Shown: positions 1 to 64,000 of the stretch, piece by piece
Layout of the letters: every line of letters begins with the position of its first letter
Numbering within the stretch: position 1 is the first letter of the stretch
Origin: Alienimonas californiensis
Lineage (GTDB): Bacteria > Planctomycetota > Planctomycetia > Planctomycetales > Planctomycetaceae
Assembly: GCF_007743815.1 (NCBI RefSeq)
Contig: NZ_CP036265.1
Span: 1,914,323 to 1,978,322 of the forward strand
Direction: 5' to 3'
DNA: 64,000 bases
Program-made: the position numbers and the translations under genes
The notes under the pieces: model-generated
Database searches by the model: none
Told to the model about the DNA's origin: nothing
Seen by the model: the letters and a program-made list of their open reading frames with translations, nothing else

Positions 1-78
1 AGCCGGGCGGGCGGCGGCGAGCCAGAGCAGAGCGAGGGCGAAGACCGCGACCCCGCGGGAGCTGAGCACGAAACGCAT
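1..78 (-). CDS. Secreted protein, N-terminal fragment (runs off window)
   Basis: The reverse strand from 78 down to 1 reads as an ATG followed by 26 codons with no stop. The peptide starts MRFVLSSRG and continues with a run of about 14 hydrophobic residues ending in Leu-Ala-Ala-Ala, which is a typical Sec signal peptide with a possible Ala-X-Ala cleavage site. The rest of the gene lies outside the window, so no function can be given. It is divergent from the DUF1080 gene that starts at 230. Seen: start codon and hydrophobic core. Inferred: export. Confidence 0.55.
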   Translation of the reverse strand, partial: MRFVLSSRGVAVFALALLWLAAARPA

Positions 79-146
79 CGGGGCCTCGGGAGCGAATCGG
101 GGCGAAAAGGGGCGAACGCCCCACCCTGACGAGCTTCCGCGATCGG

Positions 147-152
147 TACAAC
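147..152 (+). promoter_or_regulatory. Putative -10 element (TACAAC)
   Basis: TACAAC sits 83 bases upstream of the DUF1080 start, between two divergent genes. Several other genes here have a TANNNT hexamer at a comparable place. No clear -35 box is seen. Weak evidence. Confidence 0.25.
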
Positions 153-229
153 ATGCCCCGGACTCCCATTAGAGTTTGTCGATCGCCCCGTCGTTCGGGG
201 TTCCCGCCCCCTTTCACCCCGCCTGTTCC

Positions 230-1018
230 ATGCTCGCCCCGACGCTCGCCGCGGCCCTGGTCGCCCCGGCCCTGCTGCTCGCCGCCCCCGATCACCACGA
301 AGAAAAGGCGTCCTCCGGCGCCACGGTCCTGTTCGACGGCTCCTCCACCGACGCCTGGGAGAAGTACACCGGCGGGGAGATCGGCTCCAAGTGGGTCGTC
401 GAAGACGACGCCCTGCACTTCCTCGGCAACGAGGGCCAGGGCAGCGGCGGGGACATCCAGACCAAGCAGACCTTCGGCGACTTCGACCTGCGGTTCGAGT
501 TCAAGGTCGCCGAGGGCGCTAACAGCGGCGTGATCTACGGCGTGGTCCCCAAGAAGGGCGAGCCGGCCTACAAGACCGGCCCCGAGTATCAGATCCTCGA
601 CGACTCCAAGCACGGCGACGGCAAGAACCCCAAGACCAGCGCCGCCGCCCTGTACGCCCTGTACGCGCCGCAGGTGCATAAAACCTGCCCCGCGACCGGC
701 GCCGTCCCCTGCCCGCACACCCCCAAGCCGATGAAGGCCGTTGGCGAGTGGAACAGCGGCCGGATTGTGAAGACCGGCGCCCGCATCCGCCACTACCTCA
801 ACGGCGTGAAGGTGGTCGACGTGCGGCTGGACTCCCCCGAGTTCAAGGAAGCCGTCGCCAACAGCAAGTTCAAGGGGTGGAACGAGTTCGCCCAGCCGCT
901 CGCCAAGAATGAGAAGACCCGCATCGTGCTGCAGGACCACGGCAACTCCGTCTGGTTCCGCAACGTGACCGTGCAGAAGCCGACCCTCACCGAAGACGGC
1001 CCGCTGCTGGAAGGCTGA
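230..1018 (+). CDS. DUF1080 protein (3-keto-disaccharide hydrolase family), exported
   Basis: A 262-residue protein with a signal peptide (MLAPTLAAALVAPALLLAA) followed by one DUF1080 domain (PF06439), a concanavalin-like fold. Family hallmarks are visible: FDGSSTDAW near the start, DFDLRFEFKVAEGANSGV, GPEYQILDD, the HYLNGVKVVDV strand and LQDHGNSVWFRNVTV at the end. Characterised relatives hydrolyse 3-keto-glycosides, and planctomycetes carry many copies for polysaccharide use. The frame stays open upstream to a TTG at 176, but the ATG at 230 puts the signal peptide at the N-terminus and is preferred. A strong hairpin follows at 1109-1140. The sugar substrate cannot be told from sequence. 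Confidence 0.9.
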   Translation: MLAPTLAAALVAPALLLAAPDHHEEKASSGATVLFDGSSTDAWEKYTGGEIGSKWVVEDDALHFLGNEGQGSGGDIQTKQTFGDFDLRFEFKVAEGANSGVIYGVVPKKGEPAYKTGPEYQILDDSKHGDGKNPKTSAAALYALYAPQVHKTCPATGAVPCPHTPKPMKAVGEWNSGRIVKTGARIRHYLNGVKVVDVRLDSPEFKEAVANSKFKGWNEFAQPLAKNEKTRIVLQDHGNSVWFRNVTVQKPTLTEDGPLLEG

Positions 1019-1035
1019 ACGCCGACGGAACTGAA

Positions 1036-1086
1036 CTGAACCGAGCTGAACCGAGCTGAACCGAGCTGAACCGAGCTGAACCGAGC
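1036..1086. repeat. Tandem 10-bp repeat (ccgagctgaa), about 5 copies
   Basis: Four exact copies of ccgagctgaa fill 1041-1080, with partial units on both sides. The array lies in the gap just after the DUF1080 stop and before its terminator hairpin. It encodes nothing obvious. The period of 10 bp is close to one helical turn. Confidence 0.9.
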
Positions 1087-1108
1087 GGTTCGGCGAAACG
1101 TTCGCACC

Positions 1109-1140
1109 GCGGCCGGGGTTCCTTCGGGAGCCCCGGCCGC
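1109..1140 (+). terminator. Terminator hairpin after DUF1080 gene
   Basis: A perfect 10-bp G+C stem (gcggccgggg with ccccggccgc) encloses a 12-base loop containing CTTCGG. It is followed by TTT. It lies 90 bases after the DUF1080 stop and just before the next gene, so it probably ends that transcript. Confidence 0.7.
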
Positions 1141-1192
1141 TTTGCGTAAGATGGCCGCCGACGGCCCCTTCCCTCTTCGCACCGGACGCTGC

Positions 1193-2965
1193 ATGTTCGT
1201 CGCCCCGCTCCTGTTCGCCGCCCTCGCCGCGGGCGACGTCGCCCTGACGCCCGTCCCCTTCCCCGCGGACGCCGAACTGCGGGACGTGCACGGGGCCCGC
1301 ACCACGCTGGGCGCGGCGCTCGCCGACGAGAGCGGCGAACCGGCCCGGGCCGCGGTGATCGTGTTCGTGGGAACCGAGTGCCCGCTGGTGCAGATCACGG
1401 CCCCCCGGCTGCGGGCCGTCGCGGAGGAGGGTCGGAAGGACGGCGTGCGGCTCGTGCTGGTCGACGCCAACCGGCAGGACTCGCTGAGCGACCTCGCCGA
1501 GTTTCGCACCCGGCACGAGTTCGACAAAGCCGGCGTGCCGGTCCTCAAAGACCCCGGTAACACGCTGGCCGACGCGCTGAAGGCCGAACGCACGCCGGAG
1601 GTGCTGATCTTCGGTCCGTCGGGGAAAGACGGCCGCACGCTGCGGTATCGCGGGCGGATCGACGATCAGTACGGCGTGGGCACCGCGAAGGCGTCCGCGT
1701 CGCGGGATGATTTCGGCCTCGCATTGGCCAGCGTGCTGAAGGGCGAACCGGTCGCGGAGCCGGCGACGGAGGTCGTCGGCTGCAAGATCGGCCGCGCCCG
1801 CGAGGTCGATCCGAACGCCGCCGTCACCTGGGCGAGCGGTCCGGACGGGGCTCCCGGCGCCGCGGCGGTGATCTTCGACAAGTGCGCCCCCTGCCACCGC
1901 CCCGGCGAGGCGGCGCCCTTCGCCCTGCTGGACTACGAGGAAGCCGCCGGCTGGGGGCCGATGCTGGCCGAGGTCGTCAAAGAGGACCGCATGCCGCCCT
2001 GGCCCGCCGACCCGGCCCACGGGGAGTTCAGCAACGACGCCCGCCTCTCCGCCGCGGAGAAGGAAACGCTGCTGACCTGGGTGAAGGCCGGCTGCCCCGA
2101 GGGCGACGCCGACGCCGCCCCGGCCCCGCCGACGTTCGCCGAGGGTTGGCGGATCGGCGAGCCCGACGCCGTCTTCGCCATGGCCGACGAGCCCGCCCAG
2201 GTGCCGGCCGAGGGGGTGATCGATTACCGCTACCTCCGCGTCGACCCGGGCTTCACCGAAGACAAATACGTCGTCGCCGCGGAGCCCCGGCCGGGCAACC
2301 CGGCGGTGGTGCATCACATCATCGTGCGGGTGATCCCGCCGGACGCCAACAAGAAGATCAACGCCGGCGACGCCCTGATCGGCTACGCCCCCGGCCTGCC
2401 GCCGATGCAGCTCAAGCCCGGTCAGGCGTTCAAGATCAAAGCCGGTTCGCAGTTCCTGTTCGAAATGCACTACACCGCCAACGGCCGGCCGGCGACGGAC
2501 CTGTCGCACGTCGGGTTAAAGTTCCTCGACCCCGCGGAGTTCGGCGGGGAGGAGAGCCTCACGCTGGTCCGCAGCGAGGCCGTGATGACCCACCGCTTCG
2601 AGATCCCTCCCGGGGCGAAGTCCCACGAAGTGACGGCCTCCCGCAAGGCCCCCGGCGACTTCACCCTGCTGGCCCTCACCCCGCACATGCACTTCCGCGG
2701 CGCCAGTTTTCGCTACGACCTGACGACGCCCGACGGCGAGACGAAGACCCTACTGAACGTGCCGGAGTACGACTTCAACTGGCAGCTCCGCTACGACCTC
2801 GCCGAGCCGCTGCGGGTGAAGAAGGGCTCCACGATCACCTGCACGGCGACCTTCGACAACAGCGCCGGCAACCCCCGCAACCCGGACCCGACCGTCGCCG
2901 TCCGCTGGGGCGAGCAAAGCTGGGAAGAGATGATGATCGGCTTCCTGCTGATCGCCTCGGAGTGA
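1193..2965 (+). CDS. Redoxin / cytochrome c / copper monooxygenase-like fusion protein
   Basis: A 590-residue exported protein with three parts. After a signal peptide (MFVAPLLFAALAAG) comes a thioredoxin-like AhpC/TSA domain (about 20-200) with a single-Cys GTECPLV motif. A c-type haem site, CAPCH at residues 231-235, follows with a distal Met in the RMPPWP segment. The C-terminal half (about 340-585) resembles the copper type II monooxygenase C-terminal fold, with His clusters VVHHIIV, FEMHYT and LTPHMHFRG as likely copper ligands. Such fusions are common in planctomycetes and called redoxin-domain proteins; the substrate is unknown. The ATG at 1193 is preferred over one at 1151 because it starts the signal peptide. 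Electron transfer between the domains is inference. Confidence 0.88.
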   Translation: MFVAPLLFAALAAGDVALTPVPFPADAELRDVHGARTTLGAALADESGEPARAAVIVFVGTECPLVQITAPRLRAVAEEGRKDGVRLVLVDANRQDSLSDLAEFRTRHEFDKAGVPVLKDPGNTLADALKAERTPEVLIFGPSGKDGRTLRYRGRIDDQYGVGTAKASASRDDFGLALASVLKGEPVAEPATEVVGCKIGRAREVDPNAAVTWASGPDGAPGAAAVIFDKCAPCHRPGEAAPFALLDYEEAAGWGPMLAEVVKEDRMPPWPADPAHGEFSNDARLSAAEKETLLTWVKAGCPEGDADAAPAPPTFAEGWRIGEPDAVFAMADEPAQVPAEGVIDYRYLRVDPGFTEDKYVVAAEPRPGNPAVVHHIIVRVIPPDANKKINAGDALIGYAPGLPPMQLKPGQAFKIKAGSQFLFEMHYTANGRPATDLSHVGLKFLDPAEFGGEESLTLVRSEAVMTHRFEIPPGAKSHEVTASRKAPGDFTLLALTPHMHFRGASFRYDLTTPDGETKTLLNVPEYDFNWQLRYDLAEPLRVKKGSTITCTATFDNSAGNPRNPDPTVAVRWGEQSWEEMMIGFLLIASE

Positions 2966-3071
2966 GGCGGCCCGGGGGTCGTAGGGCGAGGGACGGAGGG
3001 CGAGGGGCGTCGGCCTGACGGCGTGCGGGGGGTTCCGGCGGTCCCCCACGCGTCGGCGCTGGCCGATCCGC

Positions 3072-3077
3072 TACAAT
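3072..3077 (+). promoter_or_regulatory. Putative -10 element (TACAAT)
   Basis: TACAAT, one base off TATAAT, lies 35 bases upstream of the radical SAM start at 3107. No convincing -35 box is visible in this GC-rich stretch. Confidence 0.4.
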
Positions 3078-3106
3078 GGAGAACCGACCTCCCCACGCTG
3101 ATTGTC

Positions 3107-4558
3107 ATGCCCGATCTCGCCCCCGCCGACGCTGACGCCGCCGACCAGGCGCTGCCGAACCGCCTGCCCGTCGTCGACTCCGCCGCAGAGGCGAAGTCGA
3201 CCGGCGACGGCTGCGACTCGAACGGTTCGACGACCACCACCCAGGCCAAGGGCTCCACGGAGGTCGGCAGCTACTTCGTCTCGAACTACCCGCCGTTTTC
3301 CCAGTGGACGAAGGAGGCCGTGCCCGCGGCGCTGGACGCCCTGAACGGCAAGCCCCCGAGCGGGGCGATCGACCCGTCGATCCCGCTGGGGTTGTATATC
3401 CACATCCCCTTCTGCCGGAAGCGCTGTAAGTTCTGCTATTTCCGCGTCTATACGCAACAGAACGCCAAAACCGTGCGGGGCTACGTGGACAGCCTCGAAG
3501 CGGAGTTCGCCAAGCTAGAAAACACGCCCGGCGTGCAGGGCCGGGAGCTGGAGTTCGCCTACTTCGGCGGCGGGACGCCCAGCTATTTGAGCAGCAAACA
3601 GCTCCGCAGCATGCGGGACAAGCTGCAAACGCACCTGAACTGGGAGACCGCCCGCGAGGTCACCTTCGAGTGCGAACCCGGCACGCTCAACGAGGAAAAA
3701 GTCCAGACCCTCAAGGAGATCGGCGTCACCCGCCTGTCGCTGGGGATCGAAAACTTCGACGACACAATCCTGGAGGTCAACGGCCGGGCCCACCTTACGC
3801 CGGAGGTTTATCAGGCGTGGGAGTGGATCAAAGCGGCCGACTTCCCGCAGGTGAATATCGACTTGATCGCCGGGATGATCGGGGAAACGGACGAGAACTG
3901 GCAGCGGAACTTGGAGGAGGCCGCCAAGCTCGAGCCGGACAACGTGACCGTCTATCAGATGGAGTTGCCGCACAACACGATTATCTCCAAGGAGATTAAA
4001 GAGCTGGGCGTCGACAGCCCCATCGCGGACTGGGACACCAAGCGCCGCTGGATGGACGAAACGATCGATTTCCTCGCCGGCTACGGCTACGTGCCGTCCT
4101 CCGGCAACGAGTTCGTCAAGAGCCGAGAAAACGATCGTTTCGTCTACCGGGACAGTCTGTGGCGCGGCGCCGACCTGCTGGCGACCGGCGTGAGCAGCTT
4201 CGGGCACTTCCAGGGGGTGCATTATCAGAACCTGGATAAGATCGACGATTATCAGGCCGCCGTCGCCGCCGGCGACTGGCCGATCAACCGGGCGCTGGTG
4301 CCGTCCAAGCATCAGCAGCTCATCCGCGAGTTCGTGCTGCAATTGAAGGAGGGCCGCGTCCACGTCCGGCCGTTCCGCGAAAAATTCGGCGTGGACCTGC
4401 GAGAAGAGTTCGCCGAACCCCTGAAGAATCAAACCGCCGCGGGCTATCTGAACGTCGAGGGCGACGAGATCGTCCTGACCCGCAAGGGCCTGCTGCAAAC
4501 CGACAGCCTGCTGCCCGAGTATTTCGAGGAGCAGTTTAAGCGGGTGCGTTACACGTGA
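3107..4558 (+). CDS. HemN/HemW-like radical SAM protein
   Basis: A 483-residue radical SAM enzyme of the coproporphyrinogen III oxidase-like family. The 4Fe-4S motif is CRKRCKFC (Cys103, Cys107, Cys110), preceded by the HemN/HemW signature LYIHIPFC and followed by [11 protein letters not shown], the SAM-binding glycine motif. The remainder follows HemW/HemN layout, including the [10 protein letters not shown] and GVSSFGHF segments and a C-terminal HemN-like domain. True HemN oxidises coproporphyrinogen, HemW is a haem chaperone, and class C radical SAM methylases share the same fold, so the reaction is not fixed. The first 90 residues are polar and unlike the family. The ATG at 3107 follows a TACAAT hexamer; the frame is open further upstream. 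The next gene starts 4 bases after the stop. Confidence 0.85.
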
Positions 4559-4562
4559 GCCG

Positions 4563-5318
4563 ATGAGCGCACCGTCCGCCGACCCGCCGCAGAAGCCGTC
4601 GTGGACGGTCTCTCAGGAACTCGCCTGGGTCTTCGCGGCAGGTTTGGCCGGGGCGATCGGGGCGTGGGCGTTGGTGGCGGAGAACAGCCGAAGGCCGCAC
4701 CGGACGATCGACTCGCAAAACGATGCCAAGCACCAAGCCTTGGCGGTGACGAACTATCACATGGGGCACGACGCCTTCCCCCCGTACGGAGGGGACGCGG
4801 CACTGGATGCCCCGCCGGTCGCCTGGATGACGGCGATCCTGCCGCAGATGGACGAGCGGGCCCTGCACAGCCGCATCGACTTTCAAAAACCGTTCGACGC
4901 CCCGGCGAACGCGGCGGTGTTCTCGAAGGTCGTGCGCTCCTATACCTCGCCGTTCGTCGGGGACGCCCCGCTGCCCAGCGGCCTCGCCCCGGCCCACTAT
5001 GCGGGGAACGAACTGGTGTTCGTGCCGGGTCTGACGCTCGACGCCATCGGGCAGGCGGACGGCCTCACGCAGACGATCATGCTCGCCGAGGTAAACGCCG
5101 CCACCGGTGCCCCGACCGCCTGGGGCGACCCGGACAATTTGCGGTCCGCCGCGGCCCCGACGAACGGCCCGACCGGCTTCGGGGCGAACGGCCCCGGGGG
5201 GGGCGTGGTCGGTTTCTGCGACGGTCGGGTGACGAACTTCAACCCGGACATGGACCCCGCCGTCCTCGCCGCCCTCGGCACGCCGGACGGGGGGGAGGCG
5301 ATCGATGCCGAGTTTTGA
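4563..5318 (+). CDS. DUF1559 (H-X9-DG) protein, variant N-terminus
   Basis: A 251-residue DUF1559 protein, the planctomycete pilin-like family. One membrane helix (about residues 20-40) anchors the N-terminus but lacks the usual prepilin cleavage motif. The family core is clear: [41 protein letters not shown], and the terminal tag FCDGRVTNFNPDMDP followed by [14 protein letters not shown]. It begins 4 bases after the radical SAM stop and its last 14 bases overlap the next DUF1559 gene, so the set is probably cotranscribed. The function is unknown; the fold suggests a surface or pseudopilus-like structure. Confidence 0.85.
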   Translation: MSAPSADPPQKPSWTVSQELAWVFAAGLAGAIGAWALVAENSRRPHRTIDSQNDAKHQALAVTNYHMGHDAFPPYGGDAALDAPPVAWMTAILPQMDERALHSRIDFQKPFDAPANAAVFSKVVRSYTSPFVGDAPLPSGLAPAHYAGNELVFVPGLTLDAIGQADGLTQTIMLAEVNAATGAPTAWGDPDNLRSAAAPTNGPTGFGANGPGGGVVGFCDGRVTNFNPDMDPAVLAALGTPDGGEAIDAEF

Positions 5319-6183
5319 GACCACGCCGGAAGAACTCGCCGCCGCTCCGCGGTGGGGGCGCTGGCTCCTCGCGGCGGCGGCGTTGGGGCTGTCGATCTCG
5401 CTGATTCTGCCCTCGCTTGAGCAAGATCGCGGCGGCCACTACAGCGTGGTTCAAAACCGTTACAAACAAACCGGCCTGGCGCTGATTAACTTTCATACGG
5501 CCCACGATCGTGCGTTTCCCACCCCCGCGTTGGCGGCGGAGGTCGCCGGGGCCGGGAACCCCGTGCCGTCGTGGCAAACCGTGTTGCTGCCGTACGTCGA
5601 TCGGCGGGAGGAATGGCGGGCCTACGACCTCACGCAGCCCTACGATCACCCGGCGAACGCCGCGGTCGTGGGGACGGAGGTCAATGAATTCCTCAACCCG
5701 CACGAGCATTACGAGAGCCACGCCGCGGCGGGCGGGTTCGGGCTGAGCCACCTCGCCGGCAACGTGCACGTGCTGGGCGAGGGCGGAGCGGGAGAACTGC
5801 GGCAGTTCCGGGACGGCACGACGCAGACGCTGCTCGTCGGGCAGGTCGCGGGGTTCTATCATCCTTGGGCGGACCCGACGAACCTGCGGGATTCGGCCGC
5901 CGGGTTCGGGTTCGGTCCGCGGCAGTTCGGGGGGCCGCAGTACTCCACGGACGAGGGCGCCGCAGCGATGGGGGGGGCGTTGGTCGTGCTCGGGGATGGT
6001 TCAGTGAACTACCTCTCCGCGGAGATGGACCCGGCGGCGTTCGCGGCCCTGGGCACGCCGGACGGCGGGGAGCGGTTGGAGGAATGGGATCTGATGGGCC
6101 TCAGCCGGGTCGAGTGGGAGCGGCAGCAGGAACGGCAGCGCCGCTGGGCCGAGGCGGGTTCGGAACTGCGGTCGTCGCCCTGA
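5305..6183 (+). CDS. DUF1559 (H-X9-DG) protein, second in array
   Basis: A 292-residue DUF1559 member. A membrane helix ([17 protein letters not shown]) is near the N-terminus, followed by the long helix typical of the family ([21 protein letters not shown]). Later come [28 protein letters not shown] and the closing block [15 protein letters not shown] plus LGTPDGGE. A charged tail of about 35 residues extends past the usual end. The start codon lies inside the previous gene (14-base overlap), suggesting translational coupling. As in its neighbour, the standard prepilin peptidase site is missing. Role unknown. Confidence 0.85.
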
Positions 6184-6308
6184 CGGCTTCGGCGGTCCTG
6201 GCGGGGCTCCGATCGGCGGCGCCGGATCGGTTTGCGGCGGCGGCGGCGTCCGGGCGAGAATCGTCCGTTGAATTGTTCGTCCCCGCGTCCCCGGATTGCT
6301 TCCCCCCC

Positions 6309-7199
6309 ATGGCCGACCGCTTCGACGACGACTTGAACGGCGGCCTCCCGCCCCGGCGGCCCCGCTCCGACCAAGACCGCCCGCAGGCCGTGCGGCCGGC
6401 GGGGACGCGACGGCCGTCGGGCCAAAAGCAGGGGATGAGCGGCTGGATGATCGCCGGCATCGTCGCCCTGTGCACCGTGCCGGTGCTGTGCTGCGTGATC
6501 GGGATCTTGGGTTCCCTGCTCCTGCCCGCGGTGCAGCAGGCCCGGGAGGCGGCCCGGCGAAGCCAGGATCAGAACAATCTCAAGCAGATCGGATTGGCGG
6601 GGCACAACTTCCACTCGACCCACGGCGCTTTTCCCCCGCACACGCGGCCCGACGGCGTGAACCTCGCTCGCGTCCCCGGATCGGGAAGCCCCGACAATCC
6701 CCGTATGGCTTGGATGACCGCCATGCTGCCGTACATCGATCGCGGCGACGTGTGGAGCCGGGTGGACCCGTCGGTTCCGTTCGACGATCCCGCCGCCGCG
6801 CCGGTGTACGAAACGCAGATTCCGGTTTACCTCTCCCCGGCGGCGGCGCCGCCGGAGGGCGGGCTGGCCCCGGCCCACTACGCCGGCAATGTGCAGGTCT
6901 TGGCCGAGGACCATAGCGGCATGATACGGGACATCACCGACGGCATCTCCACCACGATTTACGCCGGCGACGTGGACCCGCTCAACGGGAACCCCGCCGC
7001 GTGGGGCGATCCCGACAACCTCCGCGATCCCGCCGACGGGCTGAACGTCCCCGGCGGATTCGGGGCGACCTGGCCCGGCGGGGTGCAGTTCGTCATGGGG
7101 GACGGCTCGGTGCAGTTCATTTCCGAATCGATCGACCCGGCCGTACTGGAGGCCCTCGCCACCCCCGACGGCGGGGAATCGGTCACCGGCGGGTTCTGA
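6309..7199 (+). CDS. DUF1559 (H-X9-DG) protein, canonical form
   Basis: A 296-residue protein that is the most canonical DUF1559 member here. A charged 38-residue head precedes a membrane helix (about 43-65), then the family signature [16 protein letters not shown] and [20 protein letters not shown]. The globular part has [42 protein letters not shown] and the H-X9-DG-like end [16 protein letters not shown] with LATPDGGES. The ATG at 6309 is used because the upstream reading overlaps the previous gene out of frame with no support. It is the third tandem copy. Assembly into pili or pseudopili is inferred from homology to GspG. Confidence 0.9.
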
Positions 7200-7267
7200 C
7201 AATTTTCGACCGTCCCGCCGGACGCCTCTCGAACGTTGTCGGGGCCGTCCGGAGGAATCGTTCACGA

Positions 7268-7534
7268 ATGGCAGGAATGACTTCGGACCCAAAGACGCCG
7301 CCGGCGCCGCGTCGCCGGCGGTCGTGGACGCTGATCGGGCTGCTGATCGCGGCGGCGCTAGCGTTGCTCGTCGGGGCGGCGGTGGCCGTCGCGCTCGTGC
7401 CGCCCCTACTCCAGCAGCAGCGGGAGGCCGCCCGCCGGACGCAGGTTCAGGAGAACCTACGGCGACTCGGGGAAGCAATTCAGGCCTATCATCAAACCCA
7501 TCCGGGGCTCCCGGCGCCGGCCGAGCCGGAGTGA
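7268..7534 (+). CDS. Mini DUF1559-like membrane protein (N-terminal helix only)
   Basis: An 88-residue protein that looks like only the first quarter of a DUF1559 protein. A basic head (PRRRRS) leads to a membrane helix (about 21-46), then VPPLLQQQREAARRTQ and an amphipathic helix ending in IQAYHQTHPG, matching the family's [14 protein letters not shown]...NYHxTHG segment. It stops where the globular domain should begin, at PAPAEPE. The 96 bases before the next gene do not restore the missing domain in any frame I could read. It may be a truncated relic or a minor subunit. It is the fourth member of the array. Confidence 0.7.
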   Translation: MAGMTSDPKTPPAPRRRRSWTLIGLLIAAALALLVGAAVAVALVPPLLQQQREAARRTQVQENLRRLGEAIQAYHQTHPGLPAPAEPE

Positions 7535-7630
7535 ATCGGCGCCGCCGACTGGCACCCGGGGCGGTCGGGCGGCAAGAATCCCCCCCGCGCCCCCGGTCAG
7601 TTCGTCCCCGGTTTCCGCCCGCCGTCGCTT

Positions 7631-8206
7631 GTGAACGCCCTCGCCGAACTCGACTCGCTGACGGCGCTGTTCCCCGAGCCGCCCGCGGCCCCGGGCGGGA
7701 CACCCCTCGGTCCCCTATTGGCCGCCGCGGAGCACGTCCCCCGCAGCGCCGTGCCGGAGCCCTACCGCACGCTGCTGGACCACCACACCCACATGACCGT
7801 CACCATGGAGCGGTTCCACGGCGGGCCGGTCGCGGTGCGGGTGCTGGACGAGAAGTGGGACGCCGGCAAGTACTGCCGCAAGATCACCCTCGTCCGGGAG
7901 CCCGAACGCCCCGGCGAGCAGGAACGCGTCGTGCAGTTCGGCTTCGTGCGGTTCGATCTGTCGTACCTCGACCCGGAGCCGCGCGAGGAGATCCTCGGCG
8001 GCGAGATCCCGCTGGGTCGGGTGCTGATCGAGCACGACGTGCTCCGCGAAGTGGACCTCGGGGCGCTGCTGAAGCTCACCGCCGGCCCCGGCCTCGCCCG
8101 GCACCTGGGGATCAACGAGGGCGACACGGCCTGGGGCCGGCTGGCGACGATCTTCACCAACGGCAAACCGGCGCTGGACCTGTTGGAAGTCGCCGCCCCC
8201 GTGTGA
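7631..8206 (+). CDS. Chorismate lyase-like (UbiC/DUF98 superfamily) protein
   Basis: A 191-residue soluble protein resembling the chorismate-pyruvate lyase / DUF98 group, which makes 4-hydroxybenzoate from chorismate. Supporting segments are LDHHTHMTVTMERF, the strand YCRKITLVRE, VVQFGFVRFDLSYL, and IPLGRVLIEHD, which matches the family's PLG-x-hL motif. Sequence drift is large, so the assignment is by pattern, not identity. The start is GTG at 7631. The next gene on the same strand, 394 bases on, encodes a flavin halogenase-like enzyme; in some planctomycetes a chorismate lyase and a flavin halogenase are known to cooperate in brominated anisic acid synthesis. That parallel is inference. Confidence 0.55.
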   Translation: MNALAELDSLTALFPEPPAAPGGTPLGPLLAAAEHVPRSAVPEPYRTLLDHHTHMTVTMERFHGGPVAVRVLDEKWDAGKYCRKITLVREPERPGEQERVVQFGFVRFDLSYLDPEPREEILGGEIPLGRVLIEHDVLREVDLGALLKLTAGPGLARHLGINEGDTAWGRLATIFTNGKPALDLLEVAAPV

Positions 8207-8599
8207 GGCGGCGGGACGGCCTCGCGGCCGCTTCCTCATTCTCCCGTCTCCCTTGAGGGAGAGGGGCCGGGGGTGAGGGTGACGCACGGTTCGCACGCCT
8301 CCGCTCTCTGCGGTGAGGCGGCGGTCGAACGGAGTGCAAACGGACGGTGAACAGGGTTCGTGAGTCGCTGCCCCCTCACCCCCGACCCCTCTCCCCTAAA
8401 AGAGGGGCGAGGGGGGACGGATCAGCCAAGCCTGAGAGCGGTTCGCCCTGCTCTTCTCCCCTCTCCCTCCGGGCGAGGGGAGATTGCGTCGACGAACCGG
8501 CCTGTTGGGCCCCTGCCACGGCCCGGTAGAATGCGGCGTCGGGATCGGCCCCAGTCGATCCGTTACCGTTCGCCCCGCTTCGCGGTTGCGCTCCCTGCC
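8207..8599. other. Intergenic region full of palindromic repeats
   Basis: This 393-base gap carries no convincing gene. It holds three copies of the dispersed G/C-skewed family cctcacccccggcccctctc: one near 8234-8282, one near 8371-8420 and one near 8450-8492, in alternating orientation. Each can fold on its own. A putative -10 hexamer for the next gene is at 8527-8532. Confidence 0.8.
8527..8532 (+). promoter_or_regulatory. Putative -10 element (TAGAAT)
   Basis: TAGAAT followed by GCGG lies 73 bases before the start of the halogenase-like gene and just after the repeat cluster. It resembles hexamers before other genes in this window. No -35 box is evident. Confidence 0.35.
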
Positions 8600-9946
8600 A
8601 TGATCCAAACCACCACCCCCGAGTCCGACGGCCGCGTGCAACCGGAGGTGGCGGAGCGTTACGACGCCGTGGTGATCGGCGGCGGCCCCGCCGGTTGCAG
8701 CGCCGCCGCGGTCCTCGCCGAGGCCGGCAAAAAGACGCTGCTGCTGGAACGCCAACCGGCCGGTCGGTTCCACGTGGGCGAATCGCTCATTCCGGAGACG
8801 TACTGGAGCCTCAAGCGGCTCGGGTTGCTCGACCGGATGAACGAGACCGGGTTCGTCAAAAAATACTCGGTGCAATTCGTGAACGAGATGGGCAAGGAAA
8901 GCGCCCCGTTCTACTTCGATCTGGACGCGATGGGCCGCCCCAACGGCAAAGAGGGCGCCCAAACCTGGCAGGTCGAGCGCGGCCAATTCGACCGCATGTT
9001 GATGGAGCGGGCCGAGGAACTGGGCGCGACCGTCCGCACCGACGCCCACGTCCTTGACGTGCTGTGGGACGGCGAGCCGCTGACCGCCGACGGGCAGGTG
9101 AACGTCGACGCCAGGGCCGCGGGGGTGAAGGTGAAGTTCGGCCGCGGCGAGGCGGCCTACACCCGAGAGATTCAGTCCGACGTGTTGATTGACGCCTCCG
9201 GGCAGACGGCCTTCATCGGCCGCCGCCTCGGCACGATGCAGCCGGACCCGAACCTCAAAAAGGGCACGATCTGGAGTTACTGGGAGAACGCGGACCGCCA
9301 GCCGGACAACCCCCGCGACGACGGTTGCACCCTCGTCATTCACGGGCAGGGCAAGAAAACCTGGTTCTGGTACATCCCGCTGGGCGACGGGATTACGTCC
9401 GTCGGCTGCACCGGCGAGATGCCGTACCTGTTCGGCCCGCACCGCTCCACCCCGACGGAGACGTACGAGTCCGAAATCGCCACCGCCCCCGGGATCGCCA
9501 GGCGCCTGAAGAACGCGACCCGCGTGCGGGACGTGTTTTCCACGAAGGACTTCACGTATTACAGCAGCGTGGGCGCCGGCAACGGCTGGGCGCTGGTCGG
9601 GGACGCCTTCGGGTTTATCGACCCGGTGTACAGCTCCGGCGTTTTCCTGGCGCTGGACAGCGGCGTCCGCGGCGCCGAAGCGGCCGTGAAGGCCCTCAAT
9701 GTCGGCGATACGTCCGCCGCGACGCTGGGCGCCTGGCAGCCGGAATATAAGAAGGGCGTGGAGAACTTCCGCAAGCTGGTCTACGCCTTCTACGACGAGG
9801 GCTTCAGCATCGGCGGTTTCCTGCGGGACTTCCCGCAATATAAAATGGGCGTCGTGGACGTGCTGATCGGCAACGTCTTCCAGCCGGAACTGGACGAGAT
9901 GTTCCAGCACATGCCCCAAAGCCGCCGGGCGACCACCGCGGCGTAA
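8600..9946 (+). CDS. Flavin-dependent halogenase-like FAD oxidoreductase
   Basis: A 448-residue FAD enzyme. The dinucleotide-binding motif GGGPAG is at 27-32, LLLERQ ends the second strand and GES at 60-62 matches the GES-L-P box of flavin halogenases. Lys87/Lys88 in GFVKKYSVQF are where the catalytic lysine of tryptophan halogenases sits, and WFWYIP at 255-260 fits the diagnostic WxWxIP motif. GDAFGFIDPVYSSGVFLA is the usual C-terminal FAD-contact block. Many planctomycete relatives are labelled simply as FAD oxidoreductase, and related proteins act as geranylgeranyl reductases or hydroxylases, so halogenation is likely but unproven. The ATG at 8600 is chosen because upstream sequence is repeat DNA. 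A very strong hairpin follows. Confidence 0.8.
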   Translation: MIQTTTPESDGRVQPEVAERYDAVVIGGGPAGCSAAAVLAEAGKKTLLLERQPAGRFHVGESLIPETYWSLKRLGLLDRMNETGFVKKYSVQFVNEMGKESAPFYFDLDAMGRPNGKEGAQTWQVERGQFDRMLMERAEELGATVRTDAHVLDVLWDGEPLTADGQVNVDARAAGVKVKFGRGEAAYTREIQSDVLIDASGQTAFIGRRLGTMQPDPNLKKGTIWSYWENADRQPDNPRDDGCTLVIHGQGKKTWFWYIPLGDGITSVGCTGEMPYLFGPHRSTPTETYESEIATAPGIARRLKNATRVRDVFSTKDFTYYSSVGAGNGWALVGDAFGFIDPVYSSGVFLALDSGVRGAEAAVKALNVGDTSAATLGAWQPEYKKGVENFRKLVYAFYDEGFSIGGFLRDFPQYKMGVVDVLIGNVFQPELDEMFQHMPQSRRATTAA

Positions 9947-9973
9947 TTTCGGGGTGTAGTTCGACAGCGCGAG

Positions 9974-10026
9974 GCGCGAACCGGGGCGGGGCGACGCGGC
10001 TTGCGTCGCCCCGCCCCGGTTCGCGC
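9974..10026. terminator. 24-bp perfect-stem hairpin
   Basis: Two 24-base arms (9974-9997 and 10003-10026) are exact reverse complements around a 5-base loop. It stands 28 bases after the halogenase-like stop. There is no T-run, so it may be a factor-assisted terminator or a mobile palindromic element. Confidence 0.8.
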
Positions 10027-10132
10027 AGTTGGTGCGGCGGTGCATGCCTGCGGTGCGTCCGTCGAGGACCGCCTTCAGGCGGCGTAGCGTGACGGATCGG
10101 TCCGCTCGGGTGTGAGACGCCGCGGGCGCCGG

Positions 10133-10138
10133 TACACT
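10133..10138 (+). promoter_or_regulatory. Putative -10 element (TACACT)
   Basis: TACACT lies 67 bases before the GTG of the DUF3311 gene and is followed by a C-rich leader, as at 17526. No -35 box can be assigned. Confidence 0.35.
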
Positions 10139-10199
10139 CCCGGCCCGCCTCGCCCCGTTGGGGGCGACCCGCCCGGCCGCCTCGCCCCGGACCCCGCCC

Positions 10200-10529
10200 G
10201 TGAAAATCCTTGTCTGGTCGCTGGTCGCCCTCCTGGTGGTGCTCCACCAGGACGTGTGGCTCTGGGACAATGATTCCCTCGTGTTCGGCTTCATCCCGAT
10301 CACGCTGCTGTATCAGGCGTGCATCTCCGTGGGCGCCAGCCTCGTCTGGCTGCTGGCGGTCAACGTGGCCTGGCCGATCGACGAAGACCTGATCCCCGAT
10401 GCCGTGCCGACGGACGATCCGAAGGGGCCGGGGACGGACCGCGTGCCGGTCTCCGAACGTCCGATTCCCAAAGCCAAAACGAACCCTCGCCACGCCGGCG
10501 GCGACGAGATGCAGGGAGCCCCCGCGTGA
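10200..10529 (+). CDS. DUF3311 small membrane protein
   Basis: A 109-residue protein with two membrane helices (about 2-17 and 30-60) and a polar C-terminal tail. The helices around LHQDVWLWDNDSLVFGFIPI match DUF3311, a family nearly always encoded directly upstream of a sodium:solute symporter. That is the case here: the TGA overlaps the GTG of the symporter gene. It is presumed to be a small partner subunit of the transporter in the inner membrane. The start is GTG at 10200; a putative -10 is 67 bases upstream. Confidence 0.8.
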   Translation: MKILVWSLVALLVVLHQDVWLWDNDSLVFGFIPITLLYQACISVGASLVWLLAVNVAWPIDEDLIPDAVPTDDPKGPGTDRVPVSERPIPKAKTNPRHAGGDEMQGAPA

Positions 10530-12397
10530 CCGACTTCGTCTTTCCCCTGTTGGCGCAGGCGGCCCCCGCGGCCCAGAACGCGGCGGAGGCGGGCGTCGAT
10601 CCCGGCTCCATCTGGCGCGTCGTGATCATCGTCGCCTATCTGCTGTTGCTGCTGGCCCTCGGGCTGGGGGCCGGCCGGCTGTTCACCGGGTCCAGCGAGG
10701 ATTACCTGCTGGCCTCGCACAGCATCGGCCCGTTCCTGCTGTTGATGAGCCTGTTCGGCACCACGATGACCGGGTTCGCCCTCGTCGGCAGCAGCGGGGA
10801 GGCCTACGCCTACGGCGTGGGCATCTACGGCCTGCTGGCCAGCAGCAGCGGGATCGTGCACTCCCTCTGCTTCTTCGTGCTGGGGGTGAAGCTCTGGGGT
10901 TGGGGCAAGAAATACGGCTATACCACGCAGGCCGGGTTCTTCCGGGACCGGCTGGACAGCCGCAATATCGGCCTCGTGCTGGTGCCGATTCTGGTGGGCC
11001 TCGTGATCCCGTACCTGCTGGTCGGCGTGATCGCCGGCGGCAAGGCGATCGAGGGCGCCACCGCGGGCGACTTCCCGCAGCTGTTTGAAAGCACAAAGGG
11101 CGCGATCCCCGCCTGGCTGACGGAGCTGGTCGTCTGCGGCGTGGTGCTGACCTACGTCTTCGCCGGCGGGATGCGGGGCACGGCCTGGGCGAACGCCTTC
11201 CAGACCTGCCTGTTTATGATCCTGGGCGTCGTGGCGTTTTATATCATCGCCACCAAAATGGCGGAGTCCGCCGTGGAGGCCGGCCGCGTGCAATACGCCA
11301 GCGGGCCGAACGAGGGCGAACTGCGGACCGAACCGCCCGAGGGCTTCTTCGACAGCCTGCGGATCGTCTCCAGCGAAATTCCCCGGGCCAAACGGGTGCG
11401 GGCGGAGGTTTCCGACGACGCCGACCTGATCGGCACCGTCGAGGCCCCCGCAGTCTTCCGCAAACGGGAGGGGCTCGACCCCTGGCAGTTCGCCACCTAC
11501 CTGCTGATCCCGTTCAGCGTGGGGATGTTCCCGCACCTGTTCCAACACTGGCTGACCGCCAAGAGCGCCGCCACGTTCAAACTGCCGGTGGTGGTGCACC
11601 CGACGTTCATCGCGATCGTGTGGGTGCCCTGCGTGTTGATCGGGGCCTGGGCGACGACGGGGCTGGTGGACCTGCCCCCGCCGTTCATCTTTGACGAGGT
11701 TCAGATCGAAGCGAAGCGGGACGCGTTGATCGCGGAGGGGATGACCCCCGCCGCGGCCGACGCCGCCGTCGCCGAACTCGGCCCGGAGGGCAGCGCGAAC
11801 AAGGTGCTGGGCTACATGGTCTCCAAGCTGTCCGGCAAGATCCTCGGCGGGTTCCTGCTGGCCGGCGTGCTGGCGGCGATCATGAGTTCGCTGGACAGCC
11901 AGTTCCTCTGCATCGGCACGATGTTCACCAAGGACCTGGTCGAATATTACGCCCCCGCGGGAAAATATACCGACCGGCAAACCGTCGTGATGAGCCGCGG
12001 GTTCATCATCCTGATAGTCGCCGTGACCTACGTGCTCAGCCTGCTGATGGGCGACAGCACGCGGGTCTTCCCGCTGGGAATCTGGTGCTTTAGCGGGTTC
12101 GCCTCACTGTTCCCGATCATCTTCCTGGCGGTCTATTGGCGGGGCCTGACGAAGTGGGGCGCCTACGCCGGCATCCTGGCGGCGGCCGGCACCTGGGCGG
12201 CGATGTTCTATGCCGCGGACTTCGCCGCGAATGCGGACTATTACCTGTACCTGCCGATCCCCGGTTATCGCACCGTGCAGTTGATGCCCGTCACCGGCAT
12301 GTTCCTCGCCAGCGCCCTGGCGACCGTGATCGTCTCGCTCGTCACCCCGAAGCCGAGCGCGGCCACCCTGGCGAAGTTCTTCCCGGAGAAGGTTTAA
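10526..12397 (+). CDS. Sodium:solute symporter family protein
   Basis: A 623-residue inner-membrane transporter of the SSS family (PutP/PanF fold) with about 13 predicted helices. Typical segments are FTGSSEDYLLASHSIGPF in the first loop, LFGTTMTGFALVGSSGEAY in the sodium-site helix, VFAGGMRGTAWANAFQ, and SSLDSQFLCIGTMFTKDL. A polar insert of about 80 residues (roughly 245-325) interrupts the middle and is not a family norm. The GTG start overlaps the DUF3311 stop, so the two are coupled. The family couples sodium entry to uptake of small organic acids, sugars or vitamins; the substrate is not readable here. An inverted repeat begins at the stop codon. Confidence 0.9.
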   Translation: MTDFVFPLLAQAAPAAQNAAEAGVDPGSIWRVVIIVAYLLLLLALGLGAGRLFTGSSEDYLLASHSIGPFLLLMSLFGTTMTGFALVGSSGEAYAYGVGIYGLLASSSGIVHSLCFFVLGVKLWGWGKKYGYTTQAGFFRDRLDSRNIGLVLVPILVGLVIPYLLVGVIAGGKAIEGATAGDFPQLFESTKGAIPAWLTELVVCGVVLTYVFAGGMRGTAWANAFQTCLFMILGVVAFYIIATKMAESAVEAGRVQYASGPNEGELRTEPPEGFFDSLRIVSSEIPRAKRVRAEVSDDADLIGTVEAPAVFRKREGLDPWQFATYLLIPFSVGMFPHLFQHWLTAKSAATFKLPVVVHPTFIAIVWVPCVLIGAWATTGLVDLPPPFIFDEVQIEAKRDALIAEGMTPAAADAAVAELGPEGSANKVLGYMVSKLSGKILGGFLLAGVLAAIMSSLDSQFLCIGTMFTKDLVEYYAPAGKYTDRQTVVMSRGFIILIVAVTYVLSLLMGDSTRVFPLGIWCFSGFASLFPIIFLAVYWRGLTKWGAYAGILAAAGTWAAMFYAADFAANADYYLYLPIPGYRTVQLMPVTGMFLASALATVIVSLVTPKPSAATLAKFFPEKV

Positions 12398-12482
12398 GCT
12401 TCAAGATCAAGAACTCAAGAACCAAGGGGTCGACGAACGCCGCCGGCTCTTTGGTTCTTGATTTCTTGGAGCTTGAGGCTTC
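12396..12482. repeat. Inverted repeat, caagaaccaa family
   Basis: Arms of about 30 bases built on caagaaccaa and ttggttcttg face each other around a GC-rich centre. The left arm starts within the symporter stop codon. It may act as a terminator. A second member occurs at 56354-56416. Both are AT-richer than their surroundings. Confidence 0.8.
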
Positions 12483-12491
12483 ACTACCGCC

Positions 12492-12950
12492 GTGTCCGAC
12501 AAAATCTCCACCTACGTCCACCGCCGCCAGGTCCAGTTCTCCGAGACGGACATGGCCGGGATCGTGCATTTCGCCCAGTTCTACCGCTACATGGAGGAGG
12601 CGGAACACGCCTTCCTGCGGTCGGTGGGGCTCTCCGTGATGATGCACAACGCCGACGGCAGCATCCTCGGCTGGCCGCGGGTGCGGTGTCAGTGCGGCTT
12701 CAAGGCCCCGGCGTTCTTCGAGGATCAATTGGACATTGAAGTCCGCGTGCAGCGGATCGGCGTGAAAAGCCTCACGCTGGACTTCATCGTCACCCGGGAC
12801 GACGGCCCGGAGGCGAACGGCGGCCGGCCCACGCTGATCGCCGAGGGCTCCATGAAAACCGTCGCCTGCACCTTCACGCCGGACCGCAAAATGACCAGCG
12901 TCCCGGTGCCGGAGGCCTTTCTAAGCCGCGTCGAAGAGGCGGGGGAGTAG
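12492..12950 (+). CDS. YbgC/4-hydroxybenzoyl-CoA-type thioesterase (hotdog fold)
   Basis: A 152-residue hotdog-fold acyl-CoA thioesterase. The signature FSETDMAGIVHFAQFYRYME contains the catalytic Asp of the 4-hydroxybenzoyl-CoA thioesterase/YbgC group (D-x-x-G-I-V-H). The later strand LDIEVRVQRIGVKSLTLDF is also typical. It starts with GTG at 12492, ten bases after the preceding inverted repeat. These enzymes hydrolyse short-chain or aromatic acyl-CoA. Its role here is not given by its neighbours, though a chorismate-lyase-like gene lies about 4 kb upstream. Confidence 0.88.
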   Translation: MSDKISTYVHRRQVQFSETDMAGIVHFAQFYRYMEEAEHAFLRSVGLSVMMHNADGSILGWPRVRCQCGFKAPAFFEDQLDIEVRVQRIGVKSLTLDFIVTRDDGPEANGGRPTLIAEGSMKTVACTFTPDRKMTSVPVPEAFLSRVEEAGE

Positions 12951-12955
12951 TTACC

Positions 12956-13046
12956 AACCCGAAGCGTCAGCGAGGGCCGCGGGCGCTGCCCGCGAGGAGG
13001 CACTGCCGCCGACTGCGTCGGCGTGCCCTCGCTGACGCTTCGGGTT
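12956..13046. repeat. Palindromic repeat, aacccgaagcgtcagcgagg family
   Basis: Arms 12956-12977 and 13025-13046 are exact 22-base reverse complements. The family recurs at 58766-58841 and, in a variant with gcaagcgagg, at 32195-32277. It fills the gap between the thioesterase and ABC genes. Confidence 0.9.
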
Positions 13047-13076
13047 AGTGTGCCCCGCCCGCCTCCAGATCGTTCC

Positions 13077-13751
13077 ATGCCCGCTCTGCAGCTCACCGAC
13101 GTCTCCAAAACCTACGCCGCCGGGGCGGAGACGGTGGAGGTGCTCTCCGGGGTGAGCCTCGCCGCCGAGCCCGGCGATGCGGTGGTGCTGACCGGGCCGT
13201 CCGGCGTCGGCAAGAGCACGCTGCTCTATCTCGTCGGCTTACTCGAACCGCCGACCGGCGGGCGGGTGGAGCTGTTCGGGGAAACGCCCTGGGACTACGA
13301 CGAACGCCGTCAGGCGAAGTTCCGGGCGGAGCGGATCGGCTTCGTCTTTCAGGACCATCATTTATTGCCGCAGTTGACAGTCACGGAGAACCTGCTGGTC
13401 CCCGTCCTCGCCGGCCGCACGGTGACGAAGGCGGACGAAGTCCGGGCCGCCGAACTGCTGGACCGGGTCGACCTGAGCCACCGGGCGACGCACCGCCCGG
13501 GGCGCCTCAGCGGCGGCGAGCGCCAGCGGGCGGCCCTCTGCCGGGCGCTGATTAACGAACCCGGTCTGCTCTTAGCCGACGAACCCACCGGCAACCTCGA
13601 CCCCGCCACCGCGGAGACCGTCGGCACCCTGCTGCTCGACTTGGCCAAGGACGCCGGCACGACGCTGCTGTGCGTCACCCACAGCCTCGACCTCGCCGCC
13701 CGCTTTCCCCGCAAACTCGCCTTCGCCGGCGGGAAGGTTACGGAGACGTAG
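13077..13751 (+). CDS. ABC transporter ATP-binding protein (LolD/MacB type)
   Basis: A 224-residue ABC ATPase with all motifs: Walker A GPSGVGKST (about 39-47), Q-loop VFQDHHLLPQLTV, signature LSGGERQRAALCRAL, Walker B LLLADEPTGNLD and the switch His in CVTHSLD. The Q-loop and signature style fit the LolD/MacB/FtsE branch that drives FtsX-type permeases in lipoprotein or substrate extrusion. The permease gene follows after 75 bases that contain an inverted repeat. The ATG at 13077 is preferred; upstream of it is a dispersed repeat. The partner is inferred from adjacency. Confidence 0.93.
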   Translation: MPALQLTDVSKTYAAGAETVEVLSGVSLAAEPGDAVVLTGPSGVGKSTLLYLVGLLEPPTGGRVELFGETPWDYDERRQAKFRAERIGFVFQDHHLLPQLTVTENLLVPVLAGRTVTKADEVRAAELLDRVDLSHRATHRPGRLSGGERQRAALCRALINEPGLLLADEPTGNLDPATAETVGTLLLDLAKDAGTTLLCVTHSLDLAARFPRKLAFAGGKVTET

Positions 13752-13817
13752 GGTCCGCGGTGCGGGCCGTCGGACTGCCGGTCGATCACCCTGCCCGGTC
13801 CGCGCAGCGGACCCTAC
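13748..13817. repeat. Inverted repeat gtagggtccgc / gcggaccctac
   Basis: Perfect 11-base arms at 13748-13758 and 13807-13817 flank the space between the ABC ATPase and permease genes. The left arm overlaps the ATPase stop codon. A lone arm recurs at 18371-18381 just after the SDR gene. Confidence 0.8.
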
Positions 13818-13826
13818 GATAGCCGC

Positions 13827-16800
13827 ATGTCCTCCCTCCGCCTCGTTCTCGCCTCGCTGTGGTTCTATCGCCGGACGCACCTTGCGGTGCTGTTGGGCGT
13901 GGCGGCGGGGGCGGCGGTGATCGGGGGGGCGCTGGTCGTCGGCGACAGCGTCCGGGCCAGCCTGCGGCAGATCACCCTCGATCGGCTGGGCGAAGTGGAC
14001 CTCGCCCTCTCCGGCGGGCGGTTCGTCACCGACGGGCTGGTGGAGTCGCTGGCCGCGGGGGCCGACGACCCGGCGACGGTCGCCCCCGCCCTCGCCCTGC
14101 GGGCCGGGCTCTCCGCTGGCGAGGACGACGCGGTCCGCCGGGTGGGCTCCGTGAACCTGTTCGGGACGGACGAGCGCCTGTGGGGCCTGCTGGAGACGGC
14201 GGAGGTCGCCCGGCCGGAGCCGGGGGAGATCGTGCTGAACACGCGGGTCGCCGAGGGGCTGGGCGTCGCCGTGGGGGACGACGTGACGATCTCCGTCGAG
14301 ATCCCCAGCGCCGTGCCGCGGGGCAACCTGCTGGCCGATCGGGACGATTCGACGGCGACCGTGCCGCTGACGGTCTCCGCCGTGCTGCCGGACTCGGCGG
14401 GGGCCGCCCGGTTCGACCTCAACCCGGCCCAGCAGATCCCGCCGGTCGCCTTTGCGGAACTGGACACGCTGCGGGACCTGATCGGCCTCACCCCCGTTCG
14501 GCCCTCCCGCCGTAATCCCGAGGGCCGCGTGGGCCGGGTGAACGCCGTTTTTGTGGCGGAGGCCGGCGACGAGGCGCCCGGCGAGGAGGCCGCGGAGGCG
14601 CTGACGGCGTCCGCCCGGGCCGGGATGACGCTGGACGATTTGCGGGTGAAGCTCGTGCGGAACGAGGAGCGGGGGACGCTCTCGGTGGAGAGCGACCGAA
14701 TGATCCTCGAAGCCCCCCTCGCCGCCGCGGCCCGCCGGGCGGCGGAGGCCGCCGGGATGACGGCCTCTCCGCGGTACGTCGCGTTGGCCAACGAGATCGT
14801 CCCCGCCGGCGACAACCCGGACGACAAGCACAGCGCCTACTTCGTCGTCGCGGGGGTGGAGCGTCACGCCGAGGCCCCGCGGGGCCTCGGCGTGACGGAG
14901 GAGGGCATCGTGCTGAACGAGTTCCTGGCGACCGAACAACTCGGCGTGCAGGTCGGTGATCAGGTCGAACTGCGGTGGTATCCCGTCGACGACGGAGCCG
15001 ACGCCCCGGAGCGGAGCGAAACCTTCACCGTCTCCGCAATCGTCCCGGTCGAGGGCGCCGCCGCCGACGGCACGCTCACCCCCACGGTGGAGGGCATCAC
15101 CGACGCGGCCACCTTCGCGGACTGGGATCAGCCCTTCGATATGGACCTTTCGAGGGTCACCCCCGCGGACGAAACCTACTGGGACGACTACAAGGCCCTG
15201 CCCAAGGCGTTCCTGCCGATCGAGCGGATGCGGGAGCTGTTCCCCAGCCGCTACGGATCGAGCACCAGCGTGCTGCTGACCGGCCCGGAGGGCGGACGGA
15301 TCGAGGACCTCGACGACGCGGAGCAGCGGTTCACGCAGGCCCTCATTGAAGAAGTCGATCTGCGGGCGCTGGGTCTGGCGTTCGGCCCGGTGAAGGCCCA
15401 GGGGCTGGCCGCGGCGGCGGGCACCACGGACTTCGCCGGGCTGTTCGTGGGGTTCAGCCTGTTTCTGATCCTGTCCGCGGCGATCCTGATCGCCCTGCTG
15501 TTCCGCCTGGGGCTGGAGCGCCGGGCGAGCGAGGTGGGGCTGGAACGGGCCCTGGGGCTGGGGCCGCAGGCGGTGCGTCGGCTCCATCTGGCGGAAGGGC
15601 TGATCGTGGTCGCCGTCGGCGGGCTGGTCGGGGCGGCGGCGGCGGTGGGCTACGCGGCCCTGATGCTGTGGGGCCTGCGGACGCTGTGGGTCGGGGCGGT
15701 GGGCACCCGGTTCCTGTTCCTCGACGTCACCCCGACGAGTCTGGCGGTCGGCTTCGGCATCAGCGTGCTGCTGGCGGCCGGGGCGGTTTGGTGGGGCCTG
15801 CGGGTGCTGCGGGGCGTTTCCGTGCGGTCTCTGTTGGCGGGGGAGACCAGCGGCGAGAAGGAATCGACCGGTGCCTGGGCGAAGTGGACCGCGGTGGGCT
15901 GCGGAGCGATCGCGGCCGTGCTGATGATTGCGGCGCTGGCCGGGCAGATCCCCCACAGCGAGGCGTTCGCCGGGTTCGGGTGGGATGTGATCTCGTTCTT
16001 CCTCACCGGGATGTTGCTGCTCGCCGCGGCACTGGGGGCCCTGGGCTGGTGGCTGGCGCTCCAGCCCGGGGGCGTGCCGCGGACGAGCGTCAAACTGGGC
16101 CTGCGGAACGCCGCCCGCCAACGCACCCGCAGCGTGCTGACCGCCGGGCTGATCGCCTGCGCGACCTTCCTGCTGGTCGCCGTCGCCGCCGCCCGCAAGG
16201 ACCCCTCCGCCGGGGCGCCGGAACTGGACAGCGGCAACGGGGGCTATCTGCTGGTCGCCGAGGCCGCCGCCCCCCTGCCCTTCAACCCCGGCACGGAGTC
16301 CGGCCGGCAGGAACTGAACCTGACTGGGGCGCCGTTCGAGGCGATCGACGCCCTCACCGCCTGCCGCGTGCGGCCCGGGGCGGACGCCAGTTGCCTGAAC
16401 CTCTACCGCACCGGCCTGCCCACGGTGCTGGGCGTGCCGGACGCCCAGATCGAACGCGGCGGCTTCAGCTTCGCCGACACCCCCGGCGACAACCCTTGGG
16501 AACTGCTCAAACAGGAGTTGCCGGACGCCCCCGTCACCGGCGGCTCGACCCGTTCGACGCTGCCGGTGTATCCGGTGCTGGGGGATATGAACACCCTGCA
16601 ATACAGCCTCAAACTGGGCGTCGGCGACCGGATCGCCGTGCCGAACGACGAGAACCCGACGGCGTTCTTCGAGGTCGTCGGCCAACTGGACGGCAGCGTG
16701 TTTCAGGGCGTGCTGCTGACCAGCGAGGCGCACTTCGAAACGCTGTTCCCCGCCGACGACGGCTGGGCCTACCTGCTGGTCGACGCTCCGGAGAATCGGC

Positions 16801-17282
16801 AGACCGAACTCGCCGCCGCGCTGGAGGGCCGGCTGAGCGGCTACGGCGTGGACGCGGAGCCGGTCGGCGAGCGGATCGCCTCCTTCCTCGCCGTGCAGAA
16901 CACCTACCTCTCCACCTTCCAGGCCCTCGGAGGGCTCGGCCTGCTGCTGGGCACGCTGGGCTTGGCGGCGGTGATGCTGCGGAACGTGCTGGAACGTCGC
17001 GGCGAACTCGCCCTGCTGCGGGCGGTGGGGCTGGGCACGCGGCGAATCGCCGGTCTGGTGCTGACCGAAACCGCGTTGTTGTTAGTTTGGGGCTTGGCGA
17101 GCGGCACGCTGGCGGCGCTGCTGGCCCTGTGGCCGCACCTTTCCGGCCGCACCGCGGACGCGCCCTGGCTGGGCGGCGCCCTCACCCTGCTGGCGGTGTT
17201 CGCCGCCGGCATGCTCGCCAGCGGCTGGGCCGTGCGGGCGGCGGTGAGGACTCCGATCGTCGCCACGCTGCGGGGGGAGTGA
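13827..17282 (+). CDS. Giant FtsX-like ABC permease
   Basis: A 1151-residue permease, far larger than the usual 400-residue LolC/MacB type. An N-terminal helix (about 18-40) is followed by a long periplasmic region, a first FtsX block of helices (about 530-690), two central helices (about 690-750), a second periplasmic region and a C-terminal FtsX block (about 1030-1145) with RRGELALLRAVGLGTRRIAG. This two-FtsX architecture is known for large permeases that work with LolD-like ATPases, encoded just upstream. The substrate is unknown. Codons 346-357 are formed by a perfect 36-bp palindrome shared with an intergenic terminator elsewhere; see the separate entry. The gene ends just before a repeat cluster. 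Confidence 0.9.
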   Translation: MSSLRLVLASLWFYRRTHLAVLLGVAAGAAVIGGALVVGDSVRASLRQITLDRLGEVDLALSGGRFVTDGLVESLAAGADDPATVAPALALRAGLSAGEDDAVRRVGSVNLFGTDERLWGLLETAEVARPEPGEIVLNTRVAEGLGVAVGDDVTISVEIPSAVPRGNLLADRDDSTATVPLTVSAVLPDSAGAARFDLNPAQQIPPVAFAELDTLRDLIGLTPVRPSRRNPEGRVGRVNAVFVAEAGDEAPGEEAAEALTASARAGMTLDDLRVKLVRNEERGTLSVESDRMILEAPLAAAARRAAEAAGMTASPRYVALANEIVPAGDNPDDKHSAYFVVAGVERHAEAPRGLGVTEEGIVLNEFLATEQLGVQVGDQVELRWYPVDDGADAPERSETFTVSAIVPVEGAAADGTLTPTVEGITDAATFADWDQPFDMDLSRVTPADETYWDDYKALPKAFLPIERMRELFPSRYGSSTSVLLTGPEGGRIEDLDDAEQRFTQALIEEVDLRALGLAFGPVKAQGLAAAAGTTDFAGLFVGFSLFLILSAAILIALLFRLGLERRASEVGLERALGLGPQAVRRLHLAEGLIVVAVGGLVGAAAAVGYAALMLWGLRTLWVGAVGTRFLFLDVTPTSLAVGFGISVLLAAGAVWWGLRVLRGVSVRSLLAGETSGEKESTGAWAKWTAVGCGAIAAVLMIAALAGQIPHSEAFAGFGWDVISFFLTGMLLLAAALGALGWWLALQPGGVPRTSVKLGLRNAARQRTRSVLTAGLIACATFLLVAVAAARKDPSAGAPELDSGNGGYLLVAEAAAPLPFNPGTESGRQELNLTGAPFEAIDALTACRVRPGADASCLNLYRTGLPTVLGVPDAQIERGGFSFADTPGDNPWELLKQELPDAPVTGGSTRSTLPVYPVLGDMNTLQYSLKLGVGDRIAVPNDENPTAFFEVVGQLDGSVFQGVLLTSEAHFETLFPADDGWAYLLVDAPENRQTELAAALEGRLSGYGVDAEPVGERIASFLAVQNTYLSTFQALGGLGLLLGTLGLAAVMLRNVLERRGELALLRAVGLGTRRIAGLVLTETALLLVWGLASGTLAALLALWPHLSGRTADAPWLGGALTLLAVFAAGMLASGWAVRAAVRTPIVATLRGE
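14862..14897. repeat. Perfect 36-bp palindrome inside the ABC permease gene
   Basis: Bases 14862-14879 and 14880-14897 are exact reverse complements with no loop. The element occupies exactly 12 codons (RHAEAPRGLGVT). Its central 28 bases are identical to the centre of the intergenic palindrome at 57511-57542. This looks like a dispersed palindromic element that entered a coding loop in frame. Confidence 0.9.
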
Positions 17283-17305
17283 CGCGGCGGCGTTCCGTCG
17301 CTCGT

Positions 17306-17494
17306 CCCCCCTCGCCCCCTTTTTGGGGGAGAGGGGCCGGGGGTGAGGGGGCTGCGGCGCCTGATCGCCGTCCCCGTCCCCGACGCTCTTCCGTCGTCGC
17401 CTCCAGGTCGTCTCATGGGCGGGAGCGTGTGAACCGCGCGTCACCCTCACCCCCGGCCCCTCTCCCTCCAGGGAGAGGGGAGAACGAGGACGGC
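17306..17494. repeat. Two copies of the cctcacccccggcccctctc repeat family
   Basis: One copy (about 17306-17350) reads as the reverse complement and one (about 17441-17494) as the forward form, so the pair forms a large inverted repeat around a 90-base spacer. The 283-base gap 17283-17565 contains no gene otherwise. Confidence 0.8.
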
Positions 17495-17525
17495 GTCCGC
17501 GGTCTCGAAGGCGGTTCCCCGTCGC

Positions 17526-17531
17526 TACACT
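17526..17531 (+). promoter_or_regulatory. Putative -10 element (TACACT)
   Basis: TACACT followed by GCCG stands 40 bases before the SDR start codon, just after the repeat pair. It is identical to the hexamer before the DUF3311 gene. Confidence 0.4.
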
Positions 17532-17565
17532 GCCGTTCGCCCCGCTTCTTCGCTCAAGACCTGTC

Positions 17566-18366
17566 ATGCCCGGCCGTTTAGAAGGCAAAACCGCGTTCGT
17601 CACCGGCTCCAGCAAGGGGATCGGGGCGGGGATCGCCGTCGAATTGGCCCGCGAGGGGGCGGACGTGGCGATCAACTACCGCTCCAGCGCCGAGGAGGCG
17701 GAGGCCGTCGCCGCCCGAGTCCGCGACCTCGGCCGGACCGCCGTCACCCTACGGGGCGACGTGGGCGATCAGGCCACGATCGAACGCCTCGTCGCCGAGG
17801 CCGCGGAGCAGTTGGGCGGGCTGGACCTGTTCGTCTCCAACGCCGTCTACAGTGCCCGGGAGCCGTTCCTCGACGCAGATCTGGACGAGTTTAAAAAGAC
17901 GATCGACGTCTCCATGTGGGGCGCCTTCTACGGCGTGCGGGCCGCCTGCCGACTCATGCGGGAGCAGTTCAATTCGAACGGCCGCGGCGGGAGCGTGCTG
18001 GTCGTTTCCAGCCCGCACGCGGACATCGCCTTCCCCACGGCGATGGCCTACAACATGGCCAAGGCGGCGCTGGATCAGATGGCCCGCACCGCCGCGGTGG
18101 AGATGGCGAAATACGACGTGCGGGTCAATATCCTGCACCCCGGCTGGATCGACACACCCGGCGAGCGCAAGTTCTTCACGGAGGAACAGATCGCCGAGGG
18201 GGCGAAGTCGCTGCTCTTAAAACGTCTCGGCACGCCGGAGGAGTGCGGCAAGGCGGCGGCGTACGTCCTGAGCGACGACGCGGCCTATATGACCGGCTCC
18301 ACGCTGAGCCTCGACGGCGGCGTCAAACTCCCCTACTGGAGCCGCCGCGAAGAGGGCGGGCAGTGA
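17566..18366 (+). CDS. SDR-family oxidoreductase (FabG-like)
   Basis: A 266-residue short-chain dehydrogenase. The cofactor motif TGSSKGIGAGIA is at 14-25, and the catalytic residues lie in VVSSPHADIAFPTAMAYNMAK, which supplies the Ser and the Y-x-x-x-K pair. The usual NNAG motif is replaced by SNAVYS, an uncommon change that may affect the active-site wall. The C-terminal YMTGSTLSLDGGVKLP is standard. FabG-like proteins use NADP(H) on 3-oxoacyl or sugar substrates; the exact one is not readable. The start follows a TACACT hexamer by 40 bases. A gtagggtccgc arm follows the stop. Confidence 0.88.
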   Translation: MPGRLEGKTAFVTGSSKGIGAGIAVELAREGADVAINYRSSAEEAEAVAARVRDLGRTAVTLRGDVGDQATIERLVAEAAEQLGGLDLFVSNAVYSAREPFLDADLDEFKKTIDVSMWGAFYGVRAACRLMREQFNSNGRGGSVLVVSSPHADIAFPTAMAYNMAKAALDQMARTAAVEMAKYDVRVNILHPGWIDTPGERKFFTEEQIAEGAKSLLLKRLGTPEECGKAAAYVLSDDAAYMTGSTLSLDGGVKLPYWSRREEGGQ

Positions 18367-18392
18367 GTTCGTAGGGTCCGCTACGGCCGCCG

Positions 18393-19079
18393 TCAGTCCA
18401 ACTCCACCGCCCCCAGCACGGCGGCCAGCGGGATCTTCAAGCCCGGCACCACGTCCCGGCCGTCCAGCGTGCCGTCCGCGGGAATCGTTTCGTCCGGCGC
18501 CTCGACCGAGGTATAGACCTCGCAGGTCCCGGCAGCGGGGTCGATCTGCCAGATCAGCCGGGTGCCGGCGGCGAAAAAGTCCTGCCGTTTCCGCCGCATC
18601 TCGCCGGGGCGGTTCGAGGGAGACAGCACCTCGATCGCGAGATCGGGGTACAGGTCCGGGTAGGCCGGCTCGGAGGGGAACCGGCCGGACGGAACCTGTT
18701 CCGCCCGGATCACCGCCACGTCCGCGGCTCGCGTCCGCCGGCCGGTGAGTCGCAAAAAGGCCTGCCCGCCCAACACCCAGCCGATTTTCTTCCCGCGGAT
18801 CGCGTTGCGGATCAGGGTCAGCAACTCGCCGCCCATCAAGTCGGATTCGGCGCCCACGGCTTTCTCGATCAGGGTCCCGTCGACCAGTTCGCACAGTCGG
18901 CCGGTCTCGCGCTGGACGCGCGCGATGTCCTCCTCCGTTGCGGTTCCGGGGGCGGGGTCCATCACAATACGGAACAGCGGTACGTCGCCGAACTGTTCCA
19001 TGATGTCGGCGACCGTCACGGCCGCGTCGGCCGTGGCGGCGCCAGGGCGGAGCGGCGGGGCGTCGAGGGTCGCGGGCAT
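18393..19079 (-). CDS. Uma2-family (DUF820) putative nuclease
   Basis: A 228-residue Uma2 protein, a family with a PD-(D/E)XK nuclease fold that is greatly expanded in planctomycetes and cyanobacteria. The family pattern is present: CELVDGTLIEKAVG, then RAADVAVI (Asp), YPDLAIEVLSPSN (Glu) and KRQDFFAAGTRLIWQIDP (Lys and core strand). The N-terminal 35 residues are an extension. Its target is unknown. It stands alone on the minus strand, convergent with the SDR gene; the DUF932-like gene on the same strand ends 56 bases upstream of its start. Confidence 0.85.
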   Translation of the reverse strand: MPATLDAPPLRPGAATADAAVTVADIMEQFGDVPLFRIVMDPAPGTATEEDIARVQRETGRLCELVDGTLIEKAVGAESDLMGGELLTLIRNAIRGKKIGWVLGGQAFLRLTGRRTRAADVAVIRAEQVPSGRFPSEPAYPDLYPDLAIEVLSPSNRPGEMRRKRQDFFAAGTRLIWQIDPAAGTCEVYTSVEAPDETIPADGTLDGRDVVPGLKIPLAAVLGAVELD

Positions 19080-19106
19080 GTCCTGATTCTAACCGAGAAC
19101 GAACCC

Positions 19107-19135
19107 CTCCGGGGGCTGACGCCCCCGGCTCGCCG
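19107..19135. repeat. Repeat gggggctgacgcccccggct
   Basis: A short palindromic element between the Uma2 start and the DUF932-like stop. A close copy, with ggggggctgacgccccccgc, occurs at 56012-56038 after the SBF transporter gene. Confidence 0.8.
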
Positions 19136-20353
19136 TCAGGCTTCAGGGTTGTCGGTCGGCTTCGCGGCGTCGTCGTTCACGAAGAAGTCCTGGAAGTCGC
19201 CGTATTGGTCGGCGGTGCCTTCGAGGTCGTATTCGCCGCTGACCAGCTCGCCGGCCCAGGCGTGCAGGCGGCGGGCGTGGGCCGGGCCGGCGTGGTGGGT
19301 GGCGACCTCCGTGGCGAAGTTCAGCAGGTCGTACACCTTGCACTTCACCGGCAGGGTTTTCTGCCGCTTCGCGGACAGGGCGTCGGCGTTCGCCAAGCCG
19401 TACAGACGGGTCACGTCGCCGGTCGTCTGGTGGAACCGCTTGAGCAGGTGCGTGCCGAGGTCCCTGCGTTCGAACAGCCCGTCGGCACTGGCCCCGTCGG
19501 TGCCGAAGTTCGACGGGCCGCCGCCGTTCGACCCGCTCCCGCCGCCGCCGGTCAGCTTGGCGAGGAGATTATACAGGCCGGCCGCCTCGTGGACGCTGGC
19601 CCAGCTTTCGGCGGCGCTTTCGAACCGCTGCCGTAGGGCGGCGTAGCCTTCGTCGTTATTAAAGCCGTCCAGCGCCCGGCTGAGGGTATAGGTGACTTCG
19701 TCGTCCCCCTTCCCCAGCGCCAGTTGGCTGCGGAAGGCCGGGGCCTCGCCGATCATGCCGTTGGAACAGACCTCGCGCAGCAGCGAGAGATAAATGTTCG
19801 GCTGCCCGAACCCGTCCACCGGCGTGCGGACGACGAACCGGTTGGCGAAGGCGTCGCCGGAGACGTGGAACCGGTGCCCCACCCGCGGGGCGTGGTGACT
19901 TTCGACCACGCCGTTGTGATAGGTCACGCGGTCGCCGTCGTAGCGGTGCAATAATTCCCGCAGGTCGTCGTGCTTGACGACGGCCTTGGTCGGGTTGGAG
20001 ACCGCCAGCAGGGAGCCGGCGCCCTGTTCGTTGCGCTCCACGGCGAACCGCAGGCGGTCCGAGGGGCTGCGGGCGGCGAGGCGTTCGAAGACTTCGGCGT
20101 GGTCGAAGTAATTGAACACCGATTTGCCGATGCCGAACCGCATAAAGAAGCTGGTCCAGAACCGTCCGCTCGGCCGCAGCGGCTCGTCGTTCACATAGAC
20201 CGCGGCCACTTTCGGAGCCCGACTGCGAGAGTCGTCGCATTCCTCCAGTTCGACCCGCAGATCGCCCACGGAGGCGACGCCGTATTCAATTCGCGGCTCG
20301 AAAGTCGGTCGCGGCCCGGGCGTCGAAACGGCGGCGGCGGGGGCGGTCTGCAT
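19136..20353 (-). CDS. DUF932-like protein
   Basis: A 405-residue soluble protein. The segment YLSLLREVCSNGMIGEAPAF resembles the conserved C-S-N-G core of DUF932, a family found in phages, plasmids and bacterial chromosomes, and the length agrees. Other features are a two-part body (about 20-270), a Gly/Ser-rich linker near 272-290, and a C-terminal part with KCKVYDLLNFATEVATHH, which recalls the same family. No catalytic motif is visible. Its stop abuts a dispersed repeat. Function unknown; the domain call is by pattern only. Confidence 0.6.
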   Translation of the reverse strand: MQTAPAAAVSTPGPRPTFEPRIEYGVASVGDLRVELEECDDSRSRAPKVAAVYVNDEPLRPSGRFWTSFFMRFGIGKSVFNYFDHAEVFERLAARSPSDRLRFAVERNEQGAGSLLAVSNPTKAVVKHDDLRELLHRYDGDRVTYHNGVVESHHAPRVGHRFHVSGDAFANRFVVRTPVDGFGQPNIYLSLLREVCSNGMIGEAPAFRSQLALGKGDDEVTYTLSRALDGFNNDEGYAALRQRFESAAESWASVHEAAGLYNLLAKLTGGGGSGSNGGGPSNFGTDGASADGLFERRDLGTHLLKRFHQTTGDVTRLYGLANADALSAKRQKTLPVKCKVYDLLNFATEVATHHAGPAHARRLHAWAGELVSGEYDLEGTADQYGDFQDFFVNDDAAKPTDNPEA

Positions 20354-20618
20354 TGATCCGATCCTTCGGGACGGCCGCGAACGGCCGGGGTGACGATTAC
20401 GGGGACGGCGCCGGTCGTGCCGTCGGCGGCACTGTACCGACCGCCACCAGTCCGGGCGAGGGCCTGCCCGGAATGCGTCGCCTTCGGGATCAGGGGAAAC
20501 CGGGCGGCAAAGGCGGATTTGACGGTTGCCGGCGCCGGGTGGCGTCGAAACGATCCCGGGATTCTCGTCGGGTCCTTCTGCGACCTGTCATCTCCGACGC
20601 GTCTCCCTCGCTGCGGCC

Positions 20619-22418
20619 ATGTCCCCAGAACGTCCCGATGCCATCGCGAACGCCGGTTCCCTGGTGCAGGAGGGCGACTGGACGCTGCTGACGGCGGCGA
20701 TCGATTCGGCCAACTCGATGATCGCCGTGGCGGACGTGCGGGCCGCCGATCAGCCGCTGGTCTTCGTCAACGGCTACTTCTGCGAGTTCACCGGCTACTC
20801 CCGGGAGGAGGTCGTCGGGCGGAACTGTCGGTTCCTGCAAACTGCGCCCGGCGGCCGCGACGCGGATCAGCCGGGCGTGCAACGGATCCGCGACGCCGTC
20901 GCCGCCGGCGAACGCTGCAAGGTCCTGCTGCGGAACTACAAAAAGGACGGCACGCCCTTCTGGAACGAGCTGTACCTCTCCCCGGTCCGGGCGGGCGGCG
21001 GGGAGGAGGTGACGCACTACGTCGGCGTGCAGAACGACGTCACCGAGCATCTCGAATGCGAGCGGGAGCGCCTGATCCTCGCCGAGGCCGTGCGCACGCT
21101 GGACGAATCGGTGATTATCACCGGCCCGAACCTGGAGGCGCCGGGGCCGGAGATCCGGTTCGTCAATGAGGCCTTCGAGCGGATGACCGGCTACGACTGG
21201 GACGAGGCGGTCGGCCGCAACCCCAGAATGTTACAGGGGCCGGACACCGACCCCGGCGAGACCGAGCGCCTGAAGACGCAACTGCGGGCCGGTCGCTCCT
21301 TCCGCGGGGAGGCCGTGAACTACCGCAAGGACGGCGAACGCTACGTCGTGCAGTGGACCGCGGCGCCGGTCTGGGCGCACGCGGTGCACGGCATCGAGGG
21401 CGGCCTGTACGGCGGGCCGGGCATGAGCGGCCACTCCGGCGGCCTGCGACGCCCCGACCTCCCGGCCGGTCCGCGACGGCCCGTTGGGCCGGGCGAACCG
21501 CGACGCCCCCCGGGGGCGCCCTCCCATTACGTCGCCAGTCAGCGGGACGTGACGGCCCGCCGGGCCCTGGAGCGGGAGGTGCTCGAGGGCCGCAGCTACG
21601 AGCAGGCCCGCATCGCCCGGGACCTGCACGACGGCCCGGCCCAAGACGTGATGGCGTTGAAGTTCCTCGTGGCGGCGCTGTCCCGGCAGGTCGGGCTGGA
21701 CGTCGGCGATCCTCAGGCCCTGCACGCCGCCGCCCACGACGAGAGCGGCGCCCCCCGCTTCGACACCCCCCAGGCCCTCGCCGCCCATCTGCTCTCCCAG
21801 GCGGACGACGCCGCCAACCGCGTGCGGCAGGTCGCCCGGGGGTTGATGCCGATCGGCGGGGTGCGGGGCGAACTGACCGCCGCCCTGACGCGGCTGGCCG
21901 CGGAGCGGTCCGCCCTCGCCGCCCGCGACGCGAAGGCCCCCGGCCCGACGGTCGCGTTCGCCGGAACGCCCGCCGACGAGCCCGACGCCCCGGACGTCCG
22001 TAACGAGCTGTACCACCTGGCGCGGGAGGCGGTCGGCAACGCCCAGCGGCACAGCGGGGCCAGCCGCATCGAGATCGCCCTGCGGCGGACCGACGGGGCC
22101 GTCCGGCTGAGCGTCGCCGACGACGGCGTGGGGATGTCCTCCGAACTGGCCGCCGCCGCCGGCCGCATCGACGGGCTGGACGGCCGGGGCGAACGCCGCC
22201 CGGCCGCCGGCGGCGTGGGCCTGCGGAGCATGCGCTACCGGGCCGAGGTGCTCGGCGGCTCCCTGGCGATCGAACCGGCCGTCCCCGCCGTCGACGGCCG
22301 CCCGGCCCGCGGCGTCCGGATCGTGTGCACGCTGTCCGCCAGCGGCCCCCCGGGCGCCGACCAACGGGATTCGCCCCGCACCGCCGGCGACGACGAGAGC
22401 GACGACCCGGACGCGTGA
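20619..22418 (+). CDS. LOV-domain (blue-light) sensor histidine kinase
   Basis: A 599-residue kinase. The first PAS domain (about 25-140) is a LOV domain: GRNCRFLQ carries the photoactive Cys70, and NYKKDGTPFWNELYLSPV supplies the flavin-contact Asn residues. A second PAS domain (about 150-300) is LOV-like but has Pro in place of the Cys (GRNPRMLQGP) and a Pro/Gly-rich insert of about 50 residues. A NarX/DesK-type DHp helix follows with ARDLHDGPAQDV (His337), then an HATPase with AREAVGNAQRHSG, VADDGVGM and GVGLRSMRYRAEVLGG. No membrane helix is visible, so it is cytoplasmic. LOV-kinases form a flavin-cysteinyl adduct in blue light. No response regulator is adjacent. ATG at 20619 chosen. Confidence 0.9.
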   Translation: MSPERPDAIANAGSLVQEGDWTLLTAAIDSANSMIAVADVRAADQPLVFVNGYFCEFTGYSREEVVGRNCRFLQTAPGGRDADQPGVQRIRDAVAAGERCKVLLRNYKKDGTPFWNELYLSPVRAGGGEEVTHYVGVQNDVTEHLECERERLILAEAVRTLDESVIITGPNLEAPGPEIRFVNEAFERMTGYDWDEAVGRNPRMLQGPDTDPGETERLKTQLRAGRSFRGEAVNYRKDGERYVVQWTAAPVWAHAVHGIEGGLYGGPGMSGHSGGLRRPDLPAGPRRPVGPGEPRRPPGAPSHYVASQRDVTARRALEREVLEGRSYEQARIARDLHDGPAQDVMALKFLVAALSRQVGLDVGDPQALHAAAHDESGAPRFDTPQALAAHLLSQADDAANRVRQVARGLMPIGGVRGELTAALTRLAAERSALAARDAKAPGPTVAFAGTPADEPDAPDVRNELYHLAREAVGNAQRHSGASRIEIALRRTDGAVRLSVADDGVGMSSELAAAAGRIDGLDGRGERRPAAGGVGLRSMRYRAEVLGGSLAIEPAVPAVDGRPARGVRIVCTLSASGPPGADQRDSPRTAGDDESDDPDA

Positions 22419-22438
22419 GGCGCCGACCCCGCCGGCGC

Positions 22439-22624
22439 TCAGCCCCCGGTTCGTTCCGCTTCCAGCCGGTCGATCTCCTGCTCAAGCGCCGCGGCCTCCG
22501 CGTGGACGGCGCTAGCGGCGACGACGCCCTGATTGCGGGAGACCTCCGCGGCCCGCTCCAGCGTTTTGGCGAGCTTCGCCTTCAACGCCTCCAGCGGGTC
22601 CTTCTTCTTGAACAGACCGAACAT
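22439..22624 (-). CDS. Small helical protein, DUF6435/Lacal_2735-like
   Basis: A 61-residue protein, MFGLFKKKDPLEALKAKLAK followed by a second helix ending in LEQEIDRLEAER. The opening and the two-helix layout match the small Lacal_2735/DUF6435 family found widely in Bacteroidetes and other marine bacteria. It is highly charged and probably a soluble helical hairpin. Function unknown. It is convergent with the LOV kinase gene (20 bases apart). The next minus-strand gene upstream is separated by a repeat cluster. Confidence 0.75.
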   Translation of the reverse strand: MFGLFKKKDPLEALKAKLAKTLERAAEVSRNQGVVAASAVHAEAAALEQEIDRLEAERTGG

Positions 22625-22706
22625 GACGAACTGGGGGCGGGAGACGCGGGCGGGGACGAGAGGTTGTAGGACGCTCCGCGACCCTGTCGCGGATTGAACC
22701 GTTCGT

Positions 22707-22808
22707 ATCCCCCCTCGCCCCCTTTTGGGGGAGAGGGGGGAAGAGTGCGACGAACCTCTCTCGGGCTTGGCTGAACCGTCCTCCCCTCTCCCTGAGGGAG
22801 AGCGGAGC
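22707..22808. repeat. Two copies of the cctcacccccggcccctctc repeat family
   Basis: Shortened copies around 22707-22742 and 22782-22808, each with an inner hairpin (gccccctttt / gggggaga and ctccctgagggag). They sit between the small helical protein and the HD-domain gene. Confidence 0.75.
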
Positions 22809-22817
22809 ACGACGGCC

Positions 22818-23609
22818 TCACCCCCAACCGCAGCGGTCGTCCGCCGTCCACAGAATTTCATCGGGGGCGTCGTCCGTTTCCTGCCAGTCGCCGGTCCAGT
22901 CGGAGAGGGCGCGGATCTCGGCCAGCGCCTCGTCGAGCTGCGGGACCCGCATCGCCCGGCGGACGGCGGCGGCGTCGCAGCGGGCCAGCGCCTTGAGCGC
23001 CTCCCCGTCCGGGTGGGCCGCCAGCCGCCGCCAGGCCCGCGGCGAGAGCTTCCCCTCGATCCAGCGGCCGCCCTCCTCCAACCGCTCCACAAACCACCGC
23101 GTCCGCTCCGTGACCAGCCCGTCCAGCGCCTCCAGCGTCGCCGGCACGGGATCGCGGTAGTGGATCGCCTTGCCGACGTCGTGCAGCAGGGCGGCCAGCA
23201 GGAACTCCTCGTCCCACGCCGTCTCCCGCGTGGCGAACGCGTAGGCCTGCAAACTGTGCGTGAGGCAGTCGCCCTCCGGATGCCGCGGCGAACCGAGCTT
23301 CACGTCCGCCAGATCGTCCAGCAGGGCGCGGTAGGCGGCGAAGCGATCGTCGTCGTGCCCGGCCGCCGGGGCGTCGTCGTCCGCGGCCCAGCCCTCTTGC
23401 TCGTCCTGATACTCGAGCCGGGCCAGTTCGGCGGTCACCTCCCGCGGATCGGGGATCTCGCCGATCCGCGGCCGCGCCCGGCAGACGCGGCGGGCCGCCT
23501 TCTGCAGGGCGGCGGACAGGTCCGGTTGTTCGCCGCCTCGCAGCAGCCGGGCCGCCTCGCGGGCGATCCGGCTCTGCCGGCGTTGATTCTCTTGTCGTGC
23601 GGTCGCCAT
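22818..23609 (-). CDS. HD-domain protein
   Basis: A 263-residue soluble protein with an HD metal-dependent phosphohydrolase motif: THSLQAYAFATRE supplies the first His and LLAALLHDVGKAIHYRDP the HD pair. The region before (about 1-100) is charged with no known domain. After the HD core, TRWFVERLEEGGRWIEGKLS and the next helices resemble HD proteins related to tRNA or nucleotide hydrolases. Substrate unknown. The ATG at 23609 is the first good start; upstream DNA is a GC-rich gene-free stretch. Confidence 0.75.
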   Translation of the reverse strand: MATARQENQRRQSRIAREAARLLRGGEQPDLSAALQKAARRVCRARPRIGEIPDPREVTAELARLEYQDEQEGWAADDDAPAAGHDDDRFAAYRALLDDLADVKLGSPRHPEGDCLTHSLQAYAFATRETAWDEEFLLAALLHDVGKAIHYRDPVPATLEALDGLVTERTRWFVERLEEGGRWIEGKLSPRAWRRLAAHPDGEALKALARCDAAAVRRAMRVPQLDEALAEIRALSDWTGDWQETDDAPDEILWTADDRCGWG

Positions 23610-24212
23610 CGCGGCGCGAGCCCCCGGGACGGGGGCGGTTGGGGGAACGCCCGGCACCCTACGCCCGCCGCCCGGCCGCCGGCAAGCGGCCCGCCGGCTC
23701 TGCAACGTGGCGGAATCGCCACGGACGCCTCCCCCGGCGCTGCCGGAACGCCACGCCGGGCGCCCGGGGAAACGTCGCCGCGGCGATGAACTCTTCATCG
23801 CAAACCACTGCAACGAAGGGCGTTGCGGCGGCGGGCGGGCACTGCGGCGGGGTTCGGCACGGGGCTCGCATTCCGTCGGGGCAGAGATCGCGTTCCCCCG
23901 GCCCTCGCCGCGGACGCGGCCCCCGAACCCCCCGCCGTCGCCGGCCCCCCGACACCCGGGCCGGCTCTCCCCGACGGCGGGGGGGGCGTCGGGGTCTTCT
24001 GCGGTTCTTTCCCCCTCCCGGCGGCGCCGATTGCGGCGACAGGAAAACGCGGCGACGGGCGATCAAACCGGGCTCCGCGGCTCCTTTTTGTCGGATCGCC
24101 CTGCGGGTCGTGCGGGCGGCGTCGGTCCGACGGGCGTTGCGCAGGGAACCTCGGCGGCCGTCGACGGGTTCGTCCGGCGCGACTGATTGACGCGACCTAG
24201 CGTTTCGGACGC
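23610..24212. other. 603-base gap, no convincing gene
   Basis: Between the HD gene and the Tad operon. Frames are open on both strands only because GC is extreme; their translations are Arg/Pro/Gly-rich and match nothing. Slightly AT-richer patches (such as aactcttcatcgcaaacc near 23788) may carry divergent promoters, but none is clear. Confidence 0.6.
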
Positions 24213-24719
24213 ATGGCCTCCCGACCGCCCTTCCGCCGCCCCGGTTCTCCACGGCGTCCCGCGGCGCGGCGCGGGGCGGCGTTGGTGGAGTTCGCCGTCT
24301 GTCTGCCGCTGTTCGCCCTGTTCTTAGCGGCGATTCTGGAGGTGAACCACGCCTCCATGACCGCCGCCACAATGCGGGCCGCCGCGGAAAAGGCGGGTCG
24401 GATGGGAGTCATGGAGGGGGTCTCCACCGCGGAGGTCGAGGCCCTCGCCCGCGAAACCGCCGGCGCCGCGGTACCGAACGCCGACATCCGCGTGCTGGTG
24501 AAGAACGCCGCCGCGTTCGATTCCGGCGGCGATCCGACCGCCTTGTCGGCGGCGTCGCTGCCGGACATCGAGCTGCTCTCCGCCCGCCCCCGCCAACTGT
24601 TCCTGGTGCGGGTGGAGGTGACCTATCAGGACGTCAGCCTGATCCCGCCGTTCCTGCTCAAGGGACCGGACGGCGGGCCGAAAGTGATCTACGGGCAGGC
24701 GGTCAATCGCCATGAATAA
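24213..24719 (+). CDS. TadE-like pilus assembly protein
   Basis: A 168-residue TadE-family pseudopilin. A basic head (RRPAARRGAALVEFAVCLP) leads into one membrane helix; the G-A-x-x-V-E-F pattern, with Glu five residues into the helix, is the TadE signature and TadV prepilin peptidase target. The globular part follows. It is the first gene of a three-gene operon; its last 8 bases overlap the next TadE gene. The Tad system builds adhesive Flp pili, but neither the ATPase nor the Flp pilin is within the window. Confidence 0.85.
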   Translation: MASRPPFRRPGSPRRPAARRGAALVEFAVCLPLFALFLAAILEVNHASMTAATMRAAAEKAGRMGVMEGVSTAEVEALARETAGAAVPNADIRVLVKNAAAFDSGGDPTALSAASLPDIELLSARPRQLFLVRVEVTYQDVSLIPPFLLKGPDGGPKVIYGQAVNRHE

Positions 24720-25245
24720 CGGCCTCCGCCCCGCCGCCCGCCCTGCCGCCCCCCGTTTTGCCCGCGGTCCCGGCCGCCGTCCCGGCGCCCGCTGCAAGCG
24801 GCGGGGGGCGGCGTTGGTCGAATTCGCCGTCGTCGCGCCCTTCTTCGTCATGCTGGTGGTCGCCAGCGCGGAGATGAACGCCTGCATCCAGGAGGTGCAC
24901 CGGCTCTCCGCGGCGCTGCGGGAGGCCGGCCGCCTCTCCTCGATGGATTGGGACGAATCGCTGCCGGGCAGTCAGACCCCGGGGGAGAAGATCGAGGAGG
25001 ACGTCAAGAACTTCCTCGCCGCCGGCGGCACCCCGCGGGAGGACGTCGAGTTCTCGATGAGCCACGCCGAAGGCGATTCGGCGGGCGAACCCTTCGCCCT
25101 GGGAAACTCTGCGAACCGGCTGGAGCTGTTCACGATGGAGGCCAGCCTGCCCACGCCCGGCGGGGCGTTTGCGCAGGTCTGGTTCGGCGACCGGCTGCGG
25201 GTGCGGTTTACCTTCCGCGCCGGCCGCGACAGCCACGAGCTCTAA
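24712..25245 (+). CDS. TadE-like pilus assembly protein, second copy
   Basis: A 177-residue TadE-family member with a longer basic head and the motif RRGAALVEFAVVAPFFVML at the membrane helix (about 30-55). The rest is acidic and extracytoplasmic. The start ATG overlaps the end of the first TadE gene by 8 bases. TadE and TadF are usually paired minor pseudopilins, so this may fill the TadF role. Confidence 0.85.
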   Translation: MNNGLRPAARPAAPRFARGPGRRPGARCKRRGAALVEFAVVAPFFVMLVVASAEMNACIQEVHRLSAALREAGRLSSMDWDESLPGSQTPGEKIEEDVKNFLAAGGTPREDVEFSMSHAEGDSAGEPFALGNSANRLELFTMEASLPTPGGAFAQVWFGDRLRVRFTFRAGRDSHEL

Positions 25246-25311
25246 CTCTCCTCCGGAGACACGGACTCCGTCTGACTCCGCATCGACCTATCTATAACTC
25301 ACAAGAACTCC

Positions 25312-27195
25312 ATGCAACGCTCCCTCCTGGTCGACCGACTTCGTGACTCATGGCGTCCGGCTCGGGCTCCCGACCGGCGGGGGGTGTTCACGCCGATCGC
25401 GGCGGTCTGCCTGTTCGCGGTGTTGGGGTTCGTGGCGCTGGGCGTGGATCTGGGGCTGATCTCCCTGACGCGGGCGCGGATGCAGTTCGCCACCGACGCC
25501 GCCGCCCTCGCCGCCGTGCACGAGCTGGCGGACGTCGTCGCCGAGGGCGAGGACCCCGGCGCGCTGGACGCGGAGATGGCCGCCCGGGCCCGCGCGATGG
25601 CCGTGAAGGTCGCCGGGATGAACGAGACCTTCGTCGACGGGGATCTCGACGTGCGGCTGGGCCGGCGGGTGTACGACGGCGACCTGGGCCGCTACCGCAT
25701 CCAGTGGGGCTCGGCTCCGTATAACGTCGTGGAGGTCGCGGCTCGCAAGGAGAACCCGAACACCTCCGCCCCGGACGGGCAGATGCCCGCGTTCTTCAGC
25801 CGGATCTTCGGGCTGACCGGACACTCCTTTCGGGTCTCCAGCATCGCTTATACCGAGCCCCGCGACCTCGTGCTGGTGCTCGACTATTCCGCCTCGATGA
25901 ACGACGACAGCGAGTTCCCGGCGTTCAACCGCCTCGGCGAGGCGGAGGTGACCGAGAACCAACTGGAGATCTACGACGCCCTCGGCCTCAGCGACGGCCT
26001 GCTGCCGGACGAGCCGGAGCGGGTCACGCTGCACGGCGTGCCTGAAGATACGCGTCGCCGCATTCCCCACATCACGTTCACCCCGGGCCCTTGGGGCGGG
26101 CGGGTCACCAGCACGGCCGACATCGACCGCCTCTGGGTCCTCGACAGTTCCGGCCGGTGGACGCAGCACAGTAACGTCGGGAAGTCGCACACGTTCTCCA
26201 CGAGCGGCTACCGCGTCGAGGAGGTGCGGGTCCTTTCCTGGAGAAACGACCGGGACTTCGGCGAGTACGGCGAGCGGATCGTCTTCAACACCGCCAATAC
26301 CCTGAAGGGCCTGGGGCTGGACGGCGTGAACTATCCCTTCCCCGGCGGCAGCTGGGCGGAGTTCTTCTGGTTCATGGAGCACACCAACACCGCCTACGCG
26401 GCCGGTCAACTGATGGAATACGGTAAGCCGGGGCTGGTCAGCTACATCCTCGCCTATCACCCCAGCCACGCGGCCACGCCCACGCTATGGCGGGCGCCGG
26501 CCCAGCCCTTCCACGCCATGAAGGAGGGCGTGTCGCAGTTGACGGAGTACCTCGGCAGCCTCGGCTACGGGGACCACCTCGGCCTGGTCAGCTACGACAC
26601 CACCGCCCGTTGGGAAACCCGCGTGAACGACCCGGCCGCCGGCATGGTCGCGGACGTCACCGGCGACCCCATCACCATGGACTACGCCGCAATTGACACG
26701 ATCCAGCGGCACCGCCAGGCCGGTTATTACCAGTCCACCACCGGCCTGGGCGACGGCGTAAAGGAGGCCCAACGGATGCTCGCCGAGCACGGCCGCTACG
26801 GCGCCCGGCCGACGATCCTGGTGATGACGGACGGCAACGCCAACGTCAGCCCCAGCGGCTTCTCCCTCCCGGGCGACTGGGATTGGGACGAACTCACGGA
26901 CTTCGACGGCGACGGCGCCGCCGACTACACCACCAACGACCGTCACAAACAGTACGCCTTCTATCACGCCCGCGAGGCGATTAACGAGGGCGCCACAGTG
27001 CACACCCTCAGCGTCGGCGCCGGGGCGGACGGGGCTCTGATGAACGCCATGGGCTACGCCGGCAACGGCGTGCACATCGACGTCCCCGGCGGCAACAGCT
27101 CCGAGGATAACGAAGAATTATTGCGGGAGGCCTTCCGCAAAATCGCCGCCCGCGTCCCCCCGCCCCGCCTGATGCTCGACCGCGACGCGGACTGA
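25312..27195 (+). CDS. Tad-type protein with von Willebrand factor A domain (TadG-like)
   Basis: A 627-residue protein. The N-terminus (RRGVFTPIAAVCLFAVLGF, about 23-60) is a TadG/Tad helix followed by the usual RARMQFATDAAALAA. A VWA domain begins near 185 with the MIDAS motif DYSAS (Asp191, Ser193, Ser195) and later VMTDGNANVS, which supplies the second metal Asp. About 200 residues are inserted between the MIDAS and the rest of the VWA fold. It is probably anchored outside the cytoplasmic membrane as part of Flp pilus or adhesion. It follows the two TadE genes by 66 bases. Confidence 0.85.
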   Translation: MQRSLLVDRLRDSWRPARAPDRRGVFTPIAAVCLFAVLGFVALGVDLGLISLTRARMQFATDAAALAAVHELADVVAEGEDPGALDAEMAARARAMAVKVAGMNETFVDGDLDVRLGRRVYDGDLGRYRIQWGSAPYNVVEVAARKENPNTSAPDGQMPAFFSRIFGLTGHSFRVSSIAYTEPRDLVLVLDYSASMNDDSEFPAFNRLGEAEVTENQLEIYDALGLSDGLLPDEPERVTLHGVPEDTRRRIPHITFTPGPWGGRVTSTADIDRLWVLDSSGRWTQHSNVGKSHTFSTSGYRVEEVRVLSWRNDRDFGEYGERIVFNTANTLKGLGLDGVNYPFPGGSWAEFFWFMEHTNTAYAAGQLMEYGKPGLVSYILAYHPSHAATPTLWRAPAQPFHAMKEGVSQLTEYLGSLGYGDHLGLVSYDTTARWETRVNDPAAGMVADVTGDPITMDYAAIDTIQRHRQAGYYQSTTGLGDGVKEAQRMLAEHGRYGARPTILVMTDGNANVSPSGFSLPGDWDWDELTDFDGDGAADYTTNDRHKQYAFYHAREAINEGATVHTLSVGAGADGALMNAMGYAGNGVHIDVPGGNSSEDNEELLREAFRKIAARVPPPRLMLDRDAD

Positions 27196-27200
27196 GCGAC

Positions 27201-27866
27201 CTAATTCGCTCCGCCGTGCTCCCCCGGGCGCACGGCGGAGCGCCATTCTTTGAGCAGGTCGAAGTGCTCCGCCTCGTCCCGGCGGGCGATCAGTTCGGCG
27301 GCAAACGCGACCGGGAACCCCGGCAATTCACCGCTCTCCGCCGCGACTTCATAACCCTCGTCGCCGTTCCGACGGTGGACGGTCAGCGTCTCGTCCGCCC
27401 AGACCCACACCTCCGGCACCCCGAGGGCCGCGTAAATCGGCAGCTTGGCGACGCCGAGGCTGGTCACGTCGACTTCGACGCACAAATCCGGCGGCGGATC
27501 GCCGGCTTGCAGGTCGATCCGGTTTCGGTCTCTCAAATTGGGCAGGGAGGCGACGTAGTAGCACAGGTCCGACTCCAACCCCCGCTGAAGGTCCGCCCGG
27601 CTCTGCGTGAGACTGCCGACGCCCCGCACGGCGATGCGACGTTCCTCGGTGAAGGCGGCGATCAGCAGGCCGAGCCACCAACCGACAGATTCATGCAGCG
27701 ACCCGTTGGGCATCTCGATCTCCAGCAGGCCGCCGGCGGGGCCGTCGTAGGTCAGCTTGACGTGCGCGTTCTCCGGCTTGGCCCGCATAGCGACGTACTC
27801 GTCCCACGTCACCCCCCGTAGCACCGTCGGCCGCCGGGGGGCGGGTCGCTTGTCAAGCTGCGGCAT
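27201..27866 (-). CDS. Uma2-family (DUF820) putative nuclease, second copy
   Basis: A 221-residue Uma2 member, only distantly similar to the one at 18393-19079. The nuclease-fold positions are visible: ESDLCYYVAS (Asp), PDLCVEVDVTS (Glu) and AKLPIYAALGVPEVWVW (Lys and core strand). The opening TWDEYVAM is typical of one Uma2 subfamily. It is convergent with the VWA gene (5 bases apart). Function unknown. Confidence 0.85.
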   Translation of the reverse strand: MPQLDKRPAPRRPTVLRGVTWDEYVAMRAKPENAHVKLTYDGPAGGLLEIEMPNGSLHESVGWWLGLLIAAFTEERRIAVRGVGSLTQSRADLQRGLESDLCYYVASLPNLRDRNRIDLQAGDPPPDLCVEVDVTSLGVAKLPIYAALGVPEVWVWADETLTVHRRNGDEGYEVAAESGELPGFPVAFAAELIARRDEAEHFDLLKEWRSAVRPGEHGGAN

Positions 27867-27999
27867 CGGACGGCTCCTTGATCGAGAGAGGATTTGTGCC
27901 GGGCGTCATGCTCTCACGCCCCGGCGGCGTTAACGGACGGGAGGGGTGAGATTGAGAGTGGCTAGGTATTGATCCAAGAAGTGGACTCACGCCGCCTGC

Positions 28000-28953
28000 T
28001 CACTCTACGTCTCGCCACAAAGGGGGGCCTCCTCTGCTCATGAACTGCGTCATCCGCCGGGGCCATACTCGGGCGAAGTGATATAAGTCTTCGCCAAACG
28101 GGCCTCCGGCCACCCACACTTGGACATCGTGGGCAGAACCTCCTAGCAGACCGCCCATGTAATCGCCGAATCTATGGATGTCCGTGGCGTGACTTTCGAA
28201 CTGAATCAGTAAGACACGTCGACCGTCCCCTTCATGATTCCGTAGCTTTGCCAACTTCTCCTTTAGCAGGCCGCGATCGCATGTGACGCGATCGTCTCCG
28301 CCTGCCAAATCACTTCCCTCCGTCAGCCGCTGGCATAGACCGATCTTACTGTCAGCGTCGACAATGGACCCGGCGGCGAGCTTTGTCACGCTTGCGGTAA
28401 AGCTCACCTGCAATTCTTTGAACCACTCAGCGGCAAGAGAAATCTCTTCGCTCTGAGAGCCGCTCGATCCAGAATCAAACTTCGCCTCCCACGGCTCAGC
28501 ACTGGCAACGGCATTCTTGAACGCCGAGACTATCTGCGGCCTAATCTTCGCGAGGATCTGCTTTTTGAGGCCTTTCGACTTGAAGCCGGAGAGGTTGCGA
28601 ACTCCATCAGGGGACAATGAAAGCGTGAATAAGTGGCCCTTGGGTAGGCCAAGTTCGCCGGCAACGTCATTAAGCGAAAGCCCTTCAACGAGTTCGCGAA
28701 ACTTAAGGCTAATCTTGCGTTCCCGCGGGACGACGTCTAGGCTCGTATGTTCAATGAAGAACGGCTGGTTATCTAAGCTCTTCAGGGCATTCGTGACGGC
28801 ATCAATCGCCTTCGGCTTATCTTTGTTCCGCTGGCCGCCGGTCTCCTTATCCGGCTGACTCACGATCTGGAGACCCGGCAATCCGTGCTCAGTGAGATAC
28901 TGCACGAACGCTTCAACGCACCGAACATCGGGGCGGTCAGCATCGTTCGGCAT
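28000..28953 (-). CDS. Hypothetical protein in a lower-GC segment
   Basis: A 317-residue soluble protein I do not recognise. Codon use and base composition differ from all neighbours: the gene is clearly AT-richer, which suggests recent transfer. Near the N-terminus, KAIDAVTNALKSLDNQPFFI leads into IEHTSLD; an Asp followed by E-x-T after a strand is seen in some divergent restriction-like folds, but this is weak. The C-terminus has RRVLLIQFESHATDIHRFGD. The ATG at 28953 is preferred to one at 29016, which overlaps the neighbouring gene. It stands alone between a Uma2 gene and the dehydrogenase gene. A defence role is possible but not supported by a clear motif. Confidence 0.6.
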   Translation of the reverse strand: MPNDADRPDVRCVEAFVQYLTEHGLPGLQIVSQPDKETGGQRNKDKPKAIDAVTNALKSLDNQPFFIEHTSLDVVPRERKISLKFRELVEGLSLNDVAGELGLPKGHLFTLSLSPDGVRNLSGFKSKGLKKQILAKIRPQIVSAFKNAVASAEPWEAKFDSGSSGSQSEEISLAAEWFKELQVSFTASVTKLAAGSIVDADSKIGLCQRLTEGSDLAGGDDRVTCDRGLLKEKLAKLRNHEGDGRRVLLIQFESHATDIHRFGDYMGGLLGGSAHDVQVWVAGGPFGEDLYHFARVWPRRMTQFMSRGGPPLWRDVE

Positions 28954-29002
28954 CACTGGCAAGGATTGTGGGGTCCAGTGGGCAGGCCCTGCACGCAGTT
29001 CT

Positions 29003-30175
29003 CTAAATCGCCGCAATAATCGCGTCGGCCATTTCGCTGGTGCCGACGGCCGACGGGTCGTTGCGGTCGGCCTTCAGGTCGTAGGTGACGTGCTTGCCCT
29101 CTTCGATCACCTTGGCGACGGCGTTGTCCAGGGCGGCGGCGGCTTGGTGCTCGCCGAGGTGGGCCAGCATCATCTTGCCGGAGAGGATCAGCGCCGTCGG
29201 GTTCACCTTGTTCTGGCCGGCGTACTTCGGGGCGCTGCCGTGGGTCGCCTCGAAGATCGCGCTGTCCGGGCCGATGTTGGCGCCCGGGGCCACGCCCAGA
29301 CCGCCCACCAGACCGGCGCACAGGTCGGACAGGATGTCGCCGTACAGGTTCTCGGTCAGCAGGATGTCGTACAGTTCCGGCTTCTGGACGAGCTGCATGC
29401 ACATGTTGTCGATCAGGCGCTCGTTATATTTCACGCCGGACGCGTCGATGCCGGTCACCAGGGCGTCCGGCTCCACGCCCTCTTTTTCCTCCTCCCACTC
29501 GAACTGGGCGCCGCAGGCCAGGGCGACGGCCCGGGTGCGGTCGTACCACAGGCCGTCAGTGAACTTCATGATGTTCGCTTTGCAGATGGACGTGACCGTC
29601 TTGCGGCCGTTGTCCACGGCGTATTGGAACGCCGCCCGGGCGATGTCCCGGGTGCCGGGGTGGGAGATCGGCTTGATGCTGATCCCGGTTTCGGCCGGCG
29701 GGGTGTTGATCTTCTTGCCGGGGGCGCGGGCGTTGATCGCCTCGATAATTTCGTTCGTCGCCTGTTCGCCGGCCCGGAACTCGACGCCGGCGTAGAGGTC
29801 CTCGGTGTTCTCCCGCACGACGACGAGGTCCACCGGGATGTGCTCGTACATCGTCCGCACGCCCTTGTACTGCTTGCAGGGGCGAATGCAGGCGTAGAGG
29901 CCCAGCTCCTGCCGCAGGAACACGTTGACGCTGCGGAAGCCCTTGCCGATCGGCGTGGTGATGGGGGCCTTGAGGGCGACCTGGTTCTTGCGGATGGACT
30001 CCATCACGCGGTCGGGCACGCCGCCCTCGGCCTCGATGACTTCGATGCCGCAGGCCTGCTCGTCCCAGTCGATCTTGCCGCCGTGGGCCTCGATCGCGGC
30101 GTCCACGCAGCGGCGGGTGGCCTGGGCGATCTCGGGGCCGACGCCGTCGCCGGGGATCAGGGTGACTTTGTGCAT
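29003..30175 (-). CDS. Isocitrate/isopropylmalate dehydrogenase family protein
   Basis: A 390-residue beta-decarboxylating dehydrogenase, most like NAD-type isocitrate dehydrogenase. Visible: [13 protein letters not shown] at the N-terminus, [20 protein letters not shown] (substrate Ser and Arg residues), [35 protein letters not shown] (metal Asp residues) and [20 protein letters not shown] in the cofactor region. An insert of about 20 residues with [11 protein letters not shown] lies after the E-N-T-E-D loop. It would convert isocitrate to 2-oxoglutarate in the citric acid cycle. The cofactor (NAD or NADP) is not certain. It is divergent from the Tat-exported protein gene. Confidence 0.88.
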
Positions 30176-30326
30176 CGAAACTTCGGCGGGATACGGTCGG
30201 AAACGGAAGGCCGGGGAGGGCCTGGGCGGCCGGGCAGGATACCGACGGGCGTGCGGCGTTGCGACCGCCCCGCCCGCGGCGAACGATGGGGCTCTCGCCC
30301 GCCCGCCGCGCCCGCCGGAGCTTCGC

Positions 30327-31634
30327 ATGTTCGCCCCCCCGCTGTCCCGCCGCACCTTCGTCGCCGGCTCGCTGGCCGGGGCCGCCGCCCTCGCCCGGCC
30401 CCGCCGCGGCCGGGCCGCGGAGGGCGGCGTGCAGAACGCCCGCGTGCCGGTCCGCAAGCTGACCGGCGGGCCGGCCCACCACTGGTTCGGGTACTACGAC
30501 AAGCTGCAGTTCAGCCCGGGCGATCAGTTCGTGCTGAGCAATTCGGTCGACTTCGAGGGCCGCAGCCCGACCGCGGCGGATTCGATCGGCGTCGGCTTCG
30601 TGGACCGCACGACCGACGACGGCTTCCGGGAGATCGGCCGGTCCGCCTCCTTCGGTTGGCAGCAGGGGTGCATGTTGCAGTTCCGCCCGGGGCACGGGGA
30701 CGAGATCGTCTGGAACGACCGGGAGGGCGACCGCTTCGTCTGCCGGCTGCTCGATCTGTCCCTCGAACCGACGGACGGCCCCAGCCTCCGCACGATCCCC
30801 GAGCCGATCTACACCCTCGCCCCGGACGGCAGGACCGGCATCAACGCCGATTTCCGCCGGATCAACGACCTCCGCCCCGGCTACGGCTACGCCGGCCTGC
30901 CGGACCCGCACGCGGACGAACTGGTCCCGGGCGAAAGCGGCGTGCGGTCGGTGGACCTCGACAGCGGCGAGAGTGAATTAATCTTCAGCATCGCCGAAGC
31001 CGCCGCGATCGAGCCCCGGCAGTCGTCGATGGACGGGGCGAAGCATTATTTCAATCACCTGCTGTACAGCCCGAACGGGGAGCGGTTCATCGTGCTGCAC
31101 CGCTGGCGGCCGGACGGCGGGAAAGGCGGGTTTCAAACCCGCATGTTCACGGTGAACGCCGACGGGTCGGAGCCGTACGTCCTCGACCCCAGCGGTTCGA
31201 CGAGTCACTTTATCTGGCGCGACCCGGAGCATATTTGCGCCTGGACGAAGCCCGCCGGGAAGGAGTGGGGTTTTTATCTGTTCAAGGATCGAACGGACGA
31301 GGTGACGCCCGTGGGGCCGGAGAAAATGCCGGTCAACGGCCACAACACCTACCTGCCCGCCCCCGAGGGCTCGCCGTGGAAGACGGGCGAGTGGATCTTG
31401 AACGACACCTATCCGCAGGGCAAAGGGCGGCTGCAAACGGTGTATCTCTACCACGTGCCGACCGGGGAGCGGTTCGACCTCGCCTCGTTCCACAGCCCGC
31501 CGGCCTATCAGGGCGAATGGCGCTGCGACACCCACCCCCGCGTCAGCCGCGACGGGCGGACCGTCTGCGTCGACAGCCCGCACGAGGGCGGCCGGCAGCT
31601 TTATGAACTGGACATCACGGGGATCGTGGGCTGA
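30327..31634 (+). CDS. Tat-exported beta-propeller protein
   Basis: A 435-residue protein with a twin-arginine signal ([17 protein letters not shown]) and a body of repeated short beta segments ending in D-G or N-G turns, for example [33 protein letters not shown] and [15 protein letters not shown]. This pattern fits TolB/WD40-like propellers such as the oligogalacturonate-lyase-like family. No catalytic motif can be named. It is likely folded in the cytoplasm before export by Tat. The ATG at 30327 gives the signal peptide. A perfect 46-bp palindrome follows the stop after 4 bases. Confidence 0.75.
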
Positions 31635-31638
31635 ACAT

Positions 31639-31684
31639 AGAACCGCGACCGTCAGGGAGCCGGCTCCCTGACGGTCGCGGTTCT
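31639..31684. terminator. Perfect 46-bp palindrome, bidirectional terminator candidate
   Basis: Arms 31639-31661 and 31662-31684 are exact reverse complements built on accgcgaccgtcagggagcc. It sits between two convergent genes and its last two bases are part of the MogA-like stop codon on the minus strand. The family recurs, diverged, at 39233-39306. Confidence 0.9.
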
Positions 31685-32180
31685 AAACGTCCGCGGGCCG
31701 GTTGTCCGCAATCAATTTCAAACAGTGCGGCACCGCCCCCCAGACGGCGCCGAGGCACTGCGGGATCGCTTTGGGGCTGCCGGGGAGCGTGAGAATGAGG
31801 GCGTTCCCCCGCACGCCGCAGGCCTGACGGGCGAGGATCGCGGTGGGCACCTCGTCCCAGGCGTCCGCCCGCATCTTCTCCGCGAAGCCGGGCAGTTCCT
31901 TGTCCAGCAGGGGGAGAATCGCCTCGGGCGTGACGTCCCGGGCCGTCGGGCCGGTGCCGCCGGTGGCGATGATCAGGCGACAACCTTCATTGATCAGGTC
32001 GAGCACCGCCTCGCGGATCTGCGGCGGTTCGTCCGGCACGACGCGGCTGTGCGGCTCCCAGCCGCCGGCGTGGTCGGCGAGGTTCGCCTCGCAGAAGTCC
32101 CGCACGGCGGGGCCGCCGCGGTCTTCATACACCCCGGCGGTCGCCCGATCGGAGACGGTGAGGATGCCGACGCGGAGCAT
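31683..32180 (-). CDS. MogA/MoaB-family molybdenum cofactor protein
   Basis: A 165-residue protein of the MogA/MoaB family. The family fingerprints are VGILTVSDRATAGVYEDRGG at the start, LIIATGGTGPTARDVTPEA in the middle and TLPGSPKAIPQCL near the end. MogA adenylylates molybdopterin before metal insertion; MoaB paralogues may have lost this. The ATG at 32180 is chosen: further upstream, the frame runs through a dispersed repeat. It is convergent with the propeller gene, and the citrate-synthase-like gene lies upstream on the same strand. Confidence 0.9.
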   Translation of the reverse strand: MLRVGILTVSDRATAGVYEDRGGPAVRDFCEANLADHAGGWEPHSRVVPDEPPQIREAVLDLINEGCRLIIATGGTGPTARDVTPEAILPLLDKELPGFAEKMRADAWDEVPTAILARQACGVRGNALILTLPGSPKAIPQCLGAVWGAVPHCLKLIADNRPADV

Positions 32181-32194
32181 GGTGCGGAAGGGTT

Positions 32195-32277
32195 CGTGAG
32201 CCCGAAACGCAAGCGAGGTGAACGACGTCCATCCTGCGATCGACCGTCGAAACCCTCGCTTGCGCTTCGGGCTCACG
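32195..32277. repeat. Palindromic repeat, gagcccgaaacgcaagcgag variant
   Basis: Arms 32195-32218 and 32254-32277 pair over 24 bases with one mismatch. It is a variant of the family at 12956-13046 and 58766-58841. It fills the gap between the citrate-synthase-like and MogA-like genes. Confidence 0.85.
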
Positions 32278-32283
32278 GACGAG

Positions 32284-33111
32284 TCACCGTTCGCTCAGCG
32301 GCTCGAACAGGCGTTCGGTGGGGCGGTCGTAGGTGACGGTGGTTTCGACGTGGCCGCCGGGGGCGTTCTCCAACTCGCGGAGTTGCTCCATGGCGTGGGC
32401 GGCCCAGACGGGGACGCGAGCCACGCAGCGGGCGACGGCGCTGGTGACGTCCTCCTGATCGGTGATCGTGTCCCCGCCGCCGGGGGGGCCGTCGCCGTTG
32501 CACAGGGCGGCGGTGACCACGCCGTACAGGTCCGCCCCGCGGGCGGCGGCGAGGCGGGCGGCGAAGACGTCCGGGCTGGGGGCGGGGTCCGCGGCGAGGA
32601 CCATATCCGCCATGAACGCCACCTCCTCCGCCTCGGTGGGCGTCTTGCCGGTCAGCAGGCGCACCAGGTCCGCGGAGAACGACAGTTCCGGGTTCGCCTC
32701 CGGCTGTTTGCCGTTCTTGAAGAACCGGGTGGCCGCGAACACCAGCGGCAGGCGGGCCATCAGGTCGACGGCCTGGATGCGGAACGCCGCGGGGCCGGTC
32801 TGGCCGGCTTGGGCGTCGAACTCGCCCAGCAGGCTGACCACCGTGCGGAGCGTCTGCCCCGGGGTGACGTGCAGGGGCAGTTCTTCGGTGAGGGCCCGGA
32901 TGATCGGGGGGACCTCCGCGGCGCAGGTCAGCAGGGTGCGGAAGTCGGCGAGGTGGTCCGGGTCCGGTAGGGTCTCGTGGAGCAGCAGATAGGCGACGTC
33001 CGCAAACGTCCCGCCGCTGGCGGCCTCGGAGAGGCGATACCCGCGCACGTCCGCGGCGTCTTCCCCGCGGCAGAGGGCCGTGTGCAGGTGGGCGGACAGG
33101 CCGACAGGCAT
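32284..33111 (-). CDS. Citrate synthase-like protein lacking catalytic histidines
   Basis: A 275-residue homologue of citrate synthase, which is normally 370-430 residues. The N-terminal half aligns well: VRGYRLSEAA, FADVAYLLLHETLPDPDHL, VTPGQTLRTVVSLLGEFDAQ and LMARLPLVFAATRF. Where the enzyme has ADHE-x-N-x-STFAAR this protein has LAADPAPSPDVFAARLAA, and where it has GPLHGGAN it has GPPGGGDTIT, so both catalytic His residues are gone. The small domain that carries the catalytic Asp is largely missing; the sequence jumps to a C-terminal part (RVPVWAAHAMEQL). It cannot be a normal citrate synthase. It may be a regulatory or scaffold paralogue, or decaying; the frame is intact, which favours use. 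The ATG at 33111 is chosen. Confidence 0.75.
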   Translation of the reverse strand: MPVGLSAHLHTALCRGEDAADVRGYRLSEAASGGTFADVAYLLLHETLPDPDHLADFRTLLTCAAEVPPIIRALTEELPLHVTPGQTLRTVVSLLGEFDAQAGQTGPAAFRIQAVDLMARLPLVFAATRFFKNGKQPEANPELSFSADLVRLLTGKTPTEAEEVAFMADMVLAADPAPSPDVFAARLAAARGADLYGVVTAALCNGDGPPGGGDTITDQEDVTSAVARCVARVPVWAAHAMEQLRELENAPGGHVETTVTYDRPTERLFEPLSER

Positions 33112-33215
33112 GGGGGCGTTCGAACCGGAAACGGACCCGCACAGTCTGGCGAACCCGCCCGATCGTCGCCACCGGGAGGCCCCCCGCCCCGCGGCTCAAC
33201 GCGGGCGCCGCGGGA

Positions 33216-35420
33216 TTATTTCCACTGCCCCACGTCGCTCTGCCCCGCGGCGAGGTAGGCCCGCAGGTCGCGGGCGACTTGGCCGCTGCGCTCCTCCCAC
33301 ACCGCTCGCTTCACGCCCCAGCCGAGCGGCGTGATCACCAGCGTCACGTCGTTCAGCCCGGCGGCGCTGCGGGTCTTCATCAGCTCCGCCCCGACCTTCA
33401 CGCGGACCTCCACAGGGCAGTCGTCGCGGCGGCGGCCCCAGCGGCCGGTCAGGCCGGCGTGGCCCAGTTTGAAGCGAATCTCGGAGTCGGTGACGCTGAT
33501 CGCCCGGGCGGCGTGGTCCTCCAGGAAGCCGCGCATCTTGTGCGTGACCATCGACGCCGCCAGGCAGGCCTGCACCGTCTGTTCGAGGCGAAAGCCCCCG
33601 CCGGCGGCGGCGCCCCGGAAATCGGCGACGCGGTCCCGCCGCTCGGCGGCGGCGGGATCGGCGCCGTCGCGGCGCTGGGCCTCCGTCAACGCCGTCACTT
33701 TGTTCCGGCCGGTGTCCTTGGAGAGGTACAGGGCCGCGTCGGCCCGCTGAACCAGCGATTCGACGGTGTCGCCCGGCTCCGCGGCGGCGACGCCGAAGCT
33801 GGCCGTCGGGCGGGGCTGGGAGCGGCCGTTCACCTTCGTCTCCGCGATCACCCGCCGCAGGCGGTCGGCCCGTTTGGCGGCGGCGGCCAGATCGGTCTGC
33901 GGGCAGACGACGACGAACTCCTCCCCGCCGTACCGGCCGACCGTCTCGCCGCTGTAGCACTCCGCTTTTAACAACGTGGTGAGGTGCTTGAGCACCTCGT
34001 CGCCCACGCCGTGGCCCCAGGTGTCGTTGATCGATTTAAAGTGGTCCAGGTCGAGGAACATCACCGCCAGCGGGCGGCCTTCCTCGCGGCTCTCCCGCAG
34101 GGCGCGGGCCAGGCGGGACTCCAACTCCCCGCGGTTCGCCACGCCGGTGAGCGGGTCCCGGGTCGCGGCCCGCCGCAGCTCCTTATATTCCCGCGGACGG
34201 GACAGCGGACGGTTCAGGTTCCGATAGATCTCCGCCACCCCCCGCACCCCGCCGTCGGAGTCAGTCAGGTGGAAGACCTGCACCTCCACGTCGACCCATT
34301 CGTCGGCGTTCGCGCCGGCGCCGGGGCGGCCGTTCGCTCCGGCGCCGCGGCGGACCTTCACGGTCTCCGCTAGCGGGCGGCCGGTGGACAGCATGCGGTC
34401 CAGCGGCCGGTCGCCGTCGGACAGCGGGTTGCCGTCGGCGTCCGCGAACTCCAGCGTGCCGGCCGTCCGGATTTCACCCCGCAGGTCGCTCGCCCGATGA
34501 CCCAGCAGGCCCTCCAGCCCGGGGCTCCAGACGGTGCAGCGGAGGTCCGCGTCCAGCAGGCAGAAGCCCTCGTAAAGCGTTTCCAGCAGGGACAGATAGC
34601 CGAAGATATGGCAGAACCGCACCGCCCGCAGGGCCGAGGCGGGGTCGGACCCGGTCCCGGCGCCCTGGGCCGGGGCGAGCAGTTCGTCCAGGGCGGAGGC
34701 CTCGCCCTGGGTCCGCACCCAGCGGTCGAGATTGTCGAGGATCGTCGGGTCGTAGCGGTGCGAGGTGCGGCCGGACAGCGCCTTGAGCGCCGCCTCGTGC
34801 GGGTAGCCGTCGCGGTACGGCTGGGCGGTGCGGAGGGAGTCGTAGGCTTCGCAGAGGCTGACGATGCGACCGGGCAGGTCGTGGACCTCGCTGCGGGCGT
34901 CGTCGTCCGGGTCGTCCTCGGCGCCGACGCGGGCGATCACGGCGAGCAGGTCGTCGCTGGCGCCGCAGGCCTGCAACACCGTCGAGCAGATGCCGCGGTG
35001 CAGGTCCATCAATTCGGCCTCGTCGGTGCAGAGCGGGCCGGGCTTATAGAGGATGTTGTCCGGCACGCCGATTTTGCCCACGTCGTGCAGCAGGGCGGCG
35101 GTTTCGACGACGGCCAACGCCGCCCCGCCCACGCCCAGCCCGCGGGCGACCCCGCCGGCCAGCCAGGCGGCCCGGTGCGAATGGGTGAGGGTGCGATGGT
35201 CCCGGTGCCGCAGCGCGTCGATCAGCGCGTTCCGGCAGACCGCGGCGATCGGCGCCCCCGGGGGGGCGCCGCCGGGCGGGCGGAGGTCCATCAGGTCCAT
35301 CAGGAGCCGCGGCGAATCCGTCGGCCGCGGCGGAGCCGACGCGGCGGCGGCGGTGCGGCCGCGGTTCTGGACGGCCAGTTCCGGGGCGAGCGGCGGCGGG
35401 GCACTGAGGAGGACGGACAT
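33216..35420 (-). CDS. HD / PAS / GGDEF signalling protein (diguanylate cyclase)
   Basis: A 734-residue cytoplasmic regulator. An HD-GYP-like domain (about 65-240) has LLHDVGKIGVPDNILYKPGP but has lost the downstream His-His and GYP motifs, so phosphodiesterase activity is doubtful. A PAS domain (about 290-420) follows. The GGDEF domain (about 430-590) has DPLTGVANR, FLDLDHFKSINDTWGHGVGD and an active-site GGEEF; no RxxD inhibitory site is seen just before it, so it may escape product inhibition. The C-terminal 140 residues match nothing I know. The enzyme should make cyclic di-GMP. The gene lies 67 bases downstream of the coiled-coil protein gene on the same strand. Confidence 0.85.
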   Translation of the reverse strand: MSVLLSAPPPLAPELAVQNRGRTAAAASAPPRPTDSPRLLMDLMDLRPPGGAPPGAPIAAVCRNALIDALRHRDHRTLTHSHRAAWLAGGVARGLGVGGAALAVVETAALLHDVGKIGVPDNILYKPGPLCTDEAELMDLHRGICSTVLQACGASDDLLAVIARVGAEDDPDDDARSEVHDLPGRIVSLCEAYDSLRTAQPYRDGYPHEAALKALSGRTSHRYDPTILDNLDRWVRTQGEASALDELLAPAQGAGTGSDPASALRAVRFCHIFGYLSLLETLYEGFCLLDADLRCTVWSPGLEGLLGHRASDLRGEIRTAGTLEFADADGNPLSDGDRPLDRMLSTGRPLAETVKVRRGAGANGRPGAGANADEWVDVEVQVFHLTDSDGGVRGVAEIYRNLNRPLSRPREYKELRRAATRDPLTGVANRGELESRLARALRESREEGRPLAVMFLDLDHFKSINDTWGHGVGDEVLKHLTTLLKAECYSGETVGRYGGEEFVVVCPQTDLAAAAKRADRLRRVIAETKVNGRSQPRPTASFGVAAAEPGDTVESLVQRADAALYLSKDTGRNKVTALTEAQRRDGADPAAAERRDRVADFRGAAAGGGFRLEQTVQACLAASMVTHKMRGFLEDHAARAISVTDSEIRFKLGHAGLTGRWGRRRDDCPVEVRVKVGAELMKTRSAAGLNDVTLVITPLGWGVKRAVWEERSGQVARDLRAYLAAGQSDVGQWK

Positions 35421-35487
35421 CGGGGCGTTCTTCCAGAAGGGCGAGGGGGGCGCCGGCGGGGAGCCGGGGGAACCGGCGGGGAGCCGG

Positions 35488-37062
35488 TCAAATGGCGGCG
35501 CAGGCCGCCTCCGAAGCGATGCGGCGTTGCGGCGGGCGCCGCGGCGGGCCGTCGGACGACCCGCCGACGAGCGCTCCCGCCAGCAGCGGGTGCCGGCTGA
35601 GCACGTCCTGCAGGGCGGCGGCGGCGTCCGCCAGTTCCTGCCGCTCCGCCCGGGCGGCGGACAGTTCTCCGGCGGCGGTCCGGGTGCGGGCGGCGACCGC
35701 CCGCGTGGCGGCGTCCAGGGCCACGGCCCGCTCCTCCAGCGCCGCGTCCCGGTCGGCGAGGTCCGTCTCCCGTTCCTCCAACTCCGTCTCCCGATCGGCC
35801 AGTTCCGCTTCGCGGTCGGCCAGTTCCGCCTGACGGTCAATCAGTTCGGCGTCGCGTTCGTTTAGTTCAGCGTCGCGGTCGGCGAGGTCGGCGGCCCGTT
35901 CGGCCAGATCCGCTTCGCGCTCGGCGAGGTTGGAGGCGCGTTCCGCCAACGACGCTTCCCGGGCGCTCAGGGAGGCGTCGCGGGCGGCCAGCGCCGCCTC
36001 CCGCCGGGCCAGCGTCGCCGCCGACCGGGCCATGCCGCCCCCCGCGACCGCGTGCTCGCCCCCCGTGACGGCAATCTCGCCCCCCGTGACGGCAATCTCG
36101 CCCCCCGCCCCCGACGCCCCCGGCGTCCAGTGCGTGAGGCCGCCCGGAGCGGCGAAGGGGTCGGTCATCACCGCCGGCAACGTGTCGCCGAACGGGTCGT
36201 TGAAGGAGTCGCCGAACGGGTCGCCGAACGGGTCGCCGAACAGGTCCGACGGCGGGGCGTTCGGCGGGGCGACCGGCTTCGCGGAGGCGGCGTCGGTCGC
36301 CGCCTCGGCCTGCCGTGGTCTGAGCGGTTCGCTCGCCGGGCGTTCTTCGCGGGATTCGTCGACGGCGGCTTCGGGGTCGAAGTCGTCCTCGTCGAAGTTC
36401 TCCGCGGCGAACCCGTCGTCGAGGGCGCCGACGGCGGCGAGGCGGTTGTCGTCGCCGCAGGCTCCCAGCGGGCCGCCGTCGGAGACGTCCACGCCGCGGC
36501 CGGGGTCGGGGAACGCCCCGAGGTGCAACCGACTGAGCAGGCCGAAGTCGCGGCGGATGCCGATGCGAATCGGCGGGCAGGCGCCGGCGGCGGCCTCGGC
36601 GGCGGTCAGGGCGCTGAGCACCGCCCGATGCCCGCGGATGGAGCGGCTGCCGGAGGTCTCGTCCGCCACCGCGGCCGCCGCCGCCAGCGCCGCGTAGGCG
36701 GCGTTGGCGGTCATCGCCACGCTCCGGCCGGTGGGGTTGAGGTGCGTGCCGCCCGCGTATTGCCGGCCGTCGGCGTCGCGGTCCTCGTCGCCGCGGCCCA
36801 GGCGGGCGACGGTGGCGACGATCACGTCCTCGGCGGCGGTCAGTTCGCGGGCGGAGACGGCCTCGCCGGCGGCCACCTTGGCGGCCGGCCGCAGGGCGCG
36901 GCGAACCGCCTCCCCACAGCCGAACGCCGACGGCATCCCCCCGCTGGCGCCGGAGTCCGGCAGGCAGCGCCGGGCGGCGCGGGCGGCGCAGCGGTGAGCG
37001 TAGGCCACGACGGCCCGGAGCGGCAGCGTTTTGATTTCGTCGCCGGTCGGCAGGGCGGGCAT
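35488..37062 (-). CDS. Coiled-coil protein with low-complexity repeats
   Basis: A 524-residue protein without a recognised enzyme domain. An Ala-rich helical N-terminal part (about 1-210) is followed by an acidic stretch, a repeated DPFGDPFGDSFNDPFGD block, two or three copies of GGEIAVT, then a coiled coil of about 110 residues with seven-residue units such as LADRDAE, LADREAE and LADRETE. The end is basic. The DNA under the GGEIAVT block is a 21-bp tandem repeat. The gene is upstream of the GGDEF gene and probably cotranscribed, so it may be a partner or scaffold. The ATG at 37062 is preferred; the frame is open upstream but lacks support. Confidence 0.65.
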   Translation of the reverse strand: MPALPTGDEIKTLPLRAVVAYAHRCAARAARRCLPDSGASGGMPSAFGCGEAVRRALRPAAKVAAGEAVSARELTAAEDVIVATVARLGRGDEDRDADGRQYAGGTHLNPTGRSVAMTANAAYAALAAAAAVADETSGSRSIRGHRAVLSALTAAEAAAGACPPIRIGIRRDFGLLSRLHLGAFPDPGRGVDVSDGGPLGACGDDNRLAAVGALDDGFAAENFDEDDFDPEAAVDESREERPASEPLRPRQAEAATDAASAKPVAPPNAPPSDLFGDPFGDPFGDSFNDPFGDTLPAVMTDPFAAPGGLTHWTPGASGAGGEIAVTGGEIAVTGGEHAVAGGGMARSAATLARREAALAARDASLSAREASLAERASNLAEREADLAERAADLADRDAELNERDAELIDRQAELADREAELADRETELEERETDLADRDAALEERAVALDAATRAVAARTRTAAGELSAARAERQELADAAAALQDVLSRHPLLAGALVGGSSDGPPRRPPQRRIASEAACAAI

Positions 37063-37389
37063 GACAGCGGCAGGAGAAGCGGGACGGGGCTCCCTCCGAG
37101 GGAACCGGGACTGACGCGACCGTAGGCCCGATTTCTCCGCCGCGCCGGGCGGTTCGCCCGCCCGCCGGCTCGTCGGCGACCGGCCCGGCCGAACGGCCCC
37201 GGCGACCGGCATCTTCGGCGCCGCGGCGAGGGCCTCGGGCGGTTCGCCCGATCCCCGCACGAGGAGTTCGCGCCCCGCCCGCGGTTTCGACCTACCCCTT
37301 GACTGACGCCGTCCTCCGCCGAGGCCGGTCGGCTCCCGTCGGCGTCGCCGCCGTCCCCGCGGCTTCCTCCCTCCCCCGCCGTTCGTCTC
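37063..37389. other. 327-base divergent intergenic region
   Basis: Between the coiled-coil gene and the HDOD gene. It has two copies of cgggcggttcgcccg, each able to form a short hairpin, around 37147 and 37237. Promoters for both genes should lie here, but no clear hexamer is seen. Confidence 0.55.
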
Positions 37390-38442
37390 ATGATCGCCGC
37401 CGCCCCCTACCGTCCCGATCGCCCCGATCCCCGGCACCGCGCCGTGCCGCGGCCGCACACGGCCCCGCACCCGTCGGCACGCCCCGCGGCGGATCCGGCG
37501 AAGCTGGACGCCTACCTCTCCTCCGTGGCGGAGTTGCAGGCCGGCGACCTGGCCTCCCGCCGGCTGCTGGCCCTGACCGGGCAGGAGGATTACGACATGC
37601 GGGAGCTGGTCCGCTGCGTGGAGTGCGATCCGGCCCTGACCGCGAAGCTGCTGCGGGTCGTCAACGGCGCCCGCTACGGCCTGCGGCACCGCGTGACCGG
37701 CGTGCGACGGGCCGCCGCCTACGTCGGGCGCCGCAGCCTGCGGCTGTTGGCGGTCACCTTCAGCCTCGCGGACCGCTTCAGCCCGGACAAACCGCTGCAC
37801 GCGGCGGTCTGGCGGCGGGCGGTGGTCAGCGCCGCGGCGGCCGCCGAACTGGCCAAGGGGGGCAGCGGCGAATCCCCCGCCGCCGACGAGGCCTACACCG
37901 CCGCCCTGATCTGCGATTTAGGGGTGATGCTGCTGGGCGGCTTCGATCCGTCCGTCTATCCCGAGCTGCACCTCAGCACGCCGCACGGCCCGGACCTGCT
38001 GGCCGCGGAGCGGGCGCGGTTCGGCCTCGATCACGCGGAGCTGGGCGGCCGGTTCCTGTTGAAGTGGGGGCTGCCGGAGGAACTGGCGAACGCCGCCGGC
38101 GGCCATCACCTCGAACCGCACGAACCCGGCCCGGACGGCGACCCGCCGGCGGCGCTGGACGTGGTGGTGCGGATCGCCGACCGACTGGCCGACGCCATCC
38201 TCGACCCGACCGCCGACCGCGTGGAAGCGGTCGACGCCCTGGTGCGGGAGTGGTTCCCCGGCCGTTCGACCGGCCGTCTGCTGGCCGGCGTCCTGAGCGC
38301 CGCCGCGGAGGACGCCGACCTGTACCCCGGCGTCTCCGCCCCGGACCAGGTCGCCACGACCACGGCCTGGGCGGAGCGGCTGAACTGCCCCGAACTGACC
38401 CTCGCCGCCGCCCGCCCGGACGCGCTGACCGCCATGCGGTAG
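37390..38442 (+). CDS. HDOD-domain protein
   Basis: A 350-residue soluble protein. After a Pro/Arg-rich head of about 45 residues comes an HDOD domain (about 55-270): LVRCVECDPALTAKLLRVVN and RRAAAYVGRRSLRLLAVTF are the typical helical segments, and the family lacks an HD catalytic pair. HDOD proteins commonly act in signalling chains beside GGDEF proteins and sigma factors. It is divergent from the coiled-coil/GGDEF pair. The ATG at 37390 is the first start past the repeat region. Role inferred from context only. Confidence 0.8.
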   Translation: MIAAAPYRPDRPDPRHRAVPRPHTAPHPSARPAADPAKLDAYLSSVAELQAGDLASRRLLALTGQEDYDMRELVRCVECDPALTAKLLRVVNGARYGLRHRVTGVRRAAAYVGRRSLRLLAVTFSLADRFSPDKPLHAAVWRRAVVSAAAAAELAKGGSGESPAADEAYTAALICDLGVMLLGGFDPSVYPELHLSTPHGPDLLAAERARFGLDHAELGGRFLLKWGLPEELANAAGGHHLEPHEPGPDGDPPAALDVVVRIADRLADAILDPTADRVEAVDALVREWFPGRSTGRLLAGVLSAAAEDADLYPGVSAPDQVATTTAWAERLNCPELTLAAARPDALTAMR

Positions 38443-38482
38443 GCCGTCGTACGGCGGGGCGGAGGCTTCGTCCGGTTCACCG

Positions 38483-38538
38483 CCGCTTGCGGTTTCGCGG
38501 AGGCGCCAGGTCCTTCGTCCCCGCAAAACCGCAGGCGG
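38483..38538. terminator. Inverted repeat between convergent genes
   Basis: Arms ccgcttgcggtttcgcgg (38483-38500) and ccgcaaaaccgcaggcgg (38521-38538) match at 16 of 18 positions. It lies between the HDOD stop and the HAD stop, so it is a good bidirectional terminator candidate. Confidence 0.65.
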
Positions 38539-38551
38539 TCGTCGGAACGCC

Positions 38552-39217
38552 TCAGCTCAACCCCAACGCCCGCAGCACCGCGGGGGTGTCGGAGAGGTCC
38601 TCCAACAACAGGTCGGCCCCGCACTCGGCCAGTTCGTCCCGCGAATAACTCCCGGTCGCCACGGCGAAGGTTTTCGCCCCGACCGACTTGCCGCAGGTGA
38701 CGTCCGCGGGGGTGTCGCCGATCACCCAGACCTCGTCCATCCCCGGCGGCAACACCTCCACCGCGGCCCGGGCGACGTCGTTGCGGTCGGGGGAGTGGTC
38801 GCCGTATCCGCCGACGGACAAGTCGAAATATCGGTCCAAATTGAAGTGCGACAGCTTCGTCGCCGCCCCCCGGGCGAAGTTGCCGGTGAGCAGCCCGAGC
38901 AGCACGTCCTCCCGGGCGGACAGCGCCTCCAGCAGCGCCGGCACCCCGGGCAGCACGCGGCCGTCGCCCCCCGCCAGCACGCCGGGCAACGCGGCGAGGT
39001 AGGCCTCCTGAAAGACGCGGTGGCTCTCCGGCGTGTGCTCCGCCTCGTGGGCGGCGTGATATTCCCCGGCGATGGCCGTGTCGGTTCGGCCGTGGAAGGA
39101 GACGTCGTATTCCTCCAGCACCGACCCGAACGCGGCCCGGGCCGCCGCCGCCATCGCCGGCCCGCCGGACCCGGCCAGCAGCAGGGTGCCGTCAATATCG
39201 AATAATAATGCGTGCAT
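38552..39217 (-). CDS. HAD-superfamily phosphatase (phosphoglycolate phosphatase-like)
   Basis: A 221-residue HAD hydrolase. Motif I is FDIDGTLL (nucleophile Asp8, acid Asp10), motif II is GLLTGNF (Thr), motif III includes Lys in the ATKLSHFNL region, and motif IV is VIGDTPADVTCGK. A helical cap lies between motifs I and II. It resembles Gph-like phosphatases; the substrate is unknown. A dispersed repeat directly precedes its start codon, and the sigma-factor gene lies upstream on the same strand. Confidence 0.88.
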   Translation of the reverse strand: MHALLFDIDGTLLLAGSGGPAMAAAARAAFGSVLEEYDVSFHGRTDTAIAGEYHAAHEAEHTPESHRVFQEAYLAALPGVLAGGDGRVLPGVPALLEALSAREDVLLGLLTGNFARGAATKLSHFNLDRYFDLSVGGYGDHSPDRNDVARAAVEVLPPGMDEVWVIGDTPADVTCGKSVGAKTFAVATGSYSRDELAECGADLLLEDLSDTPAVLRALGLS

Positions 39218-39232
39218 GGGGGGACGAGTTGA

Positions 39233-39306
39233 GAACCGCGACCGTTAGGGAGCCGGCTCCAAGAAGGGACCGTCGAGGGGGCCGGCTCCCTGACGGTCGC
39301 GGTTCC
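39233..39306. repeat. Diverged copy of the accgcgaccgtcagggagcc repeat
   Basis: Arms gaaccgcgaccgttagggag and its near-complement end at 39306 around a changed centre with two ccggctcc halves. It lies between the HAD start and the sigma-factor stop. The perfect form is at 31639-31684. Confidence 0.85.
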
Positions 39307-39310
39307 AAGG

Positions 39311-39955
39311 CTACGGCTGCGCCGATTCGCCCAGCACCTTGCGGAGTCGCCGCAGGGCCCGCAGGTGCCGCATGCCGGCGGCGGGCTGGCTTAAGCCCAG
39401 CGCCTGGGCGACCTCGCTGTTGCCGAGGCCTTCGATATGTCGCATCAGCAGTAAATCACGGTCGTCCTCGCTCAATTCGTCGAGGGCGGCGACGAACTTC
39501 TCTTCCAGTTCTTTGCGAATGGTCGCCGCGGCGGGGGTCAGTTCGGCGTCTTTGAGTTGGGCGGCGAGGCGGACGCCGTCGTCATCGTCGTCGCCGGGGC
39601 GGCCGCTCGTCAGCGACTGCTCCCGATCGACGCTGCGCTTGGCGGCGACGCGGTGCCGGCGGTGCATGTCGATGATGCGGTCGCGGGCCAATTGCCGCAG
39701 CCAGAGGTGAAACGGCATCGAGCCGTCCGCCAGGAAGTCGTCCAGCCGTTTGTGGGCCTCCAGCAACACGTCCTGCACGACGTCGCTGGCGTCCACCCGA
39801 CGCTGGACCTGCCGGTCCAGCCGCATGCGGACCAACCGTTCCAGGCTCCGCCGGTGGCGGTCCATCAGGTCGTTGCGGGCGTCGGTGCGGGCCGGGCCTT
39901 CGGCCCGCCCGGCGTCGGCGAGCAGTTGTTGCGTCTCGTCGGAGTTCGGCCACAT
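39311..39955 (-). CDS. ECF-type sigma-70 factor
   Basis: A 214-residue extracytoplasmic function sigma factor. Region 2 (about 35-105) shows RRVDASDVVQDVLLEAHKRL and MPFHLWLRQLARDRIIDMHR, the planctomycete-style form. Region 4 (about 145-205) shows LSEDDRDLLLMRHIEGLGNS and an HTH at VAQALGLSQPAAGMRHLRAL. An acidic linker with DDDDD joins them. No anti-sigma factor is adjacent. It is divergent from a secreted repeat protein gene, which may be a target. The ATG at 39955 is preferred. Confidence 0.92.
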   Translation of the reverse strand: MWPNSDETQQLLADAGRAEGPARTDARNDLMDRHRRSLERLVRMRLDRQVQRRVDASDVVQDVLLEAHKRLDDFLADGSMPFHLWLRQLARDRIIDMHRRHRVAAKRSVDREQSLTSGRPGDDDDDGVRLAAQLKDAELTPAAATIRKELEEKFVAALDELSEDDRDLLLMRHIEGLGNSEVAQALGLSQPAAGMRHLRALRRLRKVLGESAQP

Positions 39956-40177
39956 CAGACGACGGGGGGAGACGGGGAGGACCAGCGGAGCGGGACACTC
40001 TAGCGGGAACACGGCCGCCGTCCGCGCACCGCCGGGGCTCCGACCCCGGGCTCGCTTGACGTACGGAACGGCGACCTGCACTAGACGACCTGCGAGATCG
40101 CCTACTAACCAGTGCATGCTCCCCGCCGGCTCCTCACGGATCAGGTCTGCCGGCCCCCACGGATCAGGAACAGAGTT

Positions 40178-40903
40178 ATGCTTCCGCGCGTTCTCACCCT
40201 CGGCCCGCTGGTCGCCCTCGCCGTCATGGCGGTCGGGGCGGCGACGGCTCCCGCTCAGTCGTATCATCGTGGCGACGCCCGGCCCGTCTACCGCCCGGCT
40301 CAGGTCCATCGAGCCGACATCCACGACGATCGGCGGGACGAACCGTCGGCGGGCGAGCATTCGACGCTGCCGCGTGGCGCCGTCGTGGTGCGGGTCGGTT
40401 CGGCGACGTACTACCGGGACGGACGGCAGTATTATCAACCGGTCCAGCGTGCGGGACGCACCGTGTACGTGGCGACCGCCCCGCCCGTCGGCGCCGTCGT
40501 CACCGCATTGCCGAGTGGCAGCAGCCGGATCGTGATTCGGGGCGTGACCTATCACCGAGACGGCCAGACGTATTTCGCTCCGGTCCGCAACGGGCGGTCC
40601 GGGGAGTTCGTCGTCGTCGCCCCGCCGGCCGGCGCTTCGGCCGCCTCGCTCCCCGCCGGCTACACGACGCAACGGATCGGTTCGCAGACCTATTATTATG
40701 CGGGCGGCGTCCATTACCGGGCGGCCGACCGCGGGTACCAAATGGTCGAAGTGCCGTTGGGCTGGGAATCGTCGTCCCTGCCGGCCGGCGCGACGGCCGT
40801 GCGGGTCCAGGGCCGGCCGTATTATAAATCGGGCGACGTGTACTACGAGGCCCGCGTCTCGAACGGCCGTACGGTTTACGTCGCCAGCCGCTACCTCCGC
40901 TAG
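40178..40903 (+). CDS. Secreted repeat protein, DUF6515-like
   Basis: A 241-residue exported protein. The signal peptide (MLPRVLTLGPLVALAVMAVG) ends at an AxA-like site. The body has four repeats of about 45 residues, each with a LP-x-G start, a central YY or YF pair and a closing P-x-G: for example LPRGAVVVRVGSATYYRDG, LPAGYTTQRIGSQTYYYAGG and LPAGATAVRVQGRPYYKSGD. This fits the DUF6515 family of cell-envelope proteins. Function unknown. It is divergent from the ECF sigma gene. The ATG at 40178 is chosen for the signal peptide. Confidence 0.8.
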   Translation: MLPRVLTLGPLVALAVMAVGAATAPAQSYHRGDARPVYRPAQVHRADIHDDRRDEPSAGEHSTLPRGAVVVRVGSATYYRDGRQYYQPVQRAGRTVYVATAPPVGAVVTALPSGSSRIVIRGVTYHRDGQTYFAPVRNGRSGEFVVVAPPAGASAASLPAGYTTQRIGSQTYYYAGGVHYRAADRGYQMVEVPLGWESSSLPAGATAVRVQGRPYYKSGDVYYEARVSNGRTVYVASRYLR

Positions 40904-41006
40904 CCCCGCCGCTTCCCCCGACCGCCCGGCCGCGCGTCGCGCCGCCGGACGGTCGGCCGGGGTCGCAGGCCGCGGCGGGGAACGCACTGTCGCGGCGAGG
41001 TCTTGA

Positions 41007-42941
41007 TTATATCGGTCCCCGCGTCGACCCGCGTCGGGGTCCGCGCTTTGATCGGCGGTCGTCCCGAATCACTTGGCGGGCCTGTCGGTAGAGCTTGGCT
41101 TCTTGGCGACGCACGGCGAGCTTGAGGTCCGCCGCCGTCCACCCGGCCCGGGCGGCGACCTGTTCCAGCAACCGGAGTTCCCGGCGGTCCAGCCGGCCGT
41201 CGATCAGCGCCGCCCGCACCAGGGCGTCCATCATCTGTTTGGCCTCGGCCGGGTCGTTCGGTAGGGCGAGCGCCGGCTCGGCGTCGCGGGCGCCTTCCAG
41301 CAGCCGCTCGGCCCGCTCCTCGGAGATCCCGTGATGCCGGGCGAAGGCGAGCAGGTCTTGGCGCTCCCGCTCGTGCAGGGAGCCGTCGGCCCACAGCATG
41401 CGCGCCATCGCCGTCAGCAGTTCGGCGTGGTTGCTCAGGCTCTCCGCGGCCAGCCGGGGCGGAGCGTCGTCGATCGAGGAGCGCAGCGCCTCGTGAACCA
41501 GCGGCTGGTAGGCGACCACGTCCTCCAGCACCCAGCCGTTCGAGCCGTCGTTCAGCGGGGCGCCGCAGAACGAACAGGCGTCGCGGCGGCTGGCGTCGAT
41601 CGGGGCGCCGCAGGTCTGGCAGTTGGCCGAGGAGAAGGCCCGATCCACCGCCGAGACCGTCCCCCGTTTGCGTTTGAGGATCATCTCGTCCGTGCGGATG
41701 CGCTGCGGACCGTGCAGCCGCGGGTCGCGGCGATCGCCGGAGGCCGGCGTCGCCGACCACCGCACCATCACCCGCAACCGCTCGAAGCCGTCGTCCGGCC
41801 CGGCCCCGCCGGCGGGCAGGCAGCGGACCAGTTCCACCACGCCCACCGCGGGGGTCTTCCAGAAGCGATTCTCGCCCTGCCGCCAACGGCGGGGGATCGC
41901 GTCGGCCCCGCGCTGCACGACCGGGGCGGCGAGGGCGAAGTCGTCGTGATACTCGGCCATCATCGCCCGCCAGAAGATGACGGAGGCCCGGTCCTCGATC
42001 TGCTGCACATTGAGGTGTGGGTCGGTCCGCCGCAGTTCGTCCCAGCCGGGCACGGCGGCGGCGGCGGCGGGGACGACCCATTCCTCGTCCTGCGTGATCT
42101 CCGCCAGCACCCAGTCGTACTGGCCGGAGTTCACGATCGACCCGCACTGCGGGCACTCCGCCCGGTCCACGATCGCCACCGGCCCGCCGCAGTTCGGGCA
42201 GCGGCCCTCCAGGATGGAACGGTCGGCGCTGGTTTTCACCCCGGGCCGGCGGGAGAAGGACCAGACCTCCGTGAAAGGCGTCCGCGTGCGGTCGCTCCTC
42301 CCGGAGACCCGCTTCCCGGTGGTCAGGCTCTCGTTGTAGGTGATCGCCGCGGCGGCGATGCGGACGTGGATCGTGTCGAAGTGCGGGGCGGATTCCACGG
42401 AGACGATCTTGGCGGACTCGACCGTCACGTCCTTCATGCGATTGCGGAGGCCCTCCGCTTTTTGCATCCCGATATAGAGTTCGAACCGCTCGTGCACGCC
42501 ATCGGAGAGGAACGCCCGGCAGGTGGAGAGGTTCTGTTCGCTCCAGGCGTACTGGGTGGTGAGGAACGCGTGGGAGACGCGATCGAGGAACAGCTCGACG
42601 GTGAAGCCGGGGTCGCGCTGCCGCACGGCCTGCAGGGCGTCGCTGCGGCGGTCCTGTTCCTGAACCTTCCTGCCCCGGCGGATCGTGCGACGGACGCGGG
42701 CGGTCTTTTCCTCCCGCTTGCCGTAGTAGAAGACGACCGCGACGACGATCCACAGCGGGATCATCACGTGCGGGTACAGGATCGTCAGCCGGACAAGGGC
42801 GACGATCGCCTCGCCGCCGCCGCCCGAGCCGCCGCCGCTTCCGCCGCCGCCGCTGTAACCGCCGCCGCCGCCTCCTCCCCCGCCGCCGTAACCGCCGCCG
42901 CCGCCGGCTTGGGCGATCAGGTGGGGGAACGGTGCGAACAT
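41007..42941 (-). CDS. Tim44-like / zinc-ribbon / TerB membrane protein
   Basis: A 644-residue protein of unusual build. A Gly-rich segment (about 13-43) precedes a membrane helix (about 48-72). A Tim44-like domain follows (about 105-240; FTVELFLDRVSHAFLTTQYA). Two zinc ribbons come next: CPNCGG...CPQCGS near 250-270 and CQTCGA...CSFCGA near 445-465. A TerB-like helical domain (about 490-620) ends the protein, with LLTAMARMLWADGSLHERER and ALIDGRLDRRELRLLEQV. A similar mix is known in bacterial Tim44-domain proteins, but the function is not established. A role at the membrane in stress or protein handling is inference. It stands alone on the minus strand. Confidence 0.8.
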   Translation of the reverse strand: MFAPFPHLIAQAGGGGGYGGGGGGGGGGYSGGGGSGGGSGGGGEAIVALVRLTILYPHVMIPLWIVVAVVFYYGKREEKTARVRRTIRRGRKVQEQDRRSDALQAVRQRDPGFTVELFLDRVSHAFLTTQYAWSEQNLSTCRAFLSDGVHERFELYIGMQKAEGLRNRMKDVTVESAKIVSVESAPHFDTIHVRIAAAAITYNESLTTGKRVSGRSDRTRTPFTEVWSFSRRPGVKTSADRSILEGRCPNCGGPVAIVDRAECPQCGSIVNSGQYDWVLAEITQDEEWVVPAAAAAVPGWDELRRTDPHLNVQQIEDRASVIFWRAMMAEYHDDFALAAPVVQRGADAIPRRWRQGENRFWKTPAVGVVELVRCLPAGGAGPDDGFERLRVMVRWSATPASGDRRDPRLHGPQRIRTDEMILKRKRGTVSAVDRAFSSANCQTCGAPIDASRRDACSFCGAPLNDGSNGWVLEDVVAYQPLVHEALRSSIDDAPPRLAAESLSNHAELLTAMARMLWADGSLHERERQDLLAFARHHGISEERAERLLEGARDAEPALALPNDPAEAKQMMDALVRAALIDGRLDRRELRLLEQVAARAGWTAADLKLAVRRQEAKLYRQARQVIRDDRRSKRGPRRGSTRGPI

Positions 42942-43013
42942 ACCGGGACCGGGGCGGGAGCGGCCCGGCAGTGTGGCGGCGGCGGAGCGGCGAAGAAAGC
43001 GGCCCCGGGGGCG

Positions 43014-45371
43014 TTAGCCCAGCTTCGCCCCCCGCAGCCGCAGGGCGTTGCCGATGACGCTCACGTCGCTGAAGGCCATCGCGGCGGCGGCGAGCATCGG
43101 CACAACGCTCAGCGGCACGCCGAACAGCGCCGTCAGCAGGCCCGCGGCGGCGGGGATCGCGCAGGCGTTGTAGACCAGGGCGAGGGCGAGATTCTGCTTG
43201 GCGTTGCGCATCACGGCCCGGCCCAGCCGTACCGCCCGGGCGATCGCCGCCACGTCCCCGCCGACCAGCGTCACGTCCGCCGCCCCGATCGCCACGTCGG
43301 CGCCGCCGCCGATCGCACAGCCCACGTCCGCGGCGGCCAGCGCCGGGGCGTCGTTCACCCCGTCGCCGACCATCATCACCTTGTGCTCCTGCCTTTGCAG
43401 CACAAGCACGGCGTCGTGCTTGTCCTTCGGGAGCATATCGGCCCGGATGTCGGCCAGTTCGATCCCCGCGGCCTTGCCAACCCACTCCGCGGCCCGCAAA
43501 CGATCTCCCGTCATCATCCGCACGCTCAAGCCCAGCACCCGCAGTGCGGCAACGGACTCTGCCGCATCAGGGCGAATCGGGTCGTTCACCTCAAACCAAT
43601 CCGCCGGCCCGAGCGGGCCGCCGGGCGTGGCGGCGACGGCGGCGTAAACGAAGGATAAAGACTCGTTCCGCGACTGTTCGGGGCCGTTCGGGTCATATTC
43701 AGACCACTGGATCGCGTCCGCTTTCTCTTGAATGAATCTTTCGGAGCCGATCAACACACGGCGTCCGTCCACGACGGCGGAGACGCCTCCTCCGGGGTGA
43801 TTCTCGAACGCTTCGACAGTCGGGGCGTACTGATTGAGGTCGGTCTCTTCTTCCAACTCCCGGATGAGCGCCATGGCGAGGGGGTGTTCGCTGCGCCGTT
43901 CGACAGCGGCGACGATCGCCGCTGTCTCACCCTGTAAATTGTTTCCAGAGCCGACCACCCGCGGCTTGCCCTCCGTCAGCGTGCCGGTCTTGTCCAGCAG
44001 GACCGTGTCCACTTCGCTGAGCGCCTGCAGCGCCGCGGCGTCGCGGACCAGCACGCCGGCCTTCGCCCCGCGGCCGACGCCCACCGTTACGCTCATCGGA
44101 ATCGCCAAGCCCAAGGCGCAGGGGCAGGCGATGATGAGGACCGACAGGGCGCTCACGGCTCCGACCGCCAAACGATCCGGCCGGTCGGAGAGCAGCGACC
44201 AGCCGGCGAACGACAGCACGGCGGCCAGCACCACGGCCGGCACGAACCAGGCGGCGACGCGGTCGGCGAGGTCCTGCACCGGCGCCCGGCTGCGGCGAGC
44301 CTCGGCGACCAGCGTGACGATCCGGGCCAGCACGGTGTCCGCCCCGACGCGCTCCGCCGTCATCGTGAACGACCCGCTGCCGTTCACCGTGCCGCCGGTG
44401 ACGGCGTCGCCGGGCTCCTTGCGAACCGGGGCCGGCTCGCCGGTCAGCATGGATTCGTCCACATGGGAACCGCCCTCGGCCACCGTGCCGTCCACCGGCA
44501 CCGCGGCGCCGGAGACCACCCGCAACAGGTCGCCGGGATGCACTTCGGACAGCGGCACCTCTTCCTCACGCCCGTCTTCGCCGACCCGGCGGGCGGTGGC
44601 GGGGGCGAGGTTCATCAAATCGCGGATCGCGTCGCCGGTGCGGCGGCGGGCCCGGCGTTCGAGCACCTGACCGAGCAACACCAGCGCGACGATCGTCACC
44701 GCCGCCTCAAAATAGACCGGCGGCAGCACGCTCCCGTCGTGGCCGCTCTCGCCGAACGCCTCCGGGATGGCGCCCGGCACGGCGGTGGCGATCACGCTGT
44801 AAATCGTCGCCGCGGCGACGCCCAGCCCGATCAGGGTGAACATGTTCGGCCGCATCGGCCAGAGGCTTTTCACCCCCCGTTCGAGGATCGACCAGCCCGC
44901 CCACAGCACGACCGGCAGGGCGAGGGCCAGTTGCAGCCAGCGGTTGGCCGTGGGCGAAATCCAGTCGTCGATCGGCAGGCCGACCATGTGACCCATCGCC
45001 AGGATCATCACCGGGACGGCCAGCGCCGTGGCGATCCAGAACCGCCGCGTGACCGCGGCGAGTTCGCCGGCGCTTTCGTCGCCGTGGCCGTGCCCGTCGC
45101 CGGGGCCGTGGGGAACGGACTCCTCGATCAGTTCGAGGTCCATGCCGCACTTCGGGCAGTCGCCGGGCTCGCTCCGCTCCACCTCCGGGTGCATCGGGCA
45201 GGTCCACACCCGTCCCGACGTCACCCGCCCCGGAGGCGCGCCGGCCAGGCCGGCGGCGGGGTTCTCCGGCACGCCGTCGTCCGCCCCGCAGCAGGACCCG
45301 CAGGCCTTCTTCGGCGGCTTGGCAGCAGGCTGAGCGGCGGGCGGGGCGTCGACGACGGGCAGGCTGGACAC
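43014..45371 (-). CDS. Copper-translocating P-type ATPase (P1B)
   Basis: A 785-residue heavy-metal ATPase. The N-terminus has CGSCCG and then a metal-binding module CPMHPEV...GDCPKCGM instead of the usual GMxCxxC ferredoxin fold. Eight membrane helices carry the CPC metal site in [13 protein letters not shown]. Catalytic motifs are TGEPAPV, phosphorylation site DKTGTLTEG, the HP pair in [12 protein letters not shown] and [10 protein letters not shown]. The end helix [16 protein letters not shown] fits the copper/silver P1B-1 group (usually MxxSS). It exports Cu+ or Ag+ from the cytoplasm. No copper regulator or chaperone is adjacent. Confidence 0.93.
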
Positions 45372-45489
45372 GGGGCGCTCCGATATGAAACGAGATGTGC
45401 CGTCATCCTAGATCGAGCGCGGGCCGCGGGAATCGGGGCATTCCCCCGGGGGGTATCCGAGCCAAGACGGAACGCTGCGGAACAAGCCC

Positions 45490-46269
45490 TCAGCGGGCGG
45501 TCCAGCCGCCGTCGACGGTCAGCAGGCTGCCGGTCATGTAACTGGACGCGGGGCTGGCCAGAAAGATGGCGGCCCCCTGGATCTCGTGCAGTTCGCCCCA
45601 GCGGCCCAGGGCGGTGGCGCCGACGATGAACGTCTTCGCCTCCTCAGTGTCGGCGATCGGGGCGTTCATTGGGGTGAGGAACGGCCCGGGGCAGATCGCG
45701 TTCACCGTGATCCCCGTCCTCGCCAACTCCAGGCCCAGCGTGCGGGTCAGCTGGACGACCGCCCCCTTGCTGCTGGCGTAGGGCGTGCGGTCGGCCAGCC
45801 CGACGACGCCCAATGTGCTGGCCAGATTGACGATCCGCCCGTACCCGCCGCGTTTCATCGCGGGGATCGCGTACTTGGAGCACAGCCACAGGCCGTCCAC
45901 GTTGAGCCGCTGCACCGAACGGAACTGCTCCAGGCTCAGTTCCCCGATCGGTCCGCGGACGTTGATCCCGGCGTTGTTGACGAGGATATCGAGCCGGCCG
46001 AACTCCGTTTCGCAGCGGTCGATCATCCCGATCACGGCGGATTCGTCGGTGACGTCGGCGGCCAGCCCGAGCGCCCGCACGCCGTATTCGTCGGCGATGC
46101 GGTCCGCGGCGGCGGTCGCTTCGCCCTCAGTTCGGCTGACGAGGCAGAGGTCCGCCCCCGCCGAGGCCAGCCCCGCCGCCATCGCTTCGCCCAAGCCCTT
46201 CGACCCGCCGGTGACGAGGGCCACGCGGTCGGTCAGGGCGAACTGGGCGAGTCCCGGCCAACGAGCCAT
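45490..46269 (-). CDS. SDR-family oxidoreductase (gluconate 5-dehydrogenase-like)
   Basis: A 259-residue short-chain dehydrogenase with all standard motifs: [12 protein letters not shown] near 20, [13 protein letters not shown], the catalytic Ser in [16 protein letters not shown] (Tyr and Lys) and [11 protein letters not shown]. It most resembles gluconate 5-dehydrogenase-type enzymes that act on sugar acids, but this is only a family-level guess. The ATG at 46269 is chosen because the upstream frame has no support. A hairpin element precedes it. Confidence 0.9.
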
Positions 46270-46318
46270 GGGCGGACCTGTGCGAACGGGGGAGCGATGA
46301 TCGAGGAGCGGCAGCCGG

Positions 46319-46366
46319 CGTGAGACGCGCGGCCGGAGCTTGCGCTCCGGGCTCACGCTCAGCGTG
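46319..46366. repeat. Hairpin element between SDR and DnaJ genes
   Basis: cgtgag and ctcacg arms (46319-46324, 46352-46357) enclose the 7-bp stem ccggagc/gctccgg with a 4-base loop. It resembles the end arms of the repeat at 32195-32277. It may terminate the DnaJ-class transcript. Confidence 0.55.
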
Positions 46367-46388
46367 CAATGCCGCTCTTCGAACGATC

Positions 46389-47384
46389 CTATCCGCCGAC
46401 GGGCTGCCGCACGTCGGCGTCCAGCGTCTTCAATTCCTCATACAACGCCCGCTGGCGGTCGGAGAGGGTTTTGGGGACGACGATCTTCGTCTGCACGATC
46501 TGGTCGCCGTCGACGTTCGTCTTGGGATTGGGGACGCCCTTGCCGCGGAGCCGCAGCTTGGCGCCGCTGCCGGTGCCGGGGGGGATCGTCATGGTGACGG
46601 TCTCCCCGGAGAGGGTCGGCACGTCCACCCTGGCGCCGAGGGCGGCCTCGGCGGGGGTGAGGGGGAGGTCCATGACGAGGTTCGCCCCGTCGCGGCGGAA
46701 CACGGGGTGGGCGGCGGTTTTGACGGTCAGCAGCAGATCGCCCGCCCCGGCGCCGCCGGGCTCCCCCTTGCCGACCAGACGCATCGTGCCGCCGTCGGCG
46801 ATGCCGGCGGGGATCTTAACGGTCAGCGATTCCCGCTTGCCGCCGCGGTCGAGGTTCAGCTCGTACTCCCCGCCGCGGGCGGCGACGATGAAGGGCACGG
46901 TCACGGTCGTGCGGACGTCGGCCCCCTTGCGGGAGCGGGTTCGTCCGCCGTGGGCGCCGGCGCCGCCGAAGGGGCTCCCCCCGCCCCGCGGTCCCCGCCC
47001 CGCCCCGCCGAGGCCGCCCAGCAGATCGTTCAGGTCGAACCCGCCCTCGCCGAACAGGTCGCCCACGTCGACCTGCTGACCCCCGCCGAAGCCGCCCCCG
47101 CCGAACGGGCTCCCGCCGCCCCCGCCGAAGGGGCTGCCGCCGCCGGGCCGGCCGCCGCCGAACTGCTTGTAGTTGGAGCCGAAGCGGTCGTACTGGGCGC
47201 GTTTGTCGGCGTCGGAGAGCACGCCGTAGGCCTCGCCGACGGCCTTGAACGTCTCGGCGGCCTTGGGGTCGTCGGGGTTGCGGTCCGGGTGGTTTTCGCG
47301 GGCCAGCTTGCGGTACGCCTTGCGGATCTCCGCGGCGTCCGCGGTCCGGGAGACGCCGAGGGTTTTGTAGTAGTCGTCCGCCAT
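46389..47384 (-). CDS. DnaJ-class chaperone (CbpA-like)
   Basis: A 331-residue J-domain protein. The J domain occupies residues 1-70 ([13 protein letters not shown] in [25 protein letters not shown]). A Gly/Phe-rich linker (about 73-145) follows, with GGSPFGGGG units. The C-terminal substrate-binding halves come next ([20 protein letters not shown] and later [20 protein letters not shown]). The Cys-rich zinc finger is absent, so it is of the CbpA/DnaJ type II class. It stimulates DnaK. It is divergent from the exported protein gene at 47574. Confidence 0.92.
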
Positions 47385-47573
47385 CGCCGAGATTGGGCCC
47401 GCCGGACGGCGGGGGTCGTGGGGAAAGAGGTCGGGAGAGGTTCGGGGGCGGGCATCATACGGATCGACGCGGCGTCCGCCCCCCGGCTCGCCCCGACCCT
47501 TTCCGACGGGCGCCGATTGCGGTCCGCGACGTTGCCGTGACGACCGCGTCCCCGTCCCGCCCCGCCCGCACCG

Positions 47574-49136
47574 ATGCTCGCCTCGCCCCTCGCCGCCGTC
47601 TTCGCCGGGCTGCTCCTCGCCGCCGACCCACCGCCGGAGCCGGACCCGCCGGCGGTCGTTCTTCAAGAACCCCAGGAAGCCCCGGCGGACCGGCCGGAGA
47701 GTCCGGAGGTGCGGAAGCTGACCGTCTCCCCCGCCCCGCTGCCGGACCCGCCGCTGCGGTACCGGCTGACGATGCCGGAGGAGGACCGACGGCCCGGCAG
47801 CGCCGTGACGTACTGGTATCGGGCCGAGTTGGTCCTGACCCAGGCCGAAACGAACCGCGTACGCGATGCGGAGGGCGAACCGGTCCGCTCCCTTCAGGAG
47901 ATCGCCGGCGAACTGTTACTGAGCGACTCCTCGGACCAACTGACGCCGGAGCGGATCGGCCGGGCATTCGGCACAGTCTCTTGGGAGGAAATGCAGGTTT
48001 TTGAACAGATGGAGGCGGCCGCCCGTCGGGGGCCGGCGGACTGGGGGTTCGGTCTGGACGGGATCGACGGGCGGGAGTCTGTCTCGTTCCTGCTGCCGGA
48101 GATTCAGGAGGTCCGCGGCCTGGCCCGGCTGATCGCGTTGCGGGGTCGGGCACGGGTCGGGCGGGGCGACCTCGACAAGGCGCTGGCGGACGCACGGGTC
48201 GCGCTGCGGCTCTCCGAGGACGCCGGCCGGGCGCCGTTCCTGATCGCCGATCTGGTGGGACTCGCGGTCGGCACAATCACGCGAGATCACCTCATCGAGG
48301 CGATCGTCGCGGCGCCGGACTCGCCGAATCTATACAACGCCCTCGCCGAACTGCCCGACCCCGCCGCGGGGCTGGCGGACAGTTGGGATTTCGAACTGTC
48401 GCTCCCCCACCGCTTCGCGCCGTGGCTGAAGGACGCCGAGACGCGGGACTGGTCTGCGGAGCGATGGCGGACGGCGTGGGTGGAGTTGTATCGGGACATT
48501 TACGAATTGGACGGCCGCGGCGAGACGGACCCTGAAGACGCGGCCGCGGCGGTCGCCCGGCTGCTCGCCGACCGGGCCCCCGCCGAACGGGCGGCACTGA
48601 TCGAAACCGGCATGAACCGCGGTGCCGTCGAAGCGATGCCGGCGGGGCAGGTCCTCGCCGTCGCCGAGGGGCGGACGTGGCGACGGGTCGCCGACGCCGC
48701 CCGCGTCGCCCTCGCGCTCCCGCCGCGGGACGCGTACGCCGCATTGGCGAACGTCGAAGCCATGATCTTCGCCGCGGGCGGGGTCGAGGAGGCGCCGGAC
48801 CGCGGCGGGGAGTTCGATCTCCGCGGTCGCGAGACGGGCTTGGCGTCGGTGACCAATTTGCCGGCGATCCGGCGAGCGTATCAGGTCGTCCTGCGGGCGA
48901 AGACGGACCTCGCCGCGCTGCGGACGATCGAGGCGCTACGGGCCCACGCCGCGACGGCCGGGGCCTTTCCGCAAAGCCTGAGCGAGGTTGATGCGGTTCC
49001 GGTTCCGGACAACCCCCTCACCGGCGAGGCGTTCGGCTACCAGTTGGAGGGGGAAACGGCGGTGTTGAACGTCGTCCGGCACCCGACCCTCACGTCGGTC
49101 AACCGGATCTACCGGCTCACGCTGAGGGACGAATAG
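47574..49136 (+). CDS. Exported hypothetical protein
   Basis: A 520-residue protein with a signal peptide (MLASPLAAVFAGLLLAADPP) and a Pro-rich linker. The rest is mostly helical; ARVGRGDLDKALADARVALR resembles a TPR-like hairpin. A C-terminal block (GAFPQSLSEVDAVPVPDNPL) resembles the end of type II secretion pseudopilin-like planctomycete proteins, where D-P-x-T-G-x-x-F-x-Y is common. I do not recognise a named family. It probably sits in the periplasm. Divergent from the DnaJ gene. Confidence 0.7.
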   Translation: MLASPLAAVFAGLLLAADPPPEPDPPAVVLQEPQEAPADRPESPEVRKLTVSPAPLPDPPLRYRLTMPEEDRRPGSAVTYWYRAELVLTQAETNRVRDAEGEPVRSLQEIAGELLLSDSSDQLTPERIGRAFGTVSWEEMQVFEQMEAAARRGPADWGFGLDGIDGRESVSFLLPEIQEVRGLARLIALRGRARVGRGDLDKALADARVALRLSEDAGRAPFLIADLVGLAVGTITRDHLIEAIVAAPDSPNLYNALAELPDPAAGLADSWDFELSLPHRFAPWLKDAETRDWSAERWRTAWVELYRDIYELDGRGETDPEDAAAAVARLLADRAPAERAALIETGMNRGAVEAMPAGQVLAVAEGRTWRRVADAARVALALPPRDAYAALANVEAMIFAAGGVEEAPDRGGEFDLRGRETGLASVTNLPAIRRAYQVVLRAKTDLAALRTIEALRAHAATAGAFPQSLSEVDAVPVPDNPLTGEAFGYQLEGETAVLNVVRHPTLTSVNRIYRLTLRDE

Positions 49137-49151
49137 CGGCCGCCGGAGTCT

Positions 49152-49496
49152 TCAAACCGCCGTTAATTCATGCACCCGCAGTTCCGCGAAGCAGTCCATC
49201 AGCGTCTTCGGGATCGGCGGGTTCGAGCCGGGGGCCGGGGGGCCGAACAGCGTCGCCAAATGCTTCAGGTGCGCGATCAGCGCCCCGCGGTCGGCCCAGA
49301 CCTCCCAGAGAATGAAATGAGCCGGGTCGTCGTCCGCGACGTGATACCGATAGAACAGGCAGCCCGGCTCCGTCTTGGACGAGGTCGTCATCGCCTCGAT
49401 ATGGCCGCGGAACTCCTCCCGCTTGTCCGGTTTAATGTGCACCTCGAAGTGCAGCACGACCTGATCGGCGGCGGAGGCGGGGGGGACGTCGGGCAT
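49152..49496 (-). CDS. Putative quinol monooxygenase (ABM domain)
   Basis: A 114-residue ferredoxin-fold protein of the antibiotic biosynthesis monooxygenase family (YgiN-like). VLHFEVHIKPDKREEFRGHI is the first beta-alpha unit; EPGCLFYRYHVADDDPAHFI and LWEVWADRGALIAHLKH are the family core. Relatives oxidise quinols or are small dimeric oxygenases without cofactor. It is convergent with the exported protein gene (15 bases apart). The regulator gene lies upstream on the same strand. Confidence 0.85.
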   Translation of the reverse strand: MPDVPPASAADQVVLHFEVHIKPDKREEFRGHIEAMTTSSKTEPGCLFYRYHVADDDPAHFILWEVWADRGALIAHLKHLATLFGPPAPGSNPPIPKTLMDCFAELRVHELTAV

Positions 49497-49521
49497 CTCG
49501 AATCCGAAGCGGTTTGAAGCG

Positions 49522-51342
49522 TCAGGCGACGGCGGTTTCCAGTTCGCTCATCAACTGGTCCGGCCGGAAGGGTTTATAGAGCACGCCGTGCAGGCCCTCG
49601 CGGCGGGCGCGGACGATGCTGTGGCCCGGGTCGTAGCCGAAGCCGGTCATAAAGATGACCGGCAGCCCGGGAGCGTGCTCGCGGAGGGCGCGGAAACAAT
49701 CGTAGCCGCCGGCGGGCACCTCCGCGGGCAGCGCGTCCTCGGCGGGGGGGCCGTCGGCGGCCCTATCGGCGGCCTGTGCGGCGTCGGCGGCCTTGTCGGC
49801 GACCTGTGCGGGCGGGGCCGGTTCGTCGCCGTCGTCCTCGTTGCCGGGGGGCAGGCGGACGTCCACCAGGGCGGCGTCGTAGGGGAAGCTGCGGGCCATC
49901 ATCAGCGCCTCGCCGACGTTGTGGGCGGTCTCCACCTCGCAGCCGGCCCGGCCCAGCAGGGCGTGGGCGGCGCTGCGGACGCGGGCGTCTGCGTCCGCCA
50001 CCAGCACCCGGGCTCCCTTGAGCGTCGGCCGCACCGGGCCGTCCGGCAGCGGGGAGCGGGTCGGCTCGGGCCGCAACTCCTCGCCCACCCGGTGGATCAG
50101 CGATTTAATCTCCCGGCTGCGGGTCAGCACGCGTTTGAGCCGGTCGGACATCTCCCGTCCGTGGCCGATATATTTCTCCAGCAGCCAGGCGGAGTCCCGG
50201 AGGATTTCGTCCAGCGGACCGGCGACCTCCCGCAGCGTGCGCTCCGTGCTCTCCCGGGCGGTGCTGTATTTTTCCGCGACCAATAACTCCAGCGTGTGCA
50301 GCGCCGCGGCGATCTCCCGGGCGAACAATTCGGCGAAGCGGACGTCGTCCTCCGTGAACGCGGCCGGCTCGCGGCTTTCGACGTTGAACGTGCCCAGGAT
50401 CTGTTCGCCCAGCACCAGCGGGACCGTCAACGCGCTGCGGGCGCCTGGGGCGCCGGGCAGATAGTGCGGGTCGCAGGCGGTGTCCTGGCAGAGGTACGGC
50501 TTGCCGGTGGCGGCGACCAGCCCGGTGGCGCCGTTGAACTCCGGGGCGGCCCGCAGCGGCAACTCGGCGACGCCCTCCCCCATGCCGGAACTGAGCAGCG
50601 ACCGCAGCTCCCCGGTCAGGTCGTCCAGCAGGCGGATTTCGACGGTGTCGAACTCCATCAGATCGCGGGTGAACTGCAACACCTTGCCGCGGAGCAGTTC
50701 GACGCGGTCCTCGGCGGTCATGTCGGGCAGTTCCTCCGGCATGAGGTCGCCCAGTTCCTCGCCGGCCCGGCGGATGGCGTCCAGCTTCTGCCGTTGGCGC
50801 ACTTCCGAGGTGACGTCCCGCACCAGCACGACCGCCTGTCCCGCGGCCGGACAGCCGTCCGCGTTCACGGCGACGGCGTCGGCGGTCGCCCCGTTCGCCC
50901 CGCCGACCGCGGCCCGGGCGGTCAGCGGGGTCGCGGTGAGGGCGAGGAAGCGATCGTTGACCTCCAGCACGTTCTCCGCCGATTCGCCCACCCCGCAGGG
51001 ACGCGCACGGCCGGCCAGCACGCCGGCGATCGGGCAGCCGCCGGAGCGGAGCAGGTCCGCTTCACGATGCGTCGCCCCGCACAGATCGTAAAAGTCCCGG
51101 CCGAGGGGGGCGAAGTCGGCGGCGTCGAGGTTCAGCACCTCGGCCAGGCGGCCGTTTTCCCACACCACCGCACAGTTCGAGTCCACCACCGCCACCGCCT
51201 GCGGCAGCCGGGCGAGAATCGCGGCGGGGTCGATCGCGGCGGGAACGGCGTCGGCGGCGCCGGGGGGGGGTGAGCCGACGCCGGCAGGATCGAGATCGGC
51301 GGAGACGGGCACCGGGGCTCCGGGGGGACAAGCAGAAGTCAT
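49522..51342 (-). CDS. PAS-GAF-receiver signalling protein
   Basis: A 606-residue cytoplasmic regulator. A PAS domain (about 40-180) begins at ILARLPQAVAVVDSNCAVVW. A GAF domain (about 210-370) has the segment ARSALTVPLVLGEQILGTFN. A helical linker (about 375-445) resembles a DHp but has no HATPase after it. A C-terminal receiver domain begins near 460 (VLVADADARVRSAAHALLGR) with the phospho-acceptor Asp in DAALVDVRLPP, Thr in IFMTGFG and Lys in LYKPF. An Ala/Asp-rich insert of about 40 residues splits the receiver between the Asp and the Thr. Without a kinase domain it probably relays or reads signals. The ATG at 51342 is chosen. Confidence 0.8.
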   Translation of the reverse strand: MTSACPPGAPVPVSADLDPAGVGSPPPGAADAVPAAIDPAAILARLPQAVAVVDSNCAVVWENGRLAEVLNLDAADFAPLGRDFYDLCGATHREADLLRSGGCPIAGVLAGRARPCGVGESAENVLEVNDRFLALTATPLTARAAVGGANGATADAVAVNADGCPAAGQAVVLVRDVTSEVRQRQKLDAIRRAGEELGDLMPEELPDMTAEDRVELLRGKVLQFTRDLMEFDTVEIRLLDDLTGELRSLLSSGMGEGVAELPLRAAPEFNGATGLVAATGKPYLCQDTACDPHYLPGAPGARSALTVPLVLGEQILGTFNVESREPAAFTEDDVRFAELFAREIAAALHTLELLVAEKYSTARESTERTLREVAGPLDEILRDSAWLLEKYIGHGREMSDRLKRVLTRSREIKSLIHRVGEELRPEPTRSPLPDGPVRPTLKGARVLVADADARVRSAAHALLGRAGCEVETAHNVGEALMMARSFPYDAALVDVRLPPGNEDDGDEPAPPAQVADKAADAAQAADRAADGPPAEDALPAEVPAGGYDCFRALREHAPGLPVIFMTGFGYDPGHSIVRARREGLHGVLYKPFRPDQLMSELETAVA

Positions 51343-51514
51343 TCTACGATACGTCTCCCCGCGGACCAAACGATGACCTCTGCGAGTGCCGCGGCGACCG
51401 GCCGGGCCGCGACGCCGGATCGCCCGGTCGAACGGAAAACGCGGGCCGGCCGACGGAAAACGCGGGCGGGCGGGCCAACGGCCCGGGCGGGCGCCGCGTA
51501 GGAACGGCGCCGCG

Positions 51515-52441
51515 ATGGCGATATCGTCCCGCCCGTCGCCCCGCCCCCTTCGCCCCGTGCCCGCCGCCGTGTCCGCACCGTCTGTTTCGCCCGGCCGGGT
51601 TTCGTTGGGACGGGTGCCCGGGGCGGACGGGCTGTCCCCCTGCGGGCCGGGGGAGCCGCTGTGCTTCATCCTCGGCCCCTGCGTGATCGAGAGCGAAGCG
51701 TTCACGCTGCGGGCCGCCGAGACCGTGGCGAAGATCGCCGGGGACCTCGGCGTGCCCGCGGTGTTCAAATGCAGCTTCGATAAAGCGAACCGCACCAGCG
51801 CGAGCAGCTTCCGCGGCCCCGGTTTGCAGGAAGGTCTGCGGATTCTGGAGAAGGCCGGGGCCGAAACGGGCCTGCCGCTGACCACCGACGTGCACCTGCC
51901 GGATCAGTGCGACGCCGTCGCCCAGGTCTGCGACGTACTCCAGATCCCCGCGTTTCTGGCCCGGCAGACGGACCTGCTGGAAGCCGCCGCCGCGGCAGTG
52001 GTGGCGCACGGCGGGGCGGTGAACGTGAAGAAGCCGCAGTTCGTCGCCCCGGAGGACACCCGCCACGCCGTCGAGAAACTCCGCGGCGCCGGCTGTGCGG
52101 ACGTGCTGCTGACCGAGCGCGGCAGCACGTTCGGCTACGGGCGGCTCGTCAACGATTTCACGGGGCTGGCGGTCATGGCCGGGTTCGGCGTGCCGGTGGT
52201 GTTCGACGCCACCCACAGCGTGCAGCGGCCGGGCGGGGCGACGACCGGCGGGAACCGGGCCGCCGTGCCCCCGCTGGCCCGGGCCGCCGTCGCCGCCGGG
52301 GCCGACGCGGTGTTCCTCGAATGCCACCCCGACCCCGACCGCGCCCAGAGCGACGGCCCGAACCAGGTGGACTTCAAAAACGTCCCCGCCCTGCTCCGCA
52401 GTCTCGTCCGGCTGCGCGAGGTCGTGCTGAGCCTCGACTGA
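51515..52441 (+). CDS. kdsA: 3-deoxy-8-phosphooctulonate synthase (KdsA)
   Basis: A 308-residue KDO-8-phosphate synthase. The motifs are clear: FILGPCVIES, FKCSFDKANRTS, LTTDVHLPDQC, NVKKPQFVAPED, TERGSTFGYGRLVNDF and VVFDATHSVQRPGG. The Cys in GPCVIES (Cys56) marks the metal-dependent class. It condenses arabinose 5-phosphate and phosphoenolpyruvate on the way to Kdo and lipopolysaccharide. About 45 residues precede the usual start, so a later start (such as the GTG near 51613) is possible; the ATG at 51515 is given. A lipoprotein gene follows after 56 bases. Confidence 0.95.
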   Translation: MAISSRPSPRPLRPVPAAVSAPSVSPGRVSLGRVPGADGLSPCGPGEPLCFILGPCVIESEAFTLRAAETVAKIAGDLGVPAVFKCSFDKANRTSASSFRGPGLQEGLRILEKAGAETGLPLTTDVHLPDQCDAVAQVCDVLQIPAFLARQTDLLEAAAAAVVAHGGAVNVKKPQFVAPEDTRHAVEKLRGAGCADVLLTERGSTFGYGRLVNDFTGLAVMAGFGVPVVFDATHSVQRPGGATTGGNRAAVPPLARAAVAAGADAVFLECHPDPDRAQSDGPNQVDFKNVPALLRSLVRLREVVLSLD

Positions 52442-52497
52442 ACCCCGCCCGGCCCGACCCCGCCCCGCTTCCCCGTCGCTTTCTCCCGAAGGTTCTC

Positions 52498-54483
52498 GTG
52501 AATCGATCCGCGTTCTCCCGCCCGCTGTCGGTCGCGGTGCTCGTTGCGTGCGTGGGGCTGGGGGCGTTCACGTTGGGCGGGTGCGGCCGGGATCAGGAAC
52601 CGGAAGTGATCACCGTTAACGAGGGTGCCGGCGGCGGGGCGGGGTCGGCGGCGGTCGCGGAGGACGGGCAGTGCGCCCGCTGGCTGGAGAATGCCACGGG
52701 GATGCTCGCCCCCGGGAAGCTGGGCCGCACCAGCGACGCCGACCGGGCCGCCCAGTTTCTGACGCTCTATCTGCAGCAGGAAGCCTGCACCGGCGTGCCG
52801 CCCGGCCCGCTGCCGCTGGCCGCCGCCGAGAGCGAAACCGCCGCCGCCGAGGCGCTGCTCGTCCGGCTGCTGGGCGAGGAGGGCGTGGACGCCGTGACCA
52901 ACCGCCGGGCCGACGCCGCGGACGCCCGCTTCCTGCGGACCCGCCTGATGGACGCCGCCGCCGTCAGCGCCGCGATCGGCCGGGACGCCGCCCCGGAGGC
53001 CGTCGCCCTCGCCCTGAACCGCCACGTCGCCGACCGGCTGTTCCCCCTCGGCGCGTCTTTGGTGAACGGCGAACGGCCGGCGGGCAGCACCTATCACGCC
53101 CGGCTGCGGGGCGAGGGCGACTGGGCCGACCGCGCCTGGTTGTTCGCCGATCTGCTCCGGCAGGCCGGCTTGGACAGCCTGCTGCTAACCCCTTGGGGAA
53201 CCGGCGACCCGGACGAGCCGACCGCCTGGGTCGGCGTGCTGCTGCCGGGGGACGGGGCCGCGGAGATCGCCCTGTTCGATCTGCGGACCGGGCTGCCCGT
53301 CCCGAGCCCGAACGCCCCGGACCGCCCCGTCCGGCTGAGCGAACTGCGGGAAAACGACGCCGCCCGCACGGCCCTGCGGGACTTCTATCAGGCCGCCGAA
53401 CTGCCGGCGCCGCCGTTTCTGGAGGACGACGGGGCCGCGATCGGCGACCTCGCTCCGCAGCTGATCGGCGAAAACGAGTGGTGGCGGATGGCGAGCGGGC
53501 TGATCGTCCTGCCGACGGTCGAGGGCCCCGGCGGCCGCACGCCGCGGACGTTCGATCCGCTGCACGACCGCGTCGGCCAGCCGGGGCTCGTGAGCCGGGC
53601 GGCGTCGGCGGGGTTCGAGCGGGAGGCGATCACGCTGTGGCCGGTCCCGGCGGAGCGGGCCGCCGCGGCGACCGACGCCCCGATCCCGCCGACGTTCAAC
53701 GCCCCGATGCGGGTCGGGTTGCAGGCGCCGGGCGCCGTGACGATCACCGAAGAGGGCGACTTCGAATACGACCGGGAGCGGGCGACGCCGATCACCGCCC
53801 CCGGCGACGAACTGTGGACCGCCCGGCACGCCCAACTGGCCGGCGGCTCGAACGGGGCGCGGGAGGCGGGTGGTTTGTTGGAGGGGTTGCTGTCGGCGGA
53901 GCAGATCGGGTCGCTGTTCAGCCCGCGGCCGCTGCCGCCGGTCAGCGATCGGGACGTTCAGGGAGAACTGGCGAAGGACCGTCGCAGTGCCGACGCCGCC
54001 GGCGAGGCGATCGGCCTGTCCCGTGACGAACGGGAGGTGAACGCAATTCTGCGGGCCGCCGCCGCGAACGGCGTCGCCCCGTGGCCGCTGGACCGTCCGC
54101 TGCCGCCGGAGGTGCAGGCCGTGCACGGCGCCGCGATCCCGGAGGCAGCGCTGTTCCTCGCCGAAACGCAGCTCGACCGCGGCCGCAAGCAGGCGGCGTC
54201 CGAGCTGCTGGGGAACCTCGTGTTCGGCCCCGCCAACCCCCGCAAGGCGACCGCGGCCGGCCGGTTGGCGGAGCTCGTGGCGACCGGCGGCGACCCCGCG
54301 ACCGCCGCCGGCCTCGCCCGGCAATACGTCGGCGGCCCCGACGGCCCGCGGCTGAAGGTCTGGATCGCCCGCTGGACCGCCCCGCCGCCCGCTCCCCCGG
54401 ACGCATCCGCCGCCGAGGGCGCCCAGGCCGAAGGCACGTCAGAGGTCGAAGGCGACGTAGGCGATCAGCCCGAGGAGGAGTGA
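52498..54483 (+). CDS. Lipoprotein of unknown function
   Basis: A 661-residue lipoprotein. The signal ends in a lipobox (FTLGGCGR, Cys29), so it is lipidated. The mature part is mostly helical with an Ala/Leu-rich first half; segments such as DWADRAWLFADLLRQAGLDS and TPWGTGDPDEPTAWVGVLLP recall planctomycete transglutaminase-like surface proteins, but no catalytic Cys-His-Asp is clear. A TPR-like helix pair lies near the end (ALFLAETQLDRGRKQAASEL). It starts with GTG at 52498, 56 bases after kdsA. Its last 45 bases overlap the convergent membrane-protein gene. Confidence 0.75.
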   Translation: MNRSAFSRPLSVAVLVACVGLGAFTLGGCGRDQEPEVITVNEGAGGGAGSAAVAEDGQCARWLENATGMLAPGKLGRTSDADRAAQFLTLYLQQEACTGVPPGPLPLAAAESETAAAEALLVRLLGEEGVDAVTNRRADAADARFLRTRLMDAAAVSAAIGRDAAPEAVALALNRHVADRLFPLGASLVNGERPAGSTYHARLRGEGDWADRAWLFADLLRQAGLDSLLLTPWGTGDPDEPTAWVGVLLPGDGAAEIALFDLRTGLPVPSPNAPDRPVRLSELRENDAARTALRDFYQAAELPAPPFLEDDGAAIGDLAPQLIGENEWWRMASGLIVLPTVEGPGGRTPRTFDPLHDRVGQPGLVSRAASAGFEREAITLWPVPAERAAAATDAPIPPTFNAPMRVGLQAPGAVTITEEGDFEYDRERATPITAPGDELWTARHAQLAGGSNGAREAGGLLEGLLSAEQIGSLFSPRPLPPVSDRDVQGELAKDRRSADAAGEAIGLSRDEREVNAILRAAAANGVAPWPLDRPLPPEVQAVHGAAIPEAALFLAETQLDRGRKQAASELLGNLVFGPANPRKATAAGRLAELVATGGDPATAAGLARQYVGGPDGPRLKVWIARWTAPPPAPPDASAAEGAQAEGTSEVEGDVGDQPEEE

Positions 54484-54789
54484 ACCGACCGCGGCGCAGG
54501 CGACGGCGACGAAGATCAGTTGGCGGGCGCCGTCGTGTCGGATGTATTCCAGTTGCTTCGCGGTCGACGGCCGACCGCGTTTGGACCCCTTCCGATCGTG
54601 CGGTTCGACGACGATTCGACCGGCGTCAACGTTTGCGAGCAGCCGTCGCCGGAGCCACCAGTACGCCAGGCCGACCGGCGGCAGGATCAGGATCAGAACC
54701 GGGACGAGCACCCCCAGGACGGTCATCATGGGGAGTTGTTTGAGGTTGCGGTAAAGCGAGTCGACTCGCTTGGCGTCTCGGGCGTTCAT
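54439..54789 (-). CDS. Small two-helix membrane protein
   Basis: A 116-residue protein with two membrane helices (about 20-45 and 88-114) joined by a basic loop (RRRLLANVDAGRIVVEPHDR). I do not recognise a family. Its 3' end overlaps the lipoprotein gene by 45 bases on the other strand. Codon use looks normal for the window, and the strong hydrophobic pattern supports a real gene. Confidence 0.6.
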   Translation of the reverse strand: MNARDAKRVDSLYRNLKQLPMMTVLGVLVPVLILILPPVGLAYWWLRRRLLANVDAGRIVVEPHDRKGSKRGRPSTAKQLEYIRHDGARQLIFVAVACAAVGSLLLGLIAYVAFDL

Positions 54790-54881
54790 GCCCCGGAGTC
54801 TAGAAGCGGGAGCGGCGGAGTTGCGACTGATCGAACCGGCTTCCTTGCGGTCTCCCCGCTCTGCGGCGACAACGCCGCCAG

Positions 54882-56021
54882 ATGAGCGAAACGACCCTGC
54901 AGAGGCCGGACGCCCCCCGCTCGCGGCGGGAGCGGTTCGTCGCGGCGTTTCAGACGCACTGGTTCCTGTTCGCCCTCGCGGTGGTGATCCCCGGCGGGCT
55001 GGCGATCGGCTGGAACCCCGGCAGCACGCCGCCGGCGTGGGGGCCGCCGGGCGATTGGTTCGACGCCCGGCTGCTGACCGCGGCGGTGCTGTTCCTGATG
55101 GCCTTCAGCCTGAACAGCGGCAAGCTGTGGGCGGCGCTGTCCAAGCCCGGCCCGGTGCTGTGGGCGTCGGCGTGCAACGTGGCGCTGGTCCCGCTGCTCG
55201 CCTGGCCGCTGAGCTACACGCAGGGGCTGATCGACTTCCGCCTCGGCCTGATGATCGCCGCCGCCAGCGCCTGCACGATGGCCGGGGCGAGCGTCTGGAC
55301 GCGGCAGGCCGGCGGGAACGACGCGGTCAGCCTGCTCGTCACCCTGCTGACGAACGGGCTGTGCTTCCTGACGATCCCGGCGACGCTGGCCCTGACGACC
55401 GGCCGGAGCGTCGAGTTCGACGTGCCGGACCTGATGGTTCGCCTGCTGCTCACCGCCGCCCTGCCGATGGCCGTGGGACAGGCGGTGCGGGCGATCCCCG
55501 CAGTCAGCCGTCTGGCCGCCGGGCGGCGGACGACCTGGGGGAACCTCGCCCTGTTTCTGGTGCTGGGAATCGTGTTTACCGGGGCGGCGAAGGCCGGCCG
55601 CACGCTGGACGAACTGGGCGTGACCGAGGGCGACGGCGGCCTGCGGCTGGCGGGGGGCGTCGCCTGGGTCGGGGCCTGCTGCGTGTTCGTCCACAGCGTG
55701 GCGATGGGCGTGGCGTTCCTCGGCGCCGGCCTGCTGGGCTTCGGCCGGGGGGAACAGATCGCATGCGCCTTCGCCGGCAGCCAGAAGACGCTGCCGATCG
55801 GCCTGCTGATCGCGGTCAGCCCCGCGATGTTCGGCGACCCGAACCTGCTCGGCCCCGGCCGCGGCGTGCCGCTGGCGGTCTTCCCGATGCTGCTCTTCCA
55901 CGCCAGCCAGATGTTCCTGGACACCGCGGTCGCGACGCGACTTCGCCGCGGGAGCTCGGAGCCGAGCGATGGGGGTCCGCCCCCCGCGTCAGCGGACGCG
56001 GGCGAACACATGGGGGGCTGA
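54882..56021 (+). CDS. SBF-type (SLC10A7-like) bile acid:sodium symporter family protein
   Basis: A 379-residue inner-membrane protein with about 10 helices. The segment CAFAGSQKTLPIGLLIA matches the core of the SLC10A7/PF13593 branch of the bile acid:sodium symporter family. Other fits are MAFSLNSGKLWAAL and SACTMAGASVWTRQAGGNDA. Substrates of bacterial members are mostly unknown. The last 28 residues (after ATRLRR) are hydrophilic and read through repeat-like DNA, overlapping the ggggggctgacgcccccc element, so the natural C-terminus may have been extended. Confidence 0.82.
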   Translation: MSETTLQRPDAPRSRRERFVAAFQTHWFLFALAVVIPGGLAIGWNPGSTPPAWGPPGDWFDARLLTAAVLFLMAFSLNSGKLWAALSKPGPVLWASACNVALVPLLAWPLSYTQGLIDFRLGLMIAAASACTMAGASVWTRQAGGNDAVSLLVTLLTNGLCFLTIPATLALTTGRSVEFDVPDLMVRLLLTAALPMAVGQAVRAIPAVSRLAAGRRTTWGNLALFLVLGIVFTGAAKAGRTLDELGVTEGDGGLRLAGGVAWVGACCVFVHSVAMGVAFLGAGLLGFGRGEQIACAFAGSQKTLPIGLLIAVSPAMFGDPNLLGPGRGVPLAVFPMLLFHASQMFLDTAVATRLRRGSSEPSDGGPPPASADAGEHMGG

Positions 56022-56038
56022 CGCCCCCCGCTCGCCGG
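56012..56038. repeat. Repeat ggggggctgacgccccccgc
   Basis: A second copy of the element at 19107-19135. It overlaps the last ten bases of the symporter gene, including its TGA. Confidence 0.8.
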
Positions 56039-56045
56039 CCGCGGC

Positions 56046-56297
56046 TCAGTTCACCGGGCCGATCGGGTCGGCGACGCCGTCGAACTGGTATCCCTCAATT
56101 GCCCGCATCTGCTTCGGGAACTGGAACTCGGGCCCGGCGGGGAAGAACTGTACGCCCTCTTCCGCGTAATACGCGTCGGGCAGCGTTTCCACGGTCGTCG
56201 TGGTCCGACAGCCGGTCAGGCCGAACGAACCGGCGGCGCCGCCATACAGGGCGACGGCGACGAGGGCGCAGGCCGTCCGGGAGGTCGGGAGACGCAT
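56046..56297 (-). CDS. Small lipoprotein, paralogue A
   Basis: An 83-residue lipoprotein. The signal ends in a lipobox (SFGLTGCR, Cys30). The mature part has the block VQFFPAGPEFQFPKQMRAIE and ends VADPIGPVN. The next gene upstream on the same strand encodes a clear paralogue with the same block and the same last nine residues, so the pair arose by tandem duplication. Function unknown; short outer-membrane lipoproteins of this kind are seen in planctomycetes. Confidence 0.75.
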   Translation of the reverse strand: MRLPTSRTACALVAVALYGGAAGSFGLTGCRTTTTVETLPDAYYAEEGVQFFPAGPEFQFPKQMRAIEGYQFDGVADPIGPVN

Positions 56298-56353
56298 CGA
56301 CGTGGGGCGTCCGATCGGGACTGACGCGGCTGCGGAAGGGACGTTCCAATGAA

Positions 56354-56416
56354 CAAGCCAGCAAGAACCAATCCCGAGCGGCCGCAGCCGACTCGGTTGG
56401 TTCTTGTTGTCTTGAG
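56354..56416. repeat. Inverted repeat, caagaaccaa family
   Basis: Arms with caagaaccaa and ttggttcttg pair around a ccgag/ctcgg inner stem. It lies between the two paralogous lipoprotein genes. A longer member follows the symporter gene at 12396. Confidence 0.8.
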
Positions 56417-56440
56417 AGTTGGAGCGTCCGAGCCGCAGGC

Positions 56441-56716
56441 TCAGTTGACCGGGCCGATCGGGTCGGCGACGCCGTCGGCACCGCCGCCGATGCCTTCGAG
56501 CTGGTATTCCTCAATCGCCCGAACCTGGTTCGGGAACTGGAACTCCGGCCCGGCGGGGAAGAACTGCACGTCGTCCCGCAGATAATACGGGCTGGGCAGC
56601 GTCTGGCCGGCCATGCTGGCCTGACAGCCGGTCAGCCCGAGGGAGGCGACGGCGCCGCCGCACAGGGCGGCGGAGGCGGCGAGGGCGCGGGCGGTCCGCG
56701 AGGTCGGAAGCGACAT
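56441..56716 (-). CDS. Small lipoprotein, paralogue B
   Basis: A 91-residue lipoprotein with lipobox SLGLTGCQ (Cys31). It shares VQFFPAGPEFQFPNQVRAIE and VADPIGPVN with paralogue A but has a Gly-rich insert (EGIGGGADG) near the end. It is upstream of paralogue A on the same strand. The opening MSLPTSRTARALA also matches. Function unknown. Confidence 0.75.
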   Translation of the reverse strand: MSLPTSRTARALAASAALCGGAVASLGLTGCQASMAGQTLPSPYYLRDDVQFFPAGPEFQFPNQVRAIEEYQLEGIGGGADGVADPIGPVN

Positions 56717-57059
56717 CGGTGTGGGGCGTCCGTTCGGGACTCAGCGGCGGCGGGAAACGGCCCCCGACGCCGGCAAACTGCCGGCGGGGAGCGTCCCCGG
56801 GATGCGGGGGCGGCCCGGGGTTCGGGTCGTAGCGGTGGCATCGGACGATTCGGCCGCCCGCCTTCACCCCGCCCCGGGCGGCGTCCGCGGATTTCCCGGC
56901 TCAATCCTTCGTTCCCGCACGACCGGCGCGGCGCCGGGCGCCGCCGATCTTGAATCGGGGGGGCAGTGAACATCTGATTTTCGAGGCGATTCGCGCCGGC
57001 CGCGCGGGCGCACGGCCGGCCGCTGGGCGACGGCTCGGCGGCGGTCCGAACCGGAGGGC
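56717..57059. other. 343-base gap, no convincing gene
   Basis: Divergent region between the lipoprotein pair and the acidic-protein gene. It holds a short hairpin (gccggcaaactgccggc near 56770). No clear promoter hexamer. Long open frames here are composition artefacts. Confidence 0.55.
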
Positions 57060-57503
57060 ATGGACCTGCTCGCCGATGACTTCGCCCTGTCCCCCCCGGC
57101 CCTGGCCCTGCTGGCGGCGTACGACGCCGCCGTGAAGCAGGCCGCCAAAGAACGCGCCGCCCAGGCCGCCGCCGCCGGCGAAGCGTCCGACAGCGAAGAC
57201 GACTCCGCCGCCGACGAGGCGGACGCGGACGAGCTGGAACTGGACGAGGAGGGAGAAGAGGTCGCCGCTCCCTCGCCCTCCCCCGCCCGGACGCCGATCG
57301 CCGTGCCGCGGCTGGCCCCGCACACGGTCGCCGACGCCGACGACCGGGACCGCGACGACTGGGACGACGACGGCGACGCCGCCGATTTGCACGGGTTGCT
57401 GCTGGCCGCCGGGGCGCTGGACGTGGACCTCTCCAACGTCGCCGCCGGCGTGCGGTACCGGGTCACCCGCTCCGGCCGCGGGTTGCTGGCGAAAGCGGCG
57501 TAG
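57060..57503 (+). CDS. Acidic hypothetical protein
   Basis: A 147-residue protein. A short helix (SPPALALLAAYDAAVKQAAK) leads to a very acidic, probably disordered middle (Asp/Glu-rich, about 43-115). The end folds more likely, with LHGLLLAAGALDVDLSNVAA. I know no family. Support comes from the ATG, normal third-position GC and a perfect palindrome just after the stop. The gene could also be a chance frame. Confidence 0.5.
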   Translation: MDLLADDFALSPPALALLAAYDAAVKQAAKERAAQAAAAGEASDSEDDSAADEADADELELDEEGEEVAAPSPSPARTPIAVPRLAPHTVADADDRDRDDWDDDGDAADLHGLLLAAGALDVDLSNVAAGVRYRVTRSGRGLLAKAA

Positions 57504-57510
57504 CGTTTCA

Positions 57511-57542
57511 TAACGCCGAGGCCCCGCGGGGCCTCGGCGTTA
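57511..57542. terminator. Perfect 32-bp palindrome
   Basis: Bases 57511-57526 and 57527-57542 are exact reverse complements. It lies 7 bases after the acidic-protein stop and 16 bases before the glycosyltransferase start. Its central 28 bases equal those of the palindrome inside the ABC permease gene. Confidence 0.85.
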
Positions 57543-57558
57543 AAGGTAGTGTCTCCCC

Positions 57559-58767
57559 ATGCACGTGCTTCACTTCATCACCCGGCTGATCCTCGGCGGG
57601 GCGCAGGAGAACACCCTGCTGACCTGCGAGGGCCAGCACGCCGCGGGCGATCGCGTCACGCTGGTGACCGGCCCGGGCCTGGGTCGCGAGGGCTCGCTGA
57701 TGGAGCGGGCCGAGGCCGCCGGCTTCGAGGTGATCGAACTGCCCGGGCTGGTGCGGAACCTGCGGCCGTGGGCCGACGCCGCCGCGATGCGGCGCTTCGC
57801 CGGTCTGGTCGGCGAACTCCGGCCGGACCTGGTGCACACGCACTCCGGCAAGGCGGGCGTGCTGGGCAGAGCCGGGGCCGAAAAGGCCGGCGTGCCCGCG
57901 ATTCACACCGTCCACGGGCCGAGCTTCCACCGGTTCCAGAACCCCGTCAGCCGGGCCGCCTTCCGGGCCGCGGAGCGTTGGGCGGGGCCGAAAACCGCCC
58001 ACTTCATCAGCGTCGCCGACGCGATGACGGACCAATACGTGGCCGCCGGAATCGCTCCGCGGGAGCGGTTCACCACGATCCGCAGCGGAATGCACGTCGA
58101 ACCGTTCCTCCACCCGCCCCGGCCGCGGGAGACGGTGCGGGGGGAACTGGGCTTCGCTCCCACGGACGTCGTCGCCGCGAAGGTCGCCCGGCTGAGCGAC
58201 CTGAAGGGCCAGCGGTTCCTCGTCGACGCCGCCGCCCTGCTGAAGGACCGGGCGCCGCACCTGCGGTATCTGCTGATCGGCGACGGCCCGCTGCGGGAGG
58301 GCCTGGAACGCCGCATCGCCGCCGCGGGGCTGACCGACCGCTTCGTCTTCACCGGACTGGTGCCGACCGACCGGATCCCCGAACTGCTGCACGCCAGCGA
58401 TCTGGTGGTGCACGCCTCGCTGCGGGAGGGCCTGCCGCGGGTGTTGCCGCAGGGTCTGATCGCCGGCAAGCCGGTCGTCGCCTTCGACGCCGACGGGGCG
58501 AAGGAGGTGTGCCTCACGGGCGAAACCGGGTTCCTCATCCCGCCCAGGGACGTGCCCGCCCTCGCCGAGGCGCTGGCCGCCCTCGCCGCCGACCCGGCCC
58601 TGCGGGAGCGGCTGGGCGCCGAGGGCCGGCGGCGGTTCACGGACCCCTTCCGTCACACCACGATGGTCCGGCAGATCCGGGCGCTGTCGGCCGACGTCGT
58701 CGCCGGCCGGCGCGGCGCCGCGGTGGGCACGGGCGAACCGCCGGCCGCAAACCCGCTTCCAAACTAA
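57559..58767 (+). CDS. GT4-family glycosyltransferase
   Basis: A 402-residue GT-B glycosyltransferase of family 4. The N-terminal domain opens with HFITRLILGGAQENTLL and contains VHTHSGKAGVLGR. The donor domain has LIGDGPLREGLERR and the E-x7-E region as SLREGLPRVLPQGLIAGKPV, where the second Glu is replaced by Gln. The family builds polysaccharides or glycolipids at the inner face of the membrane; the sugar is unknown. A perfect palindrome ends 16 bases before the ATG, so expression may be regulated there. The stop overlaps the next dispersed repeat. Confidence 0.92.
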   Translation: MHVLHFITRLILGGAQENTLLTCEGQHAAGDRVTLVTGPGLGREGSLMERAEAAGFEVIELPGLVRNLRPWADAAAMRRFAGLVGELRPDLVHTHSGKAGVLGRAGAEKAGVPAIHTVHGPSFHRFQNPVSRAAFRAAERWAGPKTAHFISVADAMTDQYVAAGIAPRERFTTIRSGMHVEPFLHPPRPRETVRGELGFAPTDVVAAKVARLSDLKGQRFLVDAAALLKDRAPHLRYLLIGDGPLREGLERRIAAAGLTDRFVFTGLVPTDRIPELLHASDLVVHASLREGLPRVLPQGLIAGKPVVAFDADGAKEVCLTGETGFLIPPRDVPALAEALAALAADPALRERLGAEGRRRFTDPFRHTTMVRQIRALSADVVAGRRGAAVGTGEPPAANPLPN

Positions 58768-58841
58768 CCCGAAGCGTCAGCGAGGGACGCGGGCGGAGCC
58801 CGCGTCCGCTCCGCGGCCGTCCCCTCGGTGACGCTTCGGGT
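58766..58841. repeat. Palindromic repeat, aacccgaagcgtcagcgagg family
   Basis: Left arm aacccgaagcgtcagcgagg starts inside the glycosyltransferase stop codon; the right arm ends at 58841 with one mismatch. Same family as 12956-13046. Confidence 0.9.
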
Positions 58842-58970
58842 GGGTTCTCCGAGCCGTCGATGGCGCTCGGCGAGCCGGGCGGAACGGACCGAACGGGGCC
58901 CGACTGCGGAGACCGAACGTCCGCACCGCGGGGGGACGCGTCGGAAGATGCGACGGCCGCGGGAAGCCGG

Positions 58971-58976
58971 TACGCT
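58971..58976 (+). promoter_or_regulatory. Putative -10 element (TACGCT)
   Basis: TACGCT lies 70 bases before the GTG at 59046. If it is a promoter it supports that start over the ATG at 58860. Confidence 0.3.
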
Positions 58977-59045
58977 GACCTTCCGGCGGCGTTCGCTGCC
59001 GCACCGTCCGCCGCCGTCCACAGAGTCCGTTCGGGCCCGCCCCCG

Positions 59046-61301
59046 GTGCCGCACCTCCGCATCGAGCCGACCGGGAAGGAGCCCGCCGCCGTCACCGGCT
59101 CCGCCGTCCGCGAGCGAAACCCCCGCGGCGGCTCAAAACCCGACGGCGACCGCTCCGCGCTGGTGCGCTACGTCGCCCTCAGCGGCCCGGACGGCTACGA
59201 GAACCTCACCATCGGCCGTTACCCGGACTGCGAGGTGACGCTGGACATCCCCACCGTCAGCCGCCGGCACGCCCGCATCACCCGCGGGAACGCCGCGGAG
59301 GGCGGCGGGTTCTACCTGGAGGACCTCGGCAGCCGGAACGCGACGCTGCTGCGGGGCGAACCGGTCCGGGGCCGCGTGAAGCTGCGGGACCGGGACGAGA
59401 TCGTCATCTGCGACGTGACCCTGCGGTTCGTCGCCACCACGCCCCCGCCACACACGGACGACGAGCCCGGCTCCGGCGATTCCGTGCTCGACTCCCAATC
59501 TGGCTTCGAGACGGCCCAGGGCGCCGACGACCCGGCGATGGTCACCGACGACCCGCCCGCCGACGCCTCCGCCGAGACCCCCCCGGCCGACGACGACAGC
59601 CGCCTGGACGGGGCGACGCTCGAGAGCGGCGACGACGAGCCCTCCGACAGCTTCAACTCCCCCACCGACCGCTACGACAGCGAGGCCGAGCGCCGCCAAT
59701 CCGAACGCCGCAGCGTGGCCGGGCGAAACGGCGAGGCGGAGGACGAAGCGGACGAGGACGACGCCACCCGCAAGAAGCTGCCCTCGGCTTTCGACGAGGC
59801 CCGCGGGGCCGCCTCCGCCCGGTCGTCGGGGCCGAAACGGTTGACGTCGTCCGAGACCGATTCCCACTACGACTACAAGTTCACCGACGAGGCCGCCGGC
59901 GTGCTCGCGGCGCTGCCGGCCACCCGCGTCGGGGGGTATCGGCTGGACATCAACCCGGAGGCGAAGCTCCGGGCGGTGCTCTCCATCACCCGGGACCTCG
60001 TCGGCAGCGACGGGCTGGACCGGGTGCTGGACCGCACGCTGGCCTCGCTGTTCAAGGCCTTCCCGCAGGCCGACCGCGGGTTCGTGATGCTCGCCGAGCA
60101 GCCGGGCGACGAACCGACCGTCCGGGCCACCCGCACCCGCCCGGCGTTGGGCGGAGGTTCGCTCGACGACGAGGACGGCGGCGGGGAGGTGCGGATCAGC
60201 CGCACGATCGTGAAGCGGGTGATGGGCGCCGGCGAGGCGATCCTCAGCGTCGATGTCGGCGGCGACAGCCGGTTCGACGCCTCCAGCAGCCTGGTCGATC
60301 TGCAACTGCGCAGCGTGGTCTGCATCCCCCTGCACGGCCGGGACGAAACGCCCTTCGGCGTGCTCCAACTGGACACCGCCGACCCGACCCGGCAGTTCTC
60401 CGAGGACGACCTCGACCTGTTGCGGGCGGTCTCCGTGCCGATCGGCCTCGCCGCGGAGAACGCCCGGCTGACGCTCGAGGCCTCCCGACGCCGCGAAGCC
60501 GAACGCGACCTCGAACTGGCCGCCCACATCCAGCAGGGCTTCCTCCCGCAGGGCGCCCCGCCGCTGGACGGCTACGAGTTCGCCGACCGCTACGAATCCG
60601 CCCAGAGCGTCGGCGGCGACTACTTCGACTACATCCCCCTGCCCGACGGCCGCCTCGCGATCGCCCTGGGCGACGTGGCCGGCAAGGGCGTGCCGGCGGC
60701 GCTGCTGATGGCCCGCATGAGCGCCGCCGCCCGCGCCCAGTTGCTCGGCGCCGCAGAGAAAAAGAGCCAGGACCTGCTGCCCAGCGCCCTGCGGCGGCTG
60801 AACCGGGAACTGACCGGCGGGCCGATGGGACACCGCTTCATCACCTGCGTGATGTTGCTGCTGGACCCGAAAACGCACGCGTTGTGGGCCGTAAACGCCG
60901 GCCACATGGCGCCGCTGATTCGCACCGCCTCCGGCGCGGTGGAGCCGCTGGGCGAGGTCAGCGGGGGCATGCCGCTGGGCATCGACGCCGAGCAGCGGTT
61001 CGAGGCCGCCTGCCGCACCCTGCGGCCCGGCGAGGGGGCGCTGATCTTCACCGACGGCATCACCGAAGCCGTCCGCGAAGGCGCCGGCGACCGCGCCCCC
61101 GGCGGCCGCGACGCGGGGAAGGAACTCGACGCCCGCGCCAAGGGCCTGTACGGCCGCGAACGCCTGGCGGCCGTCTACGGCCGCACCGCCGGCGGCGCCG
61201 CCGCGGTCATTGACGCGATCACCGCCGACGTCGCCGCCTGGACCGGCTGCGGCCCCCAGACCGACGACATCTGCTCCGTCGCCCTCCGCCGCAGCGTCTA
61301 A
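59046..61301 (+). CDS. FHA-GAF-SpoIIE (PP2C) serine phosphatase
   Basis: A 751-residue protein. An FHA domain (about 35-135) has IGRYPDC, the phosphopeptide-binding SRRHARI and DLGSRNATLL. An acidic disordered linker follows (about 140-270). A GAF domain (about 305-480) includes LRSVVCIPLHGRDETPFGVL. The C-terminal SpoIIE/PP2C domain (about 495-750) has LELAAHIQQGFLPQ, VGGDYFDYIPLPDGRLAI, GDVAGKGVPAALLMARM and FTDGITEAV. It should dephosphorylate a Ser/Thr protein, often an anti-sigma antagonist, under FHA control. The GTG at 59046 is preferred; an ATG at 58860 would add an unrelated 62-residue leader. Confidence 0.88.
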   Translation: MPHLRIEPTGKEPAAVTGSAVRERNPRGGSKPDGDRSALVRYVALSGPDGYENLTIGRYPDCEVTLDIPTVSRRHARITRGNAAEGGGFYLEDLGSRNATLLRGEPVRGRVKLRDRDEIVICDVTLRFVATTPPPHTDDEPGSGDSVLDSQSGFETAQGADDPAMVTDDPPADASAETPPADDDSRLDGATLESGDDEPSDSFNSPTDRYDSEAERRQSERRSVAGRNGEAEDEADEDDATRKKLPSAFDEARGAASARSSGPKRLTSSETDSHYDYKFTDEAAGVLAALPATRVGGYRLDINPEAKLRAVLSITRDLVGSDGLDRVLDRTLASLFKAFPQADRGFVMLAEQPGDEPTVRATRTRPALGGGSLDDEDGGGEVRISRTIVKRVMGAGEAILSVDVGGDSRFDASSSLVDLQLRSVVCIPLHGRDETPFGVLQLDTADPTRQFSEDDLDLLRAVSVPIGLAAENARLTLEASRRREAERDLELAAHIQQGFLPQGAPPLDGYEFADRYESAQSVGGDYFDYIPLPDGRLAIALGDVAGKGVPAALLMARMSAAARAQLLGAAEKKSQDLLPSALRRLNRELTGGPMGHRFITCVMLLLDPKTHALWAVNAGHMAPLIRTASGAVEPLGEVSGGMPLGIDAEQRFEAACRTLRPGEGALIFTDGITEAVREGAGDRAPGGRDAGKELDARAKGLYGRERLAAVYGRTAGGAAAVIDAITADVAAWTGCGPQTDDICSVALRRSV

Positions 61302-61328
61302 GCTCTGAGAACCAGAGCCTCTCGGCGA

Positions 61329-63044
61329 TCACACGGAGGCGCGGGCCCGCCGCCGCACGGCCCGCCAGCCCATCCCCGCCCGGCGGAACACGCGGCGATG
61401 GGCGAGGTACGCCGCCGCGCACGCCCCCCACAGGGCCGCCCCCTCCGCCGCGGCAGTCGCCGCCCGTCCGACCCGTCCCCGGCCGACCCGCAGCGCTGCG
61501 AGTTGGGCGGACTGAAACCGCAGGTGCCGGACCTCGTCCCGCAGCACGTTGCGGCAGAGCGCCCGCAGCGCCGGCGACTCCGTCGCCTGCCGCAGCGCCG
61601 CGTAGTAGGCGATCGCCACGCGTTCGGCGCTCAGCAGCACGACGATCGCCCATTCCAGCCCGAGCCGGGAGGCCGGAACCAGCCGCCGGGACGCCCGGAA
61701 CGCCCCCGCCACCCGGCTCTCCCCGCGTTGCAGCCGCGGCACGCCCTCCGCGTCGAGGAACCGACCCAACTCCGCCGCGTGCCGGTTCTCCTCCGCCAGA
61801 AACTCCCGCAGCGCCGCCGGGTAGTCCGGATCGCCGCCCGCCGCCACGTACGCCGCCGCGCACCGCTGGAGAAACCGCCCCGTGCCGCTCTCGCCAAGTT
61901 GGAACATGCGGATCGAATCCAGCGTCGCCGCCCGCTCCGCCGCCGACAGCGTCGGCCGCCGCTCCCCTGCCGGACATGGCCAAGGGATCGCCCCCGGCCC
62001 CGCCGGATCGTCCCGCCGCACGCCGTTCGCCTGAAAACAGGCTGCCCACTCCGCCGCCGTCCAGCGTCGCCAGTCCGTCTGCTCTGTATTGGAGAGTTCA
62101 TGGACAAAAGGGGGGCTGATCTTGAACGTCCGCAGCCGGGCCTCGACGGCGTCGATCGCGGCGTCCAGCGTGCTGGTCCCGGCGGTCAGGCCGACGACGC
62201 GAACCCCGGCAAACGCCGACGGATCCAGTTCCCCCGCCCCGGCGACGCGGAGTGCCCGTACGCCCTCCGCCTCGCACAGCGCCGCCAGCCGGGCGGTGTT
62301 GTGCGAATTCGTCCCCCCGACGACCACCACGGTCGCCGGCCCTGGCCCCCGCTTCAGGGTCGCGCACAACTCCCGCACCGCGGCCTGCCGATCGCGGGTC
62401 GGTTTGCAGACGGTGTCCACGACCGCCACGTCCGCCTGCGGATTGAGCACCCGCACCGCCGCCACGGCGGCGGCGGCGGTCGCCGGGTCGGTCGTGCTCT
62501 GTTGGACCACGCCGATCCGATCATGCGGCCAGGGATGCACAGACGCCGCGTCCCGGACCACGGCGAAGCGATCCTCCGGCAGATCGCCGACGACGCCGGC
62601 GACCTCTGCGTGCCCCGGCACGCCGACGACGACCACGAACCGCCCCTCTGCCGCGAAGGCCGCCGCGGCCTCCTGCACCCGGCGGACCAGCGGGCAGGTC
62701 GCGTCGATCACCCGCAGCCCCGCCCCCCGCAACCGGGCAAGGTCGCCGCGGCTGGCCCCGTGGGCGGTCACCAGCGCCGCCGCCGTGCGGACCGCCCCGG
62801 CGTCTCCCGGCCCCGGCAGGGAGCGGAAGCCCCGCCCCGCCAACTCGGCCGTCACGTCCGCGTTGTGCACCAGTTCGCCCAGCACCGTGACCGATGAAGG
62901 GTTTGCCTCCCCCCGCGTCGCGGCGACCGCGTCCCGCACCCCGAAGCACCACCCCATCGCACGGGCCCGGACCACCCGGAGCGATCGACCGGAACTCTGT
63001 TCGGCAGAGTTTACGGACAGGCGAAAGTCGTTCGCAGTCTTCAT
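61329..63044 (-). CDS. IspH (LytB)-like reductase fused to a ferritin-like di-iron domain
   Basis: A 571-residue fusion. Residues 1-320 are IspH, the last enzyme of the MEP isoprenoid pathway. The three 4Fe-4S Cys are Cys33, Cys117 and Cys213, with spacing close to known IspH; GELVHN, GHAEVAG (His and catalytic Glu), QQSTT and GGTNSHNTARL line up too. After a linker rich in Trp and Arg, residues 375-515 form a ferritin-like bundle with all di-iron ligands: Glu385, E419-x-x-H422, Glu474 and E504-x-x-H507. The end is basic with one hydrophobic stretch. I know of no standard family with this pairing. The frame is continuous. It lies 46 bases downstream of the winged-helix gene. Confidence 0.85.
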   Translation of the reverse strand: MKTANDFRLSVNSAEQSSGRSLRVVRARAMGWCFGVRDAVAATRGEANPSSVTVLGELVHNADVTAELAGRGFRSLPGPGDAGAVRTAAALVTAHGASRGDLARLRGAGLRVIDATCPLVRRVQEAAAAFAAEGRFVVVVGVPGHAEVAGVVGDLPEDRFAVVRDAASVHPWPHDRIGVVQQSTTDPATAAAAVAAVRVLNPQADVAVVDTVCKPTRDRQAAVRELCATLKRGPGPATVVVVGGTNSHNTARLAALCEAEGVRALRVAGAGELDPSAFAGVRVVGLTAGTSTLDAAIDAVEARLRTFKISPPFVHELSNTEQTDWRRWTAAEWAACFQANGVRRDDPAGPGAIPWPCPAGERRPTLSAAERAATLDSIRMFQLGESGTGRFLQRCAAAYVAAGGDPDYPAALREFLAEENRHAAELGRFLDAEGVPRLQRGESRVAGAFRASRRLVPASRLGLEWAIVVLLSAERVAIAYYAALRQATESPALRALCRNVLRDEVRHLRFQSAQLAALRVGRGRVGRAATAAAEGAALWGACAAAYLAHRRVFRRAGMGWRAVRRRARASV

Positions 63045-63090
63045 CGCAGAGCTTTTCGTGGAAAAGGGGGCGGGGCGGGCTTCGGGTGCG

Positions 63091-63498
63091 TTACTCGGCG
63101 AACTTCAGACGGGCGGCGCCCTCCGCGGCGGGGGCCGCGTCCGCGAGGACCCGTTCCAACTCGGCGAGATAGGCGAGGAACCGCTCGCGGCCGGTCGGGC
63201 TCAGTTTGCACAGCGTCCGCGAGCCGCGGCCGGCGCCGCGTTTCCAGAGTTCGATCAGCCCCGCCTCGTCCAACGCCGACAGGTGGCGATTCAGGTTCCC
63301 GTCGGTCAGCCCGCACAGGTCGCGGACCTCCCCGAACAGCAGCCCCTCGGGGTGGGTGAGCAGCGAGGTGAGGATGCCCAGCCGCGCCCGTTCGTGCAGC
63401 ACGCGATCCAGCCCGGCGTAATCGAACCGGCCGGGGCCGGAGGGCGGGGCGGCCGGTCGCTCTTGTTCGGAGAGCTTTTCGGGGTCGGGGCGGGACAT
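63091..63498 (-). CDS. Winged-helix transcriptional regulator
   Basis: A 135-residue regulator. The winged-helix domain (about 30-110) runs from LDRVLHERARLGILTSLLTH through EVRDLCGLTDGNLNRHLSAL (recognition helix) to IELWKRGAGRGSRTLCKLSP (wing). It fits the ArsR/MarR-like HTH_34 group. No sensor domain is present. The gene starts 8 bases after the membrane-protein gene ends, and such regulator-membrane protein pairs are common. It may regulate its own operon. Confidence 0.85.
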   Translation of the reverse strand: MSRPDPEKLSEQERPAAPPSGPGRFDYAGLDRVLHERARLGILTSLLTHPEGLLFGEVRDLCGLTDGNLNRHLSALDEAGLIELWKRGAGRGSRTLCKLSPTGRERFLAYLAELERVLADAAPAAEGAARLKFAE

Positions 63499-63506
63499 CG
63501 TGCGAT

Positions 63507-64000
63507 TCAGAGGGAAGGATCGTTCAGGTCGTCGGCGTCGCCCCAGCCTTCGGGACGGCCGGCGAGGCGTTCGGGGCGTTCCACCAGGGCGTACAGCAAC
63601 CCCGCGGTGACGGCCTGCCCAATGCCGAAGGTCGCGCCGAGGAACCACGCCGACGCCCCCGCCCGCGGTGCCGCCAGCCCGAAGGCGCCCGCCGCCAGAT
63701 ACCACGCCCCACGGCCCAGAAAGCCCGCGGTAACAGGCGGGCGCAACTGCACACCCCCAGGCCGAACAGCAACGCCCACAGGCCCGGCAGGCTCGGCCGC
63801 AGATCAGGACGGAAGACGTCGATGACGAACGTGACGGCCGCCCCCGCCGCCACGCACGGCAGGAACTGCCCGGCCGCGGTTCGCAACATCGCCAGGCCGT
63901 AGGGCGATCCCTTTGCCCGCCAGAGCATCTCCCCACCGCCCGCGGCCAGACACAGCCCCGCCACCACGACCCACGCCTCCAGGTCGTAGCGAATCGGCAC
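63507..64000 (-). pseudogene. Membrane-protein gene with a one-base frameshift (edge of window)
   Basis: Reading from 64000 down gives PIRYDLEAWVVVAGLCLAAG and further hydrophobic helices up to PRAFWAVG. The frame then turns into Arg-rich nonsense. In the frame one base away, AWYLAAGAFGLAAP continues a sensible membrane protein to a stop at 63507. Adding one G in the G-run opposite 63707-63710 joins the two into about 164 residues with about five helices. The cause may be a real mutation, programmed frameshifting or a homopolymer error. The start is a GTG at the very edge, so the gene could extend beyond. It is paired with the winged-helix regulator. Confidence 0.7.

Follow-up and report, generated by a model that had tools for sequence, protein, structure and literature searches.

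A gene in the window (the whole 64,000-nucleotide stretch of Alienimonas californiensis DNA analyzed here, positions 1914323-1978322 on a contig of 5,475,215 bases) encodes a LOV-PAS-HisKA_3-HATPase sensor histidine kinase which, from its sequence and predicted fold, very probably switches on blue light (Table 1). Computation established the domain order, a complete flavin pocket and set of catalytic motifs, the LOV kinship and fold, the absence of a neighboring regulator, and a linkage to one regulator family elsewhere. On sequence, the assignment as a LOV histidine kinase is strong and unremarkable, the general kind being known and common in the class. The protein is probably a cytosolic blue-light sensor kinase that passes its phosphoryl group to one or both of two orphan NarL-type regulators. 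New here are the naming of likely partner regulators and the absence of the gene from a sister species.

The coding signal of the gene is strong, with GC3 of 0.86-0.97 in all seven segments. A check for five Shine-Dalgarno-like words upstream of the ATG at 20619 gave no hit, so the start is uncertain, and an in-frame TTG at 20526 is an alternative. A promoter and terminator scan at the gene found nothing, which says little at such GC content. Pfam recognized two PAS_9 stretches, HisKA_3, and HATPase_c in the product. The highest 19-residue hydropathy window (1.34) lies in a kinase helix, and the preliminary description's term "soluble" is therefore reasonable. In the predicted full-length model (mean pLDDT 82.1), the LOV domain, J-alpha helix, second PAS domain (PAS2), DHp, and ATPase parts are folded, mostly with pLDDT above 70; the pTM of 0.58 leaves the packing of the domains uncertain. 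A whole-protein search of genome contigs, in which near records may be omitted and the own genome gave no loci, returned at least 80 distant loci, mostly kinase cores, that served as alignment material.

Table 1. Features of the LOV kinase gene and its candidate partners (window positions, except those on C1)
Feature	Coordinates	Strand	Basis or size
LOV-PAS-HisKA_3-HATPase sensor histidine kinase gene	20619..22418	+	599 aa + stop
LOV domain (residues 22-150) and start of J-alpha helix	20682..21068	+	Pfam/NCBIfam, solved-protein matches, tree, model, profile
Cys70 codon, predicted flavin-adduct cysteine	20826..20828	+	motif GRNCRFLQ
Segment linked to E/F-loop spacing	20841..20852	+	alignments and spacing counts
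Second PAS domain (residues 151-312), ordinary PAS, not LOV	21069..21554	+	Pfam, tree, pocket alignment, profile
Gly/Pro/Arg-rich insert (residues 254-302), H-beta/I-beta loop of PAS2	21378..21524	+	codon bias, model, loop comparison
His337 codon, predicted phospho-acceptor; Gln342 completes HDxxxQ	21627..21629	+	motif RDLHDGPAQ
Extended turn of DHp helical hairpin (about residues 358-386)	21690..21776	+	His-to-GLMP spacing, model
HATPase_c catalytic domain (residues 461-573); Asn474, DDGVG (501-505)	21999..22337	+	Pfam, motifs
Segment holding the whole kinase gene, missing at the same A. chondri site (98 bp there)	20463..22454		genome comparison
Orphan NarL-type REC-GerE regulator	C1:1553720-1554430		236 aa
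Orphan NarL-type REC-GerE regulator	C1:3713377-3714081		234 aa

The LOV domain and its extended loop

Solved LOV receptors were the best sequence matches to residues 23-151 (E 3e-31), and chance resemblance to LOV sequences is excluded for this stretch. Residues 51-70 match the published LOV search pattern [NS]-x2-[FPGHSA]-x4-[GEQR]-x(9,11)-C, and the motif [ND]CRFLQ occurs once across the six frames of the window. Cys70, Arg71, Gln74, Arg91, Asn106, Asn116, and Gln138 are all present. The five C/R/N/N/Q positions, which we take to line the flavin pocket, all align to another LOV domain of the same genome. Profile A1, which includes the window domain and two relatives, gave the domain 191 bits, a score that is partly circular for that reason; on a profile lacking its own row and those of its two closest relatives it still scored 148 bits. 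Scores on two NCBIfam models stayed below their cut-offs, at 194.8 bits (cut-off 250; best stretch 23-150) for the YtvA family NF052652 and 176.5 bits (cut-off 450) for BluLightHisKinLov NF052306, an HWE-type blue-light kinase. In a tree of 95 domains over 133 columns, in which many forks are weak, the domain clusters with LOVs, apart from other PAS domains; one row labeled PAS (L016) also falls among the LOVs, weakly (98/0). A predicted model of residues 15-166 (mean pLDDT 90.6) has a LOV/PAS fold with flanking helices, and the best 50 Foldseek matches listed for it were all LOV structures. A second fold comparison gave Z 20.1 and rmsd 1.4 Å over 138 residues to the LOV domain of Meiothermus ruber. 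Collectively, sequence, tree, and predicted fold argue strongly that the domain belongs to the LOV photosensors. They agree with the preliminary description on the GRNCRFLQ motif with Cys70, and the flavin-binding Asn block that it named is present as Asn106 and Asn116 in a complete pocket.

All 65 candidates in the A. californiensis genome were scored, yielding three LOV proteins: the window kinase, a 674-residue kinase, and a 1426-residue hybrid. The 674-residue paralogue (L022:8558-10582; C1:951557-953581) is a LOV-PAS-HisKA_3 kinase that has an additional PAS-like part and carries the motif DCRFLQ. The hybrid (L023:6242-10519; C1:2862241-2866518) combines its LOV domain with GAF and PAS, HisKA, and two receivers. 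Sister-species comparisons were made with a same-genus genome (G001), probably A. chondri, where the orthologue of the paralogue has an open frame of 748 residues. Both the paralogue and this orthologue share the order LOV, further PAS, HisKA_3 with the window kinase.

The LOV domains of the window kinase and the paralogue group together (100/97) and have in common an extended E-alpha/F-alpha loop. By alignment, the adduct position and the first pocket Asn are 32 residues apart in 116 of 119 planctomycete LOV-type domains; the window protein has a spacing of 36, and the paralogue and its A. chondri orthologue each have 38. The loop is thus four residues longer in the window protein and six longer in the paralogue, and the three long loops among the 119 are all from Alienimonas. 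This count may overstate the rarity, because the set admitted domains of at least 130 bits on A1, so that divergent LOVs of other genera, perhaps with long loops too, could be missed; it was also pooled from several searches and is unevenly sampled. A regular expression could not measure the spacing in 24 of 120 domains; the alignment covered all 119 that remained after removal of one duplicate. LOV-type rows from other collections, some of them near-duplicates, all show the same gap against the window protein (15/15), one of them with one residue more than the rest.

Extended E/F loops also occur in Vivid, WC-1, and ZTL/FKF1, and ZTL structures were among the fold matches (Z 18.7). These are fungal and plant proteins, however, and their extension of about 9-11 residues is longer than the four of the window protein, which thus offers a bacterial case, with a short extension, of a loop whose role in fungal and plant LOVs is described as elusive. 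Plant ZTL, FKF1, and LKP2 are described as binding FMN with the extended loop, whose purpose the same source calls elusive (PMC6396943), and in Vivid the loop is described as touching the adenine of FAD (PMC6396943; PMC3836802). Given how short the extension is here, FAD binding by the window LOV domain should be regarded only as a possibility.

Kinase core, candidate partner regulators, and proposed mechanism

The kinase core carries the HDxxxQ signature, described as the motif of HisKA_3 kinases (PMC6798134), as H337-D338-GPA-Q342. The HisKA_3 model scored 25.4 bits, barely above its cut-off of 24, and covered 34 of its 68 positions. The distance from the His to GLMP is 71 residues, whereas the paralogue and its orthologue in A. 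chondri have 51. The marginal, half-length match is probably due to this helical hairpin being 20 residues longer than that of the paralogue, in which the DHp turn is normal. HATPase_c scored 46.5 bits against a cut-off of 26.4. N474, DDGVG (501-505), and GVGL (532-535) presumably form the N and G boxes of the ATPase. These results bear out the earlier assignment of a NarX/DesK-type core with His337, with the HisKA_3 score marginal. NarX, NarQ, and DesK are membrane-bound and sense nitrate/nitrite or the membrane state. Kinases of this type likewise have HDxxxQ and HATPase, as well as NarL-type partners, which linkage in relatives suggests for the window kinase too; DesK is named as a HisKA_3 kinase in one review (PMC6798134).

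The preliminary description had also noted that no regulator lies next to the kinase. No regulator of the family searched was found in the window, and none was found among the six neighboring genes scanned, two of which match no Pfam family. Nearby, window 24213-27195 holds three consecutive genes that form a cluster of Flp-pilus type, two of them TadE-like and one Tad/VWA (TadG-like). Two Uma2-type (putative endonuclease) genes lie on the minus strand within 10 kb (18393-19079 and 27201-27866).

Six GerE matches were found in the whole genome, and two of these are short REC-GerE regulators, the orphan NarL-type pair in Table 1 (here called 1553720 and 3713377). The 11 kb stretches around either one contain no kinase-core match. 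Their family is widespread, with a match at 1e-25 in at least 108 of 170 genomes of the taxonomic family. Within that taxonomic family, kinase-core matches to the window protein (11 at E 1e-20 or better, self excluded) have an orphan-family regulator next door in 8 of 11 cases; the three exceptions are the paralogue, its A. chondri orthologue, and a row in G594. Twelve of the neighborhoods examined were chosen by coordinates that suggested a pair, or to complete the eleven rows; the additional adjacent pairs seen (e.g., G017, G006, G008, G012, and G002) are excluded from the 8 of 11. Genus g367 (two species, G656 and G580) has a LOV-GAF-PAS-HisKA_3 kinase followed directly by an orphan-family regulator, with Pfam run on one of the pairs.

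A. chondri has one LOV match and one orphan-family regulator at the thresholds used, and this regulator is 96% identical to 3713377. The comparison, of two genomes only, suggests that the window kinase pairs with 1553720. Close homologues of 1553720 occur in G021 (83%) and G013 (73%), genomes with no match to the window protein at E 1e-20. In both, a different kinase that has a receiver-like part is found 1.2-5 kb away from them, so 1553720 may have another kinase. The A. californiensis genome contains seven HisKA_3 matches (six above cut-off) for few NarL-type regulators, which makes cross-talk possible. One of its HisKA_3 kinases (L136:4469-7369) has a C-terminal receiver with a NarL-like opening sequence.

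From these features we infer flavin binding, a light response, a direction of switching, a choice of partner, and an output for the window kinase. Blue light would drive formation of an adduct between the flavin, most likely FMN, and Cys70, and protonation of N5 would cause Gln138 to turn, following the LOV photocycle as outlined in a review (PMC6798134). The signal would leave the LOV beta-sheet by way of the J-alpha helix (residues 142-159) and travel via the ordinary PAS2 to the DHp helices, shifting the balance between autophosphorylation of His337 and the phosphatase activity of HDxxxQ (Gln342). The phosphoryl group would then be transferred in trans to 1553720, 3713377, or both REC-HTH regulators. 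A more elaborate proposal, which we consider doubtful, is a two-channel blue-light circuit in Alienimonas, with the two long-loop LOV-HisKA_3 kinases acting on the two paralogous orphan regulators and the loop altering the cofactor (to FAD) or the adduct lifetime. As part of the same doubtful proposal, the window kinase would pair with 1553720 and the paralogue with 3713377, the latter pair being kept by A. chondri; if true, the two channels would read light differently. It is unlikely that the LOV domain is mainly a flavin redox or temperature sensor for which light is incidental. LOV flavins are described as able to serve as redox sensors (PMC6798134), but both Alienimonas LOV-HisKA_3 kinases, and A. 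chondri as well, have retained the adduct Cys, which pure redox sensing would not need.

Gene history and the second PAS domain

The window kinase gene is present in only one of the two Alienimonas species, whereas the paralogue is present in both (70% identity over 702 residues). The flanks of the missing segment are contiguous on a single A. chondri contig, where C332:25-194 and 293-3172 correspond to window 22455-22624 and 17566-20462. They are separated there by 98 bases, so either A. californiensis gained about 2 kb or A. chondri lost it. Among the flanking repeats listed, none was convincing as the mark of a mobile element; they are short and GC-rich (25 of 28 inverted pairs listed). A palindromic GC-rich repeat at window 22688-22738 (arms 22708-22722/22727-22741) accounts for 23 of 50 listed A. 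chondri genome matches and belongs to a repeat family shared in the genus. Across 510 aligned residues the paralogue is 41% identical to the window protein, from which it differs in having DCRFLQ for NCRFLQ; no regulator was found beside it. The LOV domains of the paralogue and its orthologue are divergent: a profile free of Alienimonas rows gives them 107-109 bits, scores that ordinary PAS domains (93-130) also reach. Three things make for a ready comparison: the sister species, which has the flanks without the gene; the paralogue, found in both species; and the two candidate partners.

The absence from A. chondri, the long inserts in PAS2 and DHp, and the marginal HisKA_3 score could also be read as signs that the kinase is a lineage-specific copy of little function, expanded at three loops and heading for loss. 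This is very unlikely, since the frame is open, codon bias is strong in all segments including the insert, the motifs are intact, and the folded parts are mostly above pLDDT 70. A frameshift or decay origin for the PAS2 insert, in which residues 256-283 fall below pLDDT 50 in the full-length model, was likewise rejected because it contains no stop and the codon bias continues through it.

The preliminary description regarded PAS2 as a second LOV domain with Pro in place of Cys. The Pro is there, but pocket residues, profile scores, and tree indicate an ordinary PAS domain and rule out a dark (Cys-less) LOV. Its pocket reads P/K/N/V/Q versus C/R/N/N/Q in LOV, differing at three of five positions. 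On the LOV profile without the Alienimonas LOV-HisKA_3 rows it reached 67 bits for its best stretch, or 85 without the insert, compared with 148 for the first domain. In the tree it falls within a 28-member clade of ordinary PAS domains (100/98) and, inside that clade, in a subclade of 11 (100/96) with TPRxLQ or SPRILQ motifs, its exact position being weak (81/0). The Cys-less LOVs L276, L277 (NPRFLQ), L278, L302, and L304 were placed among the LOVs in the same tree. That PAS2 nevertheless binds flavin as a LOV domain without the Cys is highly improbable: Asn234 and Gln308 are retained, and flavin without the Cys is reported to be still able to signal (PMC4682037), but the Cys, the F-alpha Arg, and the second Asn are replaced by P, K, and V, tree and scores align the domain with ordinary PAS, and its H-beta/I-beta loop is 54 residues long versus 11 in the three relatives that were measurable (five tried).

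LOV proteins in planctomycetes and known blue-light kinases

The suggestion that few light receptors are described in this phylum finds no support at the level of sequences. In Planctomycetia, at least 66 of 397 genomes have a LOV-type match at E 1e-40 or better, and in four of these (G359, G449, G465, and G563) every such domain is Cys-less. Relaxing the threshold to E 1e-32 raises the count to at least 83 of 397, the low end of which includes ordinary PAS domains. In a phylum-wide sample, at least 13 of 294 genomes had LOV-type matches scoring 130 bits or more, one (G209) with Ser for Cys. All of these are minimum counts, since the large surveys scored the first 7-16 candidates per genome. 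The adduct Cys is present in 109 of 119 distinct planctomycete LOV-type domains of at least 130 bits. The ten lacking it (L276, L277, L278, L302, L304, L306, L213, L250, L305, and L152) have Ala, Pro, Leu, Ile, Trp, Phe, or Ser instead; L276, L277, and L278 come from one 10-Mb genome (G420) with six LOV matches. A 2014 survey included Planctomycetes in its LOV/BLUF histogram (PMC4844311), and PYP homologues are reported in Planctomycetota (PMC12826048). The open-licence literature searched, as far as its accessible text goes, yielded no characterized LOV protein or blue-light kinase from planctomycetes.

The coupling of LOV to HisKA_3 is less common. A regular expression for the HisKA_3 H-box found none after 114 of 120 planctomycete LOV-type domains; it flagged six, two of them spurious by eye, and unrecognized cases are possible. 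The combination is credible in the three Alienimonas proteins and in the two of genus g367. The portions consulted of two articles (PMC8092228 and PMC6798134) describe no natural LOV-HisKA_3 protein. Blue-light kinases have drawn study in proteobacteria and as tools of optogenetics (PMC8092228; PMC13322254). Brucella LOV-HK and its relatives (solved LOV-PAS-HK, 6ph4) likewise have an N-terminal LOV, a middle PAS, and a C-terminal kinase, but the Brucella enzyme is described as an HWE kinase (PMC8092228), in contrast to the HisKA_3 of the window protein. YtvA and the engineered YF1 (4gcz, to which the window LOV model gave Z 19.2) share the LOV domain and differ in output, given as STAS for YtvA and as a FixL kinase with FixJ for YF1 (PMC10949197; PMC6798134). 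A parallel in domain content outside the phylum is a 375-residue "sensor histidine kinase" on a Massilia litorea plasmid (WP_193689247.1), with LOV (NCRLLQ), HisKA_3, and HATPase; it differs in lacking the middle PAS and in having a loop of standard length. None of the five features listed near it is a regulator, in PLSDB gene tables that are incomplete. Its existence indicates that the LOV-HisKA_3 combination is not confined to Planctomycetota. LOV relatives are also encoded on 18 viral-classed IMG/VR contigs (L329-L346), some of 155-500 kb, which may be either phage-borne or mis-sorted bacterial DNA.
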